Positions 1-64,000 of a stretch of 64,000 nt of DNA are shown piece by piece. Position 1 is the stretch's first letter, and each line of letters opens with the position of its first letter. Below the pieces are notes generated by a model. It was not told where the DNA came from and did no database searches. It worked only from the letters and a program-made list of their open reading frames with translations. The translations under genes were made by a program, and so were the position numbers. Source of the stretch: Xanthomarina gelatinilytica (GTDB taxonomy: Bacteria; Bacteroidota; Bacteroidia; Flavobacteriales; Flavobacteriaceae); assembly GCF_000348685.1 (NCBI RefSeq), contig NZ_ANLA01000007.1, positions 1 through 64,000 of the forward strand. The letters are read 5' to 3'.

Positions 1-45
1 AAGTTTATCCTGAGCACAGTCGAAGGAAGTCCCTCCATCGGCTCT
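1..45. repeat. Degenerate intergenic repeat remnant
   Basis: The first bases contain CCTGAGCACAGTCGAAGGA, which resembles the CTGAGC..AGTCGAAG core of short repeats scattered through flavobacterial genomes. Related pieces occur at about 43908-43945 and 24808-24892 in this window. The left part may lie outside the window. Confidence 0.4.
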
Positions 46-77
46 AAAGAAGTTCAGTAAGTATGCTGGACTTTTTT
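46..77 (+). terminator. Hairpin with T-tract (terminator)
   Basis: Arms AAGTTCAG (50-57) and CTGGACTT (66-73) pair with one G-U wobble, extend outward through A-T pairs, and are followed by a run of T on the plus strand. It fits termination of a plus-strand gene left of the window. Because the stem is largely symmetrical it may also end the minus-strand penicillin-binding protein gene whose stop is at 81. Confidence 0.5.
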
Positions 78-80
78 GTT

Positions 81-2390
81 TTAAATCGAGTCTTTATCTT
101 TTTTTAACCATGAGAAAAACCCCTTTTTCTTTTTCTTTTTAAAGGGTTTTTCACTTTTTTTATTGCCAAACAATTGTTTAAAGAAGCTTTCTTCTTTTGT
201 AAGTTCACAATCAATAGCTTTTAATACTTTTTCCGAAGGCTTTACAAATCTGGCCTGACTTATGTTTTGATAGTTGGGGTCCGAATTCAGTTTTTGTAAA
301 AACTTGGCAAACATAGGTAAAGCAGAATTGGCTCCTTGACCAATACTTGTATTGCTAAAACCTATCTGCTGATTGTCGTTGCCAACCCAAACAACAGTAA
401 CCAGTTTAGGCATAATACCTACAAACCAGCCATCTTTATTGTCTTGGGTCGTTCCTGTTTTTCCAGCAATATCATTGGAGAAATTGTAAGTTGAACGCAA
501 CCTGCTTGCAGTACCATTGTTTACCGTTTCTTTTAAAAACTCCAACATTACCTGTCTGGTATCTTCGCTAAACGCTTCTGTTTTTGGTGTTTCAGGATTT
601 AAATCTTCATATGTTGCTATCACATGTCCATTCTTATCTTCAATTTTAGTAATAAAAACAGGTTTTGACGGCTTGCTTTGGTTTACATAAGTGGTATAAG
701 CAGTTGCCAGTTCCATGAGACTTAAGTTTGATGTTCCCAAAGCTATGGCTGGTACTTTTTCTATATCACTTTTAATGCCCATGGCATGCGCTTGTTCCAT
801 CACCTTGTCTATTCCCGTTTCTTGTAATACTTTCACCGAAATAGTATTTACAGAGCGACTTAATGCATATGCTAAAGAGTAATTTAAGTCTTTGTTTTCT
901 ACTTCCGAAGCATTTTTTGGAGTCCAATTATTAACATCTGTATAAGTTACCTCTTTAATTGAAAAATAGGAGCAAGGTTCCATGCCATTTTCTAGAGCAG
1001 CTGTGTAAACTATAGGTTTAAACGTAGAGCCAACCTGTCTTTTACTTTGTGAGACATGGTCGTATTGAAAATATCTGTAATCAATTCCCCCTACATAAGC
1101 TTTTATGGCACCTGTTGTAGGTTCTAAAGAAAGCATTCCTGCATTTAGGAATTTTGAATAATATTCCAAACTATCCAGTGTTGAAAGGTTTTCAACAGTG
1201 GGCTCATCCCAAGAGAACAATTCGGTTTTATGCTTTTTGTTCAAGGAATCCTCAATGGCTTTGTCTGATAAGTTTTGCTGTTTTAGCTTTCTATATGTTT
1301 TCAAACGTTTTTTGGCTGCCAAAAAAGCAGGTTTGTTTTTTAACCAAGGCGCATTTTGTCCATAAGCTTTTTCAAATTGACGTTGTAAGCTTGCCATGTG
1401 TTCTTGCATGGCCTCTTCTGCATAGCGTTGCAAATTATTATCCAAAGTGGTATAGACTTTTAAACCATCATGATAGATGTTGTAAGCTTCCCCATCTGGA
1501 TTTTTATATTTTTTTTCTTGAAGAATGGCATCCAACTGCTTTTTGATTTCTGCTCTAAAATAAGGAGCCAAACCTTGGTTTGGTGCATAATATTGATAAT
1601 CCAGTTCAATATCTTTATTGATTACGGCTTTTGCTTCCTGCTCTGTTATTAAGTTTTGATTTTTCATTAATTGAATCACCAAATCCCTACGTTGTTGCGA
1701 ACTTTCTGGGTACAATCTAGGATTATAGCCATTATTGGCTTTTAAGGTTCCAACAAGGGTTGCTGCTTGAGAGAGGTTTAAAAGGCGCGTTTTTGTGTTG
1801 AAAAATTTTTGTGAAGCACTTTCAATGCCATAGGTATTGTCTGGAAACGGAACTGTATTAAAATACAAAGTAAGAATTTCCTTTTTGGAGTAAATGTCCT
1901 CGATACGTCTGGCAACAATACTTTCCCTAAGTTTATTGACCACAATACTTAAAAAACCGTAATCTTTTCGTCCATATAGGTTTTTGGCCAATTGTAAGGT
2001 AATGGTGCTTCCACCTCCCGAAGATTTATCGGAAAGCAATATGGTTTTAAAAAACACCCTTAATAAACTGGTATTGTCTATACCATTATGTTCATAAAAA
2101 CGTGTGTCCTCGGTTGCTATTAGCGCATCGATTAAATGTTGTGGGAAATCGTTATAGCTTATGGACTGTCTGTCGTAAATGTAAAACTTTCCTATCAGGT
2201 CGTTGTTGGTGTCCAGAACCTGTGTGGCTTGGCTTTGCTTAAGGTTTGCCAATTTTTTGGCTGAAGGAATTTCTCCCCAAAAGCCAAAATAAATACTGCC
2301 ATAAAAGCATAGTAGTACTGCAAAAGTTATAAAAAAGCCATAGGCAATCCGTTTTGCCCAAGTTTTTAATTTCTGGTTTTTAGAAAACAT
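81..2390 (-). CDS. Class A penicillin-binding protein (PBP1A-type transglycosylase/transpeptidase)
   Basis: Bifunctional peptidoglycan synthase of 769 aa, a usual length for the family. It polymerises lipid II glycan chains and cross-links the peptides in the periplasm. One membrane anchor lies at about residues 14-36. The GT51 transglycosylase domain shows EDTRFYEH (94-101, catalytic Glu) and GGSTITLQLAKN (126-137). The transpeptidase domain has STFK (Ser455), SVN (513-515) and KTG (644). The C-terminus ends in a lysine-rich tail (about 745-769) of low complexity. The ATG at 2390 gives a short basic cytoplasmic N-terminus before the anchor, as expected. The downstream lipoprotein and DUF819 genes lie on the same strand but are not obviously functionally linked. 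The assignment is firm; the exact PBP1 subtype is not resolved. Confidence 0.95.
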   Translation of the reverse strand: MFSKNQKLKTWAKRIAYGFFITFAVLLCFYGSIYFGFWGEIPSAKKLANLKQSQATQVLDTNNDLIGKFYIYDRQSISYNDFPQHLIDALIATEDTRFYEHNGIDNTSLLRVFFKTILLSDKSSGGGSTITLQLAKNLYGRKDYGFLSIVVNKLRESIVARRIEDIYSKKEILTLYFNTVPFPDNTYGIESASQKFFNTKTRLLNLSQAATLVGTLKANNGYNPRLYPESSQQRRDLVIQLMKNQNLITEQEAKAVINKDIELDYQYYAPNQGLAPYFRAEIKKQLDAILQEKKYKNPDGEAYNIYHDGLKVYTTLDNNLQRYAEEAMQEHMASLQRQFEKAYGQNAPWLKNKPAFLAAKKRLKTYRKLKQQNLSDKAIEDSLNKKHKTELFSWDEPTVENLSTLDSLEYYSKFLNAGMLSLEPTTGAIKAYVGGIDYRYFQYDHVSQSKRQVGSTFKPIVYTAALENGMEPCSYFSIKEVTYTDVNNWTPKNASEVENKDLNYSLAYALSRSVNTISVKVLQETGIDKVMEQAHAMGIKSDIEKVPAIALGTSNLSLMELATAYTTYVNQSKPSKPVFITKIEDKNGHVIATYEDLNPETPKTEAFSEDTRQVMLEFLKETVNNGTASRLRSTYNFSNDIAGKTGTTQDNKDGWFVGIMPKLVTVVWVGNDNQQIGFSNTSIGQGANSALPMFAKFLQKLNSDPNYQNISQARFVKPSEKVLKAIDCELTKEESFFKQLFGNKKSEKPFKKKKKKGFFSWLKKDKDSI

Positions 2391-2482
2391 GGTGTCAATT
2401 TCTATTTACAAAGAAACGACATATTAAAAAGAAGCGTATAAAATGAATGTATTAAATATGAAAATTTGCTATTGGTACTCTT

Positions 2483-3178
2483 TTATTCAGCTTTTCTTAT
2501 GGCTAAATACCCATCTAAAGCTTTACCGTATTTAGAAGCTTTAACTTTTGGCGTTAGGGCATTGTTTATGGTGTCCAGCCATTTTATTTGCGCATCGTAA
2601 ACTTCTGTTAAAGCCAGATAAGGAGCTACCTCGCTATCCTTATTGTTTACGGCAAAATTTACCACATACAAATATCTGCTTTTGGTTAAATTGTTCATAG
2701 CTTTTGTGCTGGCTTCAATTTTAGCAGAGTCGTTTGCTTTTTTGGCATCAAAATTTTCCTTGATGAGATCTAGGTTTTTCTCATTGTATCTGGTAATCAC
2801 CTTTAAAAAATCTTCGTAAAGCTTTTGTTGGGTAGAACCTGTTATTTTAGCATCTGTCACAAAGTTTTTTAGAGTGGTGTTGATTTCTGTAACACCTTTA
2901 TCAGCAAAAAATACAATTCGCGTATTGTTTTCTTTGCTGTTGTTTTTGTCCAAACGTAAATAAAAAGCTTCTGGAGATTCCAGATCGCTTTGTAATTCAA
3001 ACTCCGAAACCCCATTTAATGAAACAGAATCTACAATAATGATGGAAGAGTCTTTTTCCTTTTCAAGGTATACTGTTCCTTTTTTTAAACCTTTTACATG
3101 ACCTTTAACAATTAAGTCAGGATCTTTTCCACAAGAAATTAAAGACACAAGAACAAAAACAAGGGCTAACTTTTTCAT
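2483..3178 (-). CDS. DUF4369-type lipoprotein
   Basis: Predicted outer-membrane or periplasmic lipoprotein of 231 aa. I chose the ATG at 3178 rather than an ATG nine codons upstream because it starts a compact signal peptide (MKKLALVFVLVSLISC) with lipobox LISC and Cys16. The region after the Cys (KGHVKGLKKGTVYLEK) resembles the DUF4369 domain found at the N-terminus of Bacteroidota thioredoxin-like lipoproteins. No thioredoxin CxxC follows, so this is the DUF4369 part with an alpha-helical, Lys/Asp-rich C-terminal half. The gene lies 52 bases downstream of the DUF819 gene and may be cotranscribed with it. Its function is unknown. Confidence 0.8.
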   Translation of the reverse strand: MKKLALVFVLVSLISCGKDPDLIVKGHVKGLKKGTVYLEKEKDSSIIIVDSVSLNGVSEFELQSDLESPEAFYLRLDKNNSKENNTRIVFFADKGVTEINTTLKNFVTDAKITGSTQQKLYEDFLKVITRYNEKNLDLIKENFDAKKANDSAKIEASTKAMNNLTKSRYLYVVNFAVNNKDSEVAPYLALTEVYDAQIKWLDTINNALTPKVKASKYGKALDGYLAIRKAE

Positions 3179-3230
3179 ATTACTATTAAGAATTTTGGAG
3201 CGCAAATATCATATAAAAATTAAAGATATA

Positions 3231-4541
3231 CTAACCTCCTGCAGCGAATTTCATTAAAATAGTACAGCCTATGGCAGCAATGGTTCCTATGGCATAACCA
3301 AACACAGCCAGAAGCACACCAACAGTGGCTAAAGATGGATGAAATGCCGAAGCGACAATAGGAGCAGAGGCTGCGCCACCAACGTTTGCCTGGCTTCCAA
3401 CAGCTAAGAAAAAATAAGGAGCTCTAATAAGCTTGGCAATCAGTATCAATAACATGGCATGTATGCTCATCCATACCAAGCCTACAGCAATCAATCCAGG
3501 ATTATCAAAAATGGACATTAAATCTATTTTCATACCTATGGAAGCCACAAGGATGTAGATAAAAACACTTCCAAATTTACTGGCTCCTGCACCTTCGTAA
3601 TTTTTGGCTTTTGTAAAGGACAGTAATATGGCAACAAGTGTTGCGATACTAATCATCCAAAAGAACTGGGAATCTAAAAAGGTAAAGGTGTTTCTAAGGG
3701 TTTTAGACTCTATATTGTTGACCACCCTTTCAAAATAAGGTGCTAAGAAATTGGCACACATATGAGAGATGCTAACAGTTCCAAAAGCAATGGCAACAAT
3801 AATCATGATGTCTGTTAAAGAGGGATTTCGTTTGACGCTTTTGGCAAAGGTGGTTACTTTTTCCTTTAAAGCTTCTATGGCAGAATTATCTGCTCTTAAC
3901 CATCTATCAATAGCTTTAGATCTTCCAATTCCTATTAAAATTATGGCCATCCATATATTGGCAACCACGATATCCACAAATACCATTTTACCATATTCGG
4001 ATTGGTTGTATTCAAAAATTTCAAGCATTGCTGTTTGGTTGGCTCCACCACCAATCCAGCTTCCTGCTAGGGTAGAGAGACCTCTCCAAACGGCATCAGG
4101 CCCAACACCACCAACAGTTTCTGGAGAAACCATAGAAATCAATAAAATGGCAATGGGTCCTCCAATTACAATCCCTACAGTTCCTGTAAGGAACATAACC
4201 AAGGCTTTCCAGCCCAAATTAAATACAGCTTTTAAATCGATGCTCAAGGTCATTAACACCAATGCTGCAGGTAATAAATACCTACTGGAAACATAATATA
4301 AGCTGGTGCTGTGCTTTGCCACTTCGCCAGAATCTGAAGTTGTTTCCCATTCTGGGGCAATAAGTCCAAGAGTGGTTAAAACGGCTGGTAACATATATGC
4401 CATAAAGAGGCCAGGAACAATTTTATAGAATTTTGGCCAAAACCCTGTTTTAATGGATTCTGTATAAAAAATAAAACCTAACGTAAGCATTAGGAGTCCA
4501 AAAACAATCGTATCGTCTGTAAAAATTGGAGCTTGTTGCAT
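3231..4541 (-). CDS. DUF819 family integral membrane protein
   Basis: Polytopic membrane protein of 436 aa with about eleven hydrophobic segments. Glycine-rich turns such as GSWIGGGANQTA and VGSQANVGGAASAP near the middle and C-terminus are typical of DUF819 (YjcL-like) proteins. Members of the family are thought to be transporters, but no substrate is established to my knowledge. The ATG at 4541 is followed by a short polar stretch (MQQAPIFTDDT) and then the first membrane span. The Arc-like gene of the next operon ends 69 bases upstream, so readthrough from that operon is possible. Transport of a metabolite is inference only. Confidence 0.85.
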   Translation of the reverse strand: MQQAPIFTDDTIVFGLLMLTLGFIFYTESIKTGFWPKFYKIVPGLFMAYMLPAVLTTLGLIAPEWETTSDSGEVAKHSTSLYYVSSRYLLPAALVLMTLSIDLKAVFNLGWKALVMFLTGTVGIVIGGPIAILLISMVSPETVGGVGPDAVWRGLSTLAGSWIGGGANQTAMLEIFEYNQSEYGKMVFVDIVVANIWMAIILIGIGRSKAIDRWLRADNSAIEALKEKVTTFAKSVKRNPSLTDIMIIVAIAFGTVSISHMCANFLAPYFERVVNNIESKTLRNTFTFLDSQFFWMISIATLVAILLSFTKAKNYEGAGASKFGSVFIYILVASIGMKIDLMSIFDNPGLIAVGLVWMSIHAMLLILIAKLIRAPYFFLAVGSQANVGGAASAPIVASAFHPSLATVGVLLAVFGYAIGTIAAIGCTILMKFAAGG

Positions 4542-4610
4542 GTTCTGTATTTTTTAAGATGCTGCAAAATACCAAAATAAATGGGTATAAAAAAAGCAAC
4601 TTTTTTAAAG

Positions 4611-4778
4611 TCACTTTTTTTCTGTTTTTTTTGGTTCTCTATTGTGTTCTTTGAGCTGCTGCATGAGTATCCACTCAATTTGTCCATTAGTGCTCCTGAA
4701 CTCGTCTGAAGCCCATTTTTCAATAGCTTTCAGCATCTCTTCATTGATTCTTAATGCAAAGGCTTTCTTTTTCGACAT
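4611..4778 (-). CDS. Arc-like ribbon-helix-helix DNA-binding protein (small)
   Basis: A 55-aa protein translated by hand. It begins MSKKKAFALRINEEMLKAI and continues through EKWASDEFRSTNGQIEWILMQQL to a lysine-rich tail. The order short beta strand (KAFALRI), helix (NEEMLKAIEKWASDE), turn (FRSTNGQ), helix (IEWILMQQLKEH) is the Arc/MetJ ribbon-helix-helix fold, and FRSTNGQIEWIL is close to the Arc second-helix pattern RSxNxxI. It starts one base after the alpha/beta hydrolase stop, so it is the last gene of the SPFH operon. A likely role is transcriptional control of its own operon. See the ATGATAT repeats upstream of the first gene. The fold is confident; the target is inferred. Confidence 0.85.
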   Translation of the reverse strand: MSKKKAFALRINEEMLKAIEKWASDEFRSTNGQIEWILMQQLKEHNREPKKTEKK

Positions 4779-4779
4779 G

Positions 4780-5715
4780 TTATTTTTTTATAAAAGCTTC
4801 AATCGTGTTTATAAGTGCTTCAGACAAGGGATAATCTGGTGAAAAATAAGTTTTCATATTATCCTGGTCGTTTTCTATGTTTTTTAAAATGTGGTTCATG
4901 TTTTCTATGATCACAATTTCAGATTCTGGTTTGACTTCATGCAATTTATTGGCTTCCTGCACTTTTACCTGAAGGTCTTTTGTGCCGTTTATAATCAATA
5001 TTGGGATATCAAGTTTTTTTATTTCTTCGGAAGGGTTATAGGCCATCCACGAGATGAAAAATGGTTGATTGGGTTTGCTGAACAAATGTGCCAGTGTAGG
5101 ATTTACGTTTTCTATGGTTCCAGTTTCTTTAAGCTCATTAATATGTTCTTGCGCCATTTGTCCCATTTCTTCACTGTAAAGTTTGTAGCTGTTAATAATG
5201 AAGGTTCCCATATCTTCACTAACGCCAGCCAACGAAATATATTTATCAACATGTTTTTGTGCAGCCAACATAGCAACCAAGGATCCTTGACTGTGCCCAA
5301 TGAGTGTGATACTGCTAAATCGGTTGTCGTCTTTAAATTTGGAAATGGCCAGGTTGGCATCTTCCACAAACCCATAAAAATCCATATCGTCCATTATAAA
5401 TTTGATGTTTTCTTTGGTGGCACTTCTTTTATCGTATCTGTAAAAGGCAATCCCCTTGGCATTAAGGCTATCGGCTAATTGTTTGATATAGTTGGCTTTG
5501 ATATTTGCTCCAGCTTGATTGCCGTTTCTATCCACATTCCCAGAACCATGAATAAAAATAGCCAAGGGCTGACTTTTTAACGTGTTGTTATATGTTAAGG
5601 TGCCAGGAAGCTGGATGCTATCGTTCCTCAACAAAATGTCTTCTGAAACCATAGGTTCTTGAGAAAATGAGAAAACAGCATACAATAAGATGGTAAAGAA
5701 TAAAAACTGTTTCAT
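4780..5715 (-). CDS. Secreted alpha/beta hydrolase (active-site residues intact)
   Basis: Alpha/beta-hydrolase of 311 aa from the ATG at 5715. That start gives a signal peptide (MKQFLFFTILLYAVFSFSQ) and follows the DUF4177 stop by four bases; a start seven codons upstream would overlap that gene. The oxyanion region reads FIHGSGNVDRNGNQ. The nucleophile elbow is GHSQGS (Ser142), the acid lies in NGTKDLQV (Asp247) and the base in ENMNHIL (His275), so the catalytic triad is complete. It is probably a periplasmic esterase or acyl-hydrolase of unknown substrate. A paralog at 7003-7929 shares the DRNGNQ, NGTKDLQV and ENMNH motifs but lacks the serine. It is the third gene of the SPFH operon. Confidence 0.85.
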   Translation of the reverse strand: MKQFLFFTILLYAVFSFSQEPMVSEDILLRNDSIQLPGTLTYNNTLKSQPLAIFIHGSGNVDRNGNQAGANIKANYIKQLADSLNAKGIAFYRYDKRSATKENIKFIMDDMDFYGFVEDANLAISKFKDDNRFSSITLIGHSQGSLVAMLAAQKHVDKYISLAGVSEDMGTFIINSYKLYSEEMGQMAQEHINELKETGTIENVNPTLAHLFSKPNQPFFISWMAYNPSEEIKKLDIPILIINGTKDLQVKVQEANKLHEVKPESEIVIIENMNHILKNIENDQDNMKTYFSPDYPLSEALINTIEAFIKK

Positions 5716-5719
5716 GTGT

Positions 5720-5878
5720 TTACCTGTTTTTATCACGTTCCAAGACTATTCTCGCAGAATTTTCGGATATATGTACCACTTTCCAACCAGACATGGCGTG
5801 TTGATTTAATGTTTCTTCCAAGCGCTCGTTGTTTTTGCTTAAGCCCATTTTCCAGGAAATGACTTTATATTCTTTCAT
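5720..5878 (-). CDS. DUF4177-like small protein
   Basis: A 52-aa protein read by hand: it starts MKEYKVISWKMGLSKNNER and ends in IVLERDKNR. The pattern Y-K-V-x-x-W at the start, a long helix (NNERLEETLNQHAMSG) and then GWKVVHI is that of DUF4177, a small beta-alpha-beta family of unknown function in which the helix is followed by a GW-x-V strand. It sits between the SPFH gene (10-base gap) and the hydrolase gene (4-base gap), so it is surely cotranscribed. No signal peptide is seen, so it is probably cytoplasmic and may bind the cytoplasmic side of the SPFH complex; that partner is a guess. Confidence 0.8.
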   Translation of the reverse strand: MKEYKVISWKMGLSKNNERLEETLNQHAMSGWKVVHISENSARIVLERDKNR

Positions 5879-5888
5879 AATTTTAAGT

Positions 5889-6749
5889 TTAATGATTTAA
5901 AGTACCTGCATTTACAATAGGTGATGCATCTTTATCACCACATAATATAACCATTAGATTGCTAACCATGGCTGCTTTGCGTTCTTCGTCTAAATCAACA
6001 ATTTGTTTTTTGCTTAATTCTTCAAGAGCCATTTCCACCATACTGACTGCACCTTCAACAATTTTATGTCTTGCTGCAACTATGGCAGTAGCTTGTTGGC
6101 GTTTTAGCATGGCATTGGCAATTTCCTGCGCATAAGCCAAATAGCCAATTCTGGCTTCCAGGACTTCTATTCCTGCAATGGATAGACGTTCGTCTATTTC
6201 TTTTTCCAAAGCTTCGCTCACTTCATTAACACTGGATCTTAAGGTAATGTCTTCGGCAAGGCCTTCATCGGCAAAATTGTCATAAGGATACATGCTTGCT
6301 AGTTTTCTAACTGCAGCATCTGTTTGCACACGCACAAAATTTTCGTAATTGTCCACATCAAAGGCTGCTTTATAGGTGTTTTGTACTCTCCACACTAAAA
6401 TGGTGCTTATCATTACTGGATTGCCTAACTTGTCATTCACTTTTAAACGTTCACTATCAAAATTACTGGCACGTAAAGAAATTTTCTTTTTGGTATAAAA
6501 CGGGTTTGTCCAATAAAACCCATTTTTTTTAATGCTGCCCACATATTTTCCAAAAAGTAATAAAACCCTGGAGTTGTTGGGTTGTACCATGATAAACCCT
6601 AAGGCAATAAACAAGGCAGTTGCAATGGATAAGACAAACCATGGATTTTTATAGGCAACTACAGCTGCTATACCACCAATAAATAATACTAAAAACACAA
6701 ATAGCATTAAATAGCCATTGGCAGGAACAATAATTTTTTCTTCTTTCAT
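5889..6749 (-). CDS. SPFH (stomatin/prohibitin/flotillin) domain membrane protein
   Basis: A 286-aa SPFH-domain protein. Two hydrophobic segments lie near the N-terminus (about residues 14-34 and 37-56). They are followed by the SPFH beta/alpha domain (VLLLFGKYVGSIKKNGFYW onward) and a helical coiled-coil stretch in the second half (EVSEALEKEIDERLS, IANAMLKRQQATAIVAARHKIVEGA). Such proteins oligomerise in the membrane and scaffold microdomains or protease complexes. It is the first gene of an operon with DUF4177, alpha/beta hydrolase and Arc-like genes. No NfeD or FtsH partner is present nearby, so the operon differs from the classic SPFH-NfeD pair. Family assignment is firm; its cargo is unknown. 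Confidence 0.9.
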   Translation of the reverse strand: MKEEKIIVPANGYLMLFVFLVLFIGGIAAVVAYKNPWFVLSIATALFIALGFIMVQPNNSRVLLLFGKYVGSIKKNGFYWTNPFYTKKKISLRASNFDSERLKVNDKLGNPVMISTILVWRVQNTYKAAFDVDNYENFVRVQTDAAVRKLASMYPYDNFADEGLAEDITLRSSVNEVSEALEKEIDERLSIAGIEVLEARIGYLAYAQEIANAMLKRQQATAIVAARHKIVEGAVSMVEMALEELSKKQIVDLDEERKAAMVSNLMVILCGDKDASPIVNAGTLNH

Positions 6750-6752
6750 GAG

Positions 6753-6798
6753 ATGATATTTAGTTGGTTAATTTATTATGATATTAAAATGATATCAT
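6753..6798. promoter_or_regulatory. Repeated ATGATAT motifs upstream of the SPFH operon
   Basis: ATGATAT occurs at 6753-6759, 6778-6784 and 6789-6795, the last being part of a perfect palindrome ATGATATCAT (6789-6798). The last two copies are 11 bases apart, about one helical turn. They lie immediately before the SPFH start codon (6749). Ribbon-helix-helix repressors bind short repeated sites, so these may be operators for the Arc-like protein of this operon. This is inference; AT-rich DNA makes chance copies possible. Confidence 0.35.
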
Positions 6799-6835
6799 AA
6801 AGATATGTAAAAATTATTTGCCTTCAAAATTAAGT

Positions 6836-6852
6836 TTGGCACGATGATTGAA
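6836..6852 (+). promoter_or_regulatory. Sigma-54-like promoter (-24/-12)
   Basis: The plus strand reads TTGGCACGATGATTGAA. Against the RpoN consensus YTGGCACGRNNNTTGCW every fixed position matches except the -12 C, which is A. GG and the -12 G have the canonical 10-base spacing. It points into a gene-free interval and would start a transcript near 6862. No activator-binding site was identified. Confidence 0.5.
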
Positions 6853-6861
6853 ATATGTCAT

Positions 6862-6982
6862 GTAAATTGATACTACACTAAAAACTTTTTAAAGAGTGTG
6901 GTTACTTTATAAAAAGGTAGTATTTCATATTTTTGGTTGGTTAGTTAAGAAAAGTGTCCTTTTTAGGATGCTTTTCTTTTTT
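6862..6982 (+). ncRNA. Candidate small RNA from the sigma-54-like promoter
   Basis: This interval between two minus-strand genes runs from the expected start of the sigma-54-like promoter to an intrinsic terminator, about 120 nt. It contains pairable segments ATACTAC (6870-6876) with GTAGTAT (6917-6923) and CACT (6876-6879) with AGTG (6895-6898), so a branched stem is possible before the terminator. I see no open reading frame of note. Existence as a transcript is inferred from the promoter plus terminator pair on the same strand; nothing identifies an RNA family. Confidence 0.4.
6947..6982 (+). terminator. Intrinsic terminator on the plus strand
   Basis: Fourteen-base arms AAGAAAAGTGTCCT (6947-6960) and AGGATGCTTTTCTT (6965-6978) enclose a TTTT loop and are followed by T residues to 6982. 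In plus-strand RNA the two non-Watson-Crick positions are U-G and G-U wobbles, so the stem is complete. In minus-strand RNA the same positions become A-C mismatches. The orientation is therefore plus, although no plus-strand protein gene lies upstream. Confidence 0.65.
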
Positions 6983-7002
6983 ATACTTGTAGAAAAGAGA
7001 AT

Positions 7003-7929
7003 TTAGTTAATAAAATCTGTAATGGCTGGAATGAGCTCTGGACTTAACTTTCTAAAAGACTCGTTATAGGATTTGGAGTTTTCAAGATCGTCCCCTAGTA
7101 TGGGAAACATGACATGGTTCATGTTTTCAATTAATAACAATTTGCCATTTTGTGCGTTGTTTTTTAATAGTTGGGCTTCAGCTACAGGAACCTGTAAATC
7201 TTTGGTGCCATTTATTATCAAAACAGGGATTTGTAACACTGCAATGTGCTCTTGAGGGTTATACTGCATCCAACTGCTCATAAAGGCTTGGTTTTCTTTG
7301 CTGAATATGGATTCCAATGCAGGAGGATAGTTGGCAGTGGTTTCTCCAGCTTTTAATTTTTCAAAAGCCACTTTGGATGCGTCTTCCAGTCCAGGAACGG
7401 TTAGTTTTATTTGTTCCAGGATCACTTGGTCTATAGGTTTTGCTGAACCTGCAATGGAAACAAATCCGGATACATTTTCTTTGGATGCAAGCATCCCAAC
7501 CAAGCTTCCTTGGCCATGACCTATTATATATAGCTCTTTAAAGGTGTTTTTTTCTTTGAAATGATTGACGATTGAAATTGCATCAGAAACAAAATCATTG
7601 AAACCAATGTTTTTATCAACCCTTCCTTTTCTAATCTGTTTTACGATGCGTTTGTCATATCTAAATGTGGCTATGCCTTGGTTTGTTAAACCTTCTGCCA
7701 ATTTTTTTAGAATATTGTTTTTTTGAAAATTTTGGTTTCCATTTCGGTCGGTTGGACCAGAATCCCCAATTATAATGGCCAATGGTGGATTGTTGATGTC
7801 ATTGGGTGTAAGTAAGGTGCCATCTATGAAGCTATTTACGGAAACATCTTCTGTATTAAAATTGTTTTCTTGGGATATTATCAAATTGCTTAGACCAACA
7901 AAAAACATTAAAAGACACTTGAGTTTCAT
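7003..7929 (-). CDS. Secreted alpha/beta hydrolase paralog lacking the nucleophile serine
   Basis: A 308-aa paralog of the hydrolase at 4780-5715, with a signal peptide (MKLKCLLMFFVGLSNLIIS) and the same DRNGNQ, NGTKDLQV and ENMNH motifs. The nucleophile elbow reads GHGQGS: Gly139 (codon GGC) stands where the other copy has Ser (AGT). The oxyanion segment is IGDSGPTD instead of IHGSGNVD. The Asp and His of the triad remain. Established alpha/beta-hydrolase chemistry requires the elbow nucleophile, so this copy is probably a pseudoenzyme or a binding protein. The gene is otherwise intact and of full length. It is separated from the SPFH operon by the candidate small RNA region. Confidence 0.85.
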   Translation of the reverse strand: MKLKCLLMFFVGLSNLIISQENNFNTEDVSVNSFIDGTLLTPNDINNPPLAIIIGDSGPTDRNGNQNFQKNNILKKLAEGLTNQGIATFRYDKRIVKQIRKGRVDKNIGFNDFVSDAISIVNHFKEKNTFKELYIIGHGQGSLVGMLASKENVSGFVSIAGSAKPIDQVILEQIKLTVPGLEDASKVAFEKLKAGETTANYPPALESIFSKENQAFMSSWMQYNPQEHIAVLQIPVLIINGTKDLQVPVAEAQLLKNNAQNGKLLLIENMNHVMFPILGDDLENSKSYNESFRKLSPELIPAITDFIN

Positions 7930-8302
7930 AACTATGATGGTTTTAAAATTAAAATCTTAAAAAAATCGATTCCATATATAAACGTAAAATTAGCTTAAAA
8001 TTATGTTTTAATGTTTTAAAATGTATCCAATTTTGAACTTTAAAATAGTGTATTTTGTCGGAAATTTATGTTATTTCACCCTTAAATGTTAAAAAAAGAT
8101 GCATTTCATCGAAAATAATAGCTTTTAAACGTCAATATTCAAATTAAATTTTACATTTGAAGTGTACTAAAATATTACTTTTTAGTTCAATGGATTAATT
8201 AATTAATATTTGCATTATGTTGTTGATACTAGAGACCCTAAATCTAACTACATAATAAAGATGCAAATTAAACTAAACCGAGGTTGAGGGACCTCGGTTT
8301 TT
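7930..8302. other. Gene-free interval with possible small transcript
   Basis: There is no supportable coding sequence in this very AT-rich interval of about 370 bases. Near its right end it holds a TAATATTTG element (about 8204-8212), resembling the Bacteroidota -7 box with one extra base, followed some 60 bases later by a perfect terminator hairpin. A 12-codon open frame starting ATG at 8218 is too short to claim as a gene. Confidence 0.5.
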
Positions 8303-8304
8303 TT
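8215..8304 (+). ncRNA. Candidate short RNA ending in a strong terminator
   Basis: The plus strand has a weak promoter-like TAATATTTG, then about 60 non-coding bases, then a terminator hairpin with a T-tract. No plus-strand gene precedes it, so the terminator could end a short RNA. The alternative is that the hairpin simply ends the minus-strand alkB gene, whose stop codon overlaps the T-tract. I could not match it to a known RNA family. Confidence 0.3.
8276..8304 (+). terminator. Terminator hairpin AACCGAGGT/ACCTCGGTT
   Basis: Perfect nine-base arms (8276-8284 and 8291-8299) with loop TGAGGG and an uninterrupted T run on the plus strand. On the minus strand, downstream of the AlkB stop at 8303, the trailing sequence is TTTAGTTTAATTT, so it may work in both directions. 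Confidence 0.7.
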
Positions 8305-8905
8305 ATTCGATATACCTAAAGGTGAGGTTGATTCTTTTTCCAATGGGTTTTTTGGTTTTTGGAACTTGGTGCAGCCAATAATGTTGCATCTCACCTTTCA
8401 TAATCAATAAACTGCCGTGTTCCAATTCCAGTTTGTAATTTTCTGTGTTCAATGTTCGGTGCTTAAATTTAAACATACGTTTGGCTCCAAAACTTAGGGA
8501 GGCAATTACGGGATTGTTGCCCAGTTCCTTTTCATTATCTGCATGCCAACCGTTGCTATCGTTACCATCTCTATATAAATTGATCAGTACAGAGTTAAAT
8601 TTGTGTTTGGAAATTATCTCTACCTCGTTTTTTATCTGTAATAACAGTTTATTGAAAGGATGAGGTTTCATGGTGATGCCGGAATAAGTGTAGGTCTTGT
8701 CATTCTCTGCATACAAGGCTGTTAACCTTGGTTGCTTATAGGTTTTTCCAAAAAGGCTTATATGGTCTTGCTGCCATGGAACATGTTGCAATAAGACTTT
8801 AAAAATACTGTCTGCCTCCGGATTATGGTAAAACTCCGGTACATAAACCAACTTAGCTTGTGGTAAATTTAACATGGTTTTTTCTTGAGAAAACAAATCC
8901 ATCAT
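8303..8905 (-). CDS. alkB: AlkB-family 2-oxoglutarate/Fe(II) dioxygenase (DNA repair)
   Basis: A 200-aa AlkB-like demethylase, which removes alkyl groups from DNA or RNA bases by oxidation using Fe(II) and 2-oxoglutarate. The iron ligands are H121 and D123 (in NGWHADNE) and H179 (in YWLHQVPK). The 2-oxoglutarate-binding arginines are R191 and R197 in RINLTFR. Length and motifs match the compact ALKBH2-like subgroup common in Bacteroidota. The gene stands alone, ends on a strong hairpin, and is divergent from the VanX-like gene 30 bases away, so the two share one short promoter region. Two adjacent Met codons make the exact start uncertain by one residue. Confidence 0.9.
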   Translation of the reverse strand: MMDLFSQEKTMLNLPQAKLVYVPEFYHNPEADSIFKVLLQHVPWQQDHISLFGKTYKQPRLTALYAENDKTYTYSGITMKPHPFNKLLLQIKNEVEIISKHKFNSVLINLYRDGNDSNGWHADNEKELGNNPVIASLSFGAKRMFKFKHRTLNTENYKLELEHGSLLIMKGEMQHYWLHQVPKTKKPIGKRINLTFRYIE

Positions 8906-8935
8906 TTAATTTTTTTCTAAATTAGCCATAACCCT

Positions 8936-9616
8936 ATGAAAATAAAAATAGTCATACTAGCTTCTTTTGTACTTTGTTTGTTTTTAACAAACCAAAAAAA
9001 ACAAACAATACCTGAAGGATTTGTTTATGCAACAGATGTGATACCTGATTTAAAAGTGGAATTGCGTTATTTTTCAACAAATAATTTTGTTGGAGACACC
9101 ATTCAAGGTTATCATGCCAATAAATTAATTGTTACCAAACCTACTGCCTTAGCCTTAAAGCAAGTTCAGGAAGAGCTTTTAAAACAAAATTTGTGTTTAA
9201 AGGTTTTTGATGGTTATAGACCACAACAGGCAGTAAACCATTTTATGGTTTGGGCCAAACAATGGAACGATACTTTAAACAAGCAACAGTTTTATCCAGA
9301 TGTAAAAAAGAAGCACTTGTTTCGAGAAGGGTATATAGCCTCGAAATCTGGACACAGTAGAGGCAGTACTTTGGATGTAACCATAGTGAATGCTGAGACT
9401 TATGAAGAATTGGATATGGGAAGCCCATACGACTTTTTTGGTGAAGCATCTTGGGTCGATTATCAAGGTATTTCGGATTCCCAAAAATCCAATAGACAGT
9501 TATTGCAAAAGGTTATGTTAAAACATGGTTTCAGGAATTATTCCAAAGAATGGTGGCATTTTACTTTACGTAACGAGCCCTATCCTAAAACCTATTTTAA
9601 TTTTCCTGTAAAGTAA
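8936..9616 (+). CDS. D-Ala-D-Ala dipeptidase (VanX/DdpX-like, peptidase M15)
   Basis: A 226-aa zinc peptidase with an N-terminal hydrophobic signal (MKIKIVILASFVLCLFL). The M15D motifs are present: SGHSRGSTLD supplies zinc ligands H140 and D147, and EWWH supplies the catalytic E205 and ligand H208; R95 lies in FDGYRP. The family cleaves free D-Ala-D-Ala or related dipeptides from cell-wall turnover. The signal sequence puts it in the periplasm, which favours recycling over vancomycin resistance, and no vanH/vanA genes accompany it. Its last 20 bases overlap the end of the convergent N-formylglutamate amidohydrolase-like gene. Confidence 0.88.
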   Translation: MKIKIVILASFVLCLFLTNQKKQTIPEGFVYATDVIPDLKVELRYFSTNNFVGDTIQGYHANKLIVTKPTALALKQVQEELLKQNLCLKVFDGYRPQQAVNHFMVWAKQWNDTLNKQQFYPDVKKKHLFREGYIASKSGHSRGSTLDVTIVNAETYEELDMGSPYDFFGEASWVDYQGISDSQKSNRQLLQKVMLKHGFRNYSKEWWHFTLRNEPYPKTYFNFPVK

Positions 9617-10286
9617 TTAGCAAAGCACTAAATATATCTGCTTTCAATTGCGAATCCATCTGGTTGTTTTTGGAAAATCTTTGATTGATTTCAAGCTCAA
9701 TTCCCAAATAATTTATAGGAAATTGCTTTCTTAAGTAGGTTGTGAAACCATCTGCTTTACCTAGATAAGGGTAATTAAACCTGACTAAATATTTAGGGTT
9801 TTCTGCCACAATATGCGATTTAAAGATTTTACAGAATTGTTTTTCCAAAGATCTTTTGGAATCATACAGTAAACCTATATCTCCATGTCTTTCTACGGAA
9901 TTCAATATTGGCGTAAAAGAATGTATCGATAAGTGCAAGATCGTTTCATTGGTTTTTAGATACGTTCTTATCCTATTTTCAACGTTATTTCTATAAACCA
10001 AATAGTAATCATCTATTAATTGTTTTTTTTCTGCTTCTGGAAGAGTTTTTGAAAATTCCGAAAATAAATCTTTATGATGTAAGGATCTGTTAAGTTCAAT
10101 TAACAAGCGACTGGTATCACTGAATATTGAAAAATGGGAAAGAGGTTTTAAGTATTGAAACAAATCCAAGGTTCCAGGATCAAAACCTCTATGTGTTTGC
10201 AAAACAGTTTCTTGCTTTTTAAATAGAGGCTGGTACTTTTTTGGGACAAAATTCCCACCATGTTCACAGGTAATTACCAGTTTCAT
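9597..10286 (-). CDS. N-formylglutamate amidohydrolase-like protein
   Basis: A 229-aa protein of the N-formylglutamate amidohydrolase (HutG-like) family, with the N-terminal metal-site motif CEHGGNFVP (7-15) and a second motif HLSIHSFTP near residue 120. There is no signal peptide, so it is cytoplasmic. No histidine-degradation genes are nearby. Instead it is the last gene after a GCS2-type ligase (22-base gap) and a RimK-type ATP-grasp protein, so a role in hydrolysing an amide or formyl group on a product of those ligases is more likely than histidine catabolism. That role is inference from context. Confidence 0.8.
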   Translation of the reverse strand: MKLVITCEHGGNFVPKKYQPLFKKQETVLQTHRGFDPGTLDLFQYLKPLSHFSIFSDTSRLLIELNRSLHHKDLFSEFSKTLPEAEKKQLIDDYYLVYRNNVENRIRTYLKTNETILHLSIHSFTPILNSVERHGDIGLLYDSKRSLEKQFCKIFKSHIVAENPKYLVRFNYPYLGKADGFTTYLRKQFPINYLGIELEINQRFSKNNQMDSQLKADIFSALLITLQEN

Positions 10287-10308
10287 GTATTTGGGTTGCT
10301 TGATTTTT

Positions 10309-11535
10309 TCATGGCAAAAAAACTGTGTTTTTTTGTAGGCAATCCGCTAATCTTGAATAAACGTTTTTAATTTTTGCTTCAGTAAAATCTGTTCCTACAG
10401 CTTTTAAAATCCTGGTGGCCAAAGTACCTTCATTTAATATGGTTTCAATGCTTTCATGATGCGTTTCATGAATCTGATATTTTGCCAAACCGTATAAATG
10501 TTTCCAAAGGTTTTTTACCGATACAGTTTCATGGATTAAAAATAAGTTCAAATAATCCAAGTTGGAAATGTGATAGTTTTCAGCATCTTTAATTATGGGG
10601 TTCAACACATTAAAAAGCTCCTGTTTTAGCCATTTTTTTTGTTGTTGTATTGGAGCCAGCTTTTTGTTTACAAGCAATTTAAGCACTTCAATAATCAAGA
10701 CACAGATGGCCATGTCTGCTTTTGGGCTTTCCTGTATGTCTACCAATCTTATTTCTATGGCATTTCTGTCAAAACGCGCTATGGCACCACGGGAATTTAA
10801 AAAATGATGATCTAGAATGTTATTGGTGTCATGTGGTTTAATGGCTTTTTTAATAGGCTCAAAAATGGTAGCGTAATAATCCACTTTTGTAAACACACGT
10901 TCTGGGATAACCAATCCGGTTAGTTCTGGGATTTCCTTTTGGTTGGTTTTGTAATATTCCAAGCGTGCATCTTTAAACCCAGTGTTTTTGCCTTCAAGTA
11001 TGGGTGAACTGGCACATAAACCTGGAATAAGCGGTAATATAACCCGAATGGCAGCATGGAGTTTTTCAAACTCCTTATCGTCGTAAAAGGGTAAATTTAT
11101 ATGTGTACTCTGTACATTGCTCCAGCCATGCCCTTTACAATTGAAAATTCTATTGTACAATTCGTAAACTTCACTGTAGCTGTGTTTCCAGAGCTCTGTG
11201 TCTCTTAATGGGTTTAATAGAGGATGTGCGGCAGTTGGCAGCAAATGGGCTTGTAAGGGTTTTAAAATGGCATTGATTTCCAGGACATTTTTGTGAAATA
11301 AATCCGACAAAGCATCTAAATTGTCACTTGGTCCATTGGTTTTTAATTCCACCACATGAGCTACCAATTCATTGCTCCATGCAATTGCTCCATTTTCAAC
11401 ATCAGATGCCTGTTCTCCAGCTTTTGCACTTAAAAGTTCATCAACAATTGGAGCAGCTATAAACGTGTTGTTATAAACCAGCATGTATTCCAACTCTATG
11501 CCATATACTTCGAACAAATGATATTTTTTACTCAT
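10309..11535 (-). CDS. GCS2-type carboxylate-amine ligase (glutamate-cysteine ligase family)
   Basis: A 408-aa member of the glutamine-synthetase-fold ligases related to plant/bacterial glutamate-cysteine ligase (GCS2). The N-terminal GIELEYML motif supplies metal-binding glutamates, STHINLPF resembles the family's substrate-pocket strand, and AIEIRLVDIQ matches the late EIR-type motif. These enzymes activate a carboxylate with ATP and join it to an amine. The gene starts one base after the RimK-type gene, which implies translational coupling and a shared pathway. Bacillithiol, not glutathione, appears to be the thiol here (bshC at 53551), so simple glutathione synthesis is unlikely. The substrate is unknown. 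Confidence 0.85.
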   Translation of the reverse strand: MSKKYHLFEVYGIELEYMLVYNNTFIAAPIVDELLSAKAGEQASDVENGAIAWSNELVAHVVELKTNGPSDNLDALSDLFHKNVLEINAILKPLQAHLLPTAAHPLLNPLRDTELWKHSYSEVYELYNRIFNCKGHGWSNVQSTHINLPFYDDKEFEKLHAAIRVILPLIPGLCASSPILEGKNTGFKDARLEYYKTNQKEIPELTGLVIPERVFTKVDYYATIFEPIKKAIKPHDTNNILDHHFLNSRGAIARFDRNAIEIRLVDIQESPKADMAICVLIIEVLKLLVNKKLAPIQQQKKWLKQELFNVLNPIIKDAENYHISNLDYLNLFLIHETVSVKNLWKHLYGLAKYQIHETHHESIETILNEGTLATRILKAVGTDFTEAKIKNVYSRLADCLQKNTVFLP

Positions 11536-11536
11536 G

Positions 11537-12982
11537 TTAATCCAATCTGTTTTTTAAAGCTGTAAGTATTTTAATATACACATCATCTCCATAATAAGCA
11601 TCCTCCACACCAAAATCGATGTTTGGATTATCGTTTATTTCTATAACCATTGGTTTGTTGTTCACTACTTTTATATCTATACCATAAAGTCCTTTTCCCA
11701 TAAGTTTAGCCGATTTTAGAGCCATGTCCAGCACATTTCTTGGCACTTTTTCAATGGGTAAACAGTCGGCATTGCCATCTTGATCGTCTTTTTTCTTGGC
11801 ATCCCAATTATAAATCTGCCAATGTCCTTTGGCCATATAATATTTGCATGCAAAAAAAGGTGCGTTGTCTATAATACCAATTCTCCAATCGTAATCCGAG
11901 GGACAAAATTCCTGAGCTATAATAAGATCTGATTCTTTAAGCATGTTAGACACCAAATGCTTGTATTCTTCTTCTGTTTTAGCCTTTTTTACACCAAAGG
12001 AAAAAGTAGAGTCTGGTGCTTTTAAAACACAGGGCAGGCCAACTTGTTCCAAGACCTCGTTTCTGTTTTCTTTATGTACGATAACCGTTTTTGGGGTGGC
12101 AATATTGGCATTGTTTAAGGCTTCGGCCATATATACCTTGTTGCAGCATTTTAAAATGGCATCTGGATAATCTATAATGGCTATACCATCTTGCTGCGCT
12201 TTTCTGGCAAACGCATATGCTTCGTTATTGACCTCTGTGCTTTGCCTAATAAATAGAGCATCGAAAGACGATAGCCTTGAAAGATCTTTAGGTTCTATTA
12301 TCTCTGCGTAAATATTCATTTTTTCAGCTATGTCCACAAATTTTTTAAGGGCTTTTGCATTGCTTGGTGGTGCAGGATCGTTAGGGTTAACCAAAATGGC
12401 CAAGTCAAAATCAGAGGTGGTTAATTTTGGGGTGTCGTAACGTTTTTTTGAAAAATACTGATTGGCAAAAACATGAACACTTTCCATATGCTCCAAAGGG
12501 ATTTCAGATTCTGAAATGGCTCTAATGTTTTGGATGTTCCATTTGGTGGTGTGATTGAATTTCACCCTTAAAAAAGGCACTTGAAAATGCCTGTAAAACA
12601 AAGTGCTGAGCTCCTTGTATTTTTGGGCCACATTTTGACCAAAATAAATACTAAGGGTAAATTCTTGGGATTTGATGTTTTTTAAACTTTGTTGAATCAC
12701 ATCATCAAACTCATCAGATACGATACGTACCAGTTTCAAAGCTTTTAAATCCACTATGTTTTTTACGGTAGGAATGGGTAAATGTCCTCTAGCTTCAGCC
12801 AATAGAGACACATAATAACCTTTGGATTGATACGAATAGTCTTTGCAAAGATTAAAAATACGAGCATTTTTTAATAATGAAAACTTGGGGTCTGTAAGAT
12901 ATTCTTGCGAAGAAATTACGGTAATATTCTCAATCGAAAAATGCCATTTTTCAGGTTGATTGACAACAATGTATTTATTCAT
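11537..12982 (-). CDS. RimK-type ATP-grasp ligase with RLAN N-terminal domain
   Basis: A 481-aa protein. Residues 1 to about 170 resemble the RimK-like ATP-grasp N-terminal domain (RLAN), including a conserved ARGHLPIP motif. The C-terminal ATP-grasp domain (about 200-480) has PCVLKAPDSTFSFGVKKA as the glycine-rich ATP loop and MVIEINDNPNID as the Mg-binding strand. ATP-grasp ligases form an amide bond through an acyl-phosphate; RimK itself adds glutamates to protein S6. This longer RLAN form is not RimK proper. It heads a three-gene unit with GCS2-type and amidohydrolase genes and has its own promoter-like sequence in the 72-base gap upstream. Confidence 0.85.
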   Translation of the reverse strand: MNKYIVVNQPEKWHFSIENITVISSQEYLTDPKFSLLKNARIFNLCKDYSYQSKGYYVSLLAEARGHLPIPTVKNIVDLKALKLVRIVSDEFDDVIQQSLKNIKSQEFTLSIYFGQNVAQKYKELSTLFYRHFQVPFLRVKFNHTTKWNIQNIRAISESEIPLEHMESVHVFANQYFSKKRYDTPKLTTSDFDLAILVNPNDPAPPSNAKALKKFVDIAEKMNIYAEIIEPKDLSRLSSFDALFIRQSTEVNNEAYAFARKAQQDGIAIIDYPDAILKCCNKVYMAEALNNANIATPKTVIVHKENRNEVLEQVGLPCVLKAPDSTFSFGVKKAKTEEEYKHLVSNMLKESDLIIAQEFCPSDYDWRIGIIDNAPFFACKYYMAKGHWQIYNWDAKKKDDQDGNADCLPIEKVPRNVLDMALKSAKLMGKGLYGIDIKVVNNKPMVIEINDNPNIDFGVEDAYYGDDVYIKILTALKNRLD

Positions 12983-13012
12983 TTAAAGCGAAATCGCGAT
13001 ATATATTTTTAA

Positions 13013-13045
13013 CAAAATTAGATTATTTATCGATACCATTTACAA
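13013..13045 (-). promoter_or_regulatory. Bacteroidota-type promoter for the RimK-type gene
   Basis: On the minus strand a TAATTTTG -7 box (complement at 13013-13020) has a TTG -33 element (complement at 13043-13045), 22 bases apart. It would give a leader of about 25 nt before the start at 12982. This separates RimK/GCS2/amidohydrolase from the two genes upstream. Confidence 0.55.
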
Positions 13046-13054
13046 GAACTGAAA

Positions 13055-14584
13055 TTATTTTTTGCGTAGTTCAAAAAGGTCTTTTCGTCTGTCCTTCAAG
13101 TTTCTAACGCTACCAAATTGGTTGAGTTCTCGAAGCAAATCAATGTCCACATCTGCAATTAAAATCATTTCGGTATTGGTTGTGGCTTCAGCCTTGATTC
13201 CGTTTGCAGGAAACGAAAAATCACAAGGTGTAAACACCATGGATTGTGCAAATTGAATATCCATGTTGTGGACCTTAGGTAAATTACCTACACTTCCGGC
13301 AATGGCCACATAACATTCATTTTCTATGGCTCTAGCTTGTGCACAGTGGCGAACCCTTGAATAACCATTTTGTGTATCTGTTAAAAAAGGCACAAATAAG
13401 ATGTCCATACCCTCATCTGCCAAGATCCTGCTTAGTTCCGGAAATTCAGAATCATAACAAATCAAAATACCAATTTTCCCACAATCGGTATCAAAAGCTT
13501 TTAGTTGTGTGCCTCCTTGCAGTCCCCAAACCTTAGCCTCATCAGGTGTGACGTGTAATTTTTCATAACGTTCTATGGAACCATCCCTTTTGCATAAGTA
13601 CCCAGCATTATACAGCAAATCGTCTTTAACCTCTGGCATACTTCCTGTAATGATATTGATGTTATAGGTAATGGCAAACTCTGAAAATTTTTGAACGATG
13701 GATTCTGTGTGCTTTGCCAGTTCACGAATGGCTTCAGACTCTGATAAATGATTGTTTTCTGCCATTAAAGGAGCATTAAAAAACTCAGGGAATAAAGCAA
13801 AATCTGAACGATATCCAGACACAGCATCAATAAAATATTCAGCTTGCTGCATTAATTCTTCCAAATCTTTGTATAAACGCATTTGCCATTGAATTAAACC
13901 TAAGCGAACAATTTTTTTCTTGGTAGCCGCTTTTTTTGAAGGTTTTTCGTAATAAATGTTATCCCATTCCAATAAAACTGCGTATTCTCCAGAAGCATTA
14001 TCGCCTTCTAGATACCCTTTTAAAATTCGGACAGGATGAAAATCATTGGAAATTTGAAAGTTTAAAACAGGATCGTGAATTTCTTTTCGCCTCACTTTAT
14101 CTATATATTCTTTAGGACTCATCTCTTTAGAATACTTATGAAAATTTGGAATCCTACCACCAAATGCAATACCTCTTAAATTTAATTTTTCACAAAGCTC
14201 TTTTCTGTAATCGTATAGCCTTCTTCCTAAGCGCAAGCCACGAAATTCTGGTTTTATAAAAACATCTATTCCATATAGTGCATCTCCTTTATCGGTATCA
14301 TGCGTATTAAAGGTGTAATTGCCCGTTATGTCTTCATAGGTGTGTATGTCATCAATACTGTCGTAATCCACTATAATGGAAAGGGCACACCCAGCAATTT
14401 GATTATTGATTTTTATAACTACTTGCCCTTCTGGGAATTTGTCTATCAGAGTTTTAATTTGGTGTTCTCTCCAGTATAAGTTTGGCATGGACTTGTAAGC
14501 TTCTTGCATGGCTCCTTTCAGTTCTTGATAATCGTCCAAGGTTAAATACTGTAATTCTATGTTTTCTATGTCTTGAGGTTTCAT
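13055..14584 (-). CDS. GNAT acetyltransferase-nitrilase fusion protein
   Basis: A 509-aa two-domain cytoplasmic protein. Residues 1 to about 210 form a GNAT acyltransferase, with the acetyl-CoA loop FRGLRLGRRLYDYR at 114-127. Residues from about 225 to 500 form a carbon-nitrogen hydrolase with the nitrilase triad E267 (FPEFF), K342 (YEKLH) and C376 (LICYDSE). Such fusions occur across many bacteria but the substrate is not known to me. The combination suggests acylation and amide hydrolysis of the same small molecule. It lies between the M14 peptidase gene (61-base gap) and the RimK/GCS2 unit on the same strand. Both active sites look intact. Confidence 0.9.
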   Translation of the reverse strand: MKPQDIENIELQYLTLDDYQELKGAMQEAYKSMPNLYWREHQIKTLIDKFPEGQVVIKINNQIAGCALSIIVDYDSIDDIHTYEDITGNYTFNTHDTDKGDALYGIDVFIKPEFRGLRLGRRLYDYRKELCEKLNLRGIAFGGRIPNFHKYSKEMSPKEYIDKVRRKEIHDPVLNFQISNDFHPVRILKGYLEGDNASGEYAVLLEWDNIYYEKPSKKAATKKKIVRLGLIQWQMRLYKDLEELMQQAEYFIDAVSGYRSDFALFPEFFNAPLMAENNHLSESEAIRELAKHTESIVQKFSEFAITYNINIITGSMPEVKDDLLYNAGYLCKRDGSIERYEKLHVTPDEAKVWGLQGGTQLKAFDTDCGKIGILICYDSEFPELSRILADEGMDILFVPFLTDTQNGYSRVRHCAQARAIENECYVAIAGSVGNLPKVHNMDIQFAQSMVFTPCDFSFPANGIKAEATTNTEMILIADVDIDLLRELNQFGSVRNLKDRRKDLFELRKK

Positions 14585-14645
14585 TTTTATAGTTTAATTT
14601 TATGTAAATTTAAATGAAAATATAACTGAAAAATTAAAGTCTATC

Positions 14646-16382
14646 TTATTCATTAATCCTATAAATAGGATATTGCATATATGTTTTTTCAGCATGAATT
14701 GATTGTTGATAGAGCCAGTTTAGTTGCATGTACCAATTTGCAGAAAAATCTTTATCATTTTCTTTTTTCTTTTGAAATTCAGTTCTCAATTGATCATTGT
14801 TGTCCAGCATAACCTTGGCCGTATCTTCAAAAACATAAGGTGAAAATCCTTCTTTTTGTTGTAAAATGGCATCGAAAAAATTCCAGTTAAAAAAAGAGTC
14901 AGGAGCTTGTGGCTCTAAAGTTTCCAGCAAATAGCGTTTAGCAGGTTGGTTGGTAGCAATGTAATAATCTCCTTTTCTAAAAGTGATGTTTTCCACTGAA
15001 GCATTTATGGTTGTATTGTAATGAGGGTAATGACCTTCATAAGCGTTTTTTCTGGTTTCAAATCCAGCAATTTTATAGGATGTTACAGTAAGGGTTGTGT
15101 CTTTTTCAAAACGTTTCATTTGTACCTGATTCAATTTTAATAATTCAACAACGTCATGCCAGCCTTGAGGCACAAGATAAGCTTTGGGAACTGTAACTTG
15201 AATGCTTGGTTTAAAATAATTCTGATATTTGACATCTTTGGTAAATGGCTTGTCTCTATCGTATTTTAAGCGTTGAGATCCTGTAATTTCGCTTGTAATC
15301 ATTTTCCCTTCAAAGCCTTTAAATTTTAGGGTTGAAATCCTTGTAGTGTCAATTTGCCAATCTAAAGGATACGCAGTTCCTTCTTTAAAATTATAAAAGG
15401 AACTTTCTCTCAATAAGGTTATTTTTTCATGGTTTTCTTCAATAATTTCAAGCATGCTAATCATCAATTCATATGTACCTTCTACACGTTGTTTATAAGG
15501 TTTTAGCATATGCGTTTCAACCATCATTCCCAGCACGTTCCATAAAGCCGTATAACCTGTAGAATATCTTGGGTAATCCATAAACTGAGAAAAACCTACC
15601 TCAGGAACTTGATTGAACACATTGACATAAGGTGTGATGTCCCATTCTTTATCAGCAAGTTTTTTTTCCAATAAAGGCATCATTTCCTGATTTAGGTATT
15701 CACCTAAGGTACCACCCAATTTATTGTGCTGCGTGAACAAATGCGTTAAGGTATATTGGTAATCTGCGCCATTGCTAACATGATTGTCTATAAAAACATC
15801 GGGTTGTACCAAATGGAATATTTGGGCGAAACTTTTAGCGTTGTCTGTGTCGCATTTTATAAAATCCCGATTCAAATCGTAGTTTCGTGCATTGCCTCTA
15901 AAACCATATGCTTTAGGTCCATTTTGGTTGGCTCGTGTTCCAGAATTCCTGTTCAAGCTACCACCAATATTGTAAATGGGAATGGTTACCAAAACCGTAT
16001 GTTTTGGCATCTTGATGGTTCCCTGCGCCAAATCCCGAAACAGCATCATGGTAGCATCAATACCATCACTTTCACCTGGATGGATGCCATTATTGATGAG
16101 TAAAATTCGTTTGCTTTTCTTTATTTCTGAAAAATCGAAGTAGGTATCCGTATTGAATACAACCATATGTAATGGCAAACCTGAATCGGTTAAGCCCATT
16201 TCCTGCATGGATATTTCAGGATAAGTAGCACTCAAATTTTTATAAAAACGAATAACCTCTGAATAAGTTCCTGTTTCTTTTCCTTCACTTTTTTCAAAAA
16301 CCGTTAAAAACTCTTTAGGACTTTGGGATGATAAAAAATTGATAGACAAACAAGTAAATACTAAAACAAGGTTTTTTTTCAT
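14646..16382 (-). CDS. Exported M14 family zinc carboxypeptidase
   Basis: A 578-aa secreted protein with a signal peptide (MKKNLVLVFTCLSINFLSS) and an M14 peptidase domain. The zinc ligands are H101 and E104 (GIHPGES) and H201 (FIDNHVSNGA). RNYDLNRDF (166-174) carries the substrate-binding Asn/Arg, and MVETH near residue 290 supplies the catalytic Glu. The C-terminal half (about 330-578) is a non-catalytic extension, usual for large Bacteroidota M14 proteins. It should trim C-terminal residues from peptides in the periplasm. As the first gene of the 9.6-16.4 kb cluster it may feed peptides or amino acids to the cytoplasmic ligases; this link is inference. Confidence 0.88.
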   Translation of the reverse strand: MKKNLVLVFTCLSINFLSSQSPKEFLTVFEKSEGKETGTYSEVIRFYKNLSATYPEISMQEMGLTDSGLPLHMVVFNTDTYFDFSEIKKSKRILLINNGIHPGESDGIDATMMLFRDLAQGTIKMPKHTVLVTIPIYNIGGSLNRNSGTRANQNGPKAYGFRGNARNYDLNRDFIKCDTDNAKSFAQIFHLVQPDVFIDNHVSNGADYQYTLTHLFTQHNKLGGTLGEYLNQEMMPLLEKKLADKEWDITPYVNVFNQVPEVGFSQFMDYPRYSTGYTALWNVLGMMVETHMLKPYKQRVEGTYELMISMLEIIEENHEKITLLRESSFYNFKEGTAYPLDWQIDTTRISTLKFKGFEGKMITSEITGSQRLKYDRDKPFTKDVKYQNYFKPSIQVTVPKAYLVPQGWHDVVELLKLNQVQMKRFEKDTTLTVTSYKIAGFETRKNAYEGHYPHYNTTINASVENITFRKGDYYIATNQPAKRYLLETLEPQAPDSFFNWNFFDAILQQKEGFSPYVFEDTAKVMLDNNDQLRTEFQKKKENDKDFSANWYMQLNWLYQQSIHAEKTYMQYPIYRINE

Positions 16383-16430
16383 ATGGAAAGATTTAAAGTA
16401 TAAAACTAAACAATTTATAATAATATAACC

Positions 16431-16460
16431 TTGTGTTTAACCATATTAAGTCTATTTTTG
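16431..16460 (+). promoter_or_regulatory. Bacteroidota-type promoter for the SulP gene
   Basis: TTG at 16431-16433 and TATTTTTG (matches TAnnTTTG) at 16453-16460 with 19 bases between. The start codon at 16485 leaves a leader of about 20 nt. Confidence 0.6.
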
Positions 16461-16484
16461 CACCTCCAAAAAAAACACTAGAAC

Positions 16485-18107
16485 ATGACTGAGTTTATAA
16501 GAAAACGAACTGCAAATGCCAAAAACGATATCTTATCTGGATTAACTGTTGCATTGGCCTTGGTTCCAGAGGCAGTAGCCTTTGCCTTCGTTGCTGGAGT
16601 AGACCCATTGGTTGGTTTGTATGCTGCTTTTATGATAGGCTTAATTACCTCTATTTTTGGGGGAAGACCAGGAATGATCAGTGGAGCCACGGGAGCTTTG
16701 GCAGTTGTTATGGTAAGCCTGGTTGCCGAAGGAAATGCCTTGGGAGCAGAAGGGGAACAGCTGGGACTGTACTATCTGTTTGCAACAGTTGTTTTAATGG
16801 GAATCATACAGATGTTGGCAGGTGTATTTAAGCTTGGTAAGTTTGTAAGGCTTATTCCTCATCCAGTGATGATGGGTTTTGTAAACGGTTTGGCAATTGT
16901 AATTTTTCTCTCGCAATTGGGCATGTTTATGACCTATGAAGATGGAAAAGAAGTATGGATGCATGGGCCAAAGCTATGGACCATGATAGGACTTGTGGCT
17001 TTAACAATGGGAATCATGTTTGGACTACCTAAAGTAACCAAAAAATTACCAGAAGCCTTAATTGCTATTTTGGTGGTTTCTGCCATAGTGATTTTTGGAA
17101 ATCTGGATGTGGCAACCGTCGGAAGTTTTATTCGTGATGGAGGAGGAGAAGGATTAAAAGGTGGTTTGCCTAGTTTCCAAACTGATATTTTCAATAAAGT
17201 GCCTTTTACATGGGAAACCCTTAAGTTTATTGGGCCTTATGCTTTAATTCTTGCTGCCATAGGATTGATAGAATCTTTAATGACATTAAATTTAATTGAT
17301 GAATTGACCGAAACCAGAGGGAATACCAATAGGGAATGTTTGGCCCAAGGTGGCGCAAACATTGTTACTGGATTGTTTGGTGGTATGGGAGGTTGTGCCA
17401 TGATTGGGCAATCCATAATCAATATAAAAGGAGGTGGAAGAACCAGACTTTCTGGAATTGTGGCTGCTTTGGCTTTGTTGGGCTTTATTTTATTTGCATC
17501 CGGACTTATAGAACAAGTACCCATAGCTGCATTGGTTGGGGTAATGTTTATGGTTGTTATTGGCACCTTCGCTTGGTCTAGTTTTAGGATCATGAACAAG
17601 ATTCCAAAAACAGATTTGTTTGTACTTATTTTAGTGTCTGGTTTAACAGTGGTGTTCGATTTGGCCATAGCTGTAATTGCAGGTGTTATTGTAAGTGCTT
17701 TGGTGTTTTCTTGGGAAAATGCCAAGCGCATTCGTGCCAGAAAACGCTTTAAGGACGATGGAACCAAAGTCTATGAAATTTGGGGGCCTTTGTTCTTTGG
17801 CTCCATTAAAGCTTTTAATGATAAGTTTGATGCCAAAAACGATCCAGATAAAGTTGAAATAGATTTTGTGGAATCTCGAGTTAGCGATCATTCTGCATTG
17901 GAAGCCATTTTTAATATTGTAGCAAAATATGAAGCCGAAGGAAAAACCATTAAGCTCAAGCATTTAAGTGAGGATTGCAAGGCCTTGATGTATAAAGCTT
18001 CACCAAAATTCAGAGAGGTAATTGTAGAAGCCATAGACGACCCAAGATACCATTTGGCAGCAAACCCTGAAGATTTTCCGAAGCCGCTCTCAGATTATAA
18101 ACTTTAG
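16485..18107 (+). CDS. SulP family anion transporter with STAS domain
   Basis: A 540-aa SLC26/SulP-type inner-membrane protein. The N-terminal SulP core has about 12-14 spans, with the signature near ALALVPEAVAFAFVAGVDP and a glycine-rich IFGGRPGMISGATGA segment. The C-terminal STAS domain (about 415-540) includes GPLFFGSIKAF and DFVESRVSDHSALEAI. The family carries sulfate, bicarbonate, or organic acids. Sulfate-assimilation genes are absent here, so the substrate cannot be chosen, and bicarbonate uptake is possible. The ATG at 16485 is preceded by a good promoter and sits divergent from the M14 peptidase gene, about 100 bases away. Confidence 0.93.
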   Translation: MTEFIRKRTANAKNDILSGLTVALALVPEAVAFAFVAGVDPLVGLYAAFMIGLITSIFGGRPGMISGATGALAVVMVSLVAEGNALGAEGEQLGLYYLFATVVLMGIIQMLAGVFKLGKFVRLIPHPVMMGFVNGLAIVIFLSQLGMFMTYEDGKEVWMHGPKLWTMIGLVALTMGIMFGLPKVTKKLPEALIAILVVSAIVIFGNLDVATVGSFIRDGGGEGLKGGLPSFQTDIFNKVPFTWETLKFIGPYALILAAIGLIESLMTLNLIDELTETRGNTNRECLAQGGANIVTGLFGGMGGCAMIGQSIINIKGGGRTRLSGIVAALALLGFILFASGLIEQVPIAALVGVMFMVVIGTFAWSSFRIMNKIPKTDLFVLILVSGLTVVFDLAIAVIAGVIVSALVFSWENAKRIRARKRFKDDGTKVYEIWGPLFFGSIKAFNDKFDAKNDPDKVEIDFVESRVSDHSALEAIFNIVAKYEAEGKTIKLKHLSEDCKALMYKASPKFREVIVEAIDDPRYHLAANPEDFPKPLSDYKL

Positions 18108-18217
18108 TTTTCAGCTGTTGGTTTTAATCTTCAGTTGGCAATTTTTCCAAATTTGAACTGAGGTTTTTTTACATTGGTTTGGATTTAAAGCGTGTCTTTG
18201 AGACGTTGAATGTCATC

Positions 18218-18676
18218 TTATTGCTTCACCTTAACGCTGTCTGGCACTAAAACCGTGTAGTCACCTTTATTCCTTATAACATCGCGAACTATGCTGGAGC
18301 TGATATAAGATGTTTTTGCTGCTGTAAGCAAGAAAACGGTTTCTATTTTTGAAAGCTTTCTGTTGGTATGTGCAATGGCTTTTTCAAATTCAAAATCGGC
18401 TGGATTCCTGAGGCCACGTAGAATGAATTCGGCACCAATTTCCTTACAAAAATCTATGGTCATGCCTTTATAGGTTACCACTTTTACTTTGGGCTCATCT
18501 TTAAAAGCTGCTTCTATAAATTGTTTTCGTTCTTCTAAGGTGAACATGTAGTTTTTGTCGGCATTGATGCCTATGGCCACTACAACTTCATCAAACAAAT
18601 GAACACCTCTGCTAATAATGTCAAAATGGCCTAAGGTTAATGGATCAAAAGATCCAGGAAATAATGCTCGTTTCAT
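18218..18676 (-). CDS. coaD: Phosphopantetheine adenylyltransferase
   Basis: A 152-aa CoaD, which joins ATP and 4'-phosphopantetheine to dephospho-CoA, the fourth step of CoA synthesis from pantothenate. The nucleotidyltransferase motif GSFDPLTLGHFDII (8-21) carries the TxGH-type site; RGLRNPADFEFE and the ISSSIVRD motif near the C-terminus are characteristic. Length is typical. It follows ddl on the same strand after 142 bases, and a TATATTTG -7-like box at 18772-18779 (minus strand) suggests it can be transcribed separately. Confidence 0.96.
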   Translation of the reverse strand: MKRALFPGSFDPLTLGHFDIISRGVHLFDEVVVAIGINADKNYMFTLEERKQFIEAAFKDEPKVKVVTYKGMTIDFCKEIGAEFILRGLRNPADFEFEKAIAHTNRKLSKIETVFLLTAAKTSYISSSIVRDVIRNKGDYTVLVPDSVKVKQ

Positions 18677-18771
18677 AATACTTCTTGCGATTGCAGAAAT
18701 CTTTTTTAATTAATTCTATGTTCAATAGATTCAAAATTCCACTTTATGATTCAGGAAGGGAATCTCTTTAC

Positions 18772-18779
18772 CAAATATA
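18772..18779 (-). promoter_or_regulatory. Possible -7 element for coaD
   Basis: The minus strand reads TATATTTG, a perfect TAnnTTTG match, about 95 bases before the coaD start. No clear TTG -33 element is seen at the right distance, so confidence is low. Confidence 0.35.
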
Positions 18780-18818
18780 CTATTTATTTACTGAAAACAG
18801 CGATGGCCTATTTGTTTC

Positions 18819-19793
18819 CTATTTAAGGGCTTCTTCAATGGCATTCTCAAACAAATCTGTTAAGCTAATTCCTGCAGCAGCAGCTTGTTGAGGTAAAATA
18901 CTGGCTTTGGTCAAACCAGGAACTGTGTTTACTTCCAGTAAATGTGGTTCCCCATCTTTAAAAATATATTCGCTTCTGCTAAAACCGGTCATTTTTAAAA
19001 TATCATAAACCTGCTTGGCTGTTTTGCTTACTTTTTCAGCCATGTCATCACTGATTCTTGCTGGAGTTATTTCTTGCGATTCGCCTAAATACTTGGCTTT
19101 ATAATCAAAGAAATCGTTGTCGCTTACAATTTCCGTTATAGGCAATACAGTGGTTTCACCTTTGTATTTAATAACGCCAACAGAGACTTCTGTGCCATCT
19201 AAAAAAGATTCTATTATAATTTCATCATCTTCTTTAAAAGCCACGTCAATGGCCTGATGCATATCTTCAAGTTTATAAACTTTGGTGATTCCAAAACTGC
19301 TTCCTGCCTTATTGGCTTTAACAAAACACGGTAAACCAACTTTTTTAACTATGGCATTGGCATCTATCTCATCGCCTAGATTCACGTAAAAACTTTCGGC
19401 TGTTTTTATTCCATAAGGCTTTAATACACTTAAACAGTCCCGTTTGTTGAAAGTAAGTGCAGCTTGATACATGTTGCAACTGGTTTGAGGGATGTTCAAT
19501 AGCTTGAAGTAGGCTTGCATAAAGCCATCTTCGCCAGGAGATCCATGAATGGCATTAAACACACAATCGAATGTTATTTTTTTTTGGTTAATGGTAATTG
19601 AGAAATCGTTTTTGTCTACAGGAAATTCTTGGTCTGCATCATCAACATAAACCCATTTGTCTTCAAAAACATGAATTCTAAAAGCTGCATACTTTTCGTT
19701 GTTAAGTGTTTGGTAAACTACGTTTCCACTTTTTAATGAGATTTCATATTCGCTAGAGAAACCTCCCATAATGATGGCAATATTTTTTTTCAT
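18819..19793 (-). CDS. ddl: D-alanine-D-alanine ligase
   Basis: A 324-aa ATP-grasp ligase that makes D-Ala-D-Ala for the peptidoglycan stem peptide. The N-terminal IIMGGFSSEYEISLKSG contains the conserved GG.SSE.E.S pattern, PCFVKANKAGSSFGITKV is the ATP-binding loop, and LLEVNTVPGLTKASILPQQAAAAG is the Mg-binding and substrate region. Length and motifs are normal. It is divergent from the PASTA-protein gene, with about 100 bases between starts. The VanX-like D-Ala-D-Ala dipeptidase at 8936 would degrade its product, in another compartment. Confidence 0.96.
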   Translation of the reverse strand: MKKNIAIIMGGFSSEYEISLKSGNVVYQTLNNEKYAAFRIHVFEDKWVYVDDADQEFPVDKNDFSITINQKKITFDCVFNAIHGSPGEDGFMQAYFKLLNIPQTSCNMYQAALTFNKRDCLSVLKPYGIKTAESFYVNLGDEIDANAIVKKVGLPCFVKANKAGSSFGITKVYKLEDMHQAIDVAFKEDDEIIIESFLDGTEVSVGVIKYKGETTVLPITEIVSDNDFFDYKAKYLGESQEITPARISDDMAEKVSKTAKQVYDILKMTGFSRSEYIFKDGEPHLLEVNTVPGLTKASILPQQAAAAGISLTDLFENAIEEALK

Positions 19794-19871
19794 ATAAACA
19801 AGAAACGATGGAAAAAACCGTTAAGCTAAAATATCACATTAAAAGCAAAAGAAAAAACAGTTCTGTTTTTA

Positions 19872-19879
19872 TATCTTTG
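19872..19879 (+). promoter_or_regulatory. -7 element (TATCTTTG) for the PASTA-rluD pair
   Basis: Perfect TAnnTTTG match 18 bases before the start codon at 19898. A clear TTG at -33 is not seen. Confidence 0.45.
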
Positions 19880-19897
19880 TTGCACAAATAAATTTAA

Positions 19898-20461
19898 ATG
19901 AGCCTCTTAAACTTTCTAAAAAGTAAAACCTTTTTAAAACAACTTATCTTAGCTGTTGTAGCTGTTTTTGTTTTGACTTTTATTATGTTACAATGGTTAA
20001 AAGTAACTACCAATCATGGTGAATTTGAGACCGTTCCAGAATTAAAGGGAAAATCCATAGAAGTGGCAGAATTGGAATTGAATGAAAACAACCTGGTTAT
20101 GGAAATTTTGGATTCTTCCAATTACAACCCAGATTACCCTAAGTTTTCGGTAATAGATCAAGATCCTATTGCTGGCGAAAAAGTAAAAGAGAACAGAAAA
20201 ATTTATCTAACCCTAAACCCTTCTGGCTACAGAAAAGTATTGGTACCAGACTTAAAGGAACGTACGTTTAGGCAGGCTAAACCTACCTTAGAAGCTTTAG
20301 GCTTTGAAATAGGGAAACTTACTTATGTGGATAATATTGCCAAGGATATGGTTTTGGATATGAGCTTTGAAGGTGAAAAAATCAAGCCAGGAGATATGCT
20401 TCCAAAAACCTCTAAAATAGACTTGGTCTTAGGTAATGGTACCAGACCAACTTCAGAATAA
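19898..20461 (+). CDS. Membrane-anchored PASTA domain protein
   Basis: A 187-aa protein with one transmembrane helix (about 14-34) and an exported region with PASTA-type repeats. The first starts around TVPELKGKSIEVAELEL and the second around KVLVPDLKERTFRQA, each with the V-P-D/E-L-x-G/E-x-(T/S) start and ending in a D-x-x-P/G-type turn. PASTA domains bind peptidoglycan or beta-lactams. No kinase or transpeptidase domain is attached, unlike PknB or PBP2x. The rluD start lies one base after its stop, and it is upstream of rluD in many Bacteroidota as I recall, so the two are coupled. Confidence 0.88.
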   Translation: MSLLNFLKSKTFLKQLILAVVAVFVLTFIMLQWLKVTTNHGEFETVPELKGKSIEVAELELNENNLVMEILDSSNYNPDYPKFSVIDQDPIAGEKVKENRKIYLTLNPSGYRKVLVPDLKERTFRQAKPTLEALGFEIGKLTYVDNIAKDMVLDMSFEGEKIKPGDMLPKTSKIDLVLGNGTRPTSE

Positions 20462-20462
20462 C

Positions 20463-21497
20463 ATGACAGATTTTACACCAGAGCAAGACAGTGATGACGA
20501 TTTATACGAACATTACACCTTTACTGCAGAAAAAGGACAGCAACCTCTAAGAATAGATAAATATTTAATGAATTTTATTGAAAATGCCACACGTAATAAA
20601 ATTCAAGCAGCAGCTAAAAATGGAAGCATTTACGTAAATGATGTTCCAGTAAAATCCAATTATAAGGTAAAACCTTTTGATGTAATTCGTGTGCTTTTCG
20701 AGCATCCTCCTTACGAGAATTTATTGACTCCTGAGAACATTTCTTTAAACATTGTTTATGAAGATAACGACTTGCTGGTAGTAAACAAAGAAGCAGGCAT
20801 GGTGGTGCATCCAGGGCATGGCAATTATTCTGGAACTTTAATAAATGCTTTGATTTACCATTTTGATAATCTGCCCAACAATTCCAGTAATCGTCCAGGA
20901 TTGGTGCACAGAATCGATAAAGATACCAGTGGCCTTTTGGTTATTGCCAAAAACGAAGAGACCATGACACATTTGGCCAAACAGTTTTTTGATAAAACCA
21001 GCGAACGGGAATATGTGGCTATTGTTTGGGGAAACATGGAAGAAGATGAAGGCACCATAGAAGGCAATATTGGACGCCACCCAAAAAACAGGTTGCAAAA
21101 CACGGTATTTTATGGCGACGATGAAGACAAAGGCAAACCAGCAGTCACACATTATAAAGTGTTGGAGCGTTTAGGATATGTAACCTTAGTGTCTTGTAAA
21201 CTGGAAACTGGGCGTACACACCAAATACGTGTACACATGAAACATCTTGGACATACTTTGTTTAACGATGAACGTTATGGAGGCGAAAAAATATTAAAAG
21301 GAACCACCTTTACCAAATACAAGCAGTTTGTTGAAAATTGTTTTAAAGTTTTACCAAGACAAGCACTTCACGCAAAAACCCTAGGTTTTACACATCCTAA
21401 AACCGGAAAATTTATGAGGTTTGATTCTGAAATCCCTCAAGATATGCAGCAATGTATCGAAAAATGGAGGCATTATGTGAAGCATCAGGAGATGTAG
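20463..21497 (+). CDS. 23S rRNA pseudouridine synthase, RluD type
   Basis: RluA-family pseudouridine synthase of 344 aa from the ATG at 20463. An upstream in-frame ATG at 20436 lies inside the PASTA gene and is less likely. The N-terminal S4 RNA-binding domain (LRIDKYLMNFIENATRNKI) is followed by the catalytic motif HRIDKDTSGLLVIAK with the nucleophilic Asp, and later by ETGRTHQIRVHMKHLGH. RluD isomerises uridines in helix 69 of 23S rRNA; other RluA homologs have other targets, so the exact sites are not certain. One base separates it from the PASTA gene. Confidence 0.92.
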   Translation: MTDFTPEQDSDDDLYEHYTFTAEKGQQPLRIDKYLMNFIENATRNKIQAAAKNGSIYVNDVPVKSNYKVKPFDVIRVLFEHPPYENLLTPENISLNIVYEDNDLLVVNKEAGMVVHPGHGNYSGTLINALIYHFDNLPNNSSNRPGLVHRIDKDTSGLLVIAKNEETMTHLAKQFFDKTSEREYVAIVWGNMEEDEGTIEGNIGRHPKNRLQNTVFYGDDEDKGKPAVTHYKVLERLGYVTLVSCKLETGRTHQIRVHMKHLGHTLFNDERYGGEKILKGTTFTKYKQFVENCFKVLPRQALHAKTLGFTHPKTGKFMRFDSEIPQDMQQCIEKWRHYVKHQEM

Positions 21498-21596
21498 TAA
21501 GTTTTTATATAATTCAACAATAATTAAACATATAAAAAGTTTAAAATTTTTTAGAAAAGTTGGTTATATATATATTGCAATGATTAAACCTACAAG

Positions 21597-22508
21597 ATGA
21601 TAAAAAACAAATTCTTTTTCTTCGGTATATTAATTTCTTTGATAGCAAATTTCAGTTGTAGTCATGATGATGACTCAGGCGAACAAGTTATTGAACAACC
21701 TGTAGATAACTTTTATATTGAAAGTTATCACGGATTTTATGCGCAATATAACGGCTCTTTATCTACATTTTTTAATTATAGTAATATTATTTCTTTCGAG
21801 TATGATAATTCTAACAGAATTATAAAAAGGAATGGAGATATGTTTCATTTGAGTCCTAATAGTGGAGGTGGAGGTTATTTACACGATTCACTTTATACAG
21901 ATTTAGTTTATATTAATAATAAAGTACATCTTGAAAAAAAAGGAACTCCATCTGTAGAGAATTATATTCCAGAAAATGAAACAATTATTGAATTAGACGC
22001 TTATAATAGAATGATACGAAAGATGAAATACAATGAGTCTGACTATCCTGGAAGAGACACCACAAACTACACGTATAGCAATGGGAAATTAGTATCATAT
22101 ATTAAAACCTCAAATAGAGTATCAACTATTGGAAATTGGTCTGTTCGTTATTTTGAAGAATCAAATCTGTATTATACCAATGATAATTTAGATAGTATTG
22201 TAAGCATTTATTCGAGCAAACAAAGTTCAGTGTCTTATACGATATTTTCAAAGAAAGAAACTCAATATTTCAGTGGTTACGATACTGCTGAAAACCCATT
22301 TAGAAAACTTCAAATGTTTGAGGAAACTTTCAATAGGTCTTTATCTAAAAATAATTTTACTGAATATAGAAAAACTTCCAATAGGTACGATTATCCAAAT
22401 GATAATTATTATGCCACACCAACTTTAGGTCCAACCCAAGAAATTGTTAATCAAACTTGGAATTTAACCTATGATGAAAATGGCGAATGGATTTATGATC
22501 TATTTTAA
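21597..22508 (+). CDS. Lipoprotein of unknown function
   Basis: A 303-aa predicted lipoprotein. The signal peptide MIKNKFFFFGILISLIANF ends in a lipobox FSC with the lipidated Cys followed by SHDDDSGE, a Ser/Asp-rich tether typical of Bacteroidota surface lipoproteins. The rest is rich in Tyr, Asn and Ser, with repeated strand-like segments of YD-type character (NIISFEYDNSNRIIKRNG, TYSNGKLVSYI, LTYDENGEW), similar to the YD/RHS-like beta strands of flavobacterial lipoproteins. I recognise no catalytic motif. It has more AT and more rare flanking space than the neighbouring housekeeping genes. A second lipoprotein-like frame follows immediately. Confidence 0.75.
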   Translation: MIKNKFFFFGILISLIANFSCSHDDDSGEQVIEQPVDNFYIESYHGFYAQYNGSLSTFFNYSNIISFEYDNSNRIIKRNGDMFHLSPNSGGGGYLHDSLYTDLVYINNKVHLEKKGTPSVENYIPENETIIELDAYNRMIRKMKYNESDYPGRDTTNYTYSNGKLVSYIKTSNRVSTIGNWSVRYFEESNLYYTNDNLDSIVSIYSSKQSSVSYTIFSKKETQYFSGYDTAENPFRKLQMFEETFNRSLSKNNFTEYRKTSNRYDYPNDNYYATPTLGPTQEIVNQTWNLTYDENGEWIYDLF

Positions 22509-22519
22509 TTTCTATATGT

Positions 22520-22933
22520 AATAAAACCCAAACCATATCATGCTTCACGCTGCTACAAATTTCATGTAAAAGTGATGATGACAGTATTGTCGATGAATGT
22601 GAAGGTGTTACTTGTTCACCTGATATTTATATCCCTATCATTTTAATAATTGATGGAAACCAGGATCCAGTTCCTTTAGATTCTTATGAGGTCATTGACA
22701 TTGCAACAGGAGATGTTCTAACACCGTCAATTCCACCAGCCATATTTGAACAATATCAGCAATCAGGTAAGGATCCATTGAAAATAGGTAATCTAGAATT
22801 ACACCAAGAAAAAGATCTTTTATTTAAAGGGTTCATTAATGATATGGAAGTTATTAGTAGTAGTTATAAAGTTAGAATGGGTTGTTGTTGTATAGGATTA
22901 GTCTCTGGTGATGTAGATTTGGTGCTTGAATAA
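22520..22933 (+). pseudogene. Lipoprotein-like frame without a usable start codon
   Basis: An open frame of 137 codons ends at TAA 22931-22933. Its N-terminal part reads TISCFTLLQISCKSDDDSIV: a hydrophobic segment, a lipobox-like ISC and a Ser/Asp tether, i.e. the end of a lipoprotein signal peptide. No ATG precedes it in frame; the codon where a start is expected is AAT before AAA ACC CAA, and the first in-frame ATG comes much later (GFINDMEV). The body contains PDIYIPIILIIDGNQ and a Cys-rich MGCCCIG near the end. It may be a decayed gene, a start-site mutation, or use a rare start. It resembles no family I know. Confidence 0.5.
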
Positions 22934-23009
22934 ATTAAGGAAACAACAAAACCATATATTTTTAGCTTCATTATAACATTTTGAATTCGTTATTTTATGG
23001 TTTTATCCG

Positions 23010-23017
23010 TAACTTTG
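23010..23017 (+). promoter_or_regulatory. -7 element (TAACTTTG) for yaaA
   Basis: Perfect TAnnTTTG match 20 bases before the yaaA start at 23038. The nearest TTG upstream (22981-22983) is slightly too far away. Confidence 0.4.
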
Positions 23018-23037
23018 AATAGCAAATTTGAAGACAT

Positions 23038-23796
23038 ATGAAGCTTGTATTATCACCAGCAAAATCACTCGATTTTGAATCTAAATTGCCAACTACAAAA
23101 ACATCTGAAGGACAGTTTCTGTCAGATTCTGAACGCATCAATAAATTACTTAAAAAAAAATCAGCTAAGAGTTTGTCTAAACTCATGAGCATTTCAGACG
23201 ATTTAGCGCAATTAAATTACCAGCGCAATCAAGAGTGGCAATTACCTTTTACAAAAGACAATGCCAGACCAGCCGTTTATGCTTTTAATGGCGATGTGTA
23301 CAGAGGCTTGGATGTGTATACTTTAGATACAAAAAACATTGATAAATTACAGGATACCGTAAGGATCCTTTCTGGCTTATACGGCGTTTTAAAACCTTTG
23401 GATTTGATACAGCCTTACCGATTGGAAATGGGAACCAAGCTTTCCATTGGAAAAAATAAAAACCTCTATGAATTCTGGAAAAAGAAAGTCACCAAAGCCC
23501 TAAATGAGGAATTGGAAGACAACGAACTGTTTCTAAACCTAGCCAGTAACGAATATTTTAAAGCCATTGATTCCAAAACCCTGAAAGTCCCAGTAATAGA
23601 AATCGATTTTAAGGAACTTAAAAATGGCGACTATAAAACCATTGGTATTTTTGCAAAATTGGCAAGAGGTTTAATGGCACGTTATATTATAGATACCAAT
23701 GCCAAAACTTTAGAAGATATTAAAGGTTTTAACCTTGAAAATTACAGATTTCATGAACAACTCTCCAAAGAAAACCGTTTGGTCTTTACAAGATAA
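23038..23796 (+). CDS. yaaA: YaaA family peroxide-stress protein
   Basis: A 252-aa YaaA (DUF328) protein with the family's N-terminal [18 protein letters not shown] and later motifs [15 protein letters not shown] and [23 protein letters not shown]. In E. coli YaaA lowers free iron during peroxide stress, and the fold binds DNA; the Bacteroidota role is assumed to be similar. The length is typical. Its last 44 bases overlap the start of the next, unrelated membrane-protein gene in another frame, suggesting cotranscription. Confidence 0.93.
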
Positions 23797-24091
23797 CAAA
23801 CGTACCGAAGACCAGCGAAACGCTTTTAAACCTACTGGTAAAAAACCTAAAAACAAAACGTTTCAATATATTTTGGTTGCCCTGTTGGTTTTGTTTGTGT
23901 TGAGTTTTTTGTTGCTTCAAATTTACGAAGAAACACTTGAAACCTGTATCACAGACACATTTTGCATCAACTCTAAAGAAAATGTTTTGCTTTATACAGT
24001 CTATATTTTCTCCAACATTCTAATAGTTGTTCTGTCCATAGTAGGTGCCTATGCCATTGGCAAGAAACTGGCTACTTATATCAAGGTTTAG
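23753..24091 (+). CDS. Small membrane protein of unknown function
   Basis: A 112-aa protein from ATG 23753; a start six codons upstream (23735) is also possible. The N-terminus is polar and basic (about 35 residues). Two membrane segments follow ([19 protein letters not shown] and [19 protein letters not shown]) around a short loop with two cysteines ([11 protein letters not shown]) that could form a periplasmic disulfide. It overlaps yaaA at its 5' end and the THX gene, on the other strand, at its 3' end. I recognise no family. Confidence 0.65.
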
Positions 24092-24218
24092 GGCTAACCT
24101 TCTTATTAACGTTTAACTGATCTTCCAATCGAGGACGTTTTTTTATTCGTGGTCGTCTTACACCAAAAGTGCCTCGATGAATTTTACCTCTCTTGGTTTT
24201 TTTGTCTCCTTTTCCCAT
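24081..24218 (-). CDS. 30S ribosomal protein THX
   Basis: A 45-aa, highly basic protein found by hand translation. It begins MGKGDKKTKRGKIHRGTFGV and continues with RRPRIKKRP. This is the signature of the small bacterial ribosomal protein bTHX, which sits in a pocket of 16S rRNA at the head of the 30S subunit (first seen in Thermus). The Bacteroidota form has a short extra C-terminal tail, here [15 protein letters not shown]. The gene overlaps the end of the convergent small membrane-protein gene by 11 bases. Confidence is high because the first 29 residues are so characteristic. Confidence 0.92.
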   Translation of the reverse strand: MGKGDKKTKRGKIHRGTFGVRRPRIKKRPRLEDQLNVNKKVSPKP

Positions 24219-24309
24219 AATATGTTCTCATCAAAATGAGATTCTTTTTTAATTAAACTTTTTTATTTAATATAACATACAAAAAATAAGCATATAAATC
24301 AAGCATTTC

Positions 24310-25044
24310 ATGTTCAAGCATCAGCATCCATACAAACCCTTTATCCCCAAACATGCTACCAAATTAATTGTTGGCACGTTACCACCTCCTAGATTCACCA
24401 TTGGAGATTTAAAACCAGCAGATGTCGATTTTTGCTACGGAAGCACTGATGGTCAGTTATGGAAAATTTTAGACACCATATTTGAGTTGGGTTTAAAATA
24501 TGAAAACACCAAAGAAGCCATATACCAACGCAAGCAATTTTTATTGGATAGAGGAATAGGTATTTGCGATATGGTTGAAAGTGCCGAACGCGAAAAAATA
24601 GATGCTTCGGATTTAGGCATGCAAAATATTGTGTTAAGGGATTTGGTTGGCTACTTAAAGGAGTTTCCAAATGTGGACACCTTGTTGTTTACAGGTGGAA
24701 ACAGTAAAAATGGCCCAGAATATTTTTTCAGAAAACATTTAAAGGAATACAATCTGAAATAGGAACTGGTTTCCAATGAAGTCCCTAGAATCCATCAATT
24801 TGAGTTATGTCATTCTGAACGCAGTGAAGCATCCATGACAAGTAATTGGAATGATGAGATTCCTCAATCGCAAAGCTCTTTTAAAAATGACAAAAGAATC
24901 ATTAAAACCGTTTCCTTAACAGCACCTTCGGGAGCAGCCAACAGAGCTGTTGGAAGCATGCCTTTGTACAAACAGCTTAAACAAAAAAACCCAGAGTTCA
25001 ATACCCTGGATTTTAGAATCATGCAATATCGTGAGTTTTTTTAA
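24310..25044 (+). pseudogene. Uracil-DNA glycosylase-like gene with internal stop and repeat insertion
   Basis: One continuous reading frame of 244 residues is cut by a single TAG at 24760-24762 (codon 151). The N-terminal half has VGTLPPPRF and a DFCYGSTDGQLWKIL segment; the C-terminal half has TVSLTAPSGAANRAVGSMP, which together fit a uracil-DNA-glycosylase-superfamily repair enzyme of Bacteroidota. Beyond the stop, the frame is also invaded by an 85-base repeat (24808-24892), which would add about 28 residues in frame. Both lesions lie between the two conserved halves. The gene is therefore probably inactive, unless the stop is a sequencing error. Its end overlaps the convergent CocE-type gene by four bases. 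Confidence 0.75.
24808..24892. repeat. 85-base repeat element inside the glycosylase-like gene
   Basis: It starts TGTCATTCTGAACGCAGTGA and ends AATGACA, giving 7-base terminal inverted repeats (TGTCATT at 24808-24814, AATGACA at 24886-24892). The interior includes GATGAGATTCCTCAATCGCA. The TGTCATTCTGA..GCAGTGAAG and GAGATTCCTC cores are hallmarks of short intergenic repeats I associate with Flavobacteriaceae. No target duplication is obvious. Confidence 0.6.
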
Positions 25045-26876
25045 GGGGTTTCCATAGCACTTTTTAAGGCTTTTTCTCCACCAACTACAGGTAAACGAAG
25101 TGACGTTTTTTCTAAGTCTATAGTCAACTCCGTTCCAGGATTTGGCAATAAGGTATATTGATTGTCACTGGAAAAAATCATTAAAGCAATCTGCTGCCCT
25201 TTAGGGATAATTTGATCGTCTGGTTGTAAATCGAATGATATGGTATAAAATTTCCCTGGCACCAAAGGCTCACTTTCGGTAAAAGATTTGTGGTTCTGTG
25301 GATCTGCCCAACCTCGAGTAATAATATTATCAGTAATTTTAGCGTTTTTATCCGTATTCCAAGGTAAAGACACCAACCAAACCGATAAGTTGGCTGCAGG
25401 TTTGCTACTGGCCAAAGTAATGGTTGCGTTTGCTAAACCAGAAAGGTGCACATCTTTAGAAAGCGTTTGGGTTACGTACAACAAACGATTGTTTGAACTT
25501 TCAGCTTGTGCCAAATCGTCTCCCGAAAATTGATAATCGTCCACCAAGGTTTCTTTTCCTTGATTTTTAGGCTTCTCAATGGTTAAGGAGCCTGTTTTTA
25601 AGCCTCCATTTTCAAGAAATAAAGTCACTTCCGAAGCATCTGGATTTGGATAGTCCTTATAGGAAGTTGGGCTATCTGGAGCATCATTTTCCCTAACAAT
25701 CCAAGCCTTGGCATCGTTTTCCACACCATTGTCAATACCGTGTAAATAATGGGTAAACCATCTGTTCATCATGCTGATTGGAGGAGGTCCACCATGACCA
25801 TTTTGATGATAATATATTTGAGCAGGAATGTCCTGTTTTTTTGCCTGTTCATAAATTCTATAACTGTGTTCTGGCATCACATTCCAATCGTTAAAACCAT
25901 GAGACATCAATAATGCAGCTTTCATAGGTTCCATATCGTTTAAATAATCTCGTCCGGCCCAGAAATCGTTGTAATCACCCGTTAGTCTGTCCATGCCATT
26001 TTTCATTTCGGTATCTCTAATAACGCGATTGCCATAAGCGCGTTTAGATTCATCGCCACTATGGATAAAATCGTAAAGCACGTCGATATCTTCCCCTAAA
26101 TAACCTCCTGGAGATCTTACCAAACCATTGGATCTATAATAATGATAATAGGATGTATTTGGCGCAATAGGTATAATGGCTTCCAAACCTTCAACTCCAG
26201 TGGTTGCAGCAGCTAACGGAATAGTACCATTATAAGATGTACCTGTCATGCCAACTTTTCCAGTAGACCAATAGGCTGTAACCTCTTCGTTACCTTCACG
26301 TTCGGTATAACCTTTCGCTTTGCCGGTTAACCATTCTATTACAGCTTTGGGAGCAAGGGATTCGTTGTCGCCACCAACAGTTGGCGAACCATCTGAAAGA
26401 CCTGTTCCGGGTGACGATGAATGTACCACGATGTAACCTCTTGGTACCCATTTTAAAATATGCGAGTTAGAAATTACAGGTCTTTGTCCCATACGCTTTA
26501 CCTCAGGATGCACTCGTTCTTTGGCAGCTTCTCCCAATTCGTGCTTTACATCCCAAAATAAACCTTCTTCATTTTGTGCTACACCAGCAAAATAAGGACT
26601 TGACACATAAATAACAGGAAGTTTTAAATTTTCTGTATCTGTTTGTGGTGGTCTGGTAACAGATACATGCATTCGGTCCAATTTGCCGTCGCCATCTGTA
26701 TCGAATTCTGTTTCAACCCATAAATCGTGTCTAATCCAGCTTTCAGGTTTACTGAATGCTGGAACAATTTGAGCTTCACCATTTTCAAAAACCGGAGTCG
26801 CTTTTTCTTGTGAAAAAGAAAAAGAGAAGGTTACTAAAAACAGGACATTGAGTGCTAATTTTAATGATGTTTTCAT
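25041..26876 (-). CDS. Exported CocE/NonD family hydrolase (Xaa-Pro dipeptidyl-peptidase type)
   Basis: A 611-aa secreted alpha/beta hydrolase with a signal peptide (MKTSLKLALNVLFLVTFSFSFS). The catalytic domain carries the elbow GMTGTSYNGT (Ser nucleophile), HGFNDWNVMP (Asp) and HQNGHGG (His). The C-terminal third is the jelly-roll domain of X-Pro dipeptidyl-peptidase/CocE proteins (SKDVHLSGLANATITLASS). Substrates are likely N-terminal Xaa-Pro dipeptides or esters; which one cannot be told. Its length matches the S15-like group. It stands alone with a short gap to the DoxX-like gene upstream. Confidence 0.88.
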   Translation of the reverse strand: MKTSLKLALNVLFLVTFSFSFSQEKATPVFENGEAQIVPAFSKPESWIRHDLWVETEFDTDGDGKLDRMHVSVTRPPQTDTENLKLPVIYVSSPYFAGVAQNEEGLFWDVKHELGEAAKERVHPEVKRMGQRPVISNSHILKWVPRGYIVVHSSSPGTGLSDGSPTVGGDNESLAPKAVIEWLTGKAKGYTEREGNEEVTAYWSTGKVGMTGTSYNGTIPLAAATTGVEGLEAIIPIAPNTSYYHYYRSNGLVRSPGGYLGEDIDVLYDFIHSGDESKRAYGNRVIRDTEMKNGMDRLTGDYNDFWAGRDYLNDMEPMKAALLMSHGFNDWNVMPEHSYRIYEQAKKQDIPAQIYYHQNGHGGPPPISMMNRWFTHYLHGIDNGVENDAKAWIVRENDAPDSPTSYKDYPNPDASEVTLFLENGGLKTGSLTIEKPKNQGKETLVDDYQFSGDDLAQAESSNNRLLYVTQTLSKDVHLSGLANATITLASSKPAANLSVWLVSLPWNTDKNAKITDNIITRGWADPQNHKSFTESEPLVPGKFYTISFDLQPDDQIIPKGQQIALMIFSSDNQYTLLPNPGTELTIDLEKTSLRLPVVGGEKALKSAMETP

Positions 26877-26938
26877 GTTCTAAAAAATGTATTTATTTGA
26901 TGTTTACTAAGGTCGTTTTTTTTAATTGTAAAAGCAAG

Positions 26939-27292
26939 TTAGAGATATAACCAAGCCCAAGCCATAAGCGCAAACTGGAGAGGGATTCTTAAAATTAAAA
27001 TCCATTGTGGGATGCCTGCTCCTGCTTTTTCACTTGAAAGCATGTAGACATGAACCAATAAAAACACTGCTAACATGGCTATTATGCCATAAATAGCAAA
27101 GGCTCTGCTGCTATTGAAACATAAAGCAATTCCCAAAACTATTTCTGAAATACCACTTAATAAAACCAAAAACTTATGGTTGGGTAGGTACTTTGGCATG
27201 ATTCTCATATACATTTTAGGCCTTATAAAATGCATGATACCAGCTGAGATATATAAAAAAGCCATAAGGTATAGGTGCCAAGGATTACTCAT
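26939..27292 (-). CDS. DoxX-like small membrane protein
   Basis: A 117-aa protein with four membrane segments, starting MSNPWHLYLMAFLYISAG. The pattern AGIMHFIRPKMYMRIMPKYLP followed by SGISEIVLGIAL is that of the DoxX/MauE-like membrane family. I chose the ATG at 27292 because the upstream alternative adds a polar stretch that lies within the preceding gene. It overlaps the end of that gene by eight bases, so translation is likely coupled. The function of such DoxX-like proteins is generally unknown. Confidence 0.8.
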   Translation of the reverse strand: MSNPWHLYLMAFLYISAGIMHFIRPKMYMRIMPKYLPNHKFLVLLSGISEIVLGIALCFNSSRAFAIYGIIAMLAVFLLVHVYMLSSEKAGAGIPQWILILRIPLQFALMAWAWLYL

Positions 27293-28259
27293 CTTTAAAC
27301 GCTTTGTAGGAGATTCCGATGCCATAATTGTTCAATCCTGCTTTTAACAAACTGGAATCGTTAATGTTTTCTTTTTTAAATTGAATCCATTGATTATGGT
27401 TAACGAACACCCGTTTAATATAGGTGTTGTTTTCAGGTATTTCGTTGGTAAAAGGTAAAAGTGGTCTAAAATTGGTTGGAATTTTTACGGTCTGACCTCT
27501 AGATTTTATTTCCTTATATTTTTTATTTGGCAAAAGTTTTCCAGAATCATCTGTATAACCCAATACCTGTAAGGAAACAAAAAAACCGGAATCCGGAATA
27601 TAAATATCGTAAGCAGAGACATCCATGGCATAAGCATCTCCATCTTTTTCAGTGACTCTAAATACCATGTTCTCGTAGCTTAAGGGTTTGCCTGGAAATC
27701 CATTGTTATTGAGGTACACTTTCACTTTGAACAATGTGGAAAAAGGTTTTTTTTCAGCATTTGCTTTATGTCTCTTTTCCCAGTCCACAGATTCCAAGGC
27801 AATGGGAAATTGTATTTCTGTTAATTTTTTGAGCTTGGTATCTGGATTTTTAAAATATACGGCAATTTCAGATTCAATGGTTGGAAGCCAACAGGCATAA
27901 TAATCGTCATCCAGATAAGGTTTAATGGTTTCTTCCTTATATTTTCTGTCTATTTTGGCACGAACCACAACCTCGTCCAATTCATCTATAAATGGTTGGA
28001 GTTGTAGTGTGTCTGATACTGTTTCCGAAGATATATGTAAATCTTTAAATCCTAATGCGGAAATAAAAAGGGAATCAATGTCTGGATATATTTTCTTTGT
28101 AAAAACAAACATGCCTTCATCGTCTGCAAAAACCCCTTGTCCGTTCCCGAAAGAAATGGTTGCATAAGACACAGGATGCTTGGTTTGTGAATCGATAATA
28201 ATGGTTTGCGCAAAACTGGTAATTGAACAAAAGAATAATAAGATACTTTGCTTAAACAT
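27285..28259 (-). CDS. Secreted carboxypeptidase-like regulatory domain protein
   Basis: A 324-aa exported protein. The start at 28259 gives signal peptide MFKQSILLFFCSITSFA; an ATG five codons upstream is possible. Residues about 20-90 form a carboxypeptidase-D-like regulatory beta-sandwich (TIIIDSQTKHPVSYATISFG, then GVFADDEGMFVF), the plug-like domain often seen at the N-terminus of TonB-dependent receptors. Here it is followed by a 200-residue domain of unknown function, with no beta-barrel. It is probably periplasmic or outer-membrane associated. The DoxX-like gene follows with an eight-base overlap. Confidence 0.75.
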   Translation of the reverse strand: MFKQSILLFFCSITSFAQTIIIDSQTKHPVSYATISFGNGQGVFADDEGMFVFTKKIYPDIDSLFISALGFKDLHISSETVSDTLQLQPFIDELDEVVVRAKIDRKYKEETIKPYLDDDYYACWLPTIESEIAVYFKNPDTKLKKLTEIQFPIALESVDWEKRHKANAEKKPFSTLFKVKVYLNNNGFPGKPLSYENMVFRVTEKDGDAYAMDVSAYDIYIPDSGFFVSLQVLGYTDDSGKLLPNKKYKEIKSRGQTVKIPTNFRPLLPFTNEIPENNTYIKRVFVNHNQWIQFKKENINDSSLLKAGLNNYGIGISYKAFKDE

Positions 28260-28389
28260 AAGCTTTATGGACAAATTTGAAAATGAAATTTAAAGATAGT
28301 TAAAAAAAATCCTGTTCATTGATATTAACAGGATTTTAAGTGAAAAAATGTCAAAGACATGACTCTCTGGTCTGCTTTTTAGATCAAAA

Positions 28390-29631
28390 TTAGTACCAGC
28401 GTTTCTTTTTCTTTTTTGAAGCTTGGCTTTTTCTGCCCTTTTTATGTTTACTTCCAGATTGTTTGGGTTTATGAACAATGGCTTTGGCTTTTGGGTCCAA
28501 TGGATAAGGATGCTGTTCTTCAACCGGAATTTGGACCTGTATCAATTGCTGAATGGTTTGAACATAGTTTTTTTCGTCTGCACTGCAAAACGAGTAAGAC
28601 ATACCAGAGTTTCCAGCACGTCCTGTTCTTCCAATTCTATGGACATAAGTTTCAGGTATGTTTGGCAAATCGAAATTAATAACGGCATCCAATTCATTGA
28701 TGTCTATCCCTCTGGCAGCCACATCTGTAACAATTAAGATGTTTACCATGCCACTTTTAAATTTTTTCAAAGCCGTTTGTCTATCGGTTTGCGATTTGTC
28801 TCCATGTAGTGTTTCCACCTGATATCCATTTTTAATAAGGGTTTGTTCTAATTTGTCTACTCCAAATTTAGTACGTCTAAAAATAAGGATACTTCCTTTA
28901 ATTTCGTTTCTTAACAAATGCAAACACAGTTCTATTTTATTGCGTTTTGGTACATAATACAATATTTGTCCCACTGTTTTTGCTGCAGAAGAGGTTTGTG
29001 CCACTTCTATGCGTTCTGGTTGTGTTAAGATGGTGTTTGCCAATTGCTCTACTTTAAAAGGCATGGTTGCCGAAAACAATAAAATTTGCTTTTGTTTAGG
29101 GCATAAGCTTTCAATATGTTTTACATCATCAATAAATCCCATATCCAGCATGAGGTCTGCTTCATCCAGTACCAAAATTTCAACGTGGCTTAAATCGACC
29201 ATCTCTTGTTTGTGTAAATCAATCAGTCTTCCAGGCGTTGCCACTAAAATATCAACCCCTTTGGTTAGGACATCGATTTGGGGTTCTATGGACGTACCAC
29301 CAAAAATAACAGTTGCCCTTAAATTGGTATGCCTACCATATGCCTTAAAATTATTCCCAATTTGTAAAGCCAATTCTCTTGTAGGACTTACTATGAGCGC
29401 TTTAATTTTTTTGCCTCCTTTGGGAGCATCTTGTTTTTCAAATAACAATTGTAATATGGGTAATGCAAACGCAGCCGTTTTTCCGGTTCCGGTTTGTGCA
29501 GAGGTAATCACATCTTTTTTTGCCAGAACCAACGGAATGGTTTTCTGCTGCACGAGCGTGGGAATGGTATAACCTTGCTCTTCAATGGCTTTTAAAAGTG
29601 GATTTATAAGTTGTAAGTCTTTAAACGACAT
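28390..29631 (-). CDS. DEAD-box RNA helicase (RhlE-like)
   Basis: A 413-aa ATP-dependent RNA helicase. The motifs in order are the Q motif (GYTIPTLVQQ), SAQTGTGKT (motif I), PTRELALQ (Ia), DEAD in LVLDEADLMLD (II), SAT (III), and ARGIDI and HRIGRTGRAG (V, VI). The C-terminus is a short, lysine-rich tail (SGSKHKKGRKSQASKKKKKRWY) suited to RNA binding. RhlE-type helicases act in ribosome assembly and mRNA turnover, often at low temperature. The gene is monocistronic; a CAAAGATA (TATCTTTG on the minus strand) box lies 17-24 bases upstream of the start. Confidence 0.93.
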   Translation of the reverse strand: MSFKDLQLINPLLKAIEEQGYTIPTLVQQKTIPLVLAKKDVITSAQTGTGKTAAFALPILQLLFEKQDAPKGGKKIKALIVSPTRELALQIGNNFKAYGRHTNLRATVIFGGTSIEPQIDVLTKGVDILVATPGRLIDLHKQEMVDLSHVEILVLDEADLMLDMGFIDDVKHIESLCPKQKQILLFSATMPFKVEQLANTILTQPERIEVAQTSSAAKTVGQILYYVPKRNKIELCLHLLRNEIKGSILIFRRTKFGVDKLEQTLIKNGYQVETLHGDKSQTDRQTALKKFKSGMVNILIVTDVAARGIDINELDAVINFDLPNIPETYVHRIGRTGRAGNSGMSYSFCSADEKNYVQTIQQLIQVQIPVEEQHPYPLDPKAKAIVHKPKQSGSKHKKGRKSQASKKKKKRWY

Positions 29632-29957
29632 AGATGAATATTTTCAACAAAGATAGTTGAAATTTAAAGGATTCATTTTGTGAAAGATATCTTTTAATTG
29701 CTGTAATAATATGTTTGCACCATTTTTTAGCTTAGATAAGTTAAAAGTAGTCTTCGGACAATGAAACCCTTGTTTCGTCCCTAAGCGCTTGATAATCCGA
29801 CTTGTAATCGTCTATCTTTAAACATCTCCAAACACCGATCTTTATCTTAAATGGGTTTGTAACAACCTTTTTATTATATCATTATCAGTTAAAGTTATTT
29901 ACTTATCTATTTGCAAGGGTTGCAAGTAATGCTATTAATCAATTAAATTATTAAATT
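29632..29957. other. Gene-free interval between divergent genes
   Basis: There is no supportable gene in these 326 bases. The left end carries a TATCTTTG -7 box for the helicase gene (minus strand, 29648-29655). In the middle, GGAC (29756-29759) pairs with GTCC (29777-29780) around GAAAC-CCTT-GTTTC, a bulged hairpin upstream of the secreted-protein gene at 29958. TGCAAG is repeated shortly before 29930. Confidence 0.5.
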
Positions 29958-30725
29958 ATGTTAAAAAAATGTATTGCATCTATAGGGATGCTAGTCATGG
30001 TTTTAGGGGTTTCATATCAAGCTGAAGCTCAAGAATCGAAAAATTATTCCATGTGGGAAACAGTTTTGCTGACTCCAGATTATACAAATCTAAAAGTCTT
30101 TGAAGAAAACATGAGAAAGCACAACGAAATGTATCATAAAAACGGGCCACATAAGGCTGTTGTTTATAATATTTCCTCTGGGCCAAATGCAGGAAGTTTA
30201 ATCTGGCAAATGGGTCCCATGATGTTTAAACACAACGATTCCAGACCTGAAGGAGCACATGATATAGATTGGAGGGACAATGTGATGCCTTATATTAAAA
30301 AAATTCACACTGTTGAATATTGGACGCAAGACGATGACCTATCCAATACAGCTATGCTTGCTGGAGAAAGTGTTAAGTATCCAATTTTATTTGTAAGAAT
30401 CATGGAGCTTAAAAATGATGGTCAATATTTAATGAAAGATTTTTTTAAGAAAGTGAGCAGCACAATAAAATCCATGCCAGGCGATAACCCTTGGGGATTG
30501 TATTACAACGAGTTTATACAAGGAAACCTGGGTAGACATGTGGCATCTGTTAGCTTTAATAAAAGTTGGACTGAGTTTGATAAAGAGGGACCAAATTTTA
30601 AAGAAGCATTCGAAAAAATTTATGAAAAAAACAGTTTCCAGGATTTTCTGGAAGCAAGAGACCATCTTATTGAAGATACGTTTGATGAAATTTGGATATA
30701 CAATAAAAACCTAAGTGGCGATTAA
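29958..30725 (+). CDS. Secreted protein of unknown function
   Basis: A 255-aa exported protein with a signal peptide (MLKKCIASIGMLVMVLGVSYQAEAQ). The mature part begins with SMWETVLLTPDYTNLKVFEENM and later has SSTIKSMPGDNPWGLYYNEF and SFNKSWTEFDKEGPNFKEAF. The layout, with two halves each containing a strand, a helix and another strand, is reminiscent of dimeric ferredoxin-like (ABM-type) barrels, but I do not recognise the family. It is a single gene with a long upstream region and a strong terminator after it. Codon use resembles its neighbours. Confidence 0.75.
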   Translation: MLKKCIASIGMLVMVLGVSYQAEAQESKNYSMWETVLLTPDYTNLKVFEENMRKHNEMYHKNGPHKAVVYNISSGPNAGSLIWQMGPMMFKHNDSRPEGAHDIDWRDNVMPYIKKIHTVEYWTQDDDLSNTAMLAGESVKYPILFVRIMELKNDGQYLMKDFFKKVSSTIKSMPGDNPWGLYYNEFIQGNLGRHVASVSFNKSWTEFDKEGPNFKEAFEKIYEKNSFQDFLEARDHLIEDTFDEIWIYNKNLSGD

Positions 30726-30750
30726 ACAACCAATCACACATCACTGATAA

Positions 30751-30786
30751 AAAAACCCACCTTTAAAGTTTAAAAGGTGGGTTTTT
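30751..30786. terminator. Bidirectional terminator
   Basis: Arms AAAAACCCACCTTT (30751-30764) and AAAGGTGGGTTTTT (30773-30786) around an eight-base loop, with A and T tracts on both sides. It lies between the convergent secreted-protein gene and htpG and should serve both. Confidence 0.8.
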
Positions 30787-30807
30787 AGTTTTATATAACA
30801 ATCAAGT

Positions 30808-32715
30808 TTACTTGATCATCTCGTAGCTACGCTTAATGAAATTAGTAAGTTCTTGACCTTTTAAAAGTCCTTGAGACAATCTGGCCAAATCCAAACTTTG
30901 GTTTATTAAACGTTCTTGTTTCTTTTTGGTTTTGGTGGCCAATATTTCACCAACCAATTCAGAGTTTGTGTTTACAACCAAGTTGTACATGTCTGGCATG
31001 TTGCCCATTCCAAACATACCACCACCAGTTTGTTGCATTTCTTTCATTCTGCGCATAAATTCTGGTTGGGTAATCATAAAAGGAGTGGCCTCGCTGTCCA
31101 TGGTCTCTAGTTGAACCGAGAATTTTTCTGCAGGAATCACTTCTTTTAAAAGGGTTTCCAGTTCAGTTTTCTGTTCATCGGTTAATTTGGAAATCTTGGT
31201 ATCTTCTTTCTTGATCAAGTTGTCAATATGGTCTGCATCTACTCGGGAAAAAGTAATGTTTTCTTTTGTGGATTCCAGTTTTTGCATTAAATGACTCACA
31301 ATTGGGGAATCCAATAACAAGACTTCGTAACCTTTGGCTTTGGCAGCTTCAATATAACTGTGTTGGGCATCTTCATTGGAAGCATACAAAATCACTAATT
31401 TATCGTCTTTGTCTGTTTGATTTGCTTTTATTTTGTTGAAGAGCTCTTCATAGGTATAATACGTACCATCTACTGTTGGATACAGCGCAAAGGCATCAGC
31501 TTTTTCAAAGAATTTATCTTCTGAAAGCATCCCATATTCAATCACGATTTTAATATCGTTCCACTTGGCTTCAAAATCTTTACGGTTTTCGTTAAACAAC
31601 GATTTTAATTTATCTGCAACCTTTCTGGTAATGTAAGATGAAATCTTTTTTACAGCACCATCAGCCTGCAAATAAGAACGCGATACGTTTAATGGAATAT
31701 CCGGCGAATCGATGACACCACGTAACATGGTTAAAAATTCTGGCACGATGCCTTCTACATTATCTGTTACAAAAACCTGGTTTTGATAAAGTTGTATTTT
31801 ATCTTTTTGAAGGTTTAAATCGTTGGTCATCTTTGGGAAATATAAAATCCCTGTAAGATTGAACGGGTAATCTACATTTAAATGAATGTGGAATAAAGGC
31901 TCCTCGAACTGCATAGGGTACAATTCCCTGTAGAAACTTTTATAATCTTCGTCTTTTAGGTCTGTTGGTTGTTTGGTCCAAGCAGGATTTGGGTTGTTGA
32001 TGATGTTATCAACGGTTATTTTTTTGTGTGGCTCTGTAGTTTCCTTGCCATCTTTGTCTTTCGTGGTTTTAGGGGTAAAATCCGGATCGTTTATTTCCTT
32101 GGTTCCAAATTTAATGGGAATAGGCATAAACTTGTTATACTTGGTAAGCAATTCACGAATGCGTGCTTCTTCTAAAAATTCGGTTGAATCTTCAGCTATA
32201 TGAAGAATGATTTCCGTGCCTCGCTCTGTTTTTTTGGAAGGCTCCAAAGAAAATTCAGGAGACCCATCACAAGTCCAGTGGGCAGCAGGTTCGTCTTTGT
32301 AAGATTTGGTAATGATCTCTACTTTGTCTGCAACCATAAAAGCAGAATAGAATCCAAGTCCAAAATGTCCTATAATGCCAGCATCTTTTCCGGAATCCTT
32401 GTATTTGTCCAAAAACTCTTCAGCACCAGAAAATGCAATTTGGTTAATGTATTTTTCAACTTCTTCAGCAGTCATACCAATTCCCTGATCGATAATGTGC
32501 AATTTTTTGCCTTTTTTATCAATCTTTACTTCAATTTTTGGTTGACCATACTCTACTTTAGCTTCTCCAATACTTGTTAAATGTTTCAGTTTTAAAGTAG
32601 CATCTGTAGCGTTACTAATTAACTCACGTAAAAAGATTTCGTGATCGCTATACAGGAATTTTTTAATTAATGGAAAGATATTTTCTACCGAAACATTAAT
32701 ATTTCCTTTTGTCAT
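30808..32715 (-). CDS. htpG: Molecular chaperone HtpG (Hsp90)
   Basis: A 635-aa bacterial Hsp90. The GHKL ATPase domain has ELISNATDA (catalytic Glu and Mg-binding Asn), DQGIGMT, and GHFGLGFYSAFM; the middle domain carries SRSYLQ with the ATP-sensing Arg; the C-terminal dimerisation domain ends near residue 635. Length is right for the family. It helps late folding of client proteins in the cytosol. It is monocistronic; upstream there is a hairpin repeat (32733-32775), and no obvious heat-shock operator was found. Confidence 0.97.
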   Translation of the reverse strand: MTKGNINVSVENIFPLIKKFLYSDHEIFLRELISNATDATLKLKHLTSIGEAKVEYGQPKIEVKIDKKGKKLHIIDQGIGMTAEEVEKYINQIAFSGAEEFLDKYKDSGKDAGIIGHFGLGFYSAFMVADKVEIITKSYKDEPAAHWTCDGSPEFSLEPSKKTERGTEIILHIAEDSTEFLEEARIRELLTKYNKFMPIPIKFGTKEINDPDFTPKTTKDKDGKETTEPHKKITVDNIINNPNPAWTKQPTDLKDEDYKSFYRELYPMQFEEPLFHIHLNVDYPFNLTGILYFPKMTNDLNLQKDKIQLYQNQVFVTDNVEGIVPEFLTMLRGVIDSPDIPLNVSRSYLQADGAVKKISSYITRKVADKLKSLFNENRKDFEAKWNDIKIVIEYGMLSEDKFFEKADAFALYPTVDGTYYTYEELFNKIKANQTDKDDKLVILYASNEDAQHSYIEAAKAKGYEVLLLDSPIVSHLMQKLESTKENITFSRVDADHIDNLIKKEDTKISKLTDEQKTELETLLKEVIPAEKFSVQLETMDSEATPFMITQPEFMRRMKEMQQTGGGMFGMGNMPDMYNLVVNTNSELVGEILATKTKKKQERLINQSLDLARLSQGLLKGQELTNFIKRSYEMIK

Positions 32716-32732
32716 AATTTATGGTATTTATC

Positions 32733-32775
32733 ATTCCCTTGCATGTGCTGAACCCGTTTCAGGAAAGAAGGGAAT
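32733..32775. repeat. Hairpin-forming intergenic repeat upstream of htpG
   Basis: Outer arms ATTCCCTT (32733-32740) and AAGGGAAT (32768-32775) pair perfectly, and inside them CTGAA/TTCAG (32748-32762) forms a second stem. The CTGAACCCGTTTCAG core resembles other flavobacterial intergenic repeats, with a possible relic near 56560-56590. Confidence 0.5.
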
Positions 32776-32983
32776 CCTGTTAATAATATATTTGTTTTTG
32801 ATGCAATCTATAAAACAACAAAAATGCCAAGCCTGAATAAGTGACAAACTGACACAATGATTTATAATTGGAGGTTGACGATTTTTGATATAAAAAAACA
32901 AGTTTTTTGAATTTTTAAATATTTTGAAAATAAATATTATTCTAAGTGCTATCTTTAAATTTTATACTAATAACTGAAATACT

Positions 32984-34552
32984 GTGCAATTGGATTACGA
33001 TTATGTAATTATTGGTAGTGGCTTTGGAGGCTCGGTGAGTGCTTTAAGGCTTTCTGAAAAAGGCTATAAAGTCCTGATTATTGAAAAAGGAAAATGGTTT
33101 AAGGGCAAGGATTTCCCTAAAACCAACTGGAACCTAAAAAAATGGCTTTGGGAACCAAGAGTTAGCCTATATGGTTTTTTTAAAATGACCTTTTTAAATC
33201 ATGTCACTGTACTGTCTGGAGTGGGTGTTGGTGGAGGCTCTTTAACCTATGCGAATACCTTGCCAATTCCCAAAAAGGAATTCTTTAATACTGGAAGTTG
33301 GGCACATTTAAATGATTGGGAATGCCAACTAAAGCCTTTTTACACGAAGGCCTACGAGATGTTGGGGGCCAATACCAACCCAAAATTGTATGCTTCGGAT
33401 GAACTGATAAAAGATTTGGCAAAAGACATTGGAAAAGAAACTCATTTTGAAGCCACCAAAGTAGCTGTGTATTTTGGGGAAGCTGGTAAAACTGTACCTG
33501 ACCCTTATTTTAAAGGTAAAGGACCAGACAGGACTGGTTGTGTGTTTTGTGGAGCCTGTATGACAGGCTGTAGATATAATGCCAAAAACACCTTGGATAA
33601 AAACTATTTGTATTTGGCACAACAGCTTGGAGCCAAAATTCTTGCAGAAAAGGAAGTGTTTAATGTTTCTGTGTTAGGAAAGGATGATGGTTCCAATGGT
33701 TATAGAATTGATTTTAAGTCAAGCATGGGAAAAAAAAGTAGAGCAAGCGTTACAAGCAAAGGAGTAATTTTTTCAGGAGGCGTTATGGGAACGGTTCCAT
33801 TGCTTTTAAAATTGAAAAAAACCTCTTTGCCAAAGTTATCTGACGTTGTAGGGAAAAACATCCGAACCAATAATGAGTCTTTGTTATTGGTAACTTCTAC
33901 AGATAAAAATCCGAAAGATTATTCTAAAGGGATTGCCATTGGTTCCATTCTGCATACAGATAAAAATAGCCATTTGGAACCTGTAAGATATGGAGAAGGT
34001 TCCAGTTTTTCTAAGGCTTTAACCATGCCAACCATCTATAAAAAATTTGCTCTATTTAGGTTGCTAGGCATTATCGGTTTGTTTTTTAAACAACCTACCC
34101 GATTTTTTAAAACCATCTTCTCCAAAAAATATGCACAACGTACTACCATTCTATTGTTTATGCAAACCTTGGATAGCACGTTACAAATTAAATTGGGCAA
34201 ATTAACCAAAATGAAAACGGTTAAGGAATCTGGAACCAAACCAAGCGCTTTTATTCCAGAAGCTATGGCTTTGGGAAAACAAGTAGCAGAAAAAGTGAAG
34301 GGTATTCCATATGCCAATTTTACGGATGCTATGTTGGGAACACCAACTACAGCGCATATTTTAGGAGGTGCAGTGATGGCAAAAGATACTTCAAAGGGAG
34401 TAATTGATAAACATAATAAAGTATTTGGTTACCAAAATATGTTGGTTTGTGATGGCTCCATGATTTCTGCCAATCCAGGAGTGAATCCGTCATTGTCCAT
34501 TACGGCCATTACAGAGCATGCCATGAGCAAAATAGAACCCAAAAAAGCATAG
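32984..34552 (+). CDS. GMC-type flavin oxidoreductase (cholesterol-oxidase-like)
   Basis: A 522-aa FAD-dependent oxidoreductase starting with GTG. The FAD-binding motif is VIIGSGFGGSVSAL (8-21). GVGVGGGSLTYANTL is the second FAD contact typical of GMC/cholesterol-oxidase-like enzymes, and the C-terminus has GVNPSLSITAITEH with the active-site His. In between, C186, C189, C192 and C196 form CxxCxxCxxxC (in TGCVFCGACMTGCRYNAKNTL), a ferredoxin-like pattern also found in related sequences as I recall. It probably oxidises an alcohol, perhaps a sterol- or hopanoid-like lipid, but the substrate is unknown. No signal peptide is visible. Confidence 0.88.
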   Translation: MQLDYDYVIIGSGFGGSVSALRLSEKGYKVLIIEKGKWFKGKDFPKTNWNLKKWLWEPRVSLYGFFKMTFLNHVTVLSGVGVGGGSLTYANTLPIPKKEFFNTGSWAHLNDWECQLKPFYTKAYEMLGANTNPKLYASDELIKDLAKDIGKETHFEATKVAVYFGEAGKTVPDPYFKGKGPDRTGCVFCGACMTGCRYNAKNTLDKNYLYLAQQLGAKILAEKEVFNVSVLGKDDGSNGYRIDFKSSMGKKSRASVTSKGVIFSGGVMGTVPLLLKLKKTSLPKLSDVVGKNIRTNNESLLLVTSTDKNPKDYSKGIAIGSILHTDKNSHLEPVRYGEGSSFSKALTMPTIYKKFALFRLLGIIGLFFKQPTRFFKTIFSKKYAQRTTILLFMQTLDSTLQIKLGKLTKMKTVKESGTKPSAFIPEAMALGKQVAEKVKGIPYANFTDAMLGTPTTAHILGGAVMAKDTSKGVIDKHNKVFGYQNMLVCDGSMISANPGVNPSLSITAITEHAMSKIEPKKA

Positions 34553-34655
34553 GTGAAAAGCATGCAATTAAGATTTTATTGTTAATAAGGGCATAGGGAA
34601 GAATCTTAAAAAAACATGGTATTTATTCAAATAAATAAGTCGGGTTGACAATAAG

Positions 34656-34684
34656 AAAAAAACCACCAATTTGGTGGTTTTTTT
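34656..34684. terminator. Bidirectional terminator
   Basis: Arms AAAAAAACCACC (34656-34667) and GGTGGTTTTTTT (34673-34684) with loop AATTT, between the convergent GMC and S9 peptidase genes. Confidence 0.8.
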
Positions 34685-34705
34685 AGGTTGCTTAATCAGT
34701 TTCTT

Positions 34706-37138
34706 TTAATTGGTTCCACTTTTAGTTTCAGTATTGTTCTTTACATGGTCTTCCAGCCATTTATCTTGTTCCCATAGCATGTGCAGGATGGATTCTTTGG
34801 CAGCATAACCATGACTTTCTTTAGGCAGCATTACCAATCTTACAGGGGCTCCCAATCCTTTTAAAGCATTAAAATAACGTTCACTTTGCAACGGATAGGT
34901 TCCAGAGTTGTTATCGGCTTCGCCATGAATTAAAAGTAAAGGGGTTTTCATGGTGTCTGCATGCATAAAAGGCGACATGTTGTAATAAATTTCTGGCGCT
35001 TCCCAATAATTGCGCTCCTCACTTTGAAAACCAAAAGGGGTTAAGGTTCTGTTATAAGCGCCACTTCTGGCAATTCCTGCAGCAAACAGGTTGGAGTGGG
35101 ATAATAAATTGGCTGTCATAAATGCACCATAACTATGACCACCAACGGCTACTTTATGCCTGTCTATATATCCCAAAGCATCTACAGCGTCAATGGCAGC
35201 TTTTGCATTGGCAACCAATTGCTCTATGAAGGTGTCGTTAGGTTCTTCGTCTCCTTCACCAACTATGGGAAAAGAAGCATCGTCCAAAACCACATAACCT
35301 CTGGTTACCCAATATATGGGAGAACCATACCAAGGATAGGTAAACTCATTGGAACTTTTGGTGTTTTGTCCAGCACTGCTTTTGTCCTTAAATTCTTGAG
35401 GATAAGCCCACATAATCATGGGATACTTTTTGCCTGCTTCATAATCTGTAGGCAAATAAAGTGTTCCGGTTAATTCCAGACCATCTGCACGATTGTATTT
35501 TATCACTTCTTTTTGAACATCTTGAATGCTTTTGAACGGATTTTCGAACTGGGTTAATGGTTGTAAGCCTATGCGTTTTTTTATGTTTCTTATATAATAG
35601 TTTGGAAATTGGTTTTTTGATTCAATCCTAACCACATACTCACCTTGTTTGGCATTTAAGGCCATGGTAATGTCTTCAACTTGATCTGTTAATTTTGAAT
35701 GATACAGTCTGTTGGTTTGTAGGGTTTCCAGATTAATCTCATCTATAAAAGGAAATTTTCCAGCGTCGCTATAACCATCACCTATAAGATATGCGTTATT
35801 GTTATCCAGTTCCAAAACATACTCATCAAACTCATTTTTGGTACTTACAAAATTCCCAGGATTGTTGTAAACATCTTGATAATTCCTATCGAAAACTATT
35901 TTTGGTTCTTGTTTGTTGTTGGATGGATTAAAGAGATAGGTTCTGGTGTTTCTGGTGTTCCACCAATAATCATGTGCTAAAGCCGTATTGTCATTTCCCC
36001 ATTGAATATATCTAAAACGGTCTTTGGTTTTTAAAAGTGATGTTATTTTACCTGTAAAGGGCGCGTCCTGCATAAATACTTCATCTCTAAAAGGGACTTC
36101 GTTCTCTGGGTCTCCACCATCCAGGGCTTCCGTCCAAACTAAGGTTGCTGGTTTGTCGTTTCGCCAGTTTACATCTCTTTTTCCTGTACGCTCTGCCATA
36201 AACCCTTTTGGCAAATCTTCAATTAAAGGAACTTCTAAGAAGGTGTTTACAAAGTCGCCATTGGCTTTGTAAATAGTGGTAGTTGAAGGAAACCTGTAAT
36301 AAGGGACCAAATAAGAAAAAGGTCTGTTAATGGTAGTGACCATTACATAATTGCCGTCTGGTGAAAAAGATACATCGCGATACATGTCGCTTTTTTTCCA
36401 AAGACTAGAAGAGCCATCCATGTTTATTTTGTGGAGTTCTGCTTGGGTTAAAAGTTCAAAATTGTATTCATCATTTTTGTTTTTAAGCAAATCCTGATAG
36501 GTTCTGTTCTGTGCTTCTACACCAGCTTCACTTACAGAAACTGTTGGGCCTGTAGGAATGGCTTCTGTTGTATCTATTAAATCCTTTCTATTTTCTGGAA
36601 GCGTGGTCACTAAAAGCGAATTGCTGTCTTTATACCAAGTAAAAGGCCTTCCCATATTGGCATTTAAATTGGCCTGGCTTAGTTTTTTGGCTTTGGCATT
36701 TTCAATGTCCAATACCCAAAGCTCAACCCCTGAAGTTACCGTATTGGTAAAGGCCATATACTCTTGATTTGGCGACCAAGAAAAGTTTGCAAAACGACCG
36801 TTTTCAGGCAAACCATTAACGTCTTGTATGTTGCCATCTTGGCCAACCCTTACTTTTAAATTTATAAAGTATCTGGTTCTGCTGCCTATATTGGTCACAG
36901 GATTGATACGCAAACCTCCTAAACGCATCTCGGTTTCAGAAAGTTCCTCAATGCTTTTAAAATTGCTCCTGTACAGAAAAACAATGTTTTTTCCTTTACT
37001 GTCTATTTGAATGCTTGGAGCTAGAGGCGCTTCGGCCAATTCTAAAATGCTTTGTGGTGGTTTTTGATAGCTAAGGTTTTCTTGTCCGAAACTTAAGGTA
37101 GTCACAAACAAAAACAAATAAAATAAAGATGTTTTCAT
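34706..37138 (-). CDS. Exported S9 family peptidase (prolyl oligopeptidase type)
   Basis: An 810-aa secreted serine peptidase with a signal peptide (MKTSLFYLFLFVTTLSFG). The large N-terminal region (to about 530) is a beta-propeller-type domain that restricts access. The C-terminal alpha/beta hydrolase has the nucleophile elbow VGGHSYGAFM, the Asp in HGEADNNSGT and the His in ESHGYAA. Large Bacteroidota S9 proteins of this kind cleave peptides in the periplasm, often after proline or at N-terminal dipeptides; the specificity is not visible here. Monocistronic, with a terminator 20 bases downstream. Confidence 0.92.
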   Translation of the reverse strand: MKTSLFYLFLFVTTLSFGQENLSYQKPPQSILELAEAPLAPSIQIDSKGKNIVFLYRSNFKSIEELSETEMRLGGLRINPVTNIGSRTRYFINLKVRVGQDGNIQDVNGLPENGRFANFSWSPNQEYMAFTNTVTSGVELWVLDIENAKAKKLSQANLNANMGRPFTWYKDSNSLLVTTLPENRKDLIDTTEAIPTGPTVSVSEAGVEAQNRTYQDLLKNKNDEYNFELLTQAELHKINMDGSSSLWKKSDMYRDVSFSPDGNYVMVTTINRPFSYLVPYYRFPSTTTIYKANGDFVNTFLEVPLIEDLPKGFMAERTGKRDVNWRNDKPATLVWTEALDGGDPENEVPFRDEVFMQDAPFTGKITSLLKTKDRFRYIQWGNDNTALAHDYWWNTRNTRTYLFNPSNNKQEPKIVFDRNYQDVYNNPGNFVSTKNEFDEYVLELDNNNAYLIGDGYSDAGKFPFIDEINLETLQTNRLYHSKLTDQVEDITMALNAKQGEYVVRIESKNQFPNYYIRNIKKRIGLQPLTQFENPFKSIQDVQKEVIKYNRADGLELTGTLYLPTDYEAGKKYPMIMWAYPQEFKDKSSAGQNTKSSNEFTYPWYGSPIYWVTRGYVVLDDASFPIVGEGDEEPNDTFIEQLVANAKAAIDAVDALGYIDRHKVAVGGHSYGAFMTANLLSHSNLFAAGIARSGAYNRTLTPFGFQSEERNYWEAPEIYYNMSPFMHADTMKTPLLLIHGEADNNSGTYPLQSERYFNALKGLGAPVRLVMLPKESHGYAAKESILHMLWEQDKWLEDHVKNNTETKSGTN

Positions 37139-37310
37139 ATTGATGTATGTTTTTGGTTTTTAAAGCTACTAAAACTTCGGTATGTAATTATTAAAAACGT
37201 GTTAAAAATGACGGTTTTTTAAGAATGTCATATTTAAAATCAATTATTATGCGAATACTACTTTTAATGATTAAATTGCAAACCTGATTAAACGACTAAA
37301 TTGCTTATTT

Positions 37311-38321
37311 ATGTATAATTCAAAAATTATTGGTTTAGGAAAGTATGTTCCTGATAATGTGGTGACTAATGATGACTTGTCCAAAATGATGGACACTAGT
37401 GATGCATGGATTCAAGAACGTACTGGTATCCAGGAAAGACGTTGGGTAAAGCCAGGCTCTGGAGATACCACCTCTGTAATGGGAGTAAAAGCTGCCAAAA
37501 TAGCTATAGAACGTTCAGGTATAGATAAAGATGATATTGACTTTATTATTTTCGCAACCTTAAGTCCGGATTATTATTTTCCTGGACCTGGTGTTTTTGT
37601 CCAAAAAGAACTGGACATCAAAACGGTTGGCGCACTGGATGTGCGAAACCAATGCTCTGGCTTTGTGTACGCCTTGTCTGTAGCAGATAATTTCATTAAA
37701 ACAGGCATGTATAAAAATGTGTTGGTGATTGGTAGTGAATTGCATTCCCATGGCTTGGATAAAACCGATAGAGGCAGAGGCGTTTCGGTTATTTTTGGAG
37801 ATGGTGCAGGAGCAGCTGTTTTAACAAGGGAAGAAAGCCATACCAAAGGTATTTTGTCCACGCATTTACATTCGCAAGGAGAATATGCCGAAGAATTGGT
37901 GGTAAAAGCTCCTGGCATGGGAACACGTTGGGTAACAGATATTTTAGCTGAAAACAACCCGGAAGACGAGAGTTATTTTCCTTATATGAACGGACAGTTT
38001 GTATTTAAAAATGCCGTAGTGCGTTTTAGTGAAGTGATTCATGAAGGGTTGGAAAAAAATAGCTTGGAAGTCAGCGATATTGATATGTTAATTCCACATC
38101 AAGCCAATTTAAGAATTTCTCAATTTATTCAAAATAAGTTTAAACTCTCAGATGACCAAGTGTTTAATAACATTCAAAAATATGGAAATACCACTGCAGC
38201 TTCCATTCCTATTGCTTTAACAGAAGCTTGGGAAGCTGGAAAAATAAAGGAAGGCAACACTGTGGTTCTTGCTGCTTTTGGTAGTGGTTTTACTTGGGGA
38301 AGTGTTATTATTAAATGGTAA
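37311..38321 (+). CDS. fabH: 3-oxoacyl-ACP synthase III (FabH-like)
   Basis: A 336-aa thiolase-fold condensing enzyme that starts fatty-acid synthesis by joining acyl-CoA to malonyl-ACP. The catalytic triad is C115 (RNQCSGFVYAL), H263 (PHQANLRI) and N293 (KYGNTTAAS), all present. Length is close to the family norm. Bacteroidota often carry more than one FabH-like protein, so this may be a specialised paralog instead of the main initiator: no other fab or rpmF/plsX genes lie next to it. A terminator follows about 160 bases downstream. Confidence 0.88.
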   Translation: MYNSKIIGLGKYVPDNVVTNDDLSKMMDTSDAWIQERTGIQERRWVKPGSGDTTSVMGVKAAKIAIERSGIDKDDIDFIIFATLSPDYYFPGPGVFVQKELDIKTVGALDVRNQCSGFVYALSVADNFIKTGMYKNVLVIGSELHSHGLDKTDRGRGVSVIFGDGAGAAVLTREESHTKGILSTHLHSQGEYAEELVVKAPGMGTRWVTDILAENNPEDESYFPYMNGQFVFKNAVVRFSEVIHEGLEKNSLEVSDIDMLIPHQANLRISQFIQNKFKLSDDQVFNNIQKYGNTTAASIPIALTEAWEAGKIKEGNTVVLAAFGSGFTWGSVIIKW

Positions 38322-38480
38322 TAGGTTCCAGCACAGACAGATATTCCCAAACCAAAGAAAGGGAATATTTAAAAGTTTGTTTTTAATACTTAATGAAAGC
38401 AACCAAATTATAATGGCCTATGCAGTATCTGGAAAACGGAAGAAGTTATTACAGACTAATGCCTAAGCTTTAATCCAACA

Positions 38481-38512
38481 AAAAACCCGAAACAAACTTG
38501 TTTCGGGTTTTT
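38481..38512 (+). terminator. Terminator downstream of fabH
   Basis: Arms AAAAACCCGAAACAA (38481-38495) and TTGTTTCGGGTTTTT (38498-38512) form a near-perfect hairpin ending in T residues, about 160 bases after the fabH stop. Confidence 0.75.
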
Positions 38513-38663
38513 CACTACTAACCAATTTTAACTAACACTAACCATAAAAAGTTTTTTATAGTAAGATTACTTAAAAACTTATCACTTATTATTATAGACG
38601 TATAAAAGGCCATTTTATTTCATGGGAATCTGTTTTTAACTATCATTTAACAATTTTACATCA

Positions 38664-38692
38664 AAAACCCAAAGCAAAAAGCTTTGGGTTTT
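38664..38692 (+). terminator. Second terminator-like hairpin
   Basis: Arms AAAACCCAAAGC (38664-38675) and GCTTTGGGTTTT (38681-38692) with loop AAAAA. The T-tract is short and is included in the stem. It has no protein gene between it and the first terminator. Confidence 0.55.
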
Positions 38693-38780
38693 CTCCATTT
38701 AATAGCCAGACTTAACACTAACCATCAACTATTATGTAGGCTATCAAATATATTGTTGTATTATTTTAAGACAACATATT

Positions 38781-38810
38781 TTGTGTTTAATTAATAGACG
38801 CTTAAATTTG
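38781..38810 (+). promoter_or_regulatory. Bacteroidota-type promoter for the CoA-binding protein gene
   Basis: TTG at 38781-38783 and TAAATTTG at 38803-38810, 19 bases apart, both consensus. The start codon at 38854 leaves a leader of about 37 nt. Confidence 0.6.
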
Positions 38811-38853
38811 AGATATGTTACTTTTTTTAACAACACTTAACAGACTTTAACAG

Positions 38854-39216
38854 ATGAATAGAAAAACATTGGTTCTTGGAGCTTCCTTAAATCCTAGCAG
38901 ATATTCTCACATAGCAATGAATCGTTTAAAACAAGCTGGACATGAGGTCGTGGCCATAGGTTTAAAACAAGGGCTTGTTCAAGGAGTAAACATAAACACA
39001 GATTTGATGACTTTTAAGGACATAGATACGGTTACACTTTATTTAAATCCTAAAAACCAGGTACCTTATTACGATTATATTTTATCCCTAAAACCAAAAC
39101 GTGTGATTTTTAATCCAGGTACCGAAAACCCAGAGTTTTATAATATTTTAAAAATGAACAACATTGATTTTGAAGTGGCCTGCACTTTAGTGCTGCTTTC
39201 TACGAATCAGTATTAA
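38854..39216 (+). CDS. CoA-binding domain protein (YccU-like)
   Basis: A 120-aa single-domain protein with a CoA-binding (succinyl-CoA synthetase alpha-like) Rossmann fold. It starts KTLVLGASLNPSRYSHIAM, where the early G-A-S/N-x-x-R pattern is the nucleotide contact of the family, and later has FNPGTENPEF. It is short, as expected for stand-alone YccU proteins. The ligand is probably CoA or an acyl-CoA; the cellular role is unknown. Its last 30 bases overlap the end of the convergent symporter gene. Confidence 0.85.
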   Translation: MNRKTLVLGASLNPSRYSHIAMNRLKQAGHEVVAIGLKQGLVQGVNINTDLMTFKDIDTVTLYLNPKNQVPYYDYILSLKPKRVIFNPGTENPEFYNILKMNNIDFEVACTLVLLSTNQY

Positions 39217-40629
39217 CCCTAAAAAGGTTAATAACCCATTTAAAATTAAAATAAAGAAGCCAAATTCAAAACCAAACCATTTTGAACTGTTCACACTTAT
39301 TATATAAGATAGAACAGGCGAAAGAATAGCGATTACTGGAACTAGCTTGTCTTTTACTTGCCATTTTGTAAACAAACCAAAAGCATAAAGTCCAAGTAAA
39401 GGTCCATAGGTATAACCTGCAAAAACAAAGAGTTTTGCAATAACACTTTCATCTTTTATAAGGTATTTAAAGGAAACAATCACAAGAATTAAAACAATGG
39501 AAAAAAGCACATGGATCTGCTTTCGTTTGGCTATTTGTGCTTCAGGTCCCAGTTTCTTTTCAATATCTAAAATATCAATGCTAAAAGAAGTTGTTAAAGC
39601 TGTTAAAGCACTATCGGCACTACTGTAAGCAGCTGCAATCAATCCTATAAGGAAAAATACAAACACTCCAATGCCCAGATGGTTTTTAGCCAAAATAGGG
39701 AACAAATCGTCTTTGTGGGCATCAATACCGTTTTGTGCTGCATAAACCGTTAATAGCAAGCCCAAACATAAAAAGATGAAATTCACAACGGTTAAAACAA
39801 TGGTAAACCAAAACATGTTTTTCTGGGCATCTTTCAGCGTTTTACAGGTCAGGTTTTTTTGCATCATATCTTGGTCCAGGCCAGTCATTACTATGGCAAT
39901 AAATGCTCCAGAGATAAATTGCTTCCAAAAGTAATTACTGGATTTAAAATCGTCGAAAAAGAAGGTTTTAGACAAGTCGCTATCCAAGATAAAACCTAAA
40001 ATGTTGCCACTATCCAAGCCCAATTCACCACTTACAAAATAAATGGTAACACCTACTGCAATAAGCATAAAAAGAGTTTGTAAGGTATCTGTCCAGACAA
40101 TGGTTTTTATTCCAGACTTAAAGGTGTACAACCATATCAATAAAACGGTAATTATAACGGTTTGCCAGAAAGCGATACCTATGTCATCAAACAAGATTAC
40201 CTGTAATACATTGGCAACCAAAAAGAGTCTAAAACTGGCTCCAACCACTCTTGAAATCAAGAAAAATGAAGCTCCAGTTTTATAGGAATAATTTCCAAAT
40301 CGTTCTTCCAAATACGTGTAAATGGAGGTAAGGTTAAGTTTGTAATACAACGGGAGTAACACTGTTCCTATAACCAGATAACCCACAATATAGCCCAAAA
40401 CCACTTGCATGTAACTAAATTGAGAAGCCTCTATCCAGCCAGGTACAGAGATAAATGTCACTCCAGAAAGCGAGGCGCCAATCATCCCAAAAGCCACTAC
40501 AAACCAAGGAGATTGTTTGTTTCCTTTAAAAAAGGCATCATTTCCAGATGTCTTTCCAGTGAAATAGGAAATTAAAATAAGCACTCCAAAGTAGGATAAA
40601 ATAAGTAATATAATTTGAGTAGCATTCAT
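39187..40629 (-). CDS. Sodium:solute symporter (SSS family)
   Basis: A 480-aa polytopic transporter with about 13 membrane segments, typical of the SSS family (LeuT-like fold). FFKGNKQSPWFVVAFGMIGASLSGVTFISVPG holds the early conserved segment. LIGLIAAAYSSADSALTALTTSFSIDI holds the conserved SSADS motif of the Na2 site region. I chose ATG 40629 because the upstream frame adds a polar stretch of 15 residues that does not fit the family. The substrate could be a sugar, sialic acid or an organic acid; nothing nearby tells which. Confidence 0.88.
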   Translation of the reverse strand: MNATQIILLILSYFGVLILISYFTGKTSGNDAFFKGNKQSPWFVVAFGMIGASLSGVTFISVPGWIEASQFSYMQVVLGYIVGYLVIGTVLLPLYYKLNLTSIYTYLEERFGNYSYKTGASFFLISRVVGASFRLFLVANVLQVILFDDIGIAFWQTVIITVLLIWLYTFKSGIKTIVWTDTLQTLFMLIAVGVTIYFVSGELGLDSGNILGFILDSDLSKTFFFDDFKSSNYFWKQFISGAFIAIVMTGLDQDMMQKNLTCKTLKDAQKNMFWFTIVLTVVNFIFLCLGLLLTVYAAQNGIDAHKDDLFPILAKNHLGIGVFVFFLIGLIAAAYSSADSALTALTTSFSIDILDIEKKLGPEAQIAKRKQIHVLFSIVLILVIVSFKYLIKDESVIAKLFVFAGYTYGPLLGLYAFGLFTKWQVKDKLVPVIAILSPVLSYIISVNSSKWFGFEFGFFILILNGLLTFLGLILIRRKQH

Positions 40630-40763
40630 AAGAAAGAGGTTTCTGGTGTTCAAATTACACGTATTATCTGGCAAAATCCAAATTTTTATAACGCAAGAAG
40701 TGGCAATTAAAAAGAATGTTATAAAATTAGTGTAATTTCATACGAAGTAGTAAATTCGCAGCT

Positions 40764-41381
40764 ATGGAATTTTCGTCTAAACTTTTGGAAAAAGCAGTAC
40801 AGGAAATGTCGCAGTTGCCAGGAATAGGTAAGCGAACAGCGTTACGGCTCATGCTACATTTGTTAAGGCAACCTGAAGATCAAACCCTTGAGTTGGCCAA
40901 AGCATTAAAAGCCATGAGAACCGACATAAAATTCTGTAAAAGTTGTAACAATATTAGCGATCAGGATATTTGCGAAATCTGTGCCAATCCTCACAGAACC
41001 CACGAAATCATTTGTGTGGTAGAAGACATTCGCGATGTTATGGCCATAGAAAACACCAGCTCCTTTAAGGGATTGTACCATGTGTTGGGTGGGAAAATTT
41101 CCCCTATGGATGGTATAGGGCCGAACGATTTAAACATTCAGCCTTTAGTGGAAAAAGTAAAACAGGGAACCGTTAAGGAACTTATTTTTGCCTTGGGTTC
41201 CACCATGGAAGGAGATACCACCAATTTCTATATTTATAAACAAATTCAGGATTATCATGTAACAACTTCAACCATAGCTCGAGGGATTTCGGTTGGAAAC
41301 GAATTGGAGTATACAGACGAAATTACCCTTGGACGAAGCATTATCAATCGCATTCCTTTTGAAGCATCCTTAAAATCCTGA
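40764..41381 (+). CDS. recR: Recombination mediator protein RecR
   Basis: A 205-aa RecR, which acts with RecO (and RecF) to load RecA at gaps in damaged DNA. The N-terminal helix-hairpin-helix is [17 protein letters not shown]. The zinc finger has C58, C61, C70 and C73. The Toprim domain follows with [14 protein letters not shown] and [15 protein letters not shown], and the C-terminal Walker-B-like [22 protein letters not shown] is standard. Length is right. The glycosyltransferase gene begins 10 bases downstream, probably in the same transcript. Confidence 0.97.
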
Positions 41382-41391
41382 TTATATACTG

Positions 41392-42498
41392 TTGAAATTA
41401 TCCGTTATCATATTAAACTATAATGTGCGCTATTTTTTAGAGCTTTGTCTAAGAAGCGTAGAAGCTGCCATTGCCAATTTGGATGCAGAAATTATTGTGG
41501 TGGACAATAATTCCCAAGATGATAGCTGCCAGATGGTCAAACAGCTTTTTCCCAAGGTGAAGCTTATTGAAAATAAATCCAATGATGGGTTTTCTAAAGG
41601 GAATAACTTAGGGATTAAACAGGCACAAGGGGAATATCTATGCATCTTAAACCCAGACACCATTGTTGCCGAAGACACTTTTGAGATATTGTTGAAATTT
41701 GCCGATACCAAGCCAAATCTAGGTCTTTTAGGCTGTAAGTTAATAGATGGTAAAGGTGAATTTCTTCCTGAAAGCAAACGTAACATCCCAACCCCAATGG
41801 TTTCCATTAAAAAGCTATTGGGTTATTCAAAACCGTATTATGCCCATCATTTGAGTCCAGACCAAACAGGGAAAATAGCCATGTTGGTTGGTGCTTTTAT
41901 GATAGTAAAAAAGAACATATACCTGGAAGTTGGAGGCTTGGATGAAGATTATTTTATGTATGGCGAAGACATAGATCTGTCTTATAAAGTGTTAAAGGCT
42001 GGATATCAAAACTATTACCATCCTGCCACCACAGTTATACATTTTAAAGGCGAAAGCACCTTAAAGGATAAAGCCTATGCCAAACGTTTTAATGGAGCCA
42101 TGCAATTGTTTTTTGAAAAACATTACAAGCCCAATTGGTTGTTTAACCTGTTAATTTGGATTTGTATTAAAGTAGTGTCCATTTTTTATCCAAAAGGCGA
42201 AGAGTCTACCAGTCGTGTAAAAGAATATGTTTTAATTTCCAACAAGGAAAACCCTCAACTACAAAAGGTTTTGCCTAAAAACATGGAAACACAAGCTCAT
42301 CTTGCTAACTACGTTCCCAATGTTGAATATATTCTGGATATGGAGTATTTAGGATATAAAAAAGCGATAGAATTGGTTTCTAAAAACAACATAAAACATC
42401 CAAGTACTTTTAAATTTATACTTAAAAACTCTCAGGTTGTATTGGGTAGCAATAGTTCTAAAAGTCGTGGTGAAGTCATTCAGCTAAAAAATAATTAA
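41392..42498 (+). CDS. Family 2 glycosyltransferase
   Basis: A 368-aa GT2 glycosyltransferase of the rhamnosyltransferase-like type, starting with TTG. The GT-A domain begins KLSVIILNYNVRYFLELC. ILNPDTIVAED contains the D-x-D-like metal and nucleotide site, and GGLDEDYFMYGEDIDLSYKV is the acceptor-loop ED motif. A membrane-associated hydrophobic stretch (LFNLLIWICIKVVSIFY) lies near residue 250. A C-terminal 90-residue tail does not match a domain I know. It follows recR closely. The likely role is transfer of a sugar onto a lipid-linked envelope glycan. Confidence 0.9.
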   Translation: MKLSVIILNYNVRYFLELCLRSVEAAIANLDAEIIVVDNNSQDDSCQMVKQLFPKVKLIENKSNDGFSKGNNLGIKQAQGEYLCILNPDTIVAEDTFEILLKFADTKPNLGLLGCKLIDGKGEFLPESKRNIPTPMVSIKKLLGYSKPYYAHHLSPDQTGKIAMLVGAFMIVKKNIYLEVGGLDEDYFMYGEDIDLSYKVLKAGYQNYYHPATTVIHFKGESTLKDKAYAKRFNGAMQLFFEKHYKPNWLFNLLIWICIKVVSIFYPKGEESTSRVKEYVLISNKENPQLQKVLPKNMETQAHLANYVPNVEYILDMEYLGYKKAIELVSKNNIKHPSTFKFILKNSQVVLGSNSSKSRGEVIQLKNN

Positions 42499-42533
42499 TT
42501 AAAGAAACTGTAATAGATTCAATGATTTTTCAT

Positions 42534-42541
42534 TAATTTTG
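42534..42541 (+). promoter_or_regulatory. -7 element (TAATTTTG) for the E2 gene
   Basis: Perfect TAnnTTTG match 37 bases before the start at 42579. No clear TTG at -33. Confidence 0.4.
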
Positions 42542-42578
42542 CAGTCATAATTTAAAAAAATACAGTTCCATTACAGAT

Positions 42579-43892
42579 ATGGCAAAATTTGAATTAAAAC
42601 TCCCAAAAATGGGGGAAAGTGTTGCAGAAGCAACCATTACTTCTTGGTTAAAGGAAGTTGGTGATACCATTGAAGCAGACGAAGCAGTTTTAGAAATTGC
42701 AACAGATAAAGTAGATAGCGAAGTGCCTAGTGAAGTTGAAGGTGTTTTGGTTGAAAAACTTTTCAATGTGGACGATGTGGTTCAAGTAGGTCAAGTAATT
42801 GCAATTATTGAAACTGAAGGGCAAGGCTCTGCAGAAACAGCTGCTCCAAAAGCAGAAAGCAAACCAGACGCAGTCGCAGATCAAGCAGCTGTGGCTCAAG
42901 TAGCGCAAACGGTTGAAACAGCCAAAGAAACCGTAACAGCCATTAGTTCTTCGGAAGAAAGGTTTTATTCTCCTTTAGTTAAAAATATTGCCAAAAAAGA
43001 AGGCATCTCCCAAGCGGAATTAGATGCCATTTCAGGTACTGGCAAAGATGGTCGTGTTACCAAAAACGACATTTTAGCACATTTAGAGTCTAGAAGCTCT
43101 GCTCCACAGCCAACAAAAGCACCGGAAGCGCCAAAAGCTGCTCCTGCCAAAACAGAAAAAACGGCTCCTGTTGTGGCTAGTGGTGACGACGAAATTATAG
43201 AAATGACCAGAATGGGCAAAATCATTGCGCATCACATGGTAGAATCGGTTCAAACCTCTGCTCACGTGCAAAGCTTTATAGAAGCCGACGTGACCAAGAT
43301 TTGGAACTGGAGAAAGAAAGTGAAAGATGCTTTTGCAAAACGTGAAGGCGAAAACCTAACCTTTACCCCAATTTTCATGGAAGCCGTAGCAAAAGCCTTA
43401 CGCGATTTTCCAATGATGAATATTTCCGTTCAGGGAGACACCATTATCAAGAAGAAACACATTAATCTTGGTATGGCTGCCGCTTTGGGAGATGGCAACC
43501 TGATTGTTCCGGTTATAAAAGATGCCGATCAGCTTAATTTGGTAGGAATGACCAAAAAAGTTAACGATCTAGCCAATAGAGCCAGATTAAACCAGTTAAA
43601 ACCAGACGATATTCAAGGAGGAACTTATACAGTTACCAATGTTGGAACCTTTGGTAGTATTATGGGAACGCCAATTATCAACCAACCACAAGTTGGTATT
43701 TTGGCCCTTGGAGCCATTAGAAAAGTACCTGCAGTTGTTGAAACTCCTGAAGGCGATTTTATTGGTATCCGTTATAAAATGTTCTTATCCCATTCTTACG
43801 ACCACAGAGTTGTAAATGGTGCTCTTGGAGGCCAATTTGTAAAAGCTGTTAAAGACTATTTAGAAGGCTGGGATTCCAATAGAGAGATATAA
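42579..43892 (+). CDS. 2-oxoacid dehydrogenase E2 (dihydrolipoyl acyltransferase)
   Basis: A 437-aa E2 subunit. The lipoyl domain (1-80) has the lipoylated K44 in IATDKVDSEV. A linker rich in Ala, Pro and Lys is followed by the peripheral-subunit-binding domain at about 125-165 (SPLVKNIAKKEGISQAELD). The catalytic domain ends with HSYDHRVVNGALGG: H409 is present, but the partner usually Asp (HRVVDG) is Asn413. The closest match by eye is the branched-chain or generic 2-oxoacid dehydrogenase E2. E1 and E3 genes are not in the window, so the complex is inferred to use genes elsewhere. Confidence 0.9.
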   Translation: MAKFELKLPKMGESVAEATITSWLKEVGDTIEADEAVLEIATDKVDSEVPSEVEGVLVEKLFNVDDVVQVGQVIAIIETEGQGSAETAAPKAESKPDAVADQAAVAQVAQTVETAKETVTAISSSEERFYSPLVKNIAKKEGISQAELDAISGTGKDGRVTKNDILAHLESRSSAPQPTKAPEAPKAAPAKTEKTAPVVASGDDEIIEMTRMGKIIAHHMVESVQTSAHVQSFIEADVTKIWNWRKKVKDAFAKREGENLTFTPIFMEAVAKALRDFPMMNISVQGDTIIKKKHINLGMAAALGDGNLIVPVIKDADQLNLVGMTKKVNDLANRARLNQLKPDDIQGGTYTVTNVGTFGSIMGTPIINQPQVGILALGAIRKVPAVVETPEGDFIGIRYKMFLSHSYDHRVVNGALGGQFVKAVKDYLEGWDSNREI

Positions 43893-43907
43893 AACGGTTA
43901 TTCCAAG

Positions 43908-43945
43908 TTGTCACACTGAGCTTGTCGAAGTGTTGTCTAAGAATC
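43908..43945. repeat. Degenerate intergenic repeat fragment
   Basis: TTGTCACACTGAGCTTGTCGAAGTG resembles the TGTCA..CTGAGC..GTCGAAG core of the dispersed repeats, with the right half missing. It is followed by a terminator. Confidence 0.4.
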
Positions 43946-43958
43946 TTATATAATATAG

Positions 43959-43988
43959 AAAAGCACCATTTTAGGATGGTGCTTTTTT
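43959..43988. terminator. Terminator after the E2 gene
   Basis: Arms AAAAGCACCAT (43959-43969) and ATGGTGCTTTT (43976-43986), loop TTTAGG, then T residues. It separates the convergent E2 and esterase genes. Confidence 0.8.
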
Positions 43989-44014
43989 GTTTTAATAATA
44001 GTATTGTCTTAAGG

Positions 44015-44821
44015 TTAATTCAAAGCCCAAACCATTGCTTTTTTTTTGGTAGCCCTAAAAATGGTACTGTGCTTTTCGTTAGGCTCATCTTGGTAGTTCC
44101 AGGTCAGATTTTCGGGAGCTTTAGCTTCTAAAATCTTGGCGAGCTTTTGTGTGTGTTTGGAAATATCTTCTGCACCAGAACCTGCAAACCATAATTTTTT
44201 CTCATCAGAAGGAAAAACGGCTAAATGGTTGTTGGCTTCTTTAACCAAATTGAAATTGTTCCACCAAAGGGATGGATCCATGGCTATATAAAAATTAAAA
44301 GCTTCAGGCGCTATCAAAAAGGTTTCCATAACAAATAATCCTGCTAGAGATTCTCCAATAATCCCTTTTTTGTTTGTAGTTCTATAAGTGTTGTTGATTT
44401 TGGGCATCAACTCATCGGTTATAAATCCACGGAAATTCTTGGCACCATCAGTTAGTGGACAGTATTGCGCATCTGCTTCAACTTCTGAAAAACCGGTTAA
44501 GTCCCTCCCTCTTTCCGTGTTTTCAATACCAACAAGAATATAAGGTGGAATGTTTTTTTCTTCTATAAGCTTTGCAAGGGTATTTGCAATATGTGGAAAA
44601 TCTTCTTTGATGCCACCATCTGGCATATATAAAACTGGAAACGAATCGCTACCATTTTTATAAGTAGGAGGTAACCAAACATTAATTACTCTAGTTTCAT
44701 CAACCTGACTGGATGCTATTGTGAAATTGTCGTGTTCTGGAATGGGATCGTTATTCTGTGGCTTGTTTTTACAGCTTATGAGTAAGATTGAGAGTAATGC
44801 TAAAGAGAATGTTTTTTTCAT
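44015..44821 (-). CDS. Esterase-D-type lipoprotein hydrolase
   Basis: A 268-aa lipoprotein (signal MKKTFSLALLSILLISCKN, lipobox ISC) with an alpha/beta hydrolase domain. The elbow GESLAGLFVME carries the serine in the G-x-S-x-A/G context of esterase-D/enterochelin-esterase-like enzymes, and LPPTYKNGSDSFPVLYMPDGG matches the N-terminal strand of that group. It could hydrolyse a siderophore, a feruloyl ester or another ester in the periplasm. No siderophore genes are next to it, so the substrate is unassigned. It is monocistronic. Confidence 0.82.
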   Translation of the reverse strand: MKKTFSLALLSILLISCKNKPQNNDPIPEHDNFTIASSQVDETRVINVWLPPTYKNGSDSFPVLYMPDGGIKEDFPHIANTLAKLIEEKNIPPYILVGIENTERGRDLTGFSEVEADAQYCPLTDGAKNFRGFITDELMPKINNTYRTTNKKGIIGESLAGLFVMETFLIAPEAFNFYIAMDPSLWWNNFNLVKEANNHLAVFPSDEKKLWFAGSGAEDISKHTQKLAKILEAKAPENLTWNYQDEPNEKHSTIFRATKKKAMVWALN

Positions 44822-45008
44822 TTTCTATTTAAAAGAGTGTTTGTTCTGTAATTATTCTTGGTCAACTTTTACGCCTTGGTTTCGCTATTTGCAATAATGT
44901 TTGGCTTTGACTGGTTTTAATAAGAACGAAGGTCGCTTAATTATCCAATAAAGCCAAATTTCGGCAATTAGTTTTAGTTGATAGGTAGCCATTTTTATTT
45001 ATTCTAAG

Positions 45009-45016
45009 TATCTTTG
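45009..45016 (+). promoter_or_regulatory. -7 element (TATCTTTG) for the exonuclease gene
   Basis: Perfect TAnnTTTG match 17 bases before the start at 45034. No TTG at a usual -33 spacing. Confidence 0.45.
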
Positions 45017-45033
45017 CACAAATTTTAAAACAC

Positions 45034-45804
45034 ATGCAACTCAATCTTACAAAACCCATCTGTTTTTTCGATTTGGAAACCACGGGAGTTAATATTACCA
45101 ACGACCGAATTGTGGAAATTTCCATCTTAAAAGTCTATCCAGATGGCAAAGAAGAACGCTATACACGATTGGTAAACCCTACCATTCCCATTCCTCCAGA
45201 AGTGACAAAAGTCCATGGAATTTCAGATAAGGATGTGGCAGACAAACCCACTTTCAAGGAGCTGGCAAAGGAAATACACAACCTGATAAAAGATTCAGAT
45301 TTGGGTGGTTTTAACTCCAACAGGTTCGATATCCCACTTTTAGCTGAAGAAATGCTTCGCGCAGACATCGATTTTGACATGAAAAACAGACAATCTATCG
45401 ATGTGCAAACTATTTTTCATAAAATGGAACAAAGAACCTTAGTGGCTGCCTATAAATTTTATTGCGATAAAAACCTGGAAGATGCCCATAGCGCAGAGGC
45501 AGATACTTTGGCCACTTATGAAGTTTTAAAAGCCCAAGTTGCCAAGTATGACGAGTTGGAAAACAATACCAAGTTTTTGGCAGAGTTTAGCTCTAGAAAA
45601 AAGTTTGCAGATTTTGCCGGATTTTTAATCTATAACAAAGAAGGGGAAGAATGTTTCTCTTTTGGAAAACACAAAGGCAAACGTGTTGTGGATATTTTAG
45701 AGACCGAACCTGGTTATTTTGGTTGGTTACTGAATGCCGATTTCCCACTTTACACTAAAAAAGTGCTCACTTCAATTAAATTAAGGGACCTTAACAACAA
45801 ATAG
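45034..45804 (+). CDS. 3'-5' exonuclease (DnaQ-like) with C-terminal DUF3820
   Basis: A 256-aa protein with two domains. Residues 1-180 form a DEDDh exonuclease: D13 and E15 in FFDLETTG, a later Asp in GFNSNRFDIPLL, and HSAEAD for the His and last Asp. Residues about 205-256 form a DUF3820-like domain (SFGKHKGKRVVDILETEP, then GWLLNADFPLYTK). It should trim single-stranded DNA or RNA 3' ends. It is not the replicative proofreading subunit, because no Pol III partner is fused. A stand-alone DUF3820 protein also exists at 60905-61135. Confidence 0.9.
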   Translation: MQLNLTKPICFFDLETTGVNITNDRIVEISILKVYPDGKEERYTRLVNPTIPIPPEVTKVHGISDKDVADKPTFKELAKEIHNLIKDSDLGGFNSNRFDIPLLAEEMLRADIDFDMKNRQSIDVQTIFHKMEQRTLVAAYKFYCDKNLEDAHSAEADTLATYEVLKAQVAKYDELENNTKFLAEFSSRKKFADFAGFLIYNKEGEECFSFGKHKGKRVVDILETEPGYFGWLLNADFPLYTKKVLTSIKLRDLNNK

Positions 45805-45811
45805 ATTAGTT

Positions 45812-45891
45812 TGTCATTCCTGCGAAGGCAGGAAACCATAAAGCAAGAAATTAATAATAAAAAAGAGATTCCTGCCTTCGCAGGAATGACA
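45812..45891. repeat. Inverted-repeat element with 23-base arms
   Basis: The left arm (45812-45834) begins TGTCATTCCTGCGAAGGCAG; the right arm (45869-45891) is its exact complement and ends at TGACA; a 34-base spacer lies between. Each arm also contains the small palindrome CCTGCGAAGGCAGG. It ends five bases before the FAH-family start codon, so the RNA leader of that gene would include the whole structure. Confidence 0.75.
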
Positions 45892-45896
45892 GAAAT

Positions 45897-46508
45897 ATGA
45901 AGCTCATTTGCATTGGAAGAAATTATACAGACCATATCAAGGAGTTGGATAACGAAAAACCAACAGATCCTGTGGTGTTTTTAAAACCAGATACAGCTGT
46001 TTTATTAAAGAAACAGCCTTTTTTTATACCAGATTTTTCCAACGATGTACATCATGAAGTGGAAGTTTTGGTAAAAATCAGTAAAGTGGGAAAGTATATC
46101 GATAAAAAATTTGCCCACAAATACTATAACGAAATAGGGCTGGGAATAGACTTTACAGCTAGGGATTTACAGGCAAAACTTAAAGAAAAAGGATTGCCAT
46201 GGGAAAAAGCCAAAGCCTTTGATGGGGCAGCAGTTGTAGGCAATTGGATGGCTAAAGAAGAAATCATGGACATAAATAACCTGTCTTTTTCCCTAGAAAA
46301 AAACGGACAAGTGGTACAAGCTGGAAATACCAGCCACATGCTCTGGAAAATAGATGAATTGATAGAATATATCTCAAAATATTTTACTTTAAAGATTGGA
46401 GATATTATCTTTACAGGAACTCCAGCAGGAGTTGGAAGTGTATCTGCTAACGATAAATTAGAGGGATTTATAGAAAGCAAACAAATGTTTTCAATAACAG
46501 TAAAATAA
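45897..46508 (+). CDS. Fumarylacetoacetate hydrolase family protein
   Basis: A 203-aa FAH-fold enzyme, the short single-domain form. KLICIGRNYTDHIKEL and VVFLKPDTAVL are the usual start; HHEVEVLVKI (with E, E) and DFTARDLQ (with D) are the Mg-binding residues, and FTGTPAGVGSV is the C-terminal substrate loop. Members cleave C-C bonds or decarboxylate 2-oxo acids such as oxaloacetate or acylpyruvates, so the exact reaction is open. The start codon at 45897 follows directly after the inverted repeat. The HPt gene begins one base after its stop. Confidence 0.9.
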   Translation: MKLICIGRNYTDHIKELDNEKPTDPVVFLKPDTAVLLKKQPFFIPDFSNDVHHEVEVLVKISKVGKYIDKKFAHKYYNEIGLGIDFTARDLQAKLKEKGLPWEKAKAFDGAAVVGNWMAKEEIMDINNLSFSLEKNGQVVQAGNTSHMLWKIDELIEYISKYFTLKIGDIIFTGTPAGVGSVSANDKLEGFIESKQMFSITVK

Positions 46509-46509
46509 C

Positions 46510-46851
46510 ATGGAAAAACACTACAAATTATTTAGGGTACGCGAATTGGCAGATAACGACGAAGAATTTATTGCTACATTGGCAGCCGCATTTTTAGAAG
46601 AAGTTCCCGAAGATGCAGATCGTTTAAAAGAAGCCGTTTCAAACAAGGATTACTACACTGCGTATCAAGCTGCGCATAAAATGAAACCCACTGTGGATTT
46701 ATTTGAACTGGGTGTGCTTCAAGATTTAATTGAAGTTCAAGACTGGGGAAAATTTGAAAAAACAGGTATGGATATCTCTGGGAAACTGGAAATTGTATTA
46801 ACGGCTATAGAAAACGCTTCCAAAGAATTAAAAGCAGACTTTAATCTGTAA
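46510..46851 (+). CDS. HPt phosphotransfer domain protein
   Basis: A 113-aa stand-alone histidine phosphotransfer protein, a four-helix bundle. The phosphorylatable H56 lies in YQAAHKMKPTVDLFEL, where the usual HxLKG pattern is altered to HKMKPT. An acidic helix precedes it (FIATLAAAFLEEVPEDADRL). HPt proteins pass phosphate between hybrid histidine kinases and response regulators. No kinase or regulator is encoded nearby. It lies one base after the FAH gene and its stop overlaps the cinA start (TAATG), so it is a coupled member of this operon. Confidence 0.85.
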   Translation: MEKHYKLFRVRELADNDEEFIATLAAAFLEEVPEDADRLKEAVSNKDYYTAYQAAHKMKPTVDLFELGVLQDLIEVQDWGKFEKTGMDISGKLEIVLTAIENASKELKADFNL

Positions 46852-48098
46852 TGCAGGCAGAAATCATTACCATAGGAGACGAAATCCTTATTGGTCAAAT
46901 TGTAGATACCAATTCGGCCTATATAAGTAAGGTTTTGAACAATAAAGGTATTTCGGTATACCAAATCACTTCTGTGCAGGATGATAAAGCCCATATTTTA
47001 AAATCTTTAAAAGAAGCTGAAGAGAATGCCGATATCATCATCATCACTGGAGGTTTAGGGCCAACAAAAGATGATATTACCAAAAAAACCATTGCAGCGT
47101 ATTTTAATGATACCTTGGTGCAAAACAAAGCTGTTTTAAAAAACATAGAATACCTTTGGGAACATTACATCAAACAACCATTGGCACAAGTAAATATCGA
47201 TCAGGCCCTTGTGCCCTCAAAAGCACAAGTGTTGATGAACGTGAATGGAAGTGCCCCAGGCATGTGGATAGAACATAACGGAAAAGTGTTTATTTCGCTA
47301 CCTGGTGTTCCTTTTGAAATGAAAGCCCTAATGGAAAACCAGGTCATTCCCAAATTAAGGGAAACCTATCAGTTTCCATATATCAAGCATACCACTTTGT
47401 TAACCTATGGTTTGGGCGAGAGTTCCTTGGCTGCAAGAATTGAAACGTGGGAAGACCAGTTACCTGCTTTTATGAAACTGGCGTATTTGCCAGGCTTGGG
47501 AAGGGTTAGGCTGCGTTTGTCTGCAAAGCACATGGACAAAGCCTTGGTGGAGTCCAGCATGCAAGAACAAATAGACCTGCTCTTGCCACAGATAAAGGAT
47601 GTGTTTGTGGGCTTTGAATCAGACGATTCCATAGAAGCCATTCTTGGTAACCAGCTTACACATTTGGGGAAAACCGTTGCCACTGCAGAAAGTTGTACAG
47701 GAGGGAAAATAGCAGAATCCTTTACTAAAATTCCAGGAGCATCAAAATATTTTAAAGGTTCAGTGGTAAGTTATGCCACACAAGCCAAAATAGATGTTTT
47801 AAAAGTGCCGGAATCACTAATTAAGGAACATTCGGTTGTGAGTGCGCCAGTGGCTGAGGCCATGGCCAAACAGGTTTTGGATTTGTTTAAATCGGATTAC
47901 GCCATAGCAACAACAGGAAATGCTGGCCCAGACAAAGGGGATTCGGTAGCTGAAGTGGGAACCGTTTTTATAGCTATTGCTACAAAAGACAGGGTTTTTT
48001 CAGAAGAATTCCATTTGGGGAATCATCGAACCAAAGTTATTAGGAAAGCTGTAAACAAAGCTTTTGAAATGCTTCAAAAAGAAATTTTAAAAAAGTAA
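46851..48098 (+). CDS. cinA: CinA-like protein (nicotinamide-nucleotide amidase)
   Basis: A 415-aa CinA. The N-terminal domain (to about 170) is of the MoCF/molybdopterin-binding type (EIITIGDEILIGQIVDTN, TGGLGPTKDD), with ADP-ribose-pyrophosphatase-like activity in some members. The C-terminal domain (about 255-415) carries AESCTGGKIAESFTKIPGAS and FKGSVVSYATQAKI, the nicotinamide-nucleotide amidohydrolase (PncC) signature. Together they recycle pyridine nucleotides. The start overlaps the HPt stop by one base. Length is normal. Confidence 0.95.
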   Translation: MQAEIITIGDEILIGQIVDTNSAYISKVLNNKGISVYQITSVQDDKAHILKSLKEAEENADIIIITGGLGPTKDDITKKTIAAYFNDTLVQNKAVLKNIEYLWEHYIKQPLAQVNIDQALVPSKAQVLMNVNGSAPGMWIEHNGKVFISLPGVPFEMKALMENQVIPKLRETYQFPYIKHTTLLTYGLGESSLAARIETWEDQLPAFMKLAYLPGLGRVRLRLSAKHMDKALVESSMQEQIDLLLPQIKDVFVGFESDDSIEAILGNQLTHLGKTVATAESCTGGKIAESFTKIPGASKYFKGSVVSYATQAKIDVLKVPESLIKEHSVVSAPVAEAMAKQVLDLFKSDYAIATTGNAGPDKGDSVAEVGTVFIAIATKDRVFSEEFHLGNHRTKVIRKAVNKAFEMLQKEILKK

Positions 48099-48107
48099 CA
48101 ATTTTAG

Positions 48108-48139
48108 TTTGTTGATATTGTAAAGTTTTACTAAATTTG
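48108..48139 (+). promoter_or_regulatory. Bacteroidota-type promoter for the L28-L33-DUF4295 operon
   Basis: TTTGTTG at 48108-48114 and TAAATTTG at 48132-48139; the spacing is 17-20 bases depending on which TTG is used. The L28 start is at 48213, giving a leader of about 65-70 nt. Confidence 0.65.
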
Positions 48140-48212
48140 CAGCCTGTTTAAAAACATCTCAAAAGATTTTTTGAAAAACAGGAACAAATAACAATATTTA
48201 AAGTTAGAAGAA

Positions 48213-48449
48213 ATGTCAAGAGTTTGTGAACTTACTGGAAAGAAAGCGATGGTTGGAAACAACGTGTCTCACGCAATGAACAAAACAAAGCGTAAATTTG
48301 ATGCAAATCTTATTAAAAAGCGTTTTTATCTTCCAGAAGAAGATAAGTGGGTAACTTTAAAAGTTTCAACTGCAGCATTAAAAACAATCAATAAAATTGG
48401 TATTGCAGCTGCAATTAAAGAAGCTAAATCTAAAGGGTTTTATAAATAA
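48213..48449 (+). CDS. rpmB: 50S ribosomal protein L28
   Basis: A 78-aa L28 (bL28), starting MSRVCELTGKKAMVGNNVSH with the conserved C-E-L-T-G-K. The basic segment KRKFDANLIKKRF and the LKVSTAALKTI region match the family. It binds 23S rRNA late in 50S assembly. It is the first gene of a three-gene unit with L33 and DUF4295. Confidence 0.97.
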   Translation: MSRVCELTGKKAMVGNNVSHAMNKTKRKFDANLIKKRFYLPEEDKWVTLKVSTAALKTINKIGIAAAIKEAKSKGFYK

Positions 48450-48473
48450 TAGCCTCAATTAAAAGTTAAGAAA

Positions 48474-48656
48474 ATGGCAAAGAAAGGTAACAGAATACAA
48501 GTAATTTTAGAATGCACAGAGCATAAAGAGTCTGGACAACCAGGAACTTCTAGATATATTACTACCAAGAATAAAAAGAACACGCCAGATAGAATGGAAA
48601 TTAAAAAATTCAATCCTATCTTAAAGAGAATGACTGTTCACAAAGAAATTAAATAA
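48474..48656 (+). CDS. rpmG: 50S ribosomal protein L33
   Basis: A 60-aa L33 (bL33), [20 protein letters not shown]. There is only one Cys (in LECTEH), so this is a form without the zinc-ribbon C4 set. That zinc-free form is common where a second copy exists, and no second copy is visible here. It is 24 bases after the L28 stop. The [23 protein letters not shown] motif is diagnostic. Confidence 0.97.
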
Positions 48657-48732
48657 TTAGAGGTTTTTAGAAATAAAAACGTCAAATAATATAAATTAGA
48701 AAACTTATTTTAAGTTTTAAAAAGCATAAAAC

Positions 48733-48885
48733 ATGGCAAAGAAATCAGTTGCATCGTTACAAACAGGATCTAAAAGATTAACAAAAGCTATAAAAATGGT
48801 GAAATCTCCTAAAACAGGAGCTTACATGTTTGTTGAATCAATTATGTCACCTGAACAAGTAAACGAGTGGTTATCTAAACAATAA
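48733..48885 (+). CDS. DUF4295 family protein
   Basis: A 50-aa basic protein read by hand: MAKKSVASLQTGSKRLTKAI to start, SPKTGAYMFVESIMSPEQV in the middle, and an LSKQ end. This is the small Bacteroidota family DUF4295, encoded after L28 and L33 in that phylum, which suggests a ribosome-associated role. The function is not known to me. A terminator follows 23 bases later. Confidence 0.9.
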   Translation: MAKKSVASLQTGSKRLTKAIKMVKSPKTGAYMFVESIMSPEQVNEWLSKQ

Positions 48886-48908
48886 TCCTGCTTGTTATAC
48901 AATTTTTT

Positions 48909-48946
48909 AAGCTGCTTTCTATTTTAGAGAGCAGCTTTTATTTTAT
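48909..48946 (+). terminator. Terminator of the L28-L33-DUF4295 operon
   Basis: Arms AAGCTGCTTTCT (48909-48920) and AGAGAGCAGCTT (48926-48937) with one G-U wobble, loop ATTTT, then TTTATTTTA. It separates this operon from ftsY. Confidence 0.75.
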
Positions 48947-49033
48947 ATTTACACCACTAAAGAATGACAATTGTTCAGCCAAGCAATTAAGGCAAGGCTT
49001 TTGTTTTAAGAAACGTAATTGAATTGACATAAC

Positions 49034-50008
49034 ATGAGTTTTTTTAAAAAAATATTTTCTTCTGAAAAAAAAGAAACACTGGATAAAGGATTGGAGAAAT
49101 CCAAAACCAATTTCTTCAATAAGTTAAGCAAGGCTGTTGCCGGAAAATCCAAAGTAGACGACGAGGTTCTGGATAATCTGGAGGAAATCCTTGTAACCAG
49201 TGATGTTGGTGTAAACACAACCCTAAAAATTATTGAAAGAATAGAAGCTCGTGTGCAACAGGACAAATATCTGGGAACCGATGAGCTAAATAAAATCCTA
49301 CGTGAGGAAATAGCTGGCTTATTAAGTGAAACCAATTCTGGGGAAGATACCGAGTATACCATTCCCAAATTGCCTGACTCTGCAGGTGGAGGTAAAACAC
49401 CTTATGTGTTAATGGTTGTTGGAGTAAATGGGGTAGGAAAAACAACCACCATTGGTAAGTTGGCTTATCAATTTAAAAAACAAGGTTTGCATGTGGTTTT
49501 AGGTGCAGCAGATACCTTTAGGGCTGCAGCCATAGATCAATTGCAGGTTTGGGCAGATCGCGTAGATGTGCCTATGGTAAAACAAGCCATGGGTAGCGAT
49601 CCAGCTTCTGTAGCATTTGATGCTGTGCAATCTGGCGTTAAACAACAGGCAGATGTGATAATTATTGATACGGCTGGACGTTTGCACAACAAGGTAAACC
49701 TCATGAATGAGCTAACCAAAGTAAAACGTGTCATGCAAAAAGTAGTACCCGATGCACCTCATGATGTCCTATTGGTATTAGATGGTTCTACAGGGCAAAA
49801 CGCCTTTGAACAGGCTAAACAGTTTACTGCAGCTACTGAAGTTACCTCACTTGCCGTGACCAAATTGGATGGCACAGCCAAAGGTGGTGTCGTGATTGGT
49901 ATTAGCGATCAGTTTCAAATTCCTGTGAAATATATTGGAGTAGGGGAAGGCATCGAAGATCTTCAAGTATTCAACAAATACGAGTTTGTGGATTCGTTTT
50001 TTAAATAA
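49034..50008 (+). CDS. ftsY: Signal recognition particle receptor FtsY
   Basis: A 324-aa FtsY. The NG domain is standard: GVNGVGKTTT (130-139, G1), DTFRAAAIDQL (G2), DTAGR (G3) and TKLDGTAKGG (G4). The N domain is preceded by only a short basic tail (MSFFKKIFSSEKKETLDK), without the long acidic A domain of E. coli. FtsY docks SRP-bound ribosomes at the membrane. The following gene on the other strand ends 20 bases downstream, with no terminator visible. Confidence 0.97.
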   Translation: MSFFKKIFSSEKKETLDKGLEKSKTNFFNKLSKAVAGKSKVDDEVLDNLEEILVTSDVGVNTTLKIIERIEARVQQDKYLGTDELNKILREEIAGLLSETNSGEDTEYTIPKLPDSAGGGKTPYVLMVVGVNGVGKTTTIGKLAYQFKKQGLHVVLGAADTFRAAAIDQLQVWADRVDVPMVKQAMGSDPASVAFDAVQSGVKQQADVIIIDTAGRLHNKVNLMNELTKVKRVMQKVVPDAPHDVLLVLDGSTGQNAFEQAKQFTAATEVTSLAVTKLDGTAKGGVVIGISDQFQIPVKYIGVGEGIEDLQVFNKYEFVDSFFK

Positions 50009-50028
50009 AAATGTTATATATATTGAAT

Positions 50029-51012
50029 TTACTGTTTTACGTATTCAGCATAGAAACCGGGATATTCGATGTTTAAATCAATGTTGTATAATATTATTAA
50101 ATCGCCATTTGGTTTGATTTCGGCATAATTACCATACATCATATTAGCATAAGCACCTTGAAATAATTGTTGCTCTGGAACTTCAATCTCACCACAAGAG
50201 TTTCTAAAATTAAAACCTTGATCTGTATCTGGAGAAAATGAACCTCTAGGCCATAGGCCAGTTGTTTCTGTTTTATAATAATTAGGAGAAACTAAAACAA
50301 TAGTTTCAATTCCATGATCATAAGAAAATCCGTCATCTCTAGTAACAGTAACATGATAGGATCCAGCTAAATCTTGAGAAGCTGTAGTTACAACCAAGGG
50401 ATCAGAAGACGCACTAAAACCATCTATACCACAATAGGCTTTAACATATATATCATAGGTGGTTCCTGCTTCAAGATATGTATCAATTGTTGTAAAATTA
50501 TCTGTTGCATTTAAAACTCTTCCAGTGCCCAAACTAAAACCTGTTATGCCGTATTCAATTTTGAAATCCGATTCTCCATTTGAATCCCAATTTAAAGAAA
50601 TACTACATATATCAACAGAATCTACATTTAGGGAAGTTGGTTTCTGGCATGCTGTTTCTGTAATAAATATGACAGGACCTATGACATCGCTAAAATTTGT
50701 GTCACTACATTTTGTTGTCAGATAAACATCATAGGAAGTGTCTTGTGCAAGATCAGTTAATTCGTAACCTAATCCAGAAGTCGAAATAGTATTTCCTTGT
50801 CCTTGGGTAAATCCAGAAACTCCATATTCAATTTCATAAGAAACAGCATTATTTGCAGTCCAATTTAGTGTTGCGGAATTGACTGTAATTGAATTGATTG
50901 ATATATTAGCTGGAGAAGCACAGGTAATTTGATCATTAGTATCATCTGAGTTATCATTTGAACAACTAAATACAAATAATGTTATGGAAAGTAGGATGAA
51001 AAATTTTTTCAT
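50029..51012 (-). CDS. Fibronectin type III lipoprotein
   Basis: A 327-aa lipoprotein: signal MKKFFILLSITLFVFSC with lipobox FSC and a tether SNDNSDDTND. Two Fn3-like repeats follow, at about 31-118 and 122-210. Each has a leading Cys-containing strand (ITCASPANISI, TACQKPTSLNV) and a Y-x-I-E/K-Y-G-x-x-G-F motif. The remaining 110 residues, with a single C (NSCGEIEVPE), are of unknown type. It is probably a surface or periplasmic binding protein. Nothing functional adjoins it. Confidence 0.82.
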   Translation of the reverse strand: MKKFFILLSITLFVFSCSNDNSDDTNDQITCASPANISINSITVNSATLNWTANNAVSYEIEYGVSGFTQGQGNTISTSGLGYELTDLAQDTSYDVYLTTKCSDTNFSDVIGPVIFITETACQKPTSLNVDSVDICSISLNWDSNGESDFKIEYGITGFSLGTGRVLNATDNFTTIDTYLEAGTTYDIYVKAYCGIDGFSASSDPLVVTTASQDLAGSYHVTVTRDDGFSYDHGIETIVLVSPNYYKTETTGLWPRGSFSPDTDQGFNFRNSCGEIEVPEQQLFQGAYANMMYGNYAEIKPNGDLIILYNIDLNIEYPGFYAEYVKQ

Positions 51013-51118
51013 AATAAATTTTGTGAGGTATTTTGACAGCTAATATAAAATTTTAATGTCTTATTAAAGGTTTCGTCATTCAAAAAATATTTAGTGTTAT
51101 TAACTCTAAAAAGAAGCT

Positions 51119-51126
51119 TATCTTTG
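51119..51126 (+). promoter_or_regulatory. -7 element (TATCTTTG) for rimO
   Basis: Perfect TAnnTTTG match 56 bases before the rimO start at 51183. No clear TTG at -33. Confidence 0.4.
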
Positions 51127-51182
51127 CAGCCTGTAAAAAAACGAAATAGTATTCAAACACCCGTTATTTTCGGGAAAAGCTT

Positions 51183-52493
51183 ATGAGAACAAAATCGCTT
51201 AAAAAGAATAAAATCAATGTGGTAACCCTTGGCTGTAGTAAAAATGTGTACGATAGCGAAGTGTTAATGGGACAACTAAAAGCCAGTGGCAAAGAGGTTG
51301 CACATGAAGAGGAAGGAAACATTGTGGTAATTAATACCTGTGGTTTTATCAATAATGCCAAGGAAGAAAGTATCAATACCATTCTGGATTTTATGCAGAA
51401 AAAGGAAGATGGCGAGGTTGATAAGGTTTTTGTTACAGGTTGTTTAAGTGAACGTTACAAACCAGACTTACAGAAAGAAATCCCTAATGTGGATCAGTAT
51501 TTTGGAACTACGGAACTGCCAGGCTTATTAAAAGCCTTGGGTGCAGACTATAAACATGAACTTATTGGAGAACGATTAACCACCACACCAAAAAACTATG
51601 CTTATTTAAAAATTGCTGAAGGTTGCGACAGACCTTGTAGCTTTTGTGCCATTCCTATCATGCGTGGCAAACATAAATCCACTCCAATAGAAACACTGGT
51701 TATTGAAGCTGAAAAATTGGCAGCCAAAGGCGTTAAGGAATTAATTCTTATTGCCCAGGATTTAACCTATTATGGACTGGATTTATATAAGAAACGAAAT
51801 CTAGCAGAACTTCTTGAAAACCTTGTGAAAGTGGAAGGCATCGAGTGGATCCGTTTGCATTATGCCTTTCCTACAGGATTCCCTATGGATGTGTTGGAGG
51901 TGATGAAACGTGAACCAAAAATTTGTAACTATCTGGATATTCCGTTGCAGCATATATCTGATGATATTCTTAAAAGCATGCGTCGTGGTACCACCAAAGA
52001 AAAAACAACCAAACTCTTAAAAGCATTTAGGGAGGCAGTTCCAGAAATGACCATTCGTACCACACTAATTGTAGGATATCCTGGAGAAACCGAAGCGCAT
52101 TTTAAGGAGTTAAAACAATGGGTTGCCAATATGCGTTTTGAGCGTTTGGGCTGCTTTACCTACAGTCATGAAGAAAATACCCATGCATACAACTTGGAGG
52201 ACAATGTGCCGGAAGACATCAAACAGGATCGTGCCAACCAAATCATGGAAATTCAATCACAAATTTCCTGGGAATTGAACCAAGCTAAAATCGGACAAAC
52301 CTTAAAAGTGGTTATCGACAGAAAAGAAGGCGAATATTTTGTTGGAAGGACCGAGTTCGATTCTCCAGATGTAGATAACGAAGTGCTTATAGATGCCTCA
52401 AAAACCTATTTGAAAACTGGGGAATTTACAACTGTAACAATTACTGATGCAGCCGATTTCGACCTATATGGAGAGGTTGCTGTTATTAACTAA
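51183..52493 (+). CDS. rimO: Ribosomal protein S12 methylthiotransferase RimO
   Basis: A 436-aa radical SAM enzyme that adds a methylthio group to Asp of ribosomal protein S12. The N-terminal UPF0004 domain has three cluster cysteines, C18 (LGCSKNVYDSEVL), C53 (NTCGF) and C87 (TGCLSERY). The radical SAM motif is C148, C152 and C155 in GCDRPCSFCAIP. The C-terminal TRAM domain follows at about 370-436. LGCSKN and the length favour RimO over MiaB. Confidence 0.95.
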   Translation: MRTKSLKKNKINVVTLGCSKNVYDSEVLMGQLKASGKEVAHEEEGNIVVINTCGFINNAKEESINTILDFMQKKEDGEVDKVFVTGCLSERYKPDLQKEIPNVDQYFGTTELPGLLKALGADYKHELIGERLTTTPKNYAYLKIAEGCDRPCSFCAIPIMRGKHKSTPIETLVIEAEKLAAKGVKELILIAQDLTYYGLDLYKKRNLAELLENLVKVEGIEWIRLHYAFPTGFPMDVLEVMKREPKICNYLDIPLQHISDDILKSMRRGTTKEKTTKLLKAFREAVPEMTIRTTLIVGYPGETEAHFKELKQWVANMRFERLGCFTYSHEENTHAYNLEDNVPEDIKQDRANQIMEIQSQISWELNQAKIGQTLKVVIDRKEGEYFVGRTEFDSPDVDNEVLIDASKTYLKTGEFTTVTITDAADFDLYGEVAVIN

Positions 52494-52504
52494 GTCTCAT
52501 CTTC

Positions 52505-52545
52505 TATTTCAAGGCGAAGCAAAGAATCTGTATAATAGAATGGAT
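52505..52545. repeat. Weak relic of a dispersed repeat
   Basis: CAAGGCGAAGCAAAGAATCTG looks like a worn copy of the GCGCAGTGAAGAATCT core seen in dispersed repeats. It lies in the gap between rimO and the XRE gene and is a tentative call. Confidence 0.25.
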
Positions 52546-52598
52546 TCTGTTTGTTGCTGGAATGGGATTATTTAACCCCGAAATATCCAACTTTGTGC

Positions 52599-52799
52599 TT
52601 ATTCATACACCAGCAAATCTCCAGGCTGGCAATCCAAAGCTTCACAAATAGCTTCCAATGTGCTAAACCTGATGGCTTTGGCTTTTCCGGTTTTTAATAT
52701 GGATAAATTGGCTAAGGTCAATCCCACTTTTTCAGAAAGCTCATTCAGCGACATTTTTCGCTTGGCCATCATCACATCTAAATTTACAGTTATGGCCAT
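52599..52799 (-). CDS. Small XRE-family transcriptional regulator (YozG-like)
   Basis: A 66-aa helix-turn-helix protein consisting of just one Cro/CI domain, MAITVNLDVMMAKRKMSLNE at the start, then SEKVGLTLANLSILKTGKAKAI as the HTH and FSTLEAICEALDCQPGDLLVY as the last helices. It starts three bases after the stop of the DUF2975 gene upstream. XRE plus DUF2975 pairs are common in Bacteroidota and Firmicutes. It probably regulates the pair. Confidence 0.9.
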   Translation of the reverse strand: MAITVNLDVMMAKRKMSLNELSEKVGLTLANLSILKTGKAKAIRFSTLEAICEALDCQPGDLLVYE

Positions 52800-52802
52800 G
52801 GT

Positions 52803-53339
52803 TTATACAGTTAAATCGTTTTCGGTTTGTAGTTCAACCCCTTTGGAGAAAATAATGGCAATGATATAAATTATAGCTGCCATTATAATAAATGCTTGGC
52901 TGTCTGCCCAAAATTTGTTAAGCATATCTATTTGGTAGCCATGATGCTGAAGGTATTTGGCGGTTTGTCTGGCTATATAACTTAAAATACCAATAGCAAA
53001 GGTATTATAGCTAATTTGTAAAATCTGTTTGGAAACAAAATGGTTAAAGGGTTTCAATAAATCAATTTTGGTAACCAGTACAATTACCAAATAAAATAGA
53101 TAAGCTTTTAGAATTGCAATAAGCAACACAAAACCATAGATCCCAAAAAAAGTCCATTTGCTAAGGACATAGATCTCACTTAAATCTAATTTTTGATATA
53201 GGTTGGGAATAAATTCAGGCTTGAAAAGACTAAAGAAAAAATTAACAAGCAAGCCTCCTGCTTCTATGCATAGACCAACAAAAATGATCCAGGATATAAT
53301 CTTAAGACCAATAAATACAAAGTTATTTGTTTTGGACAT
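52803..53339 (-). CDS. DUF2975 membrane protein
   Basis: A 178-aa protein with four membrane segments, matching DUF2975 (ISWIIFVGLCIEAGG near the start; SYNTFAIGILSYIARQTAKYL; AFIIMAAIIYIIAIIFSKGVELQTENDLTV at the end). The ending V-E-L-Q-x-E-N-D-L-T-V is conserved in the family. It is the first gene of a pair with the XRE regulator. Function unknown; membrane sensing that controls the regulator is a guess. Confidence 0.88.
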   Translation of the reverse strand: MSKTNNFVFIGLKIISWIIFVGLCIEAGGLLVNFFFSLFKPEFIPNLYQKLDLSEIYVLSKWTFFGIYGFVLLIAILKAYLFYLVIVLVTKIDLLKPFNHFVSKQILQISYNTFAIGILSYIARQTAKYLQHHGYQIDMLNKFWADSQAFIIMAAIIYIIAIIFSKGVELQTENDLTV

Positions 53340-53550
53340 CTTTACATGTTTTAGAATTACACAACAAATATCAATAAAAATTTATTGAAAAACAATAAAT
53401 ATTTATTGAAATATTTAATTTTAACCTGAAGTCATCTCCATACGTTTAAATTATAAACATAGATACCATAAGGTTCGGCCTAGCAACTTTTAAGTTATTT
53501 TTAAGACAAGAAACCGTATCTTTACTTTTTTAAAACTGCAAAGCGTCACT

Positions 53551-55155
53551 ATGCCAACAGACTGTATTCCTTTTAAAGACACCAATTATTTTTCAAGTTT
53601 AATTTGTGATTATTTAGATAATAAAGATTCTCTAAAACCCTTTTATAACAGGTTCCCTAATGTGGGGAATTTTAAATCTCAAATCGAGGAAAAAAGGATG
53701 TCTGTACAAGGGCAATCAAGAACGGCATTGGTATCTAGTTTGAAAAATCAGTATCAACATATAAATATCTCATCCCAGACGCTTCAAAACATAGAAGCCT
53801 TGAAAGATGAAAATACCTTCACCATTACTACAGGTCATCAGCTAAATTTATTTACGGGACCTTTGTACTTTTTTTATAAGATTATAGCTACCATCAACCT
53901 GTGTAAAGAGCTAAAAGAAACTTATCCAGAGCTTCATTTTGTGCCAATTTATTGGATGGCTACAGAAGATCATGATTTTGAGGAAATTAATTTTTTCAAT
54001 CTTAATGAAAAAAAAATAAGTTGGAATAGAGAAGCATCTGGTGCTGTTGGGGAACTGGATTTAAAAGGCTTGGAGCAAGTATCTGAATTGTTTTCTTCCT
54101 ATTTAAACAGTGGTAAAAATGCAGAACGTTTAAATAAGTGGTTTCGTGAAGCTTATACCAAACACGCCAATTTAACCGAAGCTACCAGATATTTGGTAAA
54201 CGAATTTTTTACCGAAACAGGCTTGGTGATACTTGATGGAAACGACGCTGGATTAAAACGCTTGTTTATTCCTTATCTAAAAGACGAATTAATCAATCAA
54301 ACTGCTTTCAAAAAGGTATCTGAGACTTCCAAACAACTTAACAACTTAACACCAAACTATAAAATACAGGTCAATCCACGTGAAATCAATCTCTTCTATT
54401 TAAAAGATAACCTAAGGGAACGTATTGTTTTTGAAGATGAGGTTTATAAAGTATTGAACACAGACATCACTTGGAGCGAGAGTGAGATTCTACAACATCT
54501 TAATAAAGCACCGGAAAGGTTTAGCCCAAATGTTATTTTAAGGCCTTTGTACCAAGAAGTCGTCCTTCCAAACCTCTGTTATATTGGAGGAGGAGGGGAA
54601 TTGGCTTACTGGCTTCAATTAAAATCCAATTTTGAAGCACAGCAAGTCGCTTTTCCTATGTTATTGCTTCGCAATTCGGCCTTATTGATTTCAGCAAAAC
54701 AGCAGAAGAAACTTAAAAAACTAGATCTTGAGATAGCCGATTTGTTTTTAAAGCAGGACGACTTAATTGAAAAGGTAACCAGAAAACACTCTGAAATCAA
54801 CATCGATTTTTCAGAACAAAAAACCTTTTTAAAAAAGCAATTTGAAGCACTGTATGCCATAGCCCAAAAAACCGATAAATCTTTTTTGGGAGCCGTTTCA
54901 GCTCAGGAGAGAAAACAAATTAAAGGTCTGGAAAATCTGGAAAAAAGATTGCTTAAAGCCCAAAAGCGACAATTAAAGGAAATTTTAGATCGCGTTGTGG
55001 CACTTCAAAACGAATTGTTCCCAAATCACAGCCTTCAAGAACGTCAAGCCAATTTTTCTGAGTTTTATTTGGAATATGGAGACCAATTTATTCAGCAGTT
55101 AATGTTAAATTTGCAACCTCTAAAACAGCAATTTTTAATATTAAACTTAGAGTGA
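53551..55155 (+). CDS. bshC: Bacillithiol biosynthesis cysteine-adding enzyme BshC
   Basis: A 534-aa BshC-type ligase, which joins cysteine to glucosaminyl-malate in the last step of bacillithiol synthesis. FTITTGHQLNLFTGPLYFFYKI is the early conserved segment, YWMATEDHDFEEINFF the next, and PNLCYIGGGGELAYWLQLK the middle. A coiled-coil lies at about 375-470 (KLKKLDLEIADLFLKQDDLIEKV). The C-terminus has SLQERQANFSEFY. Presence of BshC implies bacillithiol as the low-molecular-weight thiol. The PLP decarboxylase gene follows four bases later. Confidence 0.95.
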   Translation: MPTDCIPFKDTNYFSSLICDYLDNKDSLKPFYNRFPNVGNFKSQIEEKRMSVQGQSRTALVSSLKNQYQHINISSQTLQNIEALKDENTFTITTGHQLNLFTGPLYFFYKIIATINLCKELKETYPELHFVPIYWMATEDHDFEEINFFNLNEKKISWNREASGAVGELDLKGLEQVSELFSSYLNSGKNAERLNKWFREAYTKHANLTEATRYLVNEFFTETGLVILDGNDAGLKRLFIPYLKDELINQTAFKKVSETSKQLNNLTPNYKIQVNPREINLFYLKDNLRERIVFEDEVYKVLNTDITWSESEILQHLNKAPERFSPNVILRPLYQEVVLPNLCYIGGGGELAYWLQLKSNFEAQQVAFPMLLLRNSALLISAKQQKKLKKLDLEIADLFLKQDDLIEKVTRKHSEINIDFSEQKTFLKKQFEALYAIAQKTDKSFLGAVSAQERKQIKGLENLEKRLLKAQKRQLKEILDRVVALQNELFPNHSLQERQANFSEFYLEYGDQFIQQLMLNLQPLKQQFLILNLE

Positions 55156-55159
55156 ATCC

Positions 55160-56530
55160 ATGCACAAAATCGATATAGACCTGATAGAAATGACTTTGGA
55201 TGTTATGAAATATGCCATTGGCAGAATTTCCGCTACAGAGCATCCTATAGGAAAACCTAAAAAATACGAAGAACTTAAAGAACTTGTTGGCGAAACCGTT
55301 ACCGAAAAAGGTGTTGGTGGCGAATATGCTTTCAATTTATGGAAAGAATACCTGTCTAAAGCCAATGTGCCTGTAGACCACCCAAGAAACTTGGCCTTTG
55401 TGCCAGCTTCCCCAACGCGTGCAGCCATTATGTTCGATTTGGTAACCTCTGCCTCAAGCATTCATGGTGCATATTGGATGGAAGGTGCTGGTGGTATTTT
55501 TTGTGAAAACGAAGCCATGAAATGGATTGTGTCCTTAACAGGTTTGCCAGAAGGTGCTTTTGGGGTTTTTACCAGTGGAGGAACAGCTGCCAACTTATCA
55601 GCAATTGTTACAGCCAGGGAACATTGGCGGGAAGACGAAACTTATAAAAGGGAGAAAGGCTTGATCATTACATCCATTGGAGCGCATTCTTCAATTAAAG
55701 CCATGGCAAAAGTGGCCGATGTGGACATTCTTTTGGTAGATTCTGAAGAACGGTTAACTGGAGCCGATCTGCGAAAAACCATAGATAACCTAAACTTTCA
55801 CCAACGCAAAAGACTTTTTGCAGTTGTGGCAACTGGAGGCACAACCAATGCTGGAATCATTGACGATTTAGAAGGTATTGCCGATATTTGTGAAAAGGAA
55901 AACATTTGGTTCCATGTGGATGCAGCTTATGGTGGAGGCGCTTTGGCAGCCGATTCCGTAAGACATTTATTTAACGGTATTGAACGTGCAGATAGTATCA
56001 CCATAGATCCTCATAAATGGATGTTTTCACCTTACGATTGTGGCGCAGTTATATACAAAAAACCAGAACTGGCCAAAAATGCACATTCGCAACAAGGTTC
56101 TTATCTGGATATTTTTAAGGACGAAGGCGCACATGGTTTCAATCCTACCGATTATCAAATTCAATTAACTCGTCGTGTACGTGGATTGCCTTTGTGGTTT
56201 TCTTTGGCTACCCATGGAACGGACAGATACAAACAATCTGTGGAAAGAGGGATTGAGTTGGCACAAATAGCTGGCAAAATGATAGAGGAAAACCCTCATG
56301 TGGAATTGGTAAGGGAACCAAGCTTATCCTGTGTGCTTTATAGGAGAAAAGGATGGAAACCCGAGGATTATACCCATTGGACCTACGAAAATCATAAAAA
56401 AGGCTTTGCCCTGGTAACACCAACCAAATGGAAAAATGGAGATACCTATGAAACGGTTTCACGTTTTTGTTTTATCAATCCAGATACCACTGAAGAAGAT
56501 ATTCGGTTGATTTTGGAAACCATGAATTAA
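55160..56530 (+). CDS. PLP-dependent decarboxylase (group II amino-acid decarboxylase-like)
   Basis: A 456-aa PLP enzyme of the group II decarboxylase family (aspartate/glutamate/aromatic amino acid decarboxylase-like). VFTSGGTAANLSAIV is the PLP phosphate loop, H176 (GAHSSIK) stacks on the PLP ring, D254 (HVDAAYGG) binds the pyridine nitrogen and K286 (TIDPHKWMFSPYDCG) forms the Schiff base. The substrate is not visible. It begins four bases after bshC, which makes cotranscription certain, and a role in an amino-acid step linked to thiol metabolism or independent of it are both open. Confidence 0.9.
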   Translation: MHKIDIDLIEMTLDVMKYAIGRISATEHPIGKPKKYEELKELVGETVTEKGVGGEYAFNLWKEYLSKANVPVDHPRNLAFVPASPTRAAIMFDLVTSASSIHGAYWMEGAGGIFCENEAMKWIVSLTGLPEGAFGVFTSGGTAANLSAIVTAREHWREDETYKREKGLIITSIGAHSSIKAMAKVADVDILLVDSEERLTGADLRKTIDNLNFHQRKRLFAVVATGGTTNAGIIDDLEGIADICEKENIWFHVDAAYGGGALAADSVRHLFNGIERADSITIDPHKWMFSPYDCGAVIYKKPELAKNAHSQQGSYLDIFKDEGAHGFNPTDYQIQLTRRVRGLPLWFSLATHGTDRYKQSVERGIELAQIAGKMIEENPHVELVREPSLSCVLYRRKGWKPEDYTHWTYENHKKGFALVTPTKWKNGDTYETVSRFCFINPDTTEEDIRLILETMN

Positions 56531-56559
56531 GCATTGTTTTAAATTATTGAATGTATGGC

Positions 56560-56590
56560 ATGCTGAAAACAAGTTCGGCAATACGTAGAA
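56560..56590. repeat. Possible repeat relic
   Basis: ATGCTGAAAACAAGTTCGGCA keeps the CTGAA-x-CAAGTTC-like core of hairpin repeats such as the one near 32748-32762. A relic only. Confidence 0.3.
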
Positions 56591-56668
56591 AAGATACAAG
56601 TCATAAAGCATACGTAAATTCGTGGCAAAAAAGTATAAATCATAAATAGCTATTCAAAAATCAATTAC

Positions 56669-56676
56669 TATTTTTG
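56669..56676 (+). promoter_or_regulatory. -7 element (TATTTTTG) directly before guaA
   Basis: Perfect TAnnTTTG match that ends three bases before the guaA ATG (56680). If used, it would give a leaderless or nearly leaderless mRNA. Confidence 0.4.
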
Positions 56677-56679
56677 CGC

Positions 56680-58215
56680 ATGCAACACAACAACATACTT
56701 ATTTTAGATTTCGGTTCGCAATACACACAACTAATTGCGCGAAGAGTTCGGGAACTCAATATTTACTGTGAGATTCACCCATTTAACAAAATTCCTGACA
56801 AGCTTGAAGAATACAAGGCTGTCATACTCTCAGGAAGCCCTTTTTCCGTGAGAGGTGAAAACGCACTTCATCCAGATTTATCAAAAATCAGAGGTAAAAA
56901 ACCGGTTTTGGCTGTGTGTTATGGCGCACAATATTTAGCCCATTTTTCTGGAGGTGAAGTAGCGCCTTCGGATACTAGGGAATATGGTCGGGCTAAATTA
57001 TCCTACATAAAACCCAATGAAACCTTCTTTAAAAATATCAACGAAGGAAGTCAGGTATGGATGAGCCATAGCGATACCATCAAACATCTTCCAACTAAGG
57101 GTGTTTTATTGGCAAGTACGCACGATGTGCAAAATGCAGCTTTTAAAATTGAAGGAGAAGAAACTTATGCCATTCAGTTTCATCCTGAAGTGTACCATTC
57201 AACCGATGGGAAACAGTTATTGGAAAATTTTTTAGTGCATATAGCCAAGGTAAATCAAGACTGGACACCACAATCCTTTGTTGAAGAGACAGTGGAAGAG
57301 CTACAGCAAAAAATAGGTAACGATAAGGTGGTTCTTGGACTTTCAGGAGGTGTGGATTCTTCCGTAGCAGCCATGTTGTTGCATAAAGCCATAGGTAAAA
57401 ACCTGTATTGCATTTTTGTAAATAACGGTTTGTTGCGTAAAAATGAGTTTTTGGAAGTTCTGGATCAGTATAAGGACATGGGACTTAATGTAAAAGGTGT
57501 GGACGCTTCGGCACGCTTTTTGGAAGCACTTGCTGGATTAAGCGACCCAGAAGAAAAGCGTAAAGCTATTGGTCGCGTGTTCATTGAAGTGTTTGATGAT
57601 GAAGCCCATGAAATTTCAGATGTTACTTGGTTGGCTCAAGGAACTATTTATCCAGATGTTATTGAAAGTGTTTCAGCAACAGGAGGACCAAGTGCTACCA
57701 TTAAAAGCCATCATAATGTAGGTGGATTGCCAGATTTCATGAAACTAAAAATTGTGGAGCCTCTAAAAGCATTGTTTAAGGACGAAGTACGTCGTGTAGG
57801 AGCTTCCATGGGTATGGACGCAAACTTATTAGGGCGTCATCCATTCCCAGGACCAGGACTGGCCATTAGGATTTTAGGGGATATCACTGCCGAAAAAGTG
57901 CGTATATTGCAAGAGGTTGATGCCATCTTTATTAATGGACTGAAAACTTGGGGCCTGTACGACCAAGTTTGGCAAGCAGGAGCCATACTTTTACCGGTAA
58001 ATAGTGTTGGAGTGATGGGAGATGAACGTACCTACGAAAAATGTGTGGCTTTAAGAGCTGTTGAAAGTACGGATGGGATGACAGCAGATTGGGTGAATTT
58101 GCCTTATGAATTCTTGCAAAAAACATCAAACGATATAATAAATAAAGTAAAAGGCGTTAATAGGGTAGTATACGACATTAGTTCAAAACCACCTGCAACC
58201 ATAGAGTGGGAATAA
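56680..58215 (+). CDS. guaA: GMP synthase (glutamine-hydrolysing)
   Basis: A 511-aa GuaA from ATG 56680. A TTG six bases upstream is less likely, because the family starts close to the [22 protein letters not shown] motif. The glutamine amidotransferase has C80 ([11 protein letters not shown]) and FHPEVYHS. The PP-loop ATP-pyrophosphatase has [13 protein letters not shown] near residue 224. The C-terminal dimerisation part contains [13 protein letters not shown]. It converts XMP to GMP. The gap to the next gene is 164 bases. Confidence 0.97.
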
Positions 58216-58379
58216 TAAATTCCTAGGATATCTGGAATTTTATTGAATAATGCTATTTTATTATTTAGCCCCAAAGGATTTATAAACCTTGTGGGCTTGT
58301 AAAATTAAGGTATTATGTTGCAATTTATTTTTTGAATAATTAAAAAGCCTAGCGCCATTTAGACCGTATAATTAATAAT

Positions 58380-60296
58380 ATGAAAAAAATAATATACATC
58401 TTATTCTTGGTTTTAATTGTGGGTTGTGCTTCCAGTCAAGCTCAAAATTTTAAAACACATAAAGTTAAGCAAGGGGAAACCATTGAAAGCATTGCCAAAC
58501 GCTATCAAGTAAACACACAAGATATCTATGGTTTGAATCCAGATGCCAAAAAAGGAATCAAAACAAACGCAGTTTTGATCATTCCCAATTCCAAAAGTTC
58601 AAATTCAGCGCCTCAAGCCACTATTGAAAAGGAATTGGTTGGGTTTAAACAGCATAAGGTAAAGCGAAAAGAAACCCTATACAGCCTAGCTAAAGAATAT
58701 GATGTTGAAGAAGCTGAAATAAAAAAACACAACACATTTTTATATGCCAATAACCTCCGTAAAGGGGATGATTTAAAAATTCCGGTTTACAAAAAAGTGT
58801 TTACAGTTTCAAAACCGGAAAGCACAACAAAAATATACACAGTTTTACCAAAAGAGGGTAAATGGCGTATTGCCTACAAATTTGGGATTACCATCGATCA
58901 GTTGGAAGCATTGAACCCAGATATGGGAGAGGTTTTAAATGTTGGAGACCAAATACATGTGCCAAACATTAACCAAAAAGAAGAAAAACCTATAGACGAA
59001 GCCTATTCATATTACAAAGTCTTGCCAAAAGAAGGCTTTTACAGACTGAAACTGAAATTGGGTGTGGAGCAAGAGCAATTGGAAATTTTAAATCCAGGCC
59101 TTAAAGAATCTGGTTTAAAAGAAGGGATGATTTTAAAAATCCCTTACAATGCAACAGTAGGGGAAACCACAAATACAGAGCAACAGGAAATAGATCTAAC
59201 AGATCGTATCAAGAGCTCCAATACAAAACATCTTGTAATCATGCTGCCATTTCAACTTAATAAAGTGGATGCAGACTCTATACAAGACGCAAAAAAAGAA
59301 CTTACCTCAAATCCATTTCTTAGCATGTCAATGGATTTCCATTCGGGAGCATTAATGGCTTTGGACTCACTTAAAAAGTTGGGAGTTAATTTAAAAGTGG
59401 ATGTTTACGACACTAAGAATTTATTAAGTGAAGTGTCACATATTTTAAACACCAATGAATTTAGTGATGTGGATGCCGTTATTGGGCCCTTTATGCAAAA
59501 CAACATAGAGAAAGTAGCTTCAGAATTAAAAACGTACCAAGTTCCTGTAATATCTCCAATCACCAAAAACGTGACACTTACAGAAAATGTGTTTCAATCC
59601 AGGCCTTCTGAATCGTTACTTTATGATAAAATAGTTGATTTTGTAAAAAACGATAGTATCAAGCAACATGTGATCATTGTGTCTGATGCAAAGCATACCA
59701 AAGTCAGTGATAACCTGAAACGCACCTTTTTGTCGGCGTCACAAGTATTTTCAAGAAAAAACAGAAAAGGGGAAGATGCCTTTTATATCTTGGATCAAGA
59801 TATTTTAGGGAGTCTAAAGCCTGGGAAAAATGTTGTCTTTTTAGAGTCTGATAATCCAGGATTTGTGTCCAATGTCACCAGTAAATTGAACTCCATGAAA
59901 AATAAGGAGCGCAACATTGTATTGGTTACCACCAATATGAATGCAGCTTTTGAAGACGATGAAGTTTCAAATTACCATTTGTCACATTTGGACTTTCATT
60001 TTCCAACCATTTCCAAATCTTACAATGAAGACGATAATAATTCCTTTGTAAAAGCATACGAAAAGCGTTATGGCATTACGCCTAACAAAGTAGCAGTCCG
60101 CGGTTTTGATATAACCATGGATGTGGTATTGCGTTTGGTAAGTTCAGAAGACTTATACCTTTCTGTCACGGAAGCTCCATTAACAGAATATGTTGAGAAC
60201 AAATTTGCCTATAAAAAGAAATTTTTAGGTGGTTATTATAACGATACGGTTTACTTGGTTAAATATCAAGATTTAAAAATTGTTGAAGTAAACTAA
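58380..60296 (+). CDS. LysM repeat lipoprotein with periplasmic-binding-like domain
   Basis: A 638-aa protein with signal MKKIIYILFLVLIVGC (lipobox VGC, though a signal peptidase I site in SQAQ is possible). Four LysM-like repeats lie at about 25-72, 89-138, 151-198 and 210-258; the first two are clear (HKVKQGETIESIAKRYQV, HKVKRKETLYSLAKEY), the last two diverged. From about 280 to 630 there is a type 1 periplasmic-binding-like domain (HLVIMLPFQLNKVDADSI and AVIGPFMQNNIEKVASELK). This layout is common in Bacteroidota. It may tether to peptidoglycan and bind an unknown ligand. No permease is adjacent. Confidence 0.88.
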   Translation: MKKIIYILFLVLIVGCASSQAQNFKTHKVKQGETIESIAKRYQVNTQDIYGLNPDAKKGIKTNAVLIIPNSKSSNSAPQATIEKELVGFKQHKVKRKETLYSLAKEYDVEEAEIKKHNTFLYANNLRKGDDLKIPVYKKVFTVSKPESTTKIYTVLPKEGKWRIAYKFGITIDQLEALNPDMGEVLNVGDQIHVPNINQKEEKPIDEAYSYYKVLPKEGFYRLKLKLGVEQEQLEILNPGLKESGLKEGMILKIPYNATVGETTNTEQQEIDLTDRIKSSNTKHLVIMLPFQLNKVDADSIQDAKKELTSNPFLSMSMDFHSGALMALDSLKKLGVNLKVDVYDTKNLLSEVSHILNTNEFSDVDAVIGPFMQNNIEKVASELKTYQVPVISPITKNVTLTENVFQSRPSESLLYDKIVDFVKNDSIKQHVIIVSDAKHTKVSDNLKRTFLSASQVFSRKNRKGEDAFYILDQDILGSLKPGKNVVFLESDNPGFVSNVTSKLNSMKNKERNIVLVTTNMNAAFEDDEVSNYHLSHLDFHFPTISKSYNEDDNNSFVKAYEKRYGITPNKVAVRGFDITMDVVLRLVSSEDLYLSVTEAPLTEYVENKFAYKKKFLGGYYNDTVYLVKYQDLKIVEVN

Positions 60297-60337
60297 ATAC
60301 TTCAAGGCCTGGTGCCACTTAATAATATAAATGTATT

Positions 60338-60895
60338 ATGAAAACAATGTGGCATAAAGGAGGATTTTTGGTGGTTTTTGTACTTGTTGATTGTTTGGTC
60401 TTTTCACAAAATGTGCCTGGCATCACTTGGTCGGAAACATTCAAGTTGTCATGGAACGATTTTAAAGACCAACCAGATCCAGACACAGATGTGGTTGCCA
60501 TAACGGCTTCAGGACTTACCTTTCACTATGCCATTCAAAAAGAAAACGATGAGATCATTGGGTTTAGCACAGAAGTAAAAACCAGTTTTTACCCTGAAAA
60601 ATCATGGGTAAAATCAGAAAGAGCCAATGCACACATTTTGTCGCATGAACAATTGCATTTTGATATTACGGAATTACATGCAAGGAGGTTTAGACAGCAA
60701 TTATCTAAACTAAAAGTTTCAAAAAATCTAGTTGAAACCTTAGATTCGATACATTATCAAATTCAAACAGATTTGAAATTGATGCAGAATGTATACGATA
60801 TGGAAACGGATTTTTCAAGGGATATAAAAGCTCAGGCCCATTGGGAACAGCATGTGCAGGAAGAATTGTTGAAGCTTTCAGGATTTAAATCTTAA
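60338..60895 (+). CDS. DUF922 protein with HExxH zinc motif
   Basis: A 185-aa protein with a hydrophobic N-terminus (GGFLVVFVLVDCLVF) and a DUF922-like domain: WSETFKLSWNDFKDQPDP and then the motif LSHEQLHFDITELHARR, with HEQLH (H103, E104, H107) as the typical zinc metalloprotease motif. DUF922 proteins are small putative zinc proteases. A start at the second Met (three codons in) is also possible. It follows the LysM gene after 41 bases and precedes the DUF3820 gene by nine. The substrate is unknown. Confidence 0.8.
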   Translation: MKTMWHKGGFLVVFVLVDCLVFSQNVPGITWSETFKLSWNDFKDQPDPDTDVVAITASGLTFHYAIQKENDEIIGFSTEVKTSFYPEKSWVKSERANAHILSHEQLHFDITELHARRFRQQLSKLKVSKNLVETLDSIHYQIQTDLKLMQNVYDMETDFSRDIKAQAHWEQHVQEELLKLSGFKS

Positions 60896-60904
60896 CTATT
60901 TATT

Positions 60905-61135
60905 TTGATACAACCAGACAAAGAGTTTTTAATTAAATTGGCACACACCAAAATGCCATTTGGAAAATATAAAGACCGTTATCTTATAGATTTACCAGAA
61001 TATTATGTGGTTTGGTATCATAACAAAGGGTTTCCTAAAGGACCATTGGGACAGATGTTGGAAACAGTGTATGAATTAAAATTAAATGGCTTGGAAGAGT
61101 TAATAAGAAATATAAAACGCCAGTTTCCCAAATAA
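60905..61135 (+). CDS. DUF3820 family protein
   Basis: A 76-aa protein starting with TTG. The K-M-P-F-G-K-Y-K-D-R motif (MPFGKYKDRYLIDLPEYYVVWY) and GFPKGPLGQMLETVYEL are DUF3820 features. The same domain is fused to the exonuclease at 45034-45804. It is nine bases after the DUF922 gene and probably in the same operon. No role is known to me; a nucleic-acid function is suggested by the fusion elsewhere. Confidence 0.85.
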   Translation: MIQPDKEFLIKLAHTKMPFGKYKDRYLIDLPEYYVVWYHNKGFPKGPLGQMLETVYELKLNGLEELIRNIKRQFPK

Positions 61136-61308
61136 ATTCTAACCTGTACCAAATGTAAATTTAATCTAAAAATGGTTTTAGGTATTGAGTGCTTATATGT
61201 TTTTAAAAGCTTATTTTAAAAAACATTACCCAATATTAAGCTGTTGGTACCATGAAACAAGGTGCTTACAGTAAACCATTAATTTTCCAAACAAATAACC
61301 GTATAAAC

Positions 61309-61340
61309 TTGAAACTTCTCAACTTAAAATTGTAAATTTG
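61309..61340 (+). promoter_or_regulatory. Bacteroidota-type promoter for pyrG
   Basis: TTG at 61309-61311 and TAAATTTG at 61333-61340 with 21 bases between. The start at 61361 gives a leader of about 15 nt. Confidence 0.6.
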
Positions 61341-61351
61341 CCTGCGTTTAA

Positions 61352-63001
<1,650 letters not shown>

Positions 63002-63094
63002 AAACGGATTGGTTTTTGACTTATCCAAACGTCCCTAAAACAGGGATATTAATAAACCACCAAGGTTTTCTTCAATTAACAAGAAGAGATAAAT

Positions 63095-64000
63095 ATGGAA
63101 GAAAAGAAAATTGACTTAAATTCGATTATCGGATTTGTACTTATTTTTGGGATACTTGTGTACATGATGTACATGAATAAACCAACTGAAGAAGAGCAAG
63201 CAGCTCAGGAACAGGCCAAGCAAGAACAATTGGAAGCTGAGAAAAAAGCTGCTGAACAAAATAATGTAGCTGTTACCACTGCTGAGGATTTTTCTGCCGC
63301 AACCCTAACAGACTCTTTGCAATTGGTAGCCCTAAACAATAAATTGGGAGCTTTTGCTTATTCATCCACACTTCCATCGGCTACCAACAACGAAACTGTT
63401 GTTGAAAACGATGTGCTAGCCCTAAAATTCAGCAATAAAGGAGGTTATTTATCTGAAATTAAACTAAAAAAGTTTGTCGATTTTGATTCGGTTCCTATCT
63501 ACCTGGTTAGAAATGGAAATACCGATTTCAATATTAATTTCGGTACAACCGATAGCCGCATTCTAAATACCAAAGACCTCTATTTTCAGCCTACTGTAAC
63601 CAAAAATGGAGAGAACACTGTGGTTTCCATGAAACTGAAAGTATCTCCGGAAAAATACTTGGAGTATCGTTATGAGTTAAAACCAAACGATTATATGGTA
63701 GATTTTACCATTCAATCCAAAGGCTTGAATAACGTCATCAACAGTTCTCAGGAAGTGAATTTAAACTGGAGTTTAAAAGCCTATCGCCACGATCAAAGCA
63801 TTAGCTACGAAAACCGTTACACACGCTTAACCTATCAATACGACGAAGGTAAAATAGACAAACTGGCTCAAGCAGGTAGTGATGAGGAGCTTATAGAAGA
63901 TGTTAAATGGTTGTCTTACAGACAGCATTTCTTTAGTTCCATTATGGTTTCTAAAGAACCTATAAAACGTGTAAATATTGCTTCTGAAGATTTGGTGACC
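63095..64000 (+). CDS. yidC: Membrane protein insertase YidC (5' part, runs off the window)
   Basis: The first 302 codons of YidC, cut by the right window edge. The N-terminal membrane span (NSIIGFVLIFGILVYMMYMN) is followed by a charged, Gln/Glu/Ala-rich linker (about 32-60). The large periplasmic beta-supersandwich domain begins near residue 95 (VLALKFSNKGGYLSEIKL, IYLVRNGNTDFNINFGTT). The C-terminal insertase core is missing. YidC inserts inner-membrane proteins together with or without SecYEG. The ATG at 63095 is the only plausible start. Assignment rests on these features and the pyrG neighbourhood. Confidence 0.93.
   Translation, partial: MEEKKIDLNSIIGFVLIFGILVYMMYMNKPTEEEQAAQEQAKQEQLEAEKKAAEQNNVAVTTAEDFSAATLTDSLQLVALNNKLGAFAYSSTLPSATNNETVVENDVLALKFSNKGGYLSEIKLKKFVDFDSVPIYLVRNGNTDFNINFGTTDSRILNTKDLYFQPTVTKNGENTVVSMKLKVSPEKYLEYRYELKPNDYMVDFTIQSKGLNNVINSSQEVNLNWSLKAYRHDQSISYENRYTRLTYQYDEGKIDKLAQAGSDEELIEDVKWLSYRQHFFSSIMVSKEPIKRVNIASEDLVT

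Follow-up and report, generated by a model that had tools for sequence, protein, structure and literature searches.

What is encoded on the plus strand of the gap between an SPFH/Band 7 gene (5889-6749) and an alpha/beta hydrolase gene (7003-7929), both of which lie on the minus strand? A sequence-only reading of the 64,000-nucleotide stretch of Xanthomarina gelatinilytica DNA analysed here (the window) had proposed that an RpoN-type promoter, one position off the consensus, and a terminator frame a small RNA of about 120 nt in this gap. This proposal has held up well: the site does depart from the consensus at a single position, rpoN is present in the genome, and the TTGGCACG element is kept in all eight genus genomes and in many other genera. 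The evidence from promoter, structure, invariant element, terminator and synteny makes a strong case, and we conclude that the gap very probably holds a stand-alone, sigma-54-promoted small RNA gene of the Flavobacteriaceae, predicted from sequence and belonging to no Rfam family (Table 1).

Table 1. Features of the predicted small RNA gene and of two further genes carrying its 3′ element (positions in the window unless a contig or locus is given).
Feature	Location	Strand	Basis or remark
Conserved small RNA gene	6836-6984	+	sigma-54 promoter, RNA, terminator
Sigma-54 (-24/-12) promoter TTGGCACG-N4-TTGA, full site TTGGCACGATGATTGA	6836-6851	+	one mismatch to consensus; genus 8/8
Predicted transcription start (+1, +/-2)	6863	+	inferred from spacing to the -12 element only
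5′ structured domain	6863-6932	+	fold, cognate-arm pairing test, fold z-scores (39 dereplicated sequences, own included)
Stem closing the 5′ part of the 5′ domain	ATACTAC 6870-6876 with GTAGTAT 6917-6923	+	predicted fold
Inner hairpin inside the closing stem, loop region GAGTGTGGTTACTT; then TTTCATATTT 3′ of the stem		+	
Invariant, mostly single-stranded element TTGGTTGGTTAGTTAA	6933-6948	+	most of the listed relatives have TTGGTTGGTTAGTTAGT
Intrinsic terminator with T tail; 14-bp stem at 6947-6978	6947-6984	+	terminator prediction
Gene (a) with element	G000:C20:40886-42090, locus L262, gene 1440-2510	+	element 7 nt past stop codon
Gene (b) with element	G000:C4:189038-190023, locus L264, gene 1539-2474	-	rearranged element, UURG tetrads kept: UUUGGUUAGUUAAGUUAGUUGGU

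Promoter and predicted transcript

Across the 64 kb, TTGGCACGATGATTGA is the sole match to TGGCACGNNNNTTGCW with at most one mismatch. Shuffled windows contain a mean of 0.30 such matches, and because 27 of 100 shuffled windows also have one, the single match is not significant when taken alone; matches with up to three mismatches to the sigma-54 consensus are likewise as frequent as expected in the window (71 observed, 70.8 expected). It is the combination of promoter, RNA and terminator that stands above chance, since it is conserved throughout the genus and far beyond. The -12 element of this copy is TTGA, not TTGC. When the promoters of 104 RNA copies, collected with a loose promoter filter, were combined into a profile, positions left free by the filter proved to be conserved as well, with T at the two positions before TGG, and C/T and then G/A after TGGCA.

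The presence of rpoN, on which such a promoter depends in the sequence-only reading, is clear for this genome (PF04552, E 5.1e-53), and rpoN occurs in 394 of 397 family genomes, so its co-occurrence with the RNA is uninformative. A 9-mer count upstream of 43 promoters lacking the SPFH palindromes described below gave no convincing activator site, and the commonest 9-mer was, as judged by eye, the start of a neighbouring gene. Elsewhere in this genome (G000:C9:123106; L271, minus 2107) a sigma-54-like site, TTGGCACACATATTGG, lies 56 nt before a 138-aa frame.

As in sigma-54-dependent small RNA genes generally, the -24/-12 promoter sits at a fixed spacing upstream of the RNA, and the RNA has an intrinsic terminator of its own and no conserved coding frame. 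The 14-base stem, described earlier as complete in plus-strand RNA only, is indeed predicted as a terminator on the plus strand alone; the terminator is kept in relatives, though the sequence of its stem has changed. Around +1 many relatives read TGTAA, and their 5′ stem begins at about that point.

Conservation and distribution

Promoter, RNA and terminator are kept in all eight genus genomes examined. In an alignment of the eight, GTTTGGCACG, ATTG, most of the RNA and CATATTTTTGGTTGGTTAGTT are identical throughout, and divergence sets in 3′ of the terminator. A DNA search with the whole gap (6750-7002) against 40 genomes, own included, matched 18, among them all seven other genus members, and some of the matches in other genera span the SPFH leader alone. 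Between 6769 and 6816 this leader carries strongly conserved TGATATCA-type palindromes, with up to 92% identity in other genera, and the same stretch occurs in one genome (L011, G024) in which the small RNA is about 73 kb away. This stretch probably serves the SPFH-DUF4177 operon as operator or promoter.

The association of promoter and element was measured by scanning one genome per species for the 3′ element TTGGTTGGTTAGTTARKNAAA without any promoter in the pattern. From at least 118 stretches this gave at least 118 distinct element matches, three of them too near a locus edge and 115 with enough upstream DNA. The motif TGGC[AG]N6TTG occurs in the 70-nt stretch 41-110 nt upstream of 94 of the 115 matches listed; among 3982 control windows drawn from the same loci, each of 84 nt, 14 contain it. 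Among the 21 listed matches that lack it, five have a variant or differently spaced motif (L031, L040, L070, L108, L129), another (L113) has the motif with a single base changed, and at least five lie 5-32 nt past the stop codon of a protein gene (L066, L068, L089, L125, L133). In a wider count of 134 distinct element matches, 99 of 106 motif occurrences fall 80-99 nt upstream of the element.

The joint pattern of promoter and element was found in 67 of 397 family genomes and 45 of 237 genera (the reversed pattern gave none), and in its strict form it is missing from the other 330 genomes. When genomes were drawn from the whole order and the gap range was altered slightly, six of 296 genomes had it, all six among the 50 of the same family and none among the 246 others. 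Bearers among those listed include Psychroserpens, Gelidibacter, Winogradskyella, Formosa, Algibacter, Tamlana, Lacinutrix, Mangrovimonas, Seonamhaeicola and Kordia, and in Kordia algicida (L059, minus strand, about 3594-4074) there are three tandem copies of the RNA, each with its own sigma-54 motif and terminator. A relaxed promoter and element pattern matched only two of 199 Flavobacterium genomes, both with a diverged candidate RNA (L252, 1500-1660, plus strand; L253, 1500-1660, minus strand) that comprises a sigma-54 motif, a hairpin bearing UUUGGUUGA, UUGGUUGGUUAGGUUU and a terminator, with UUUAAUAAUUUGGUUGAUUAUUAAAAUUGGUUGGUUAGGUUU standing before that terminator. At C9:164820 in the genome of the window, where a sigma-54-like site precedes the element by 97 nt, we considered a second copy of the RNA and rejected it, as the element falls inside a coding frame.

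The RNA gene is a fixed landmark of its locus. At least one of the six neighbours seen in the window is kept at 98 of the 104 RNA copies, always on the same side and strand; the six copies without such neighbours are four Kordia copies and two at the end of the available DNA stretch.

Structure of the RNA

The 124-nt RNA is predicted to fold with a z-score of -3.83, and none of 200 shuffles was equally stable. The arms ATACTAC and GTAGTAT, noted as pairable in the sequence-only reading, do pair with each other in this fold. In 21 of 26 folded sequences (own included; drawings read by eye) a stem closed by the 5′ end encloses a variable hairpin and directly precedes the element, which is mostly open and followed by the terminator; the other folds belong to L013, L024, L025, L055 and one of the L059 copies.

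RNAalifold on a MAFFT alignment of 16 sequences recovered the terminator alone, because the 5′ domain is too divergent to be aligned, and for this reason we tested its pairing directly by comparing cognate with non-cognate arms. The mean pairing energy of a 5′ arm was -8.17 kcal/mol with the 3′ arm of the same RNA and -4.59 with non-cognate arms (n=39 dereplicated), and none of 5000 permutations did as well as the cognate pairing; the same was true at a 70% identity cut (n=12; 0 of 5000). The 5′ domain has a mean z-score of -2.13 over the 39 sequences, with 32 of them below -1 and 23 below -2, and its length ranges from 34 to 70 nt between copies. The mean unpaired probability is 0.70 for the first 15 nt of the element and 0.40 for the 5′ domain.

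The element at the ends of other transcripts

The element is also found outside the small RNA. Two other genes of the same genome with sigma-54-type promoters, here called (a) and (b), carry it before their terminators, in a rearranged form in the case of (b), and have the sigma-54 motifs TTGGCATGTTGTTTGT and TTGGCACGTGTTTTGA, respectively 53 and 50 nt before their start codons. Both encode proteins that by eye are apparently exported, that of (b) as a lipoprotein, and neither protein from this genome matched a Pfam family. Similar arrangements occur in other genomes for gene (a) (L133, L147, L161, and L170, the last judged from the start and 3′ end only) and for gene (b) (L066, L166, L167).

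The element is not exclusive to sigma-54 genes. There are 37 element matches that lack a promoter motif within 110 nt; in the DNA available, a motif lies farther upstream of 10 of them and is missing upstream of 27 (several of these with little upstream DNA). Two further element sites in the genome of the window (L259, L270) showed no sigma-54 motif in the stretches examined, and two terminator sites that follow an apparent LuxE/YHS operon in random stretches (names assigned by eye) showed none in the upstream DNA checked; with the 27 of 37 cases and these four sites, exclusivity is ruled out. In three loci (L096, L145, L146) a similar stretch, close to CGACCAAACCATTGTGAAAAACTGATGATTTTTCATAAT and slightly changed in L096, is followed by the same element and a terminator within about 90 nt past a LuxE-like gene (name by eye), and may be another small RNA. 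More generally, two UURG repeats stand before two of 113 predicted terminators in 40 stretches from genomes that bear the small RNA (control windows 0 of 452), and before none of 58 terminators in 20 stretches from genomes without element matches (control windows 2 of 232).

A candidate base-pairing target

Over 20 positions, AUG included, UUCAUAUUUUUGGUUGGUUA in the RNA is able to pair with UAACCAACCAAGAAUAUGAA, which is the start region of another gene of this genome and whose leader is at G000:C20:65225; 19 of the pairs are Watson-Crick and one is G-U. The predicted product has FG-GAP repeats and a type-IX-type sorting tail. Over seven orthologues (an eighth, in G006, was left out as the gene is cut at a contig end) the duplex energies are -29.7 (own genome, G000), -21.7 (G005), -16.8 (G003), -13.2, -11.8, -10.6 and -9.4, with 0, 0, 1, 20, 28, 62 and 75 of 200 shuffled leaders, in the same order, doing as well. 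The predicted pairing is thus strong in the first three and weak in the other four: the complementarity at this start codon is strong, and it is poorly conserved.

A pattern search over eight genomes for AACCAAC, with 133 matches against 90 for the reversed pattern, had hinted at an enrichment in leaders, although five among the matches listed were the small RNA itself. This hint was not upheld by a permutation control, in which AACCAAC preceded the first ATG of four of 595 genes in genomes bearing the small RNA where the permutations averaged 2.49 (rank 8 of 35), without clear enrichment; in genomes without the element the count was 0 of 307 against a mean of 0.63.

Alternative explanations

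The suggestion that the RNA lies opposite the SPFH leader and could act on that gene has not fared as well as the rest of the sequence-only reading. SPFH is the divergent neighbour at 51 of 104 loci, and in the genome of the window its leader has AACCAACTAAAT, which is able to pair with the element. However, a distance of 114 nt separates the predicted start of the RNA from the SPFH start codon (6749), and the RNA runs away from that gene. AACCAAC is absent from the SPFH leader of some genus members (e.g. L003, L006), and at 22 or more loci the place of SPFH is taken, with a start within 160 nt, by DUF819 or by the gene that matches window 2483-3205, while the RNA is kept. The RNA therefore does not need SPFH, and action in trans is favoured; we reject SPFH as a cis target, and regard control of SPFH by leader antisense, by promoter interference or in any other specific manner as very unlikely. 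It is slightly less likely still that the sigma-54 motif is incidental, with the RNA made by a housekeeping sigma factor or as the 3′ end of some other transcript. The motif is not significant by itself within the window, as noted above, but its position upstream of most elements and almost no control windows, together with the conservation of the filter-free promoter positions and the lack of any plus-strand frame of 60 aa or more between 5478 and 7073, argues against this reading. Short open frames that by eye cross the inner hairpin in some relatives might suggest a peptide gene or a leader-peptide attenuator, the least credible of these possibilities: the variable length of the domain between start and element disfavours a shared reading frame and led us to reject a small protein, and the RNA stops at its own terminator, beyond which the next gene is on the opposite strand.

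The real choice concerns the function of the invariant element in this sigma-54-promoted small RNA. Base pairing is favoured by the mostly unpaired state of the element and by the complementarity of UUCAUAUUUUUGGUUGGUUA to the start region of the FG-GAP gene, and we advance it as a tentative mechanism. Alternatively, and just as tentatively, the element with its UURG repeats may be not a pairing seed but the binding site of a hypothetical protein, or an RNase-protection site, in which case the small RNA could act as a free copy and draw an RNA-binding protein away from mRNA 3′ ends that have the same element, much as CrcZ and RsmZ titrate RNA-binding proteins, or the element could serve to stabilize 3′ ends. 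With 16-17 nearly invariant nucleotides the element is longer than a usual seed, it occurs just past the stop codons and before the terminators of some protein genes, which disfavours a pure small RNA seed, and in gene (b) it has been rearranged with the UURG tetrads preserved. The UURG repeats before terminators of RNA-bearing genomes (2 of 113, against 0 of 452 control windows) point the same way, but the count is small and control windows from genomes without the RNA do contain such repeats, and each RNA has one copy of the element, unlike multi-site decoys. Given the element on mRNAs, a poorly conserved target and no clear enrichment of AACCAAC, we hold the base-pairing and protein-binding readings to be about equal.

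A model for the function of the RNA

The gene, promoter, structure, terminator, conservation and fixed location are computational results; for the expression, activating signal, targets and effect of the RNA we infer the following. RNA polymerase with sigma-54 (RpoN) would begin transcription near 6863 when an enhancer-binding activator becomes active, and an RNA of about 115-120 nt would end at its own terminator near 6982. It would consist of a 5′ domain closed by its own 5′ part, the single-stranded, G/U-rich linker UUGGUUGGUUAGUUAG and the terminator hairpin, and would act in trans through this linker rather than on SPFH in cis. Its most likely role would be that of a non-coding product of a stress regulon under sigma-54, possibly one for envelope or protein-quality stress of the kind reported for sigma-54 in Flavobacterium psychrophilum (PMC9723704). 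If pairing is the mechanism, the linker may bind C/A-rich (AACCAACC) translation-start regions of secreted or envelope proteins and block their translation.

A broader and more doubtful proposal takes in the mRNA 3′ ends of genes (a) and (b). The RNA might be the free-standing member of a shared 3′ module that, with the 3′ ends of these two sigma-54-type genes, provides the non-coding side of an envelope-stress response under sigma-54 in Flavobacteriaceae, the common G/U-rich element either lowering the synthesis of secreted proteins or titrating a protein that binds 3′ ends.

Relation to known systems and significance

To our knowledge, regulatory RNAs of Bacteroidota are little known. In Proteobacteria, Qrr, GlmY, CrcZ and NrsZ are sigma-54-dependent small RNAs, and their families are, as far as is known, all included in Rfam. 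Like these, the present RNA stands alone as a gene, between a -24/-12 promoter and a terminator of its own, but it comes from another phylum and has no Rfam match: the Rfam 15 covariance models, at the gathering cut-off, matched nothing at the RNA in the window or in 20 small RNA loci (elsewhere in them only tRNAs), and in another 20 loci, most of which carry the element on other transcripts, they found Flavo-1 and DUF805b at other places. GcvB offers another parallel, as its G/U-rich R1 region binds C/A-rich translation-start regions and blocks translation. In both RNAs a G/U-rich linker lies single-stranded between hairpins, and for the present one we propose binding to C/A-rich leaders; the difference is that the targets here are putative and that the GcvB covariance model matched neither the window nor the 20 small RNA loci.

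Searching the literature with the letters of the element gave no bacterial RNA containing it among the matches listed, and a search for sigma-54 small RNAs of this bacterial group gave a single study from the group among the matches listed (PMC9723704). That sigma-54-dependent small RNAs are rarely described in Bacteroidota, as had been remarked of this locus, fits with the one RNA listed there, Rfp36, which is putatively regulatory and is assigned a sigma-54/SM4 promoter in F. psychrophilum (Table 2 in the available part of PMC9723704). Its identifier is THC0290_N_0510, with a transcription start site at 840245. By its description there, Rfp36 resembles the present RNA in its sigma-54-type promoter and bacterial family; in Flavobacterium, its host genus, the relaxed pattern of promoter and element is nearly absent. 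The diverged candidate RNA of L252 and L253 could be Rfp36 or a relative, and Rfp36 itself would be the Flavobacterium member if it has a sigma-54 promoter, a 5′ hairpin and UUGGUUGG before its terminator. The available part of the same paper describes a sigma-54 regulon of protein quality control (chaperones and proteases), envelope stress, gliding and exported proteins (PMC9723704). It also describes Rfp18, like the present RNA a conserved flavobacterial small RNA, whose deletion lowers two metalloprotease mRNAs; by that description Rfp18 is widely conserved across Flavobacterium, a genus that nearly lacks the present pattern, and its sigma-54 dependence is not stated in the part available (PMC9723704). 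In Bacteroides thetaiotaomicron, the FopS/GibS small RNAs share one motif among several RNAs, the FopS motif being 41 nt long, and RbpB is reported to bind mainly single-stranded parts of small RNAs and also 3′ UTRs (available part of PMC11697453). Compared by description, FopS/GibS differ from the present RNA in numbering 14 paralogues in one genome, and the part available does not mention sigma-54 dependence (PMC11697453).

With a fixed location, a promoter, defined ends, a structure and an invariant single-stranded element, the RNA is well enough defined to be deleted, and it gives a direct handle on the action of sigma-54 through RNA in flavobacteria. As the element also occurs at the 3′ ends of genes with sigma-54-type promoters, the shared-element model can be tested with few mutants; if true, the module would play the part in these bacteria that the sigma-E and Cpx small RNAs play in enterobacteria. 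The RNA is thus a good starting point for the study of RNA control in a poorly known group.
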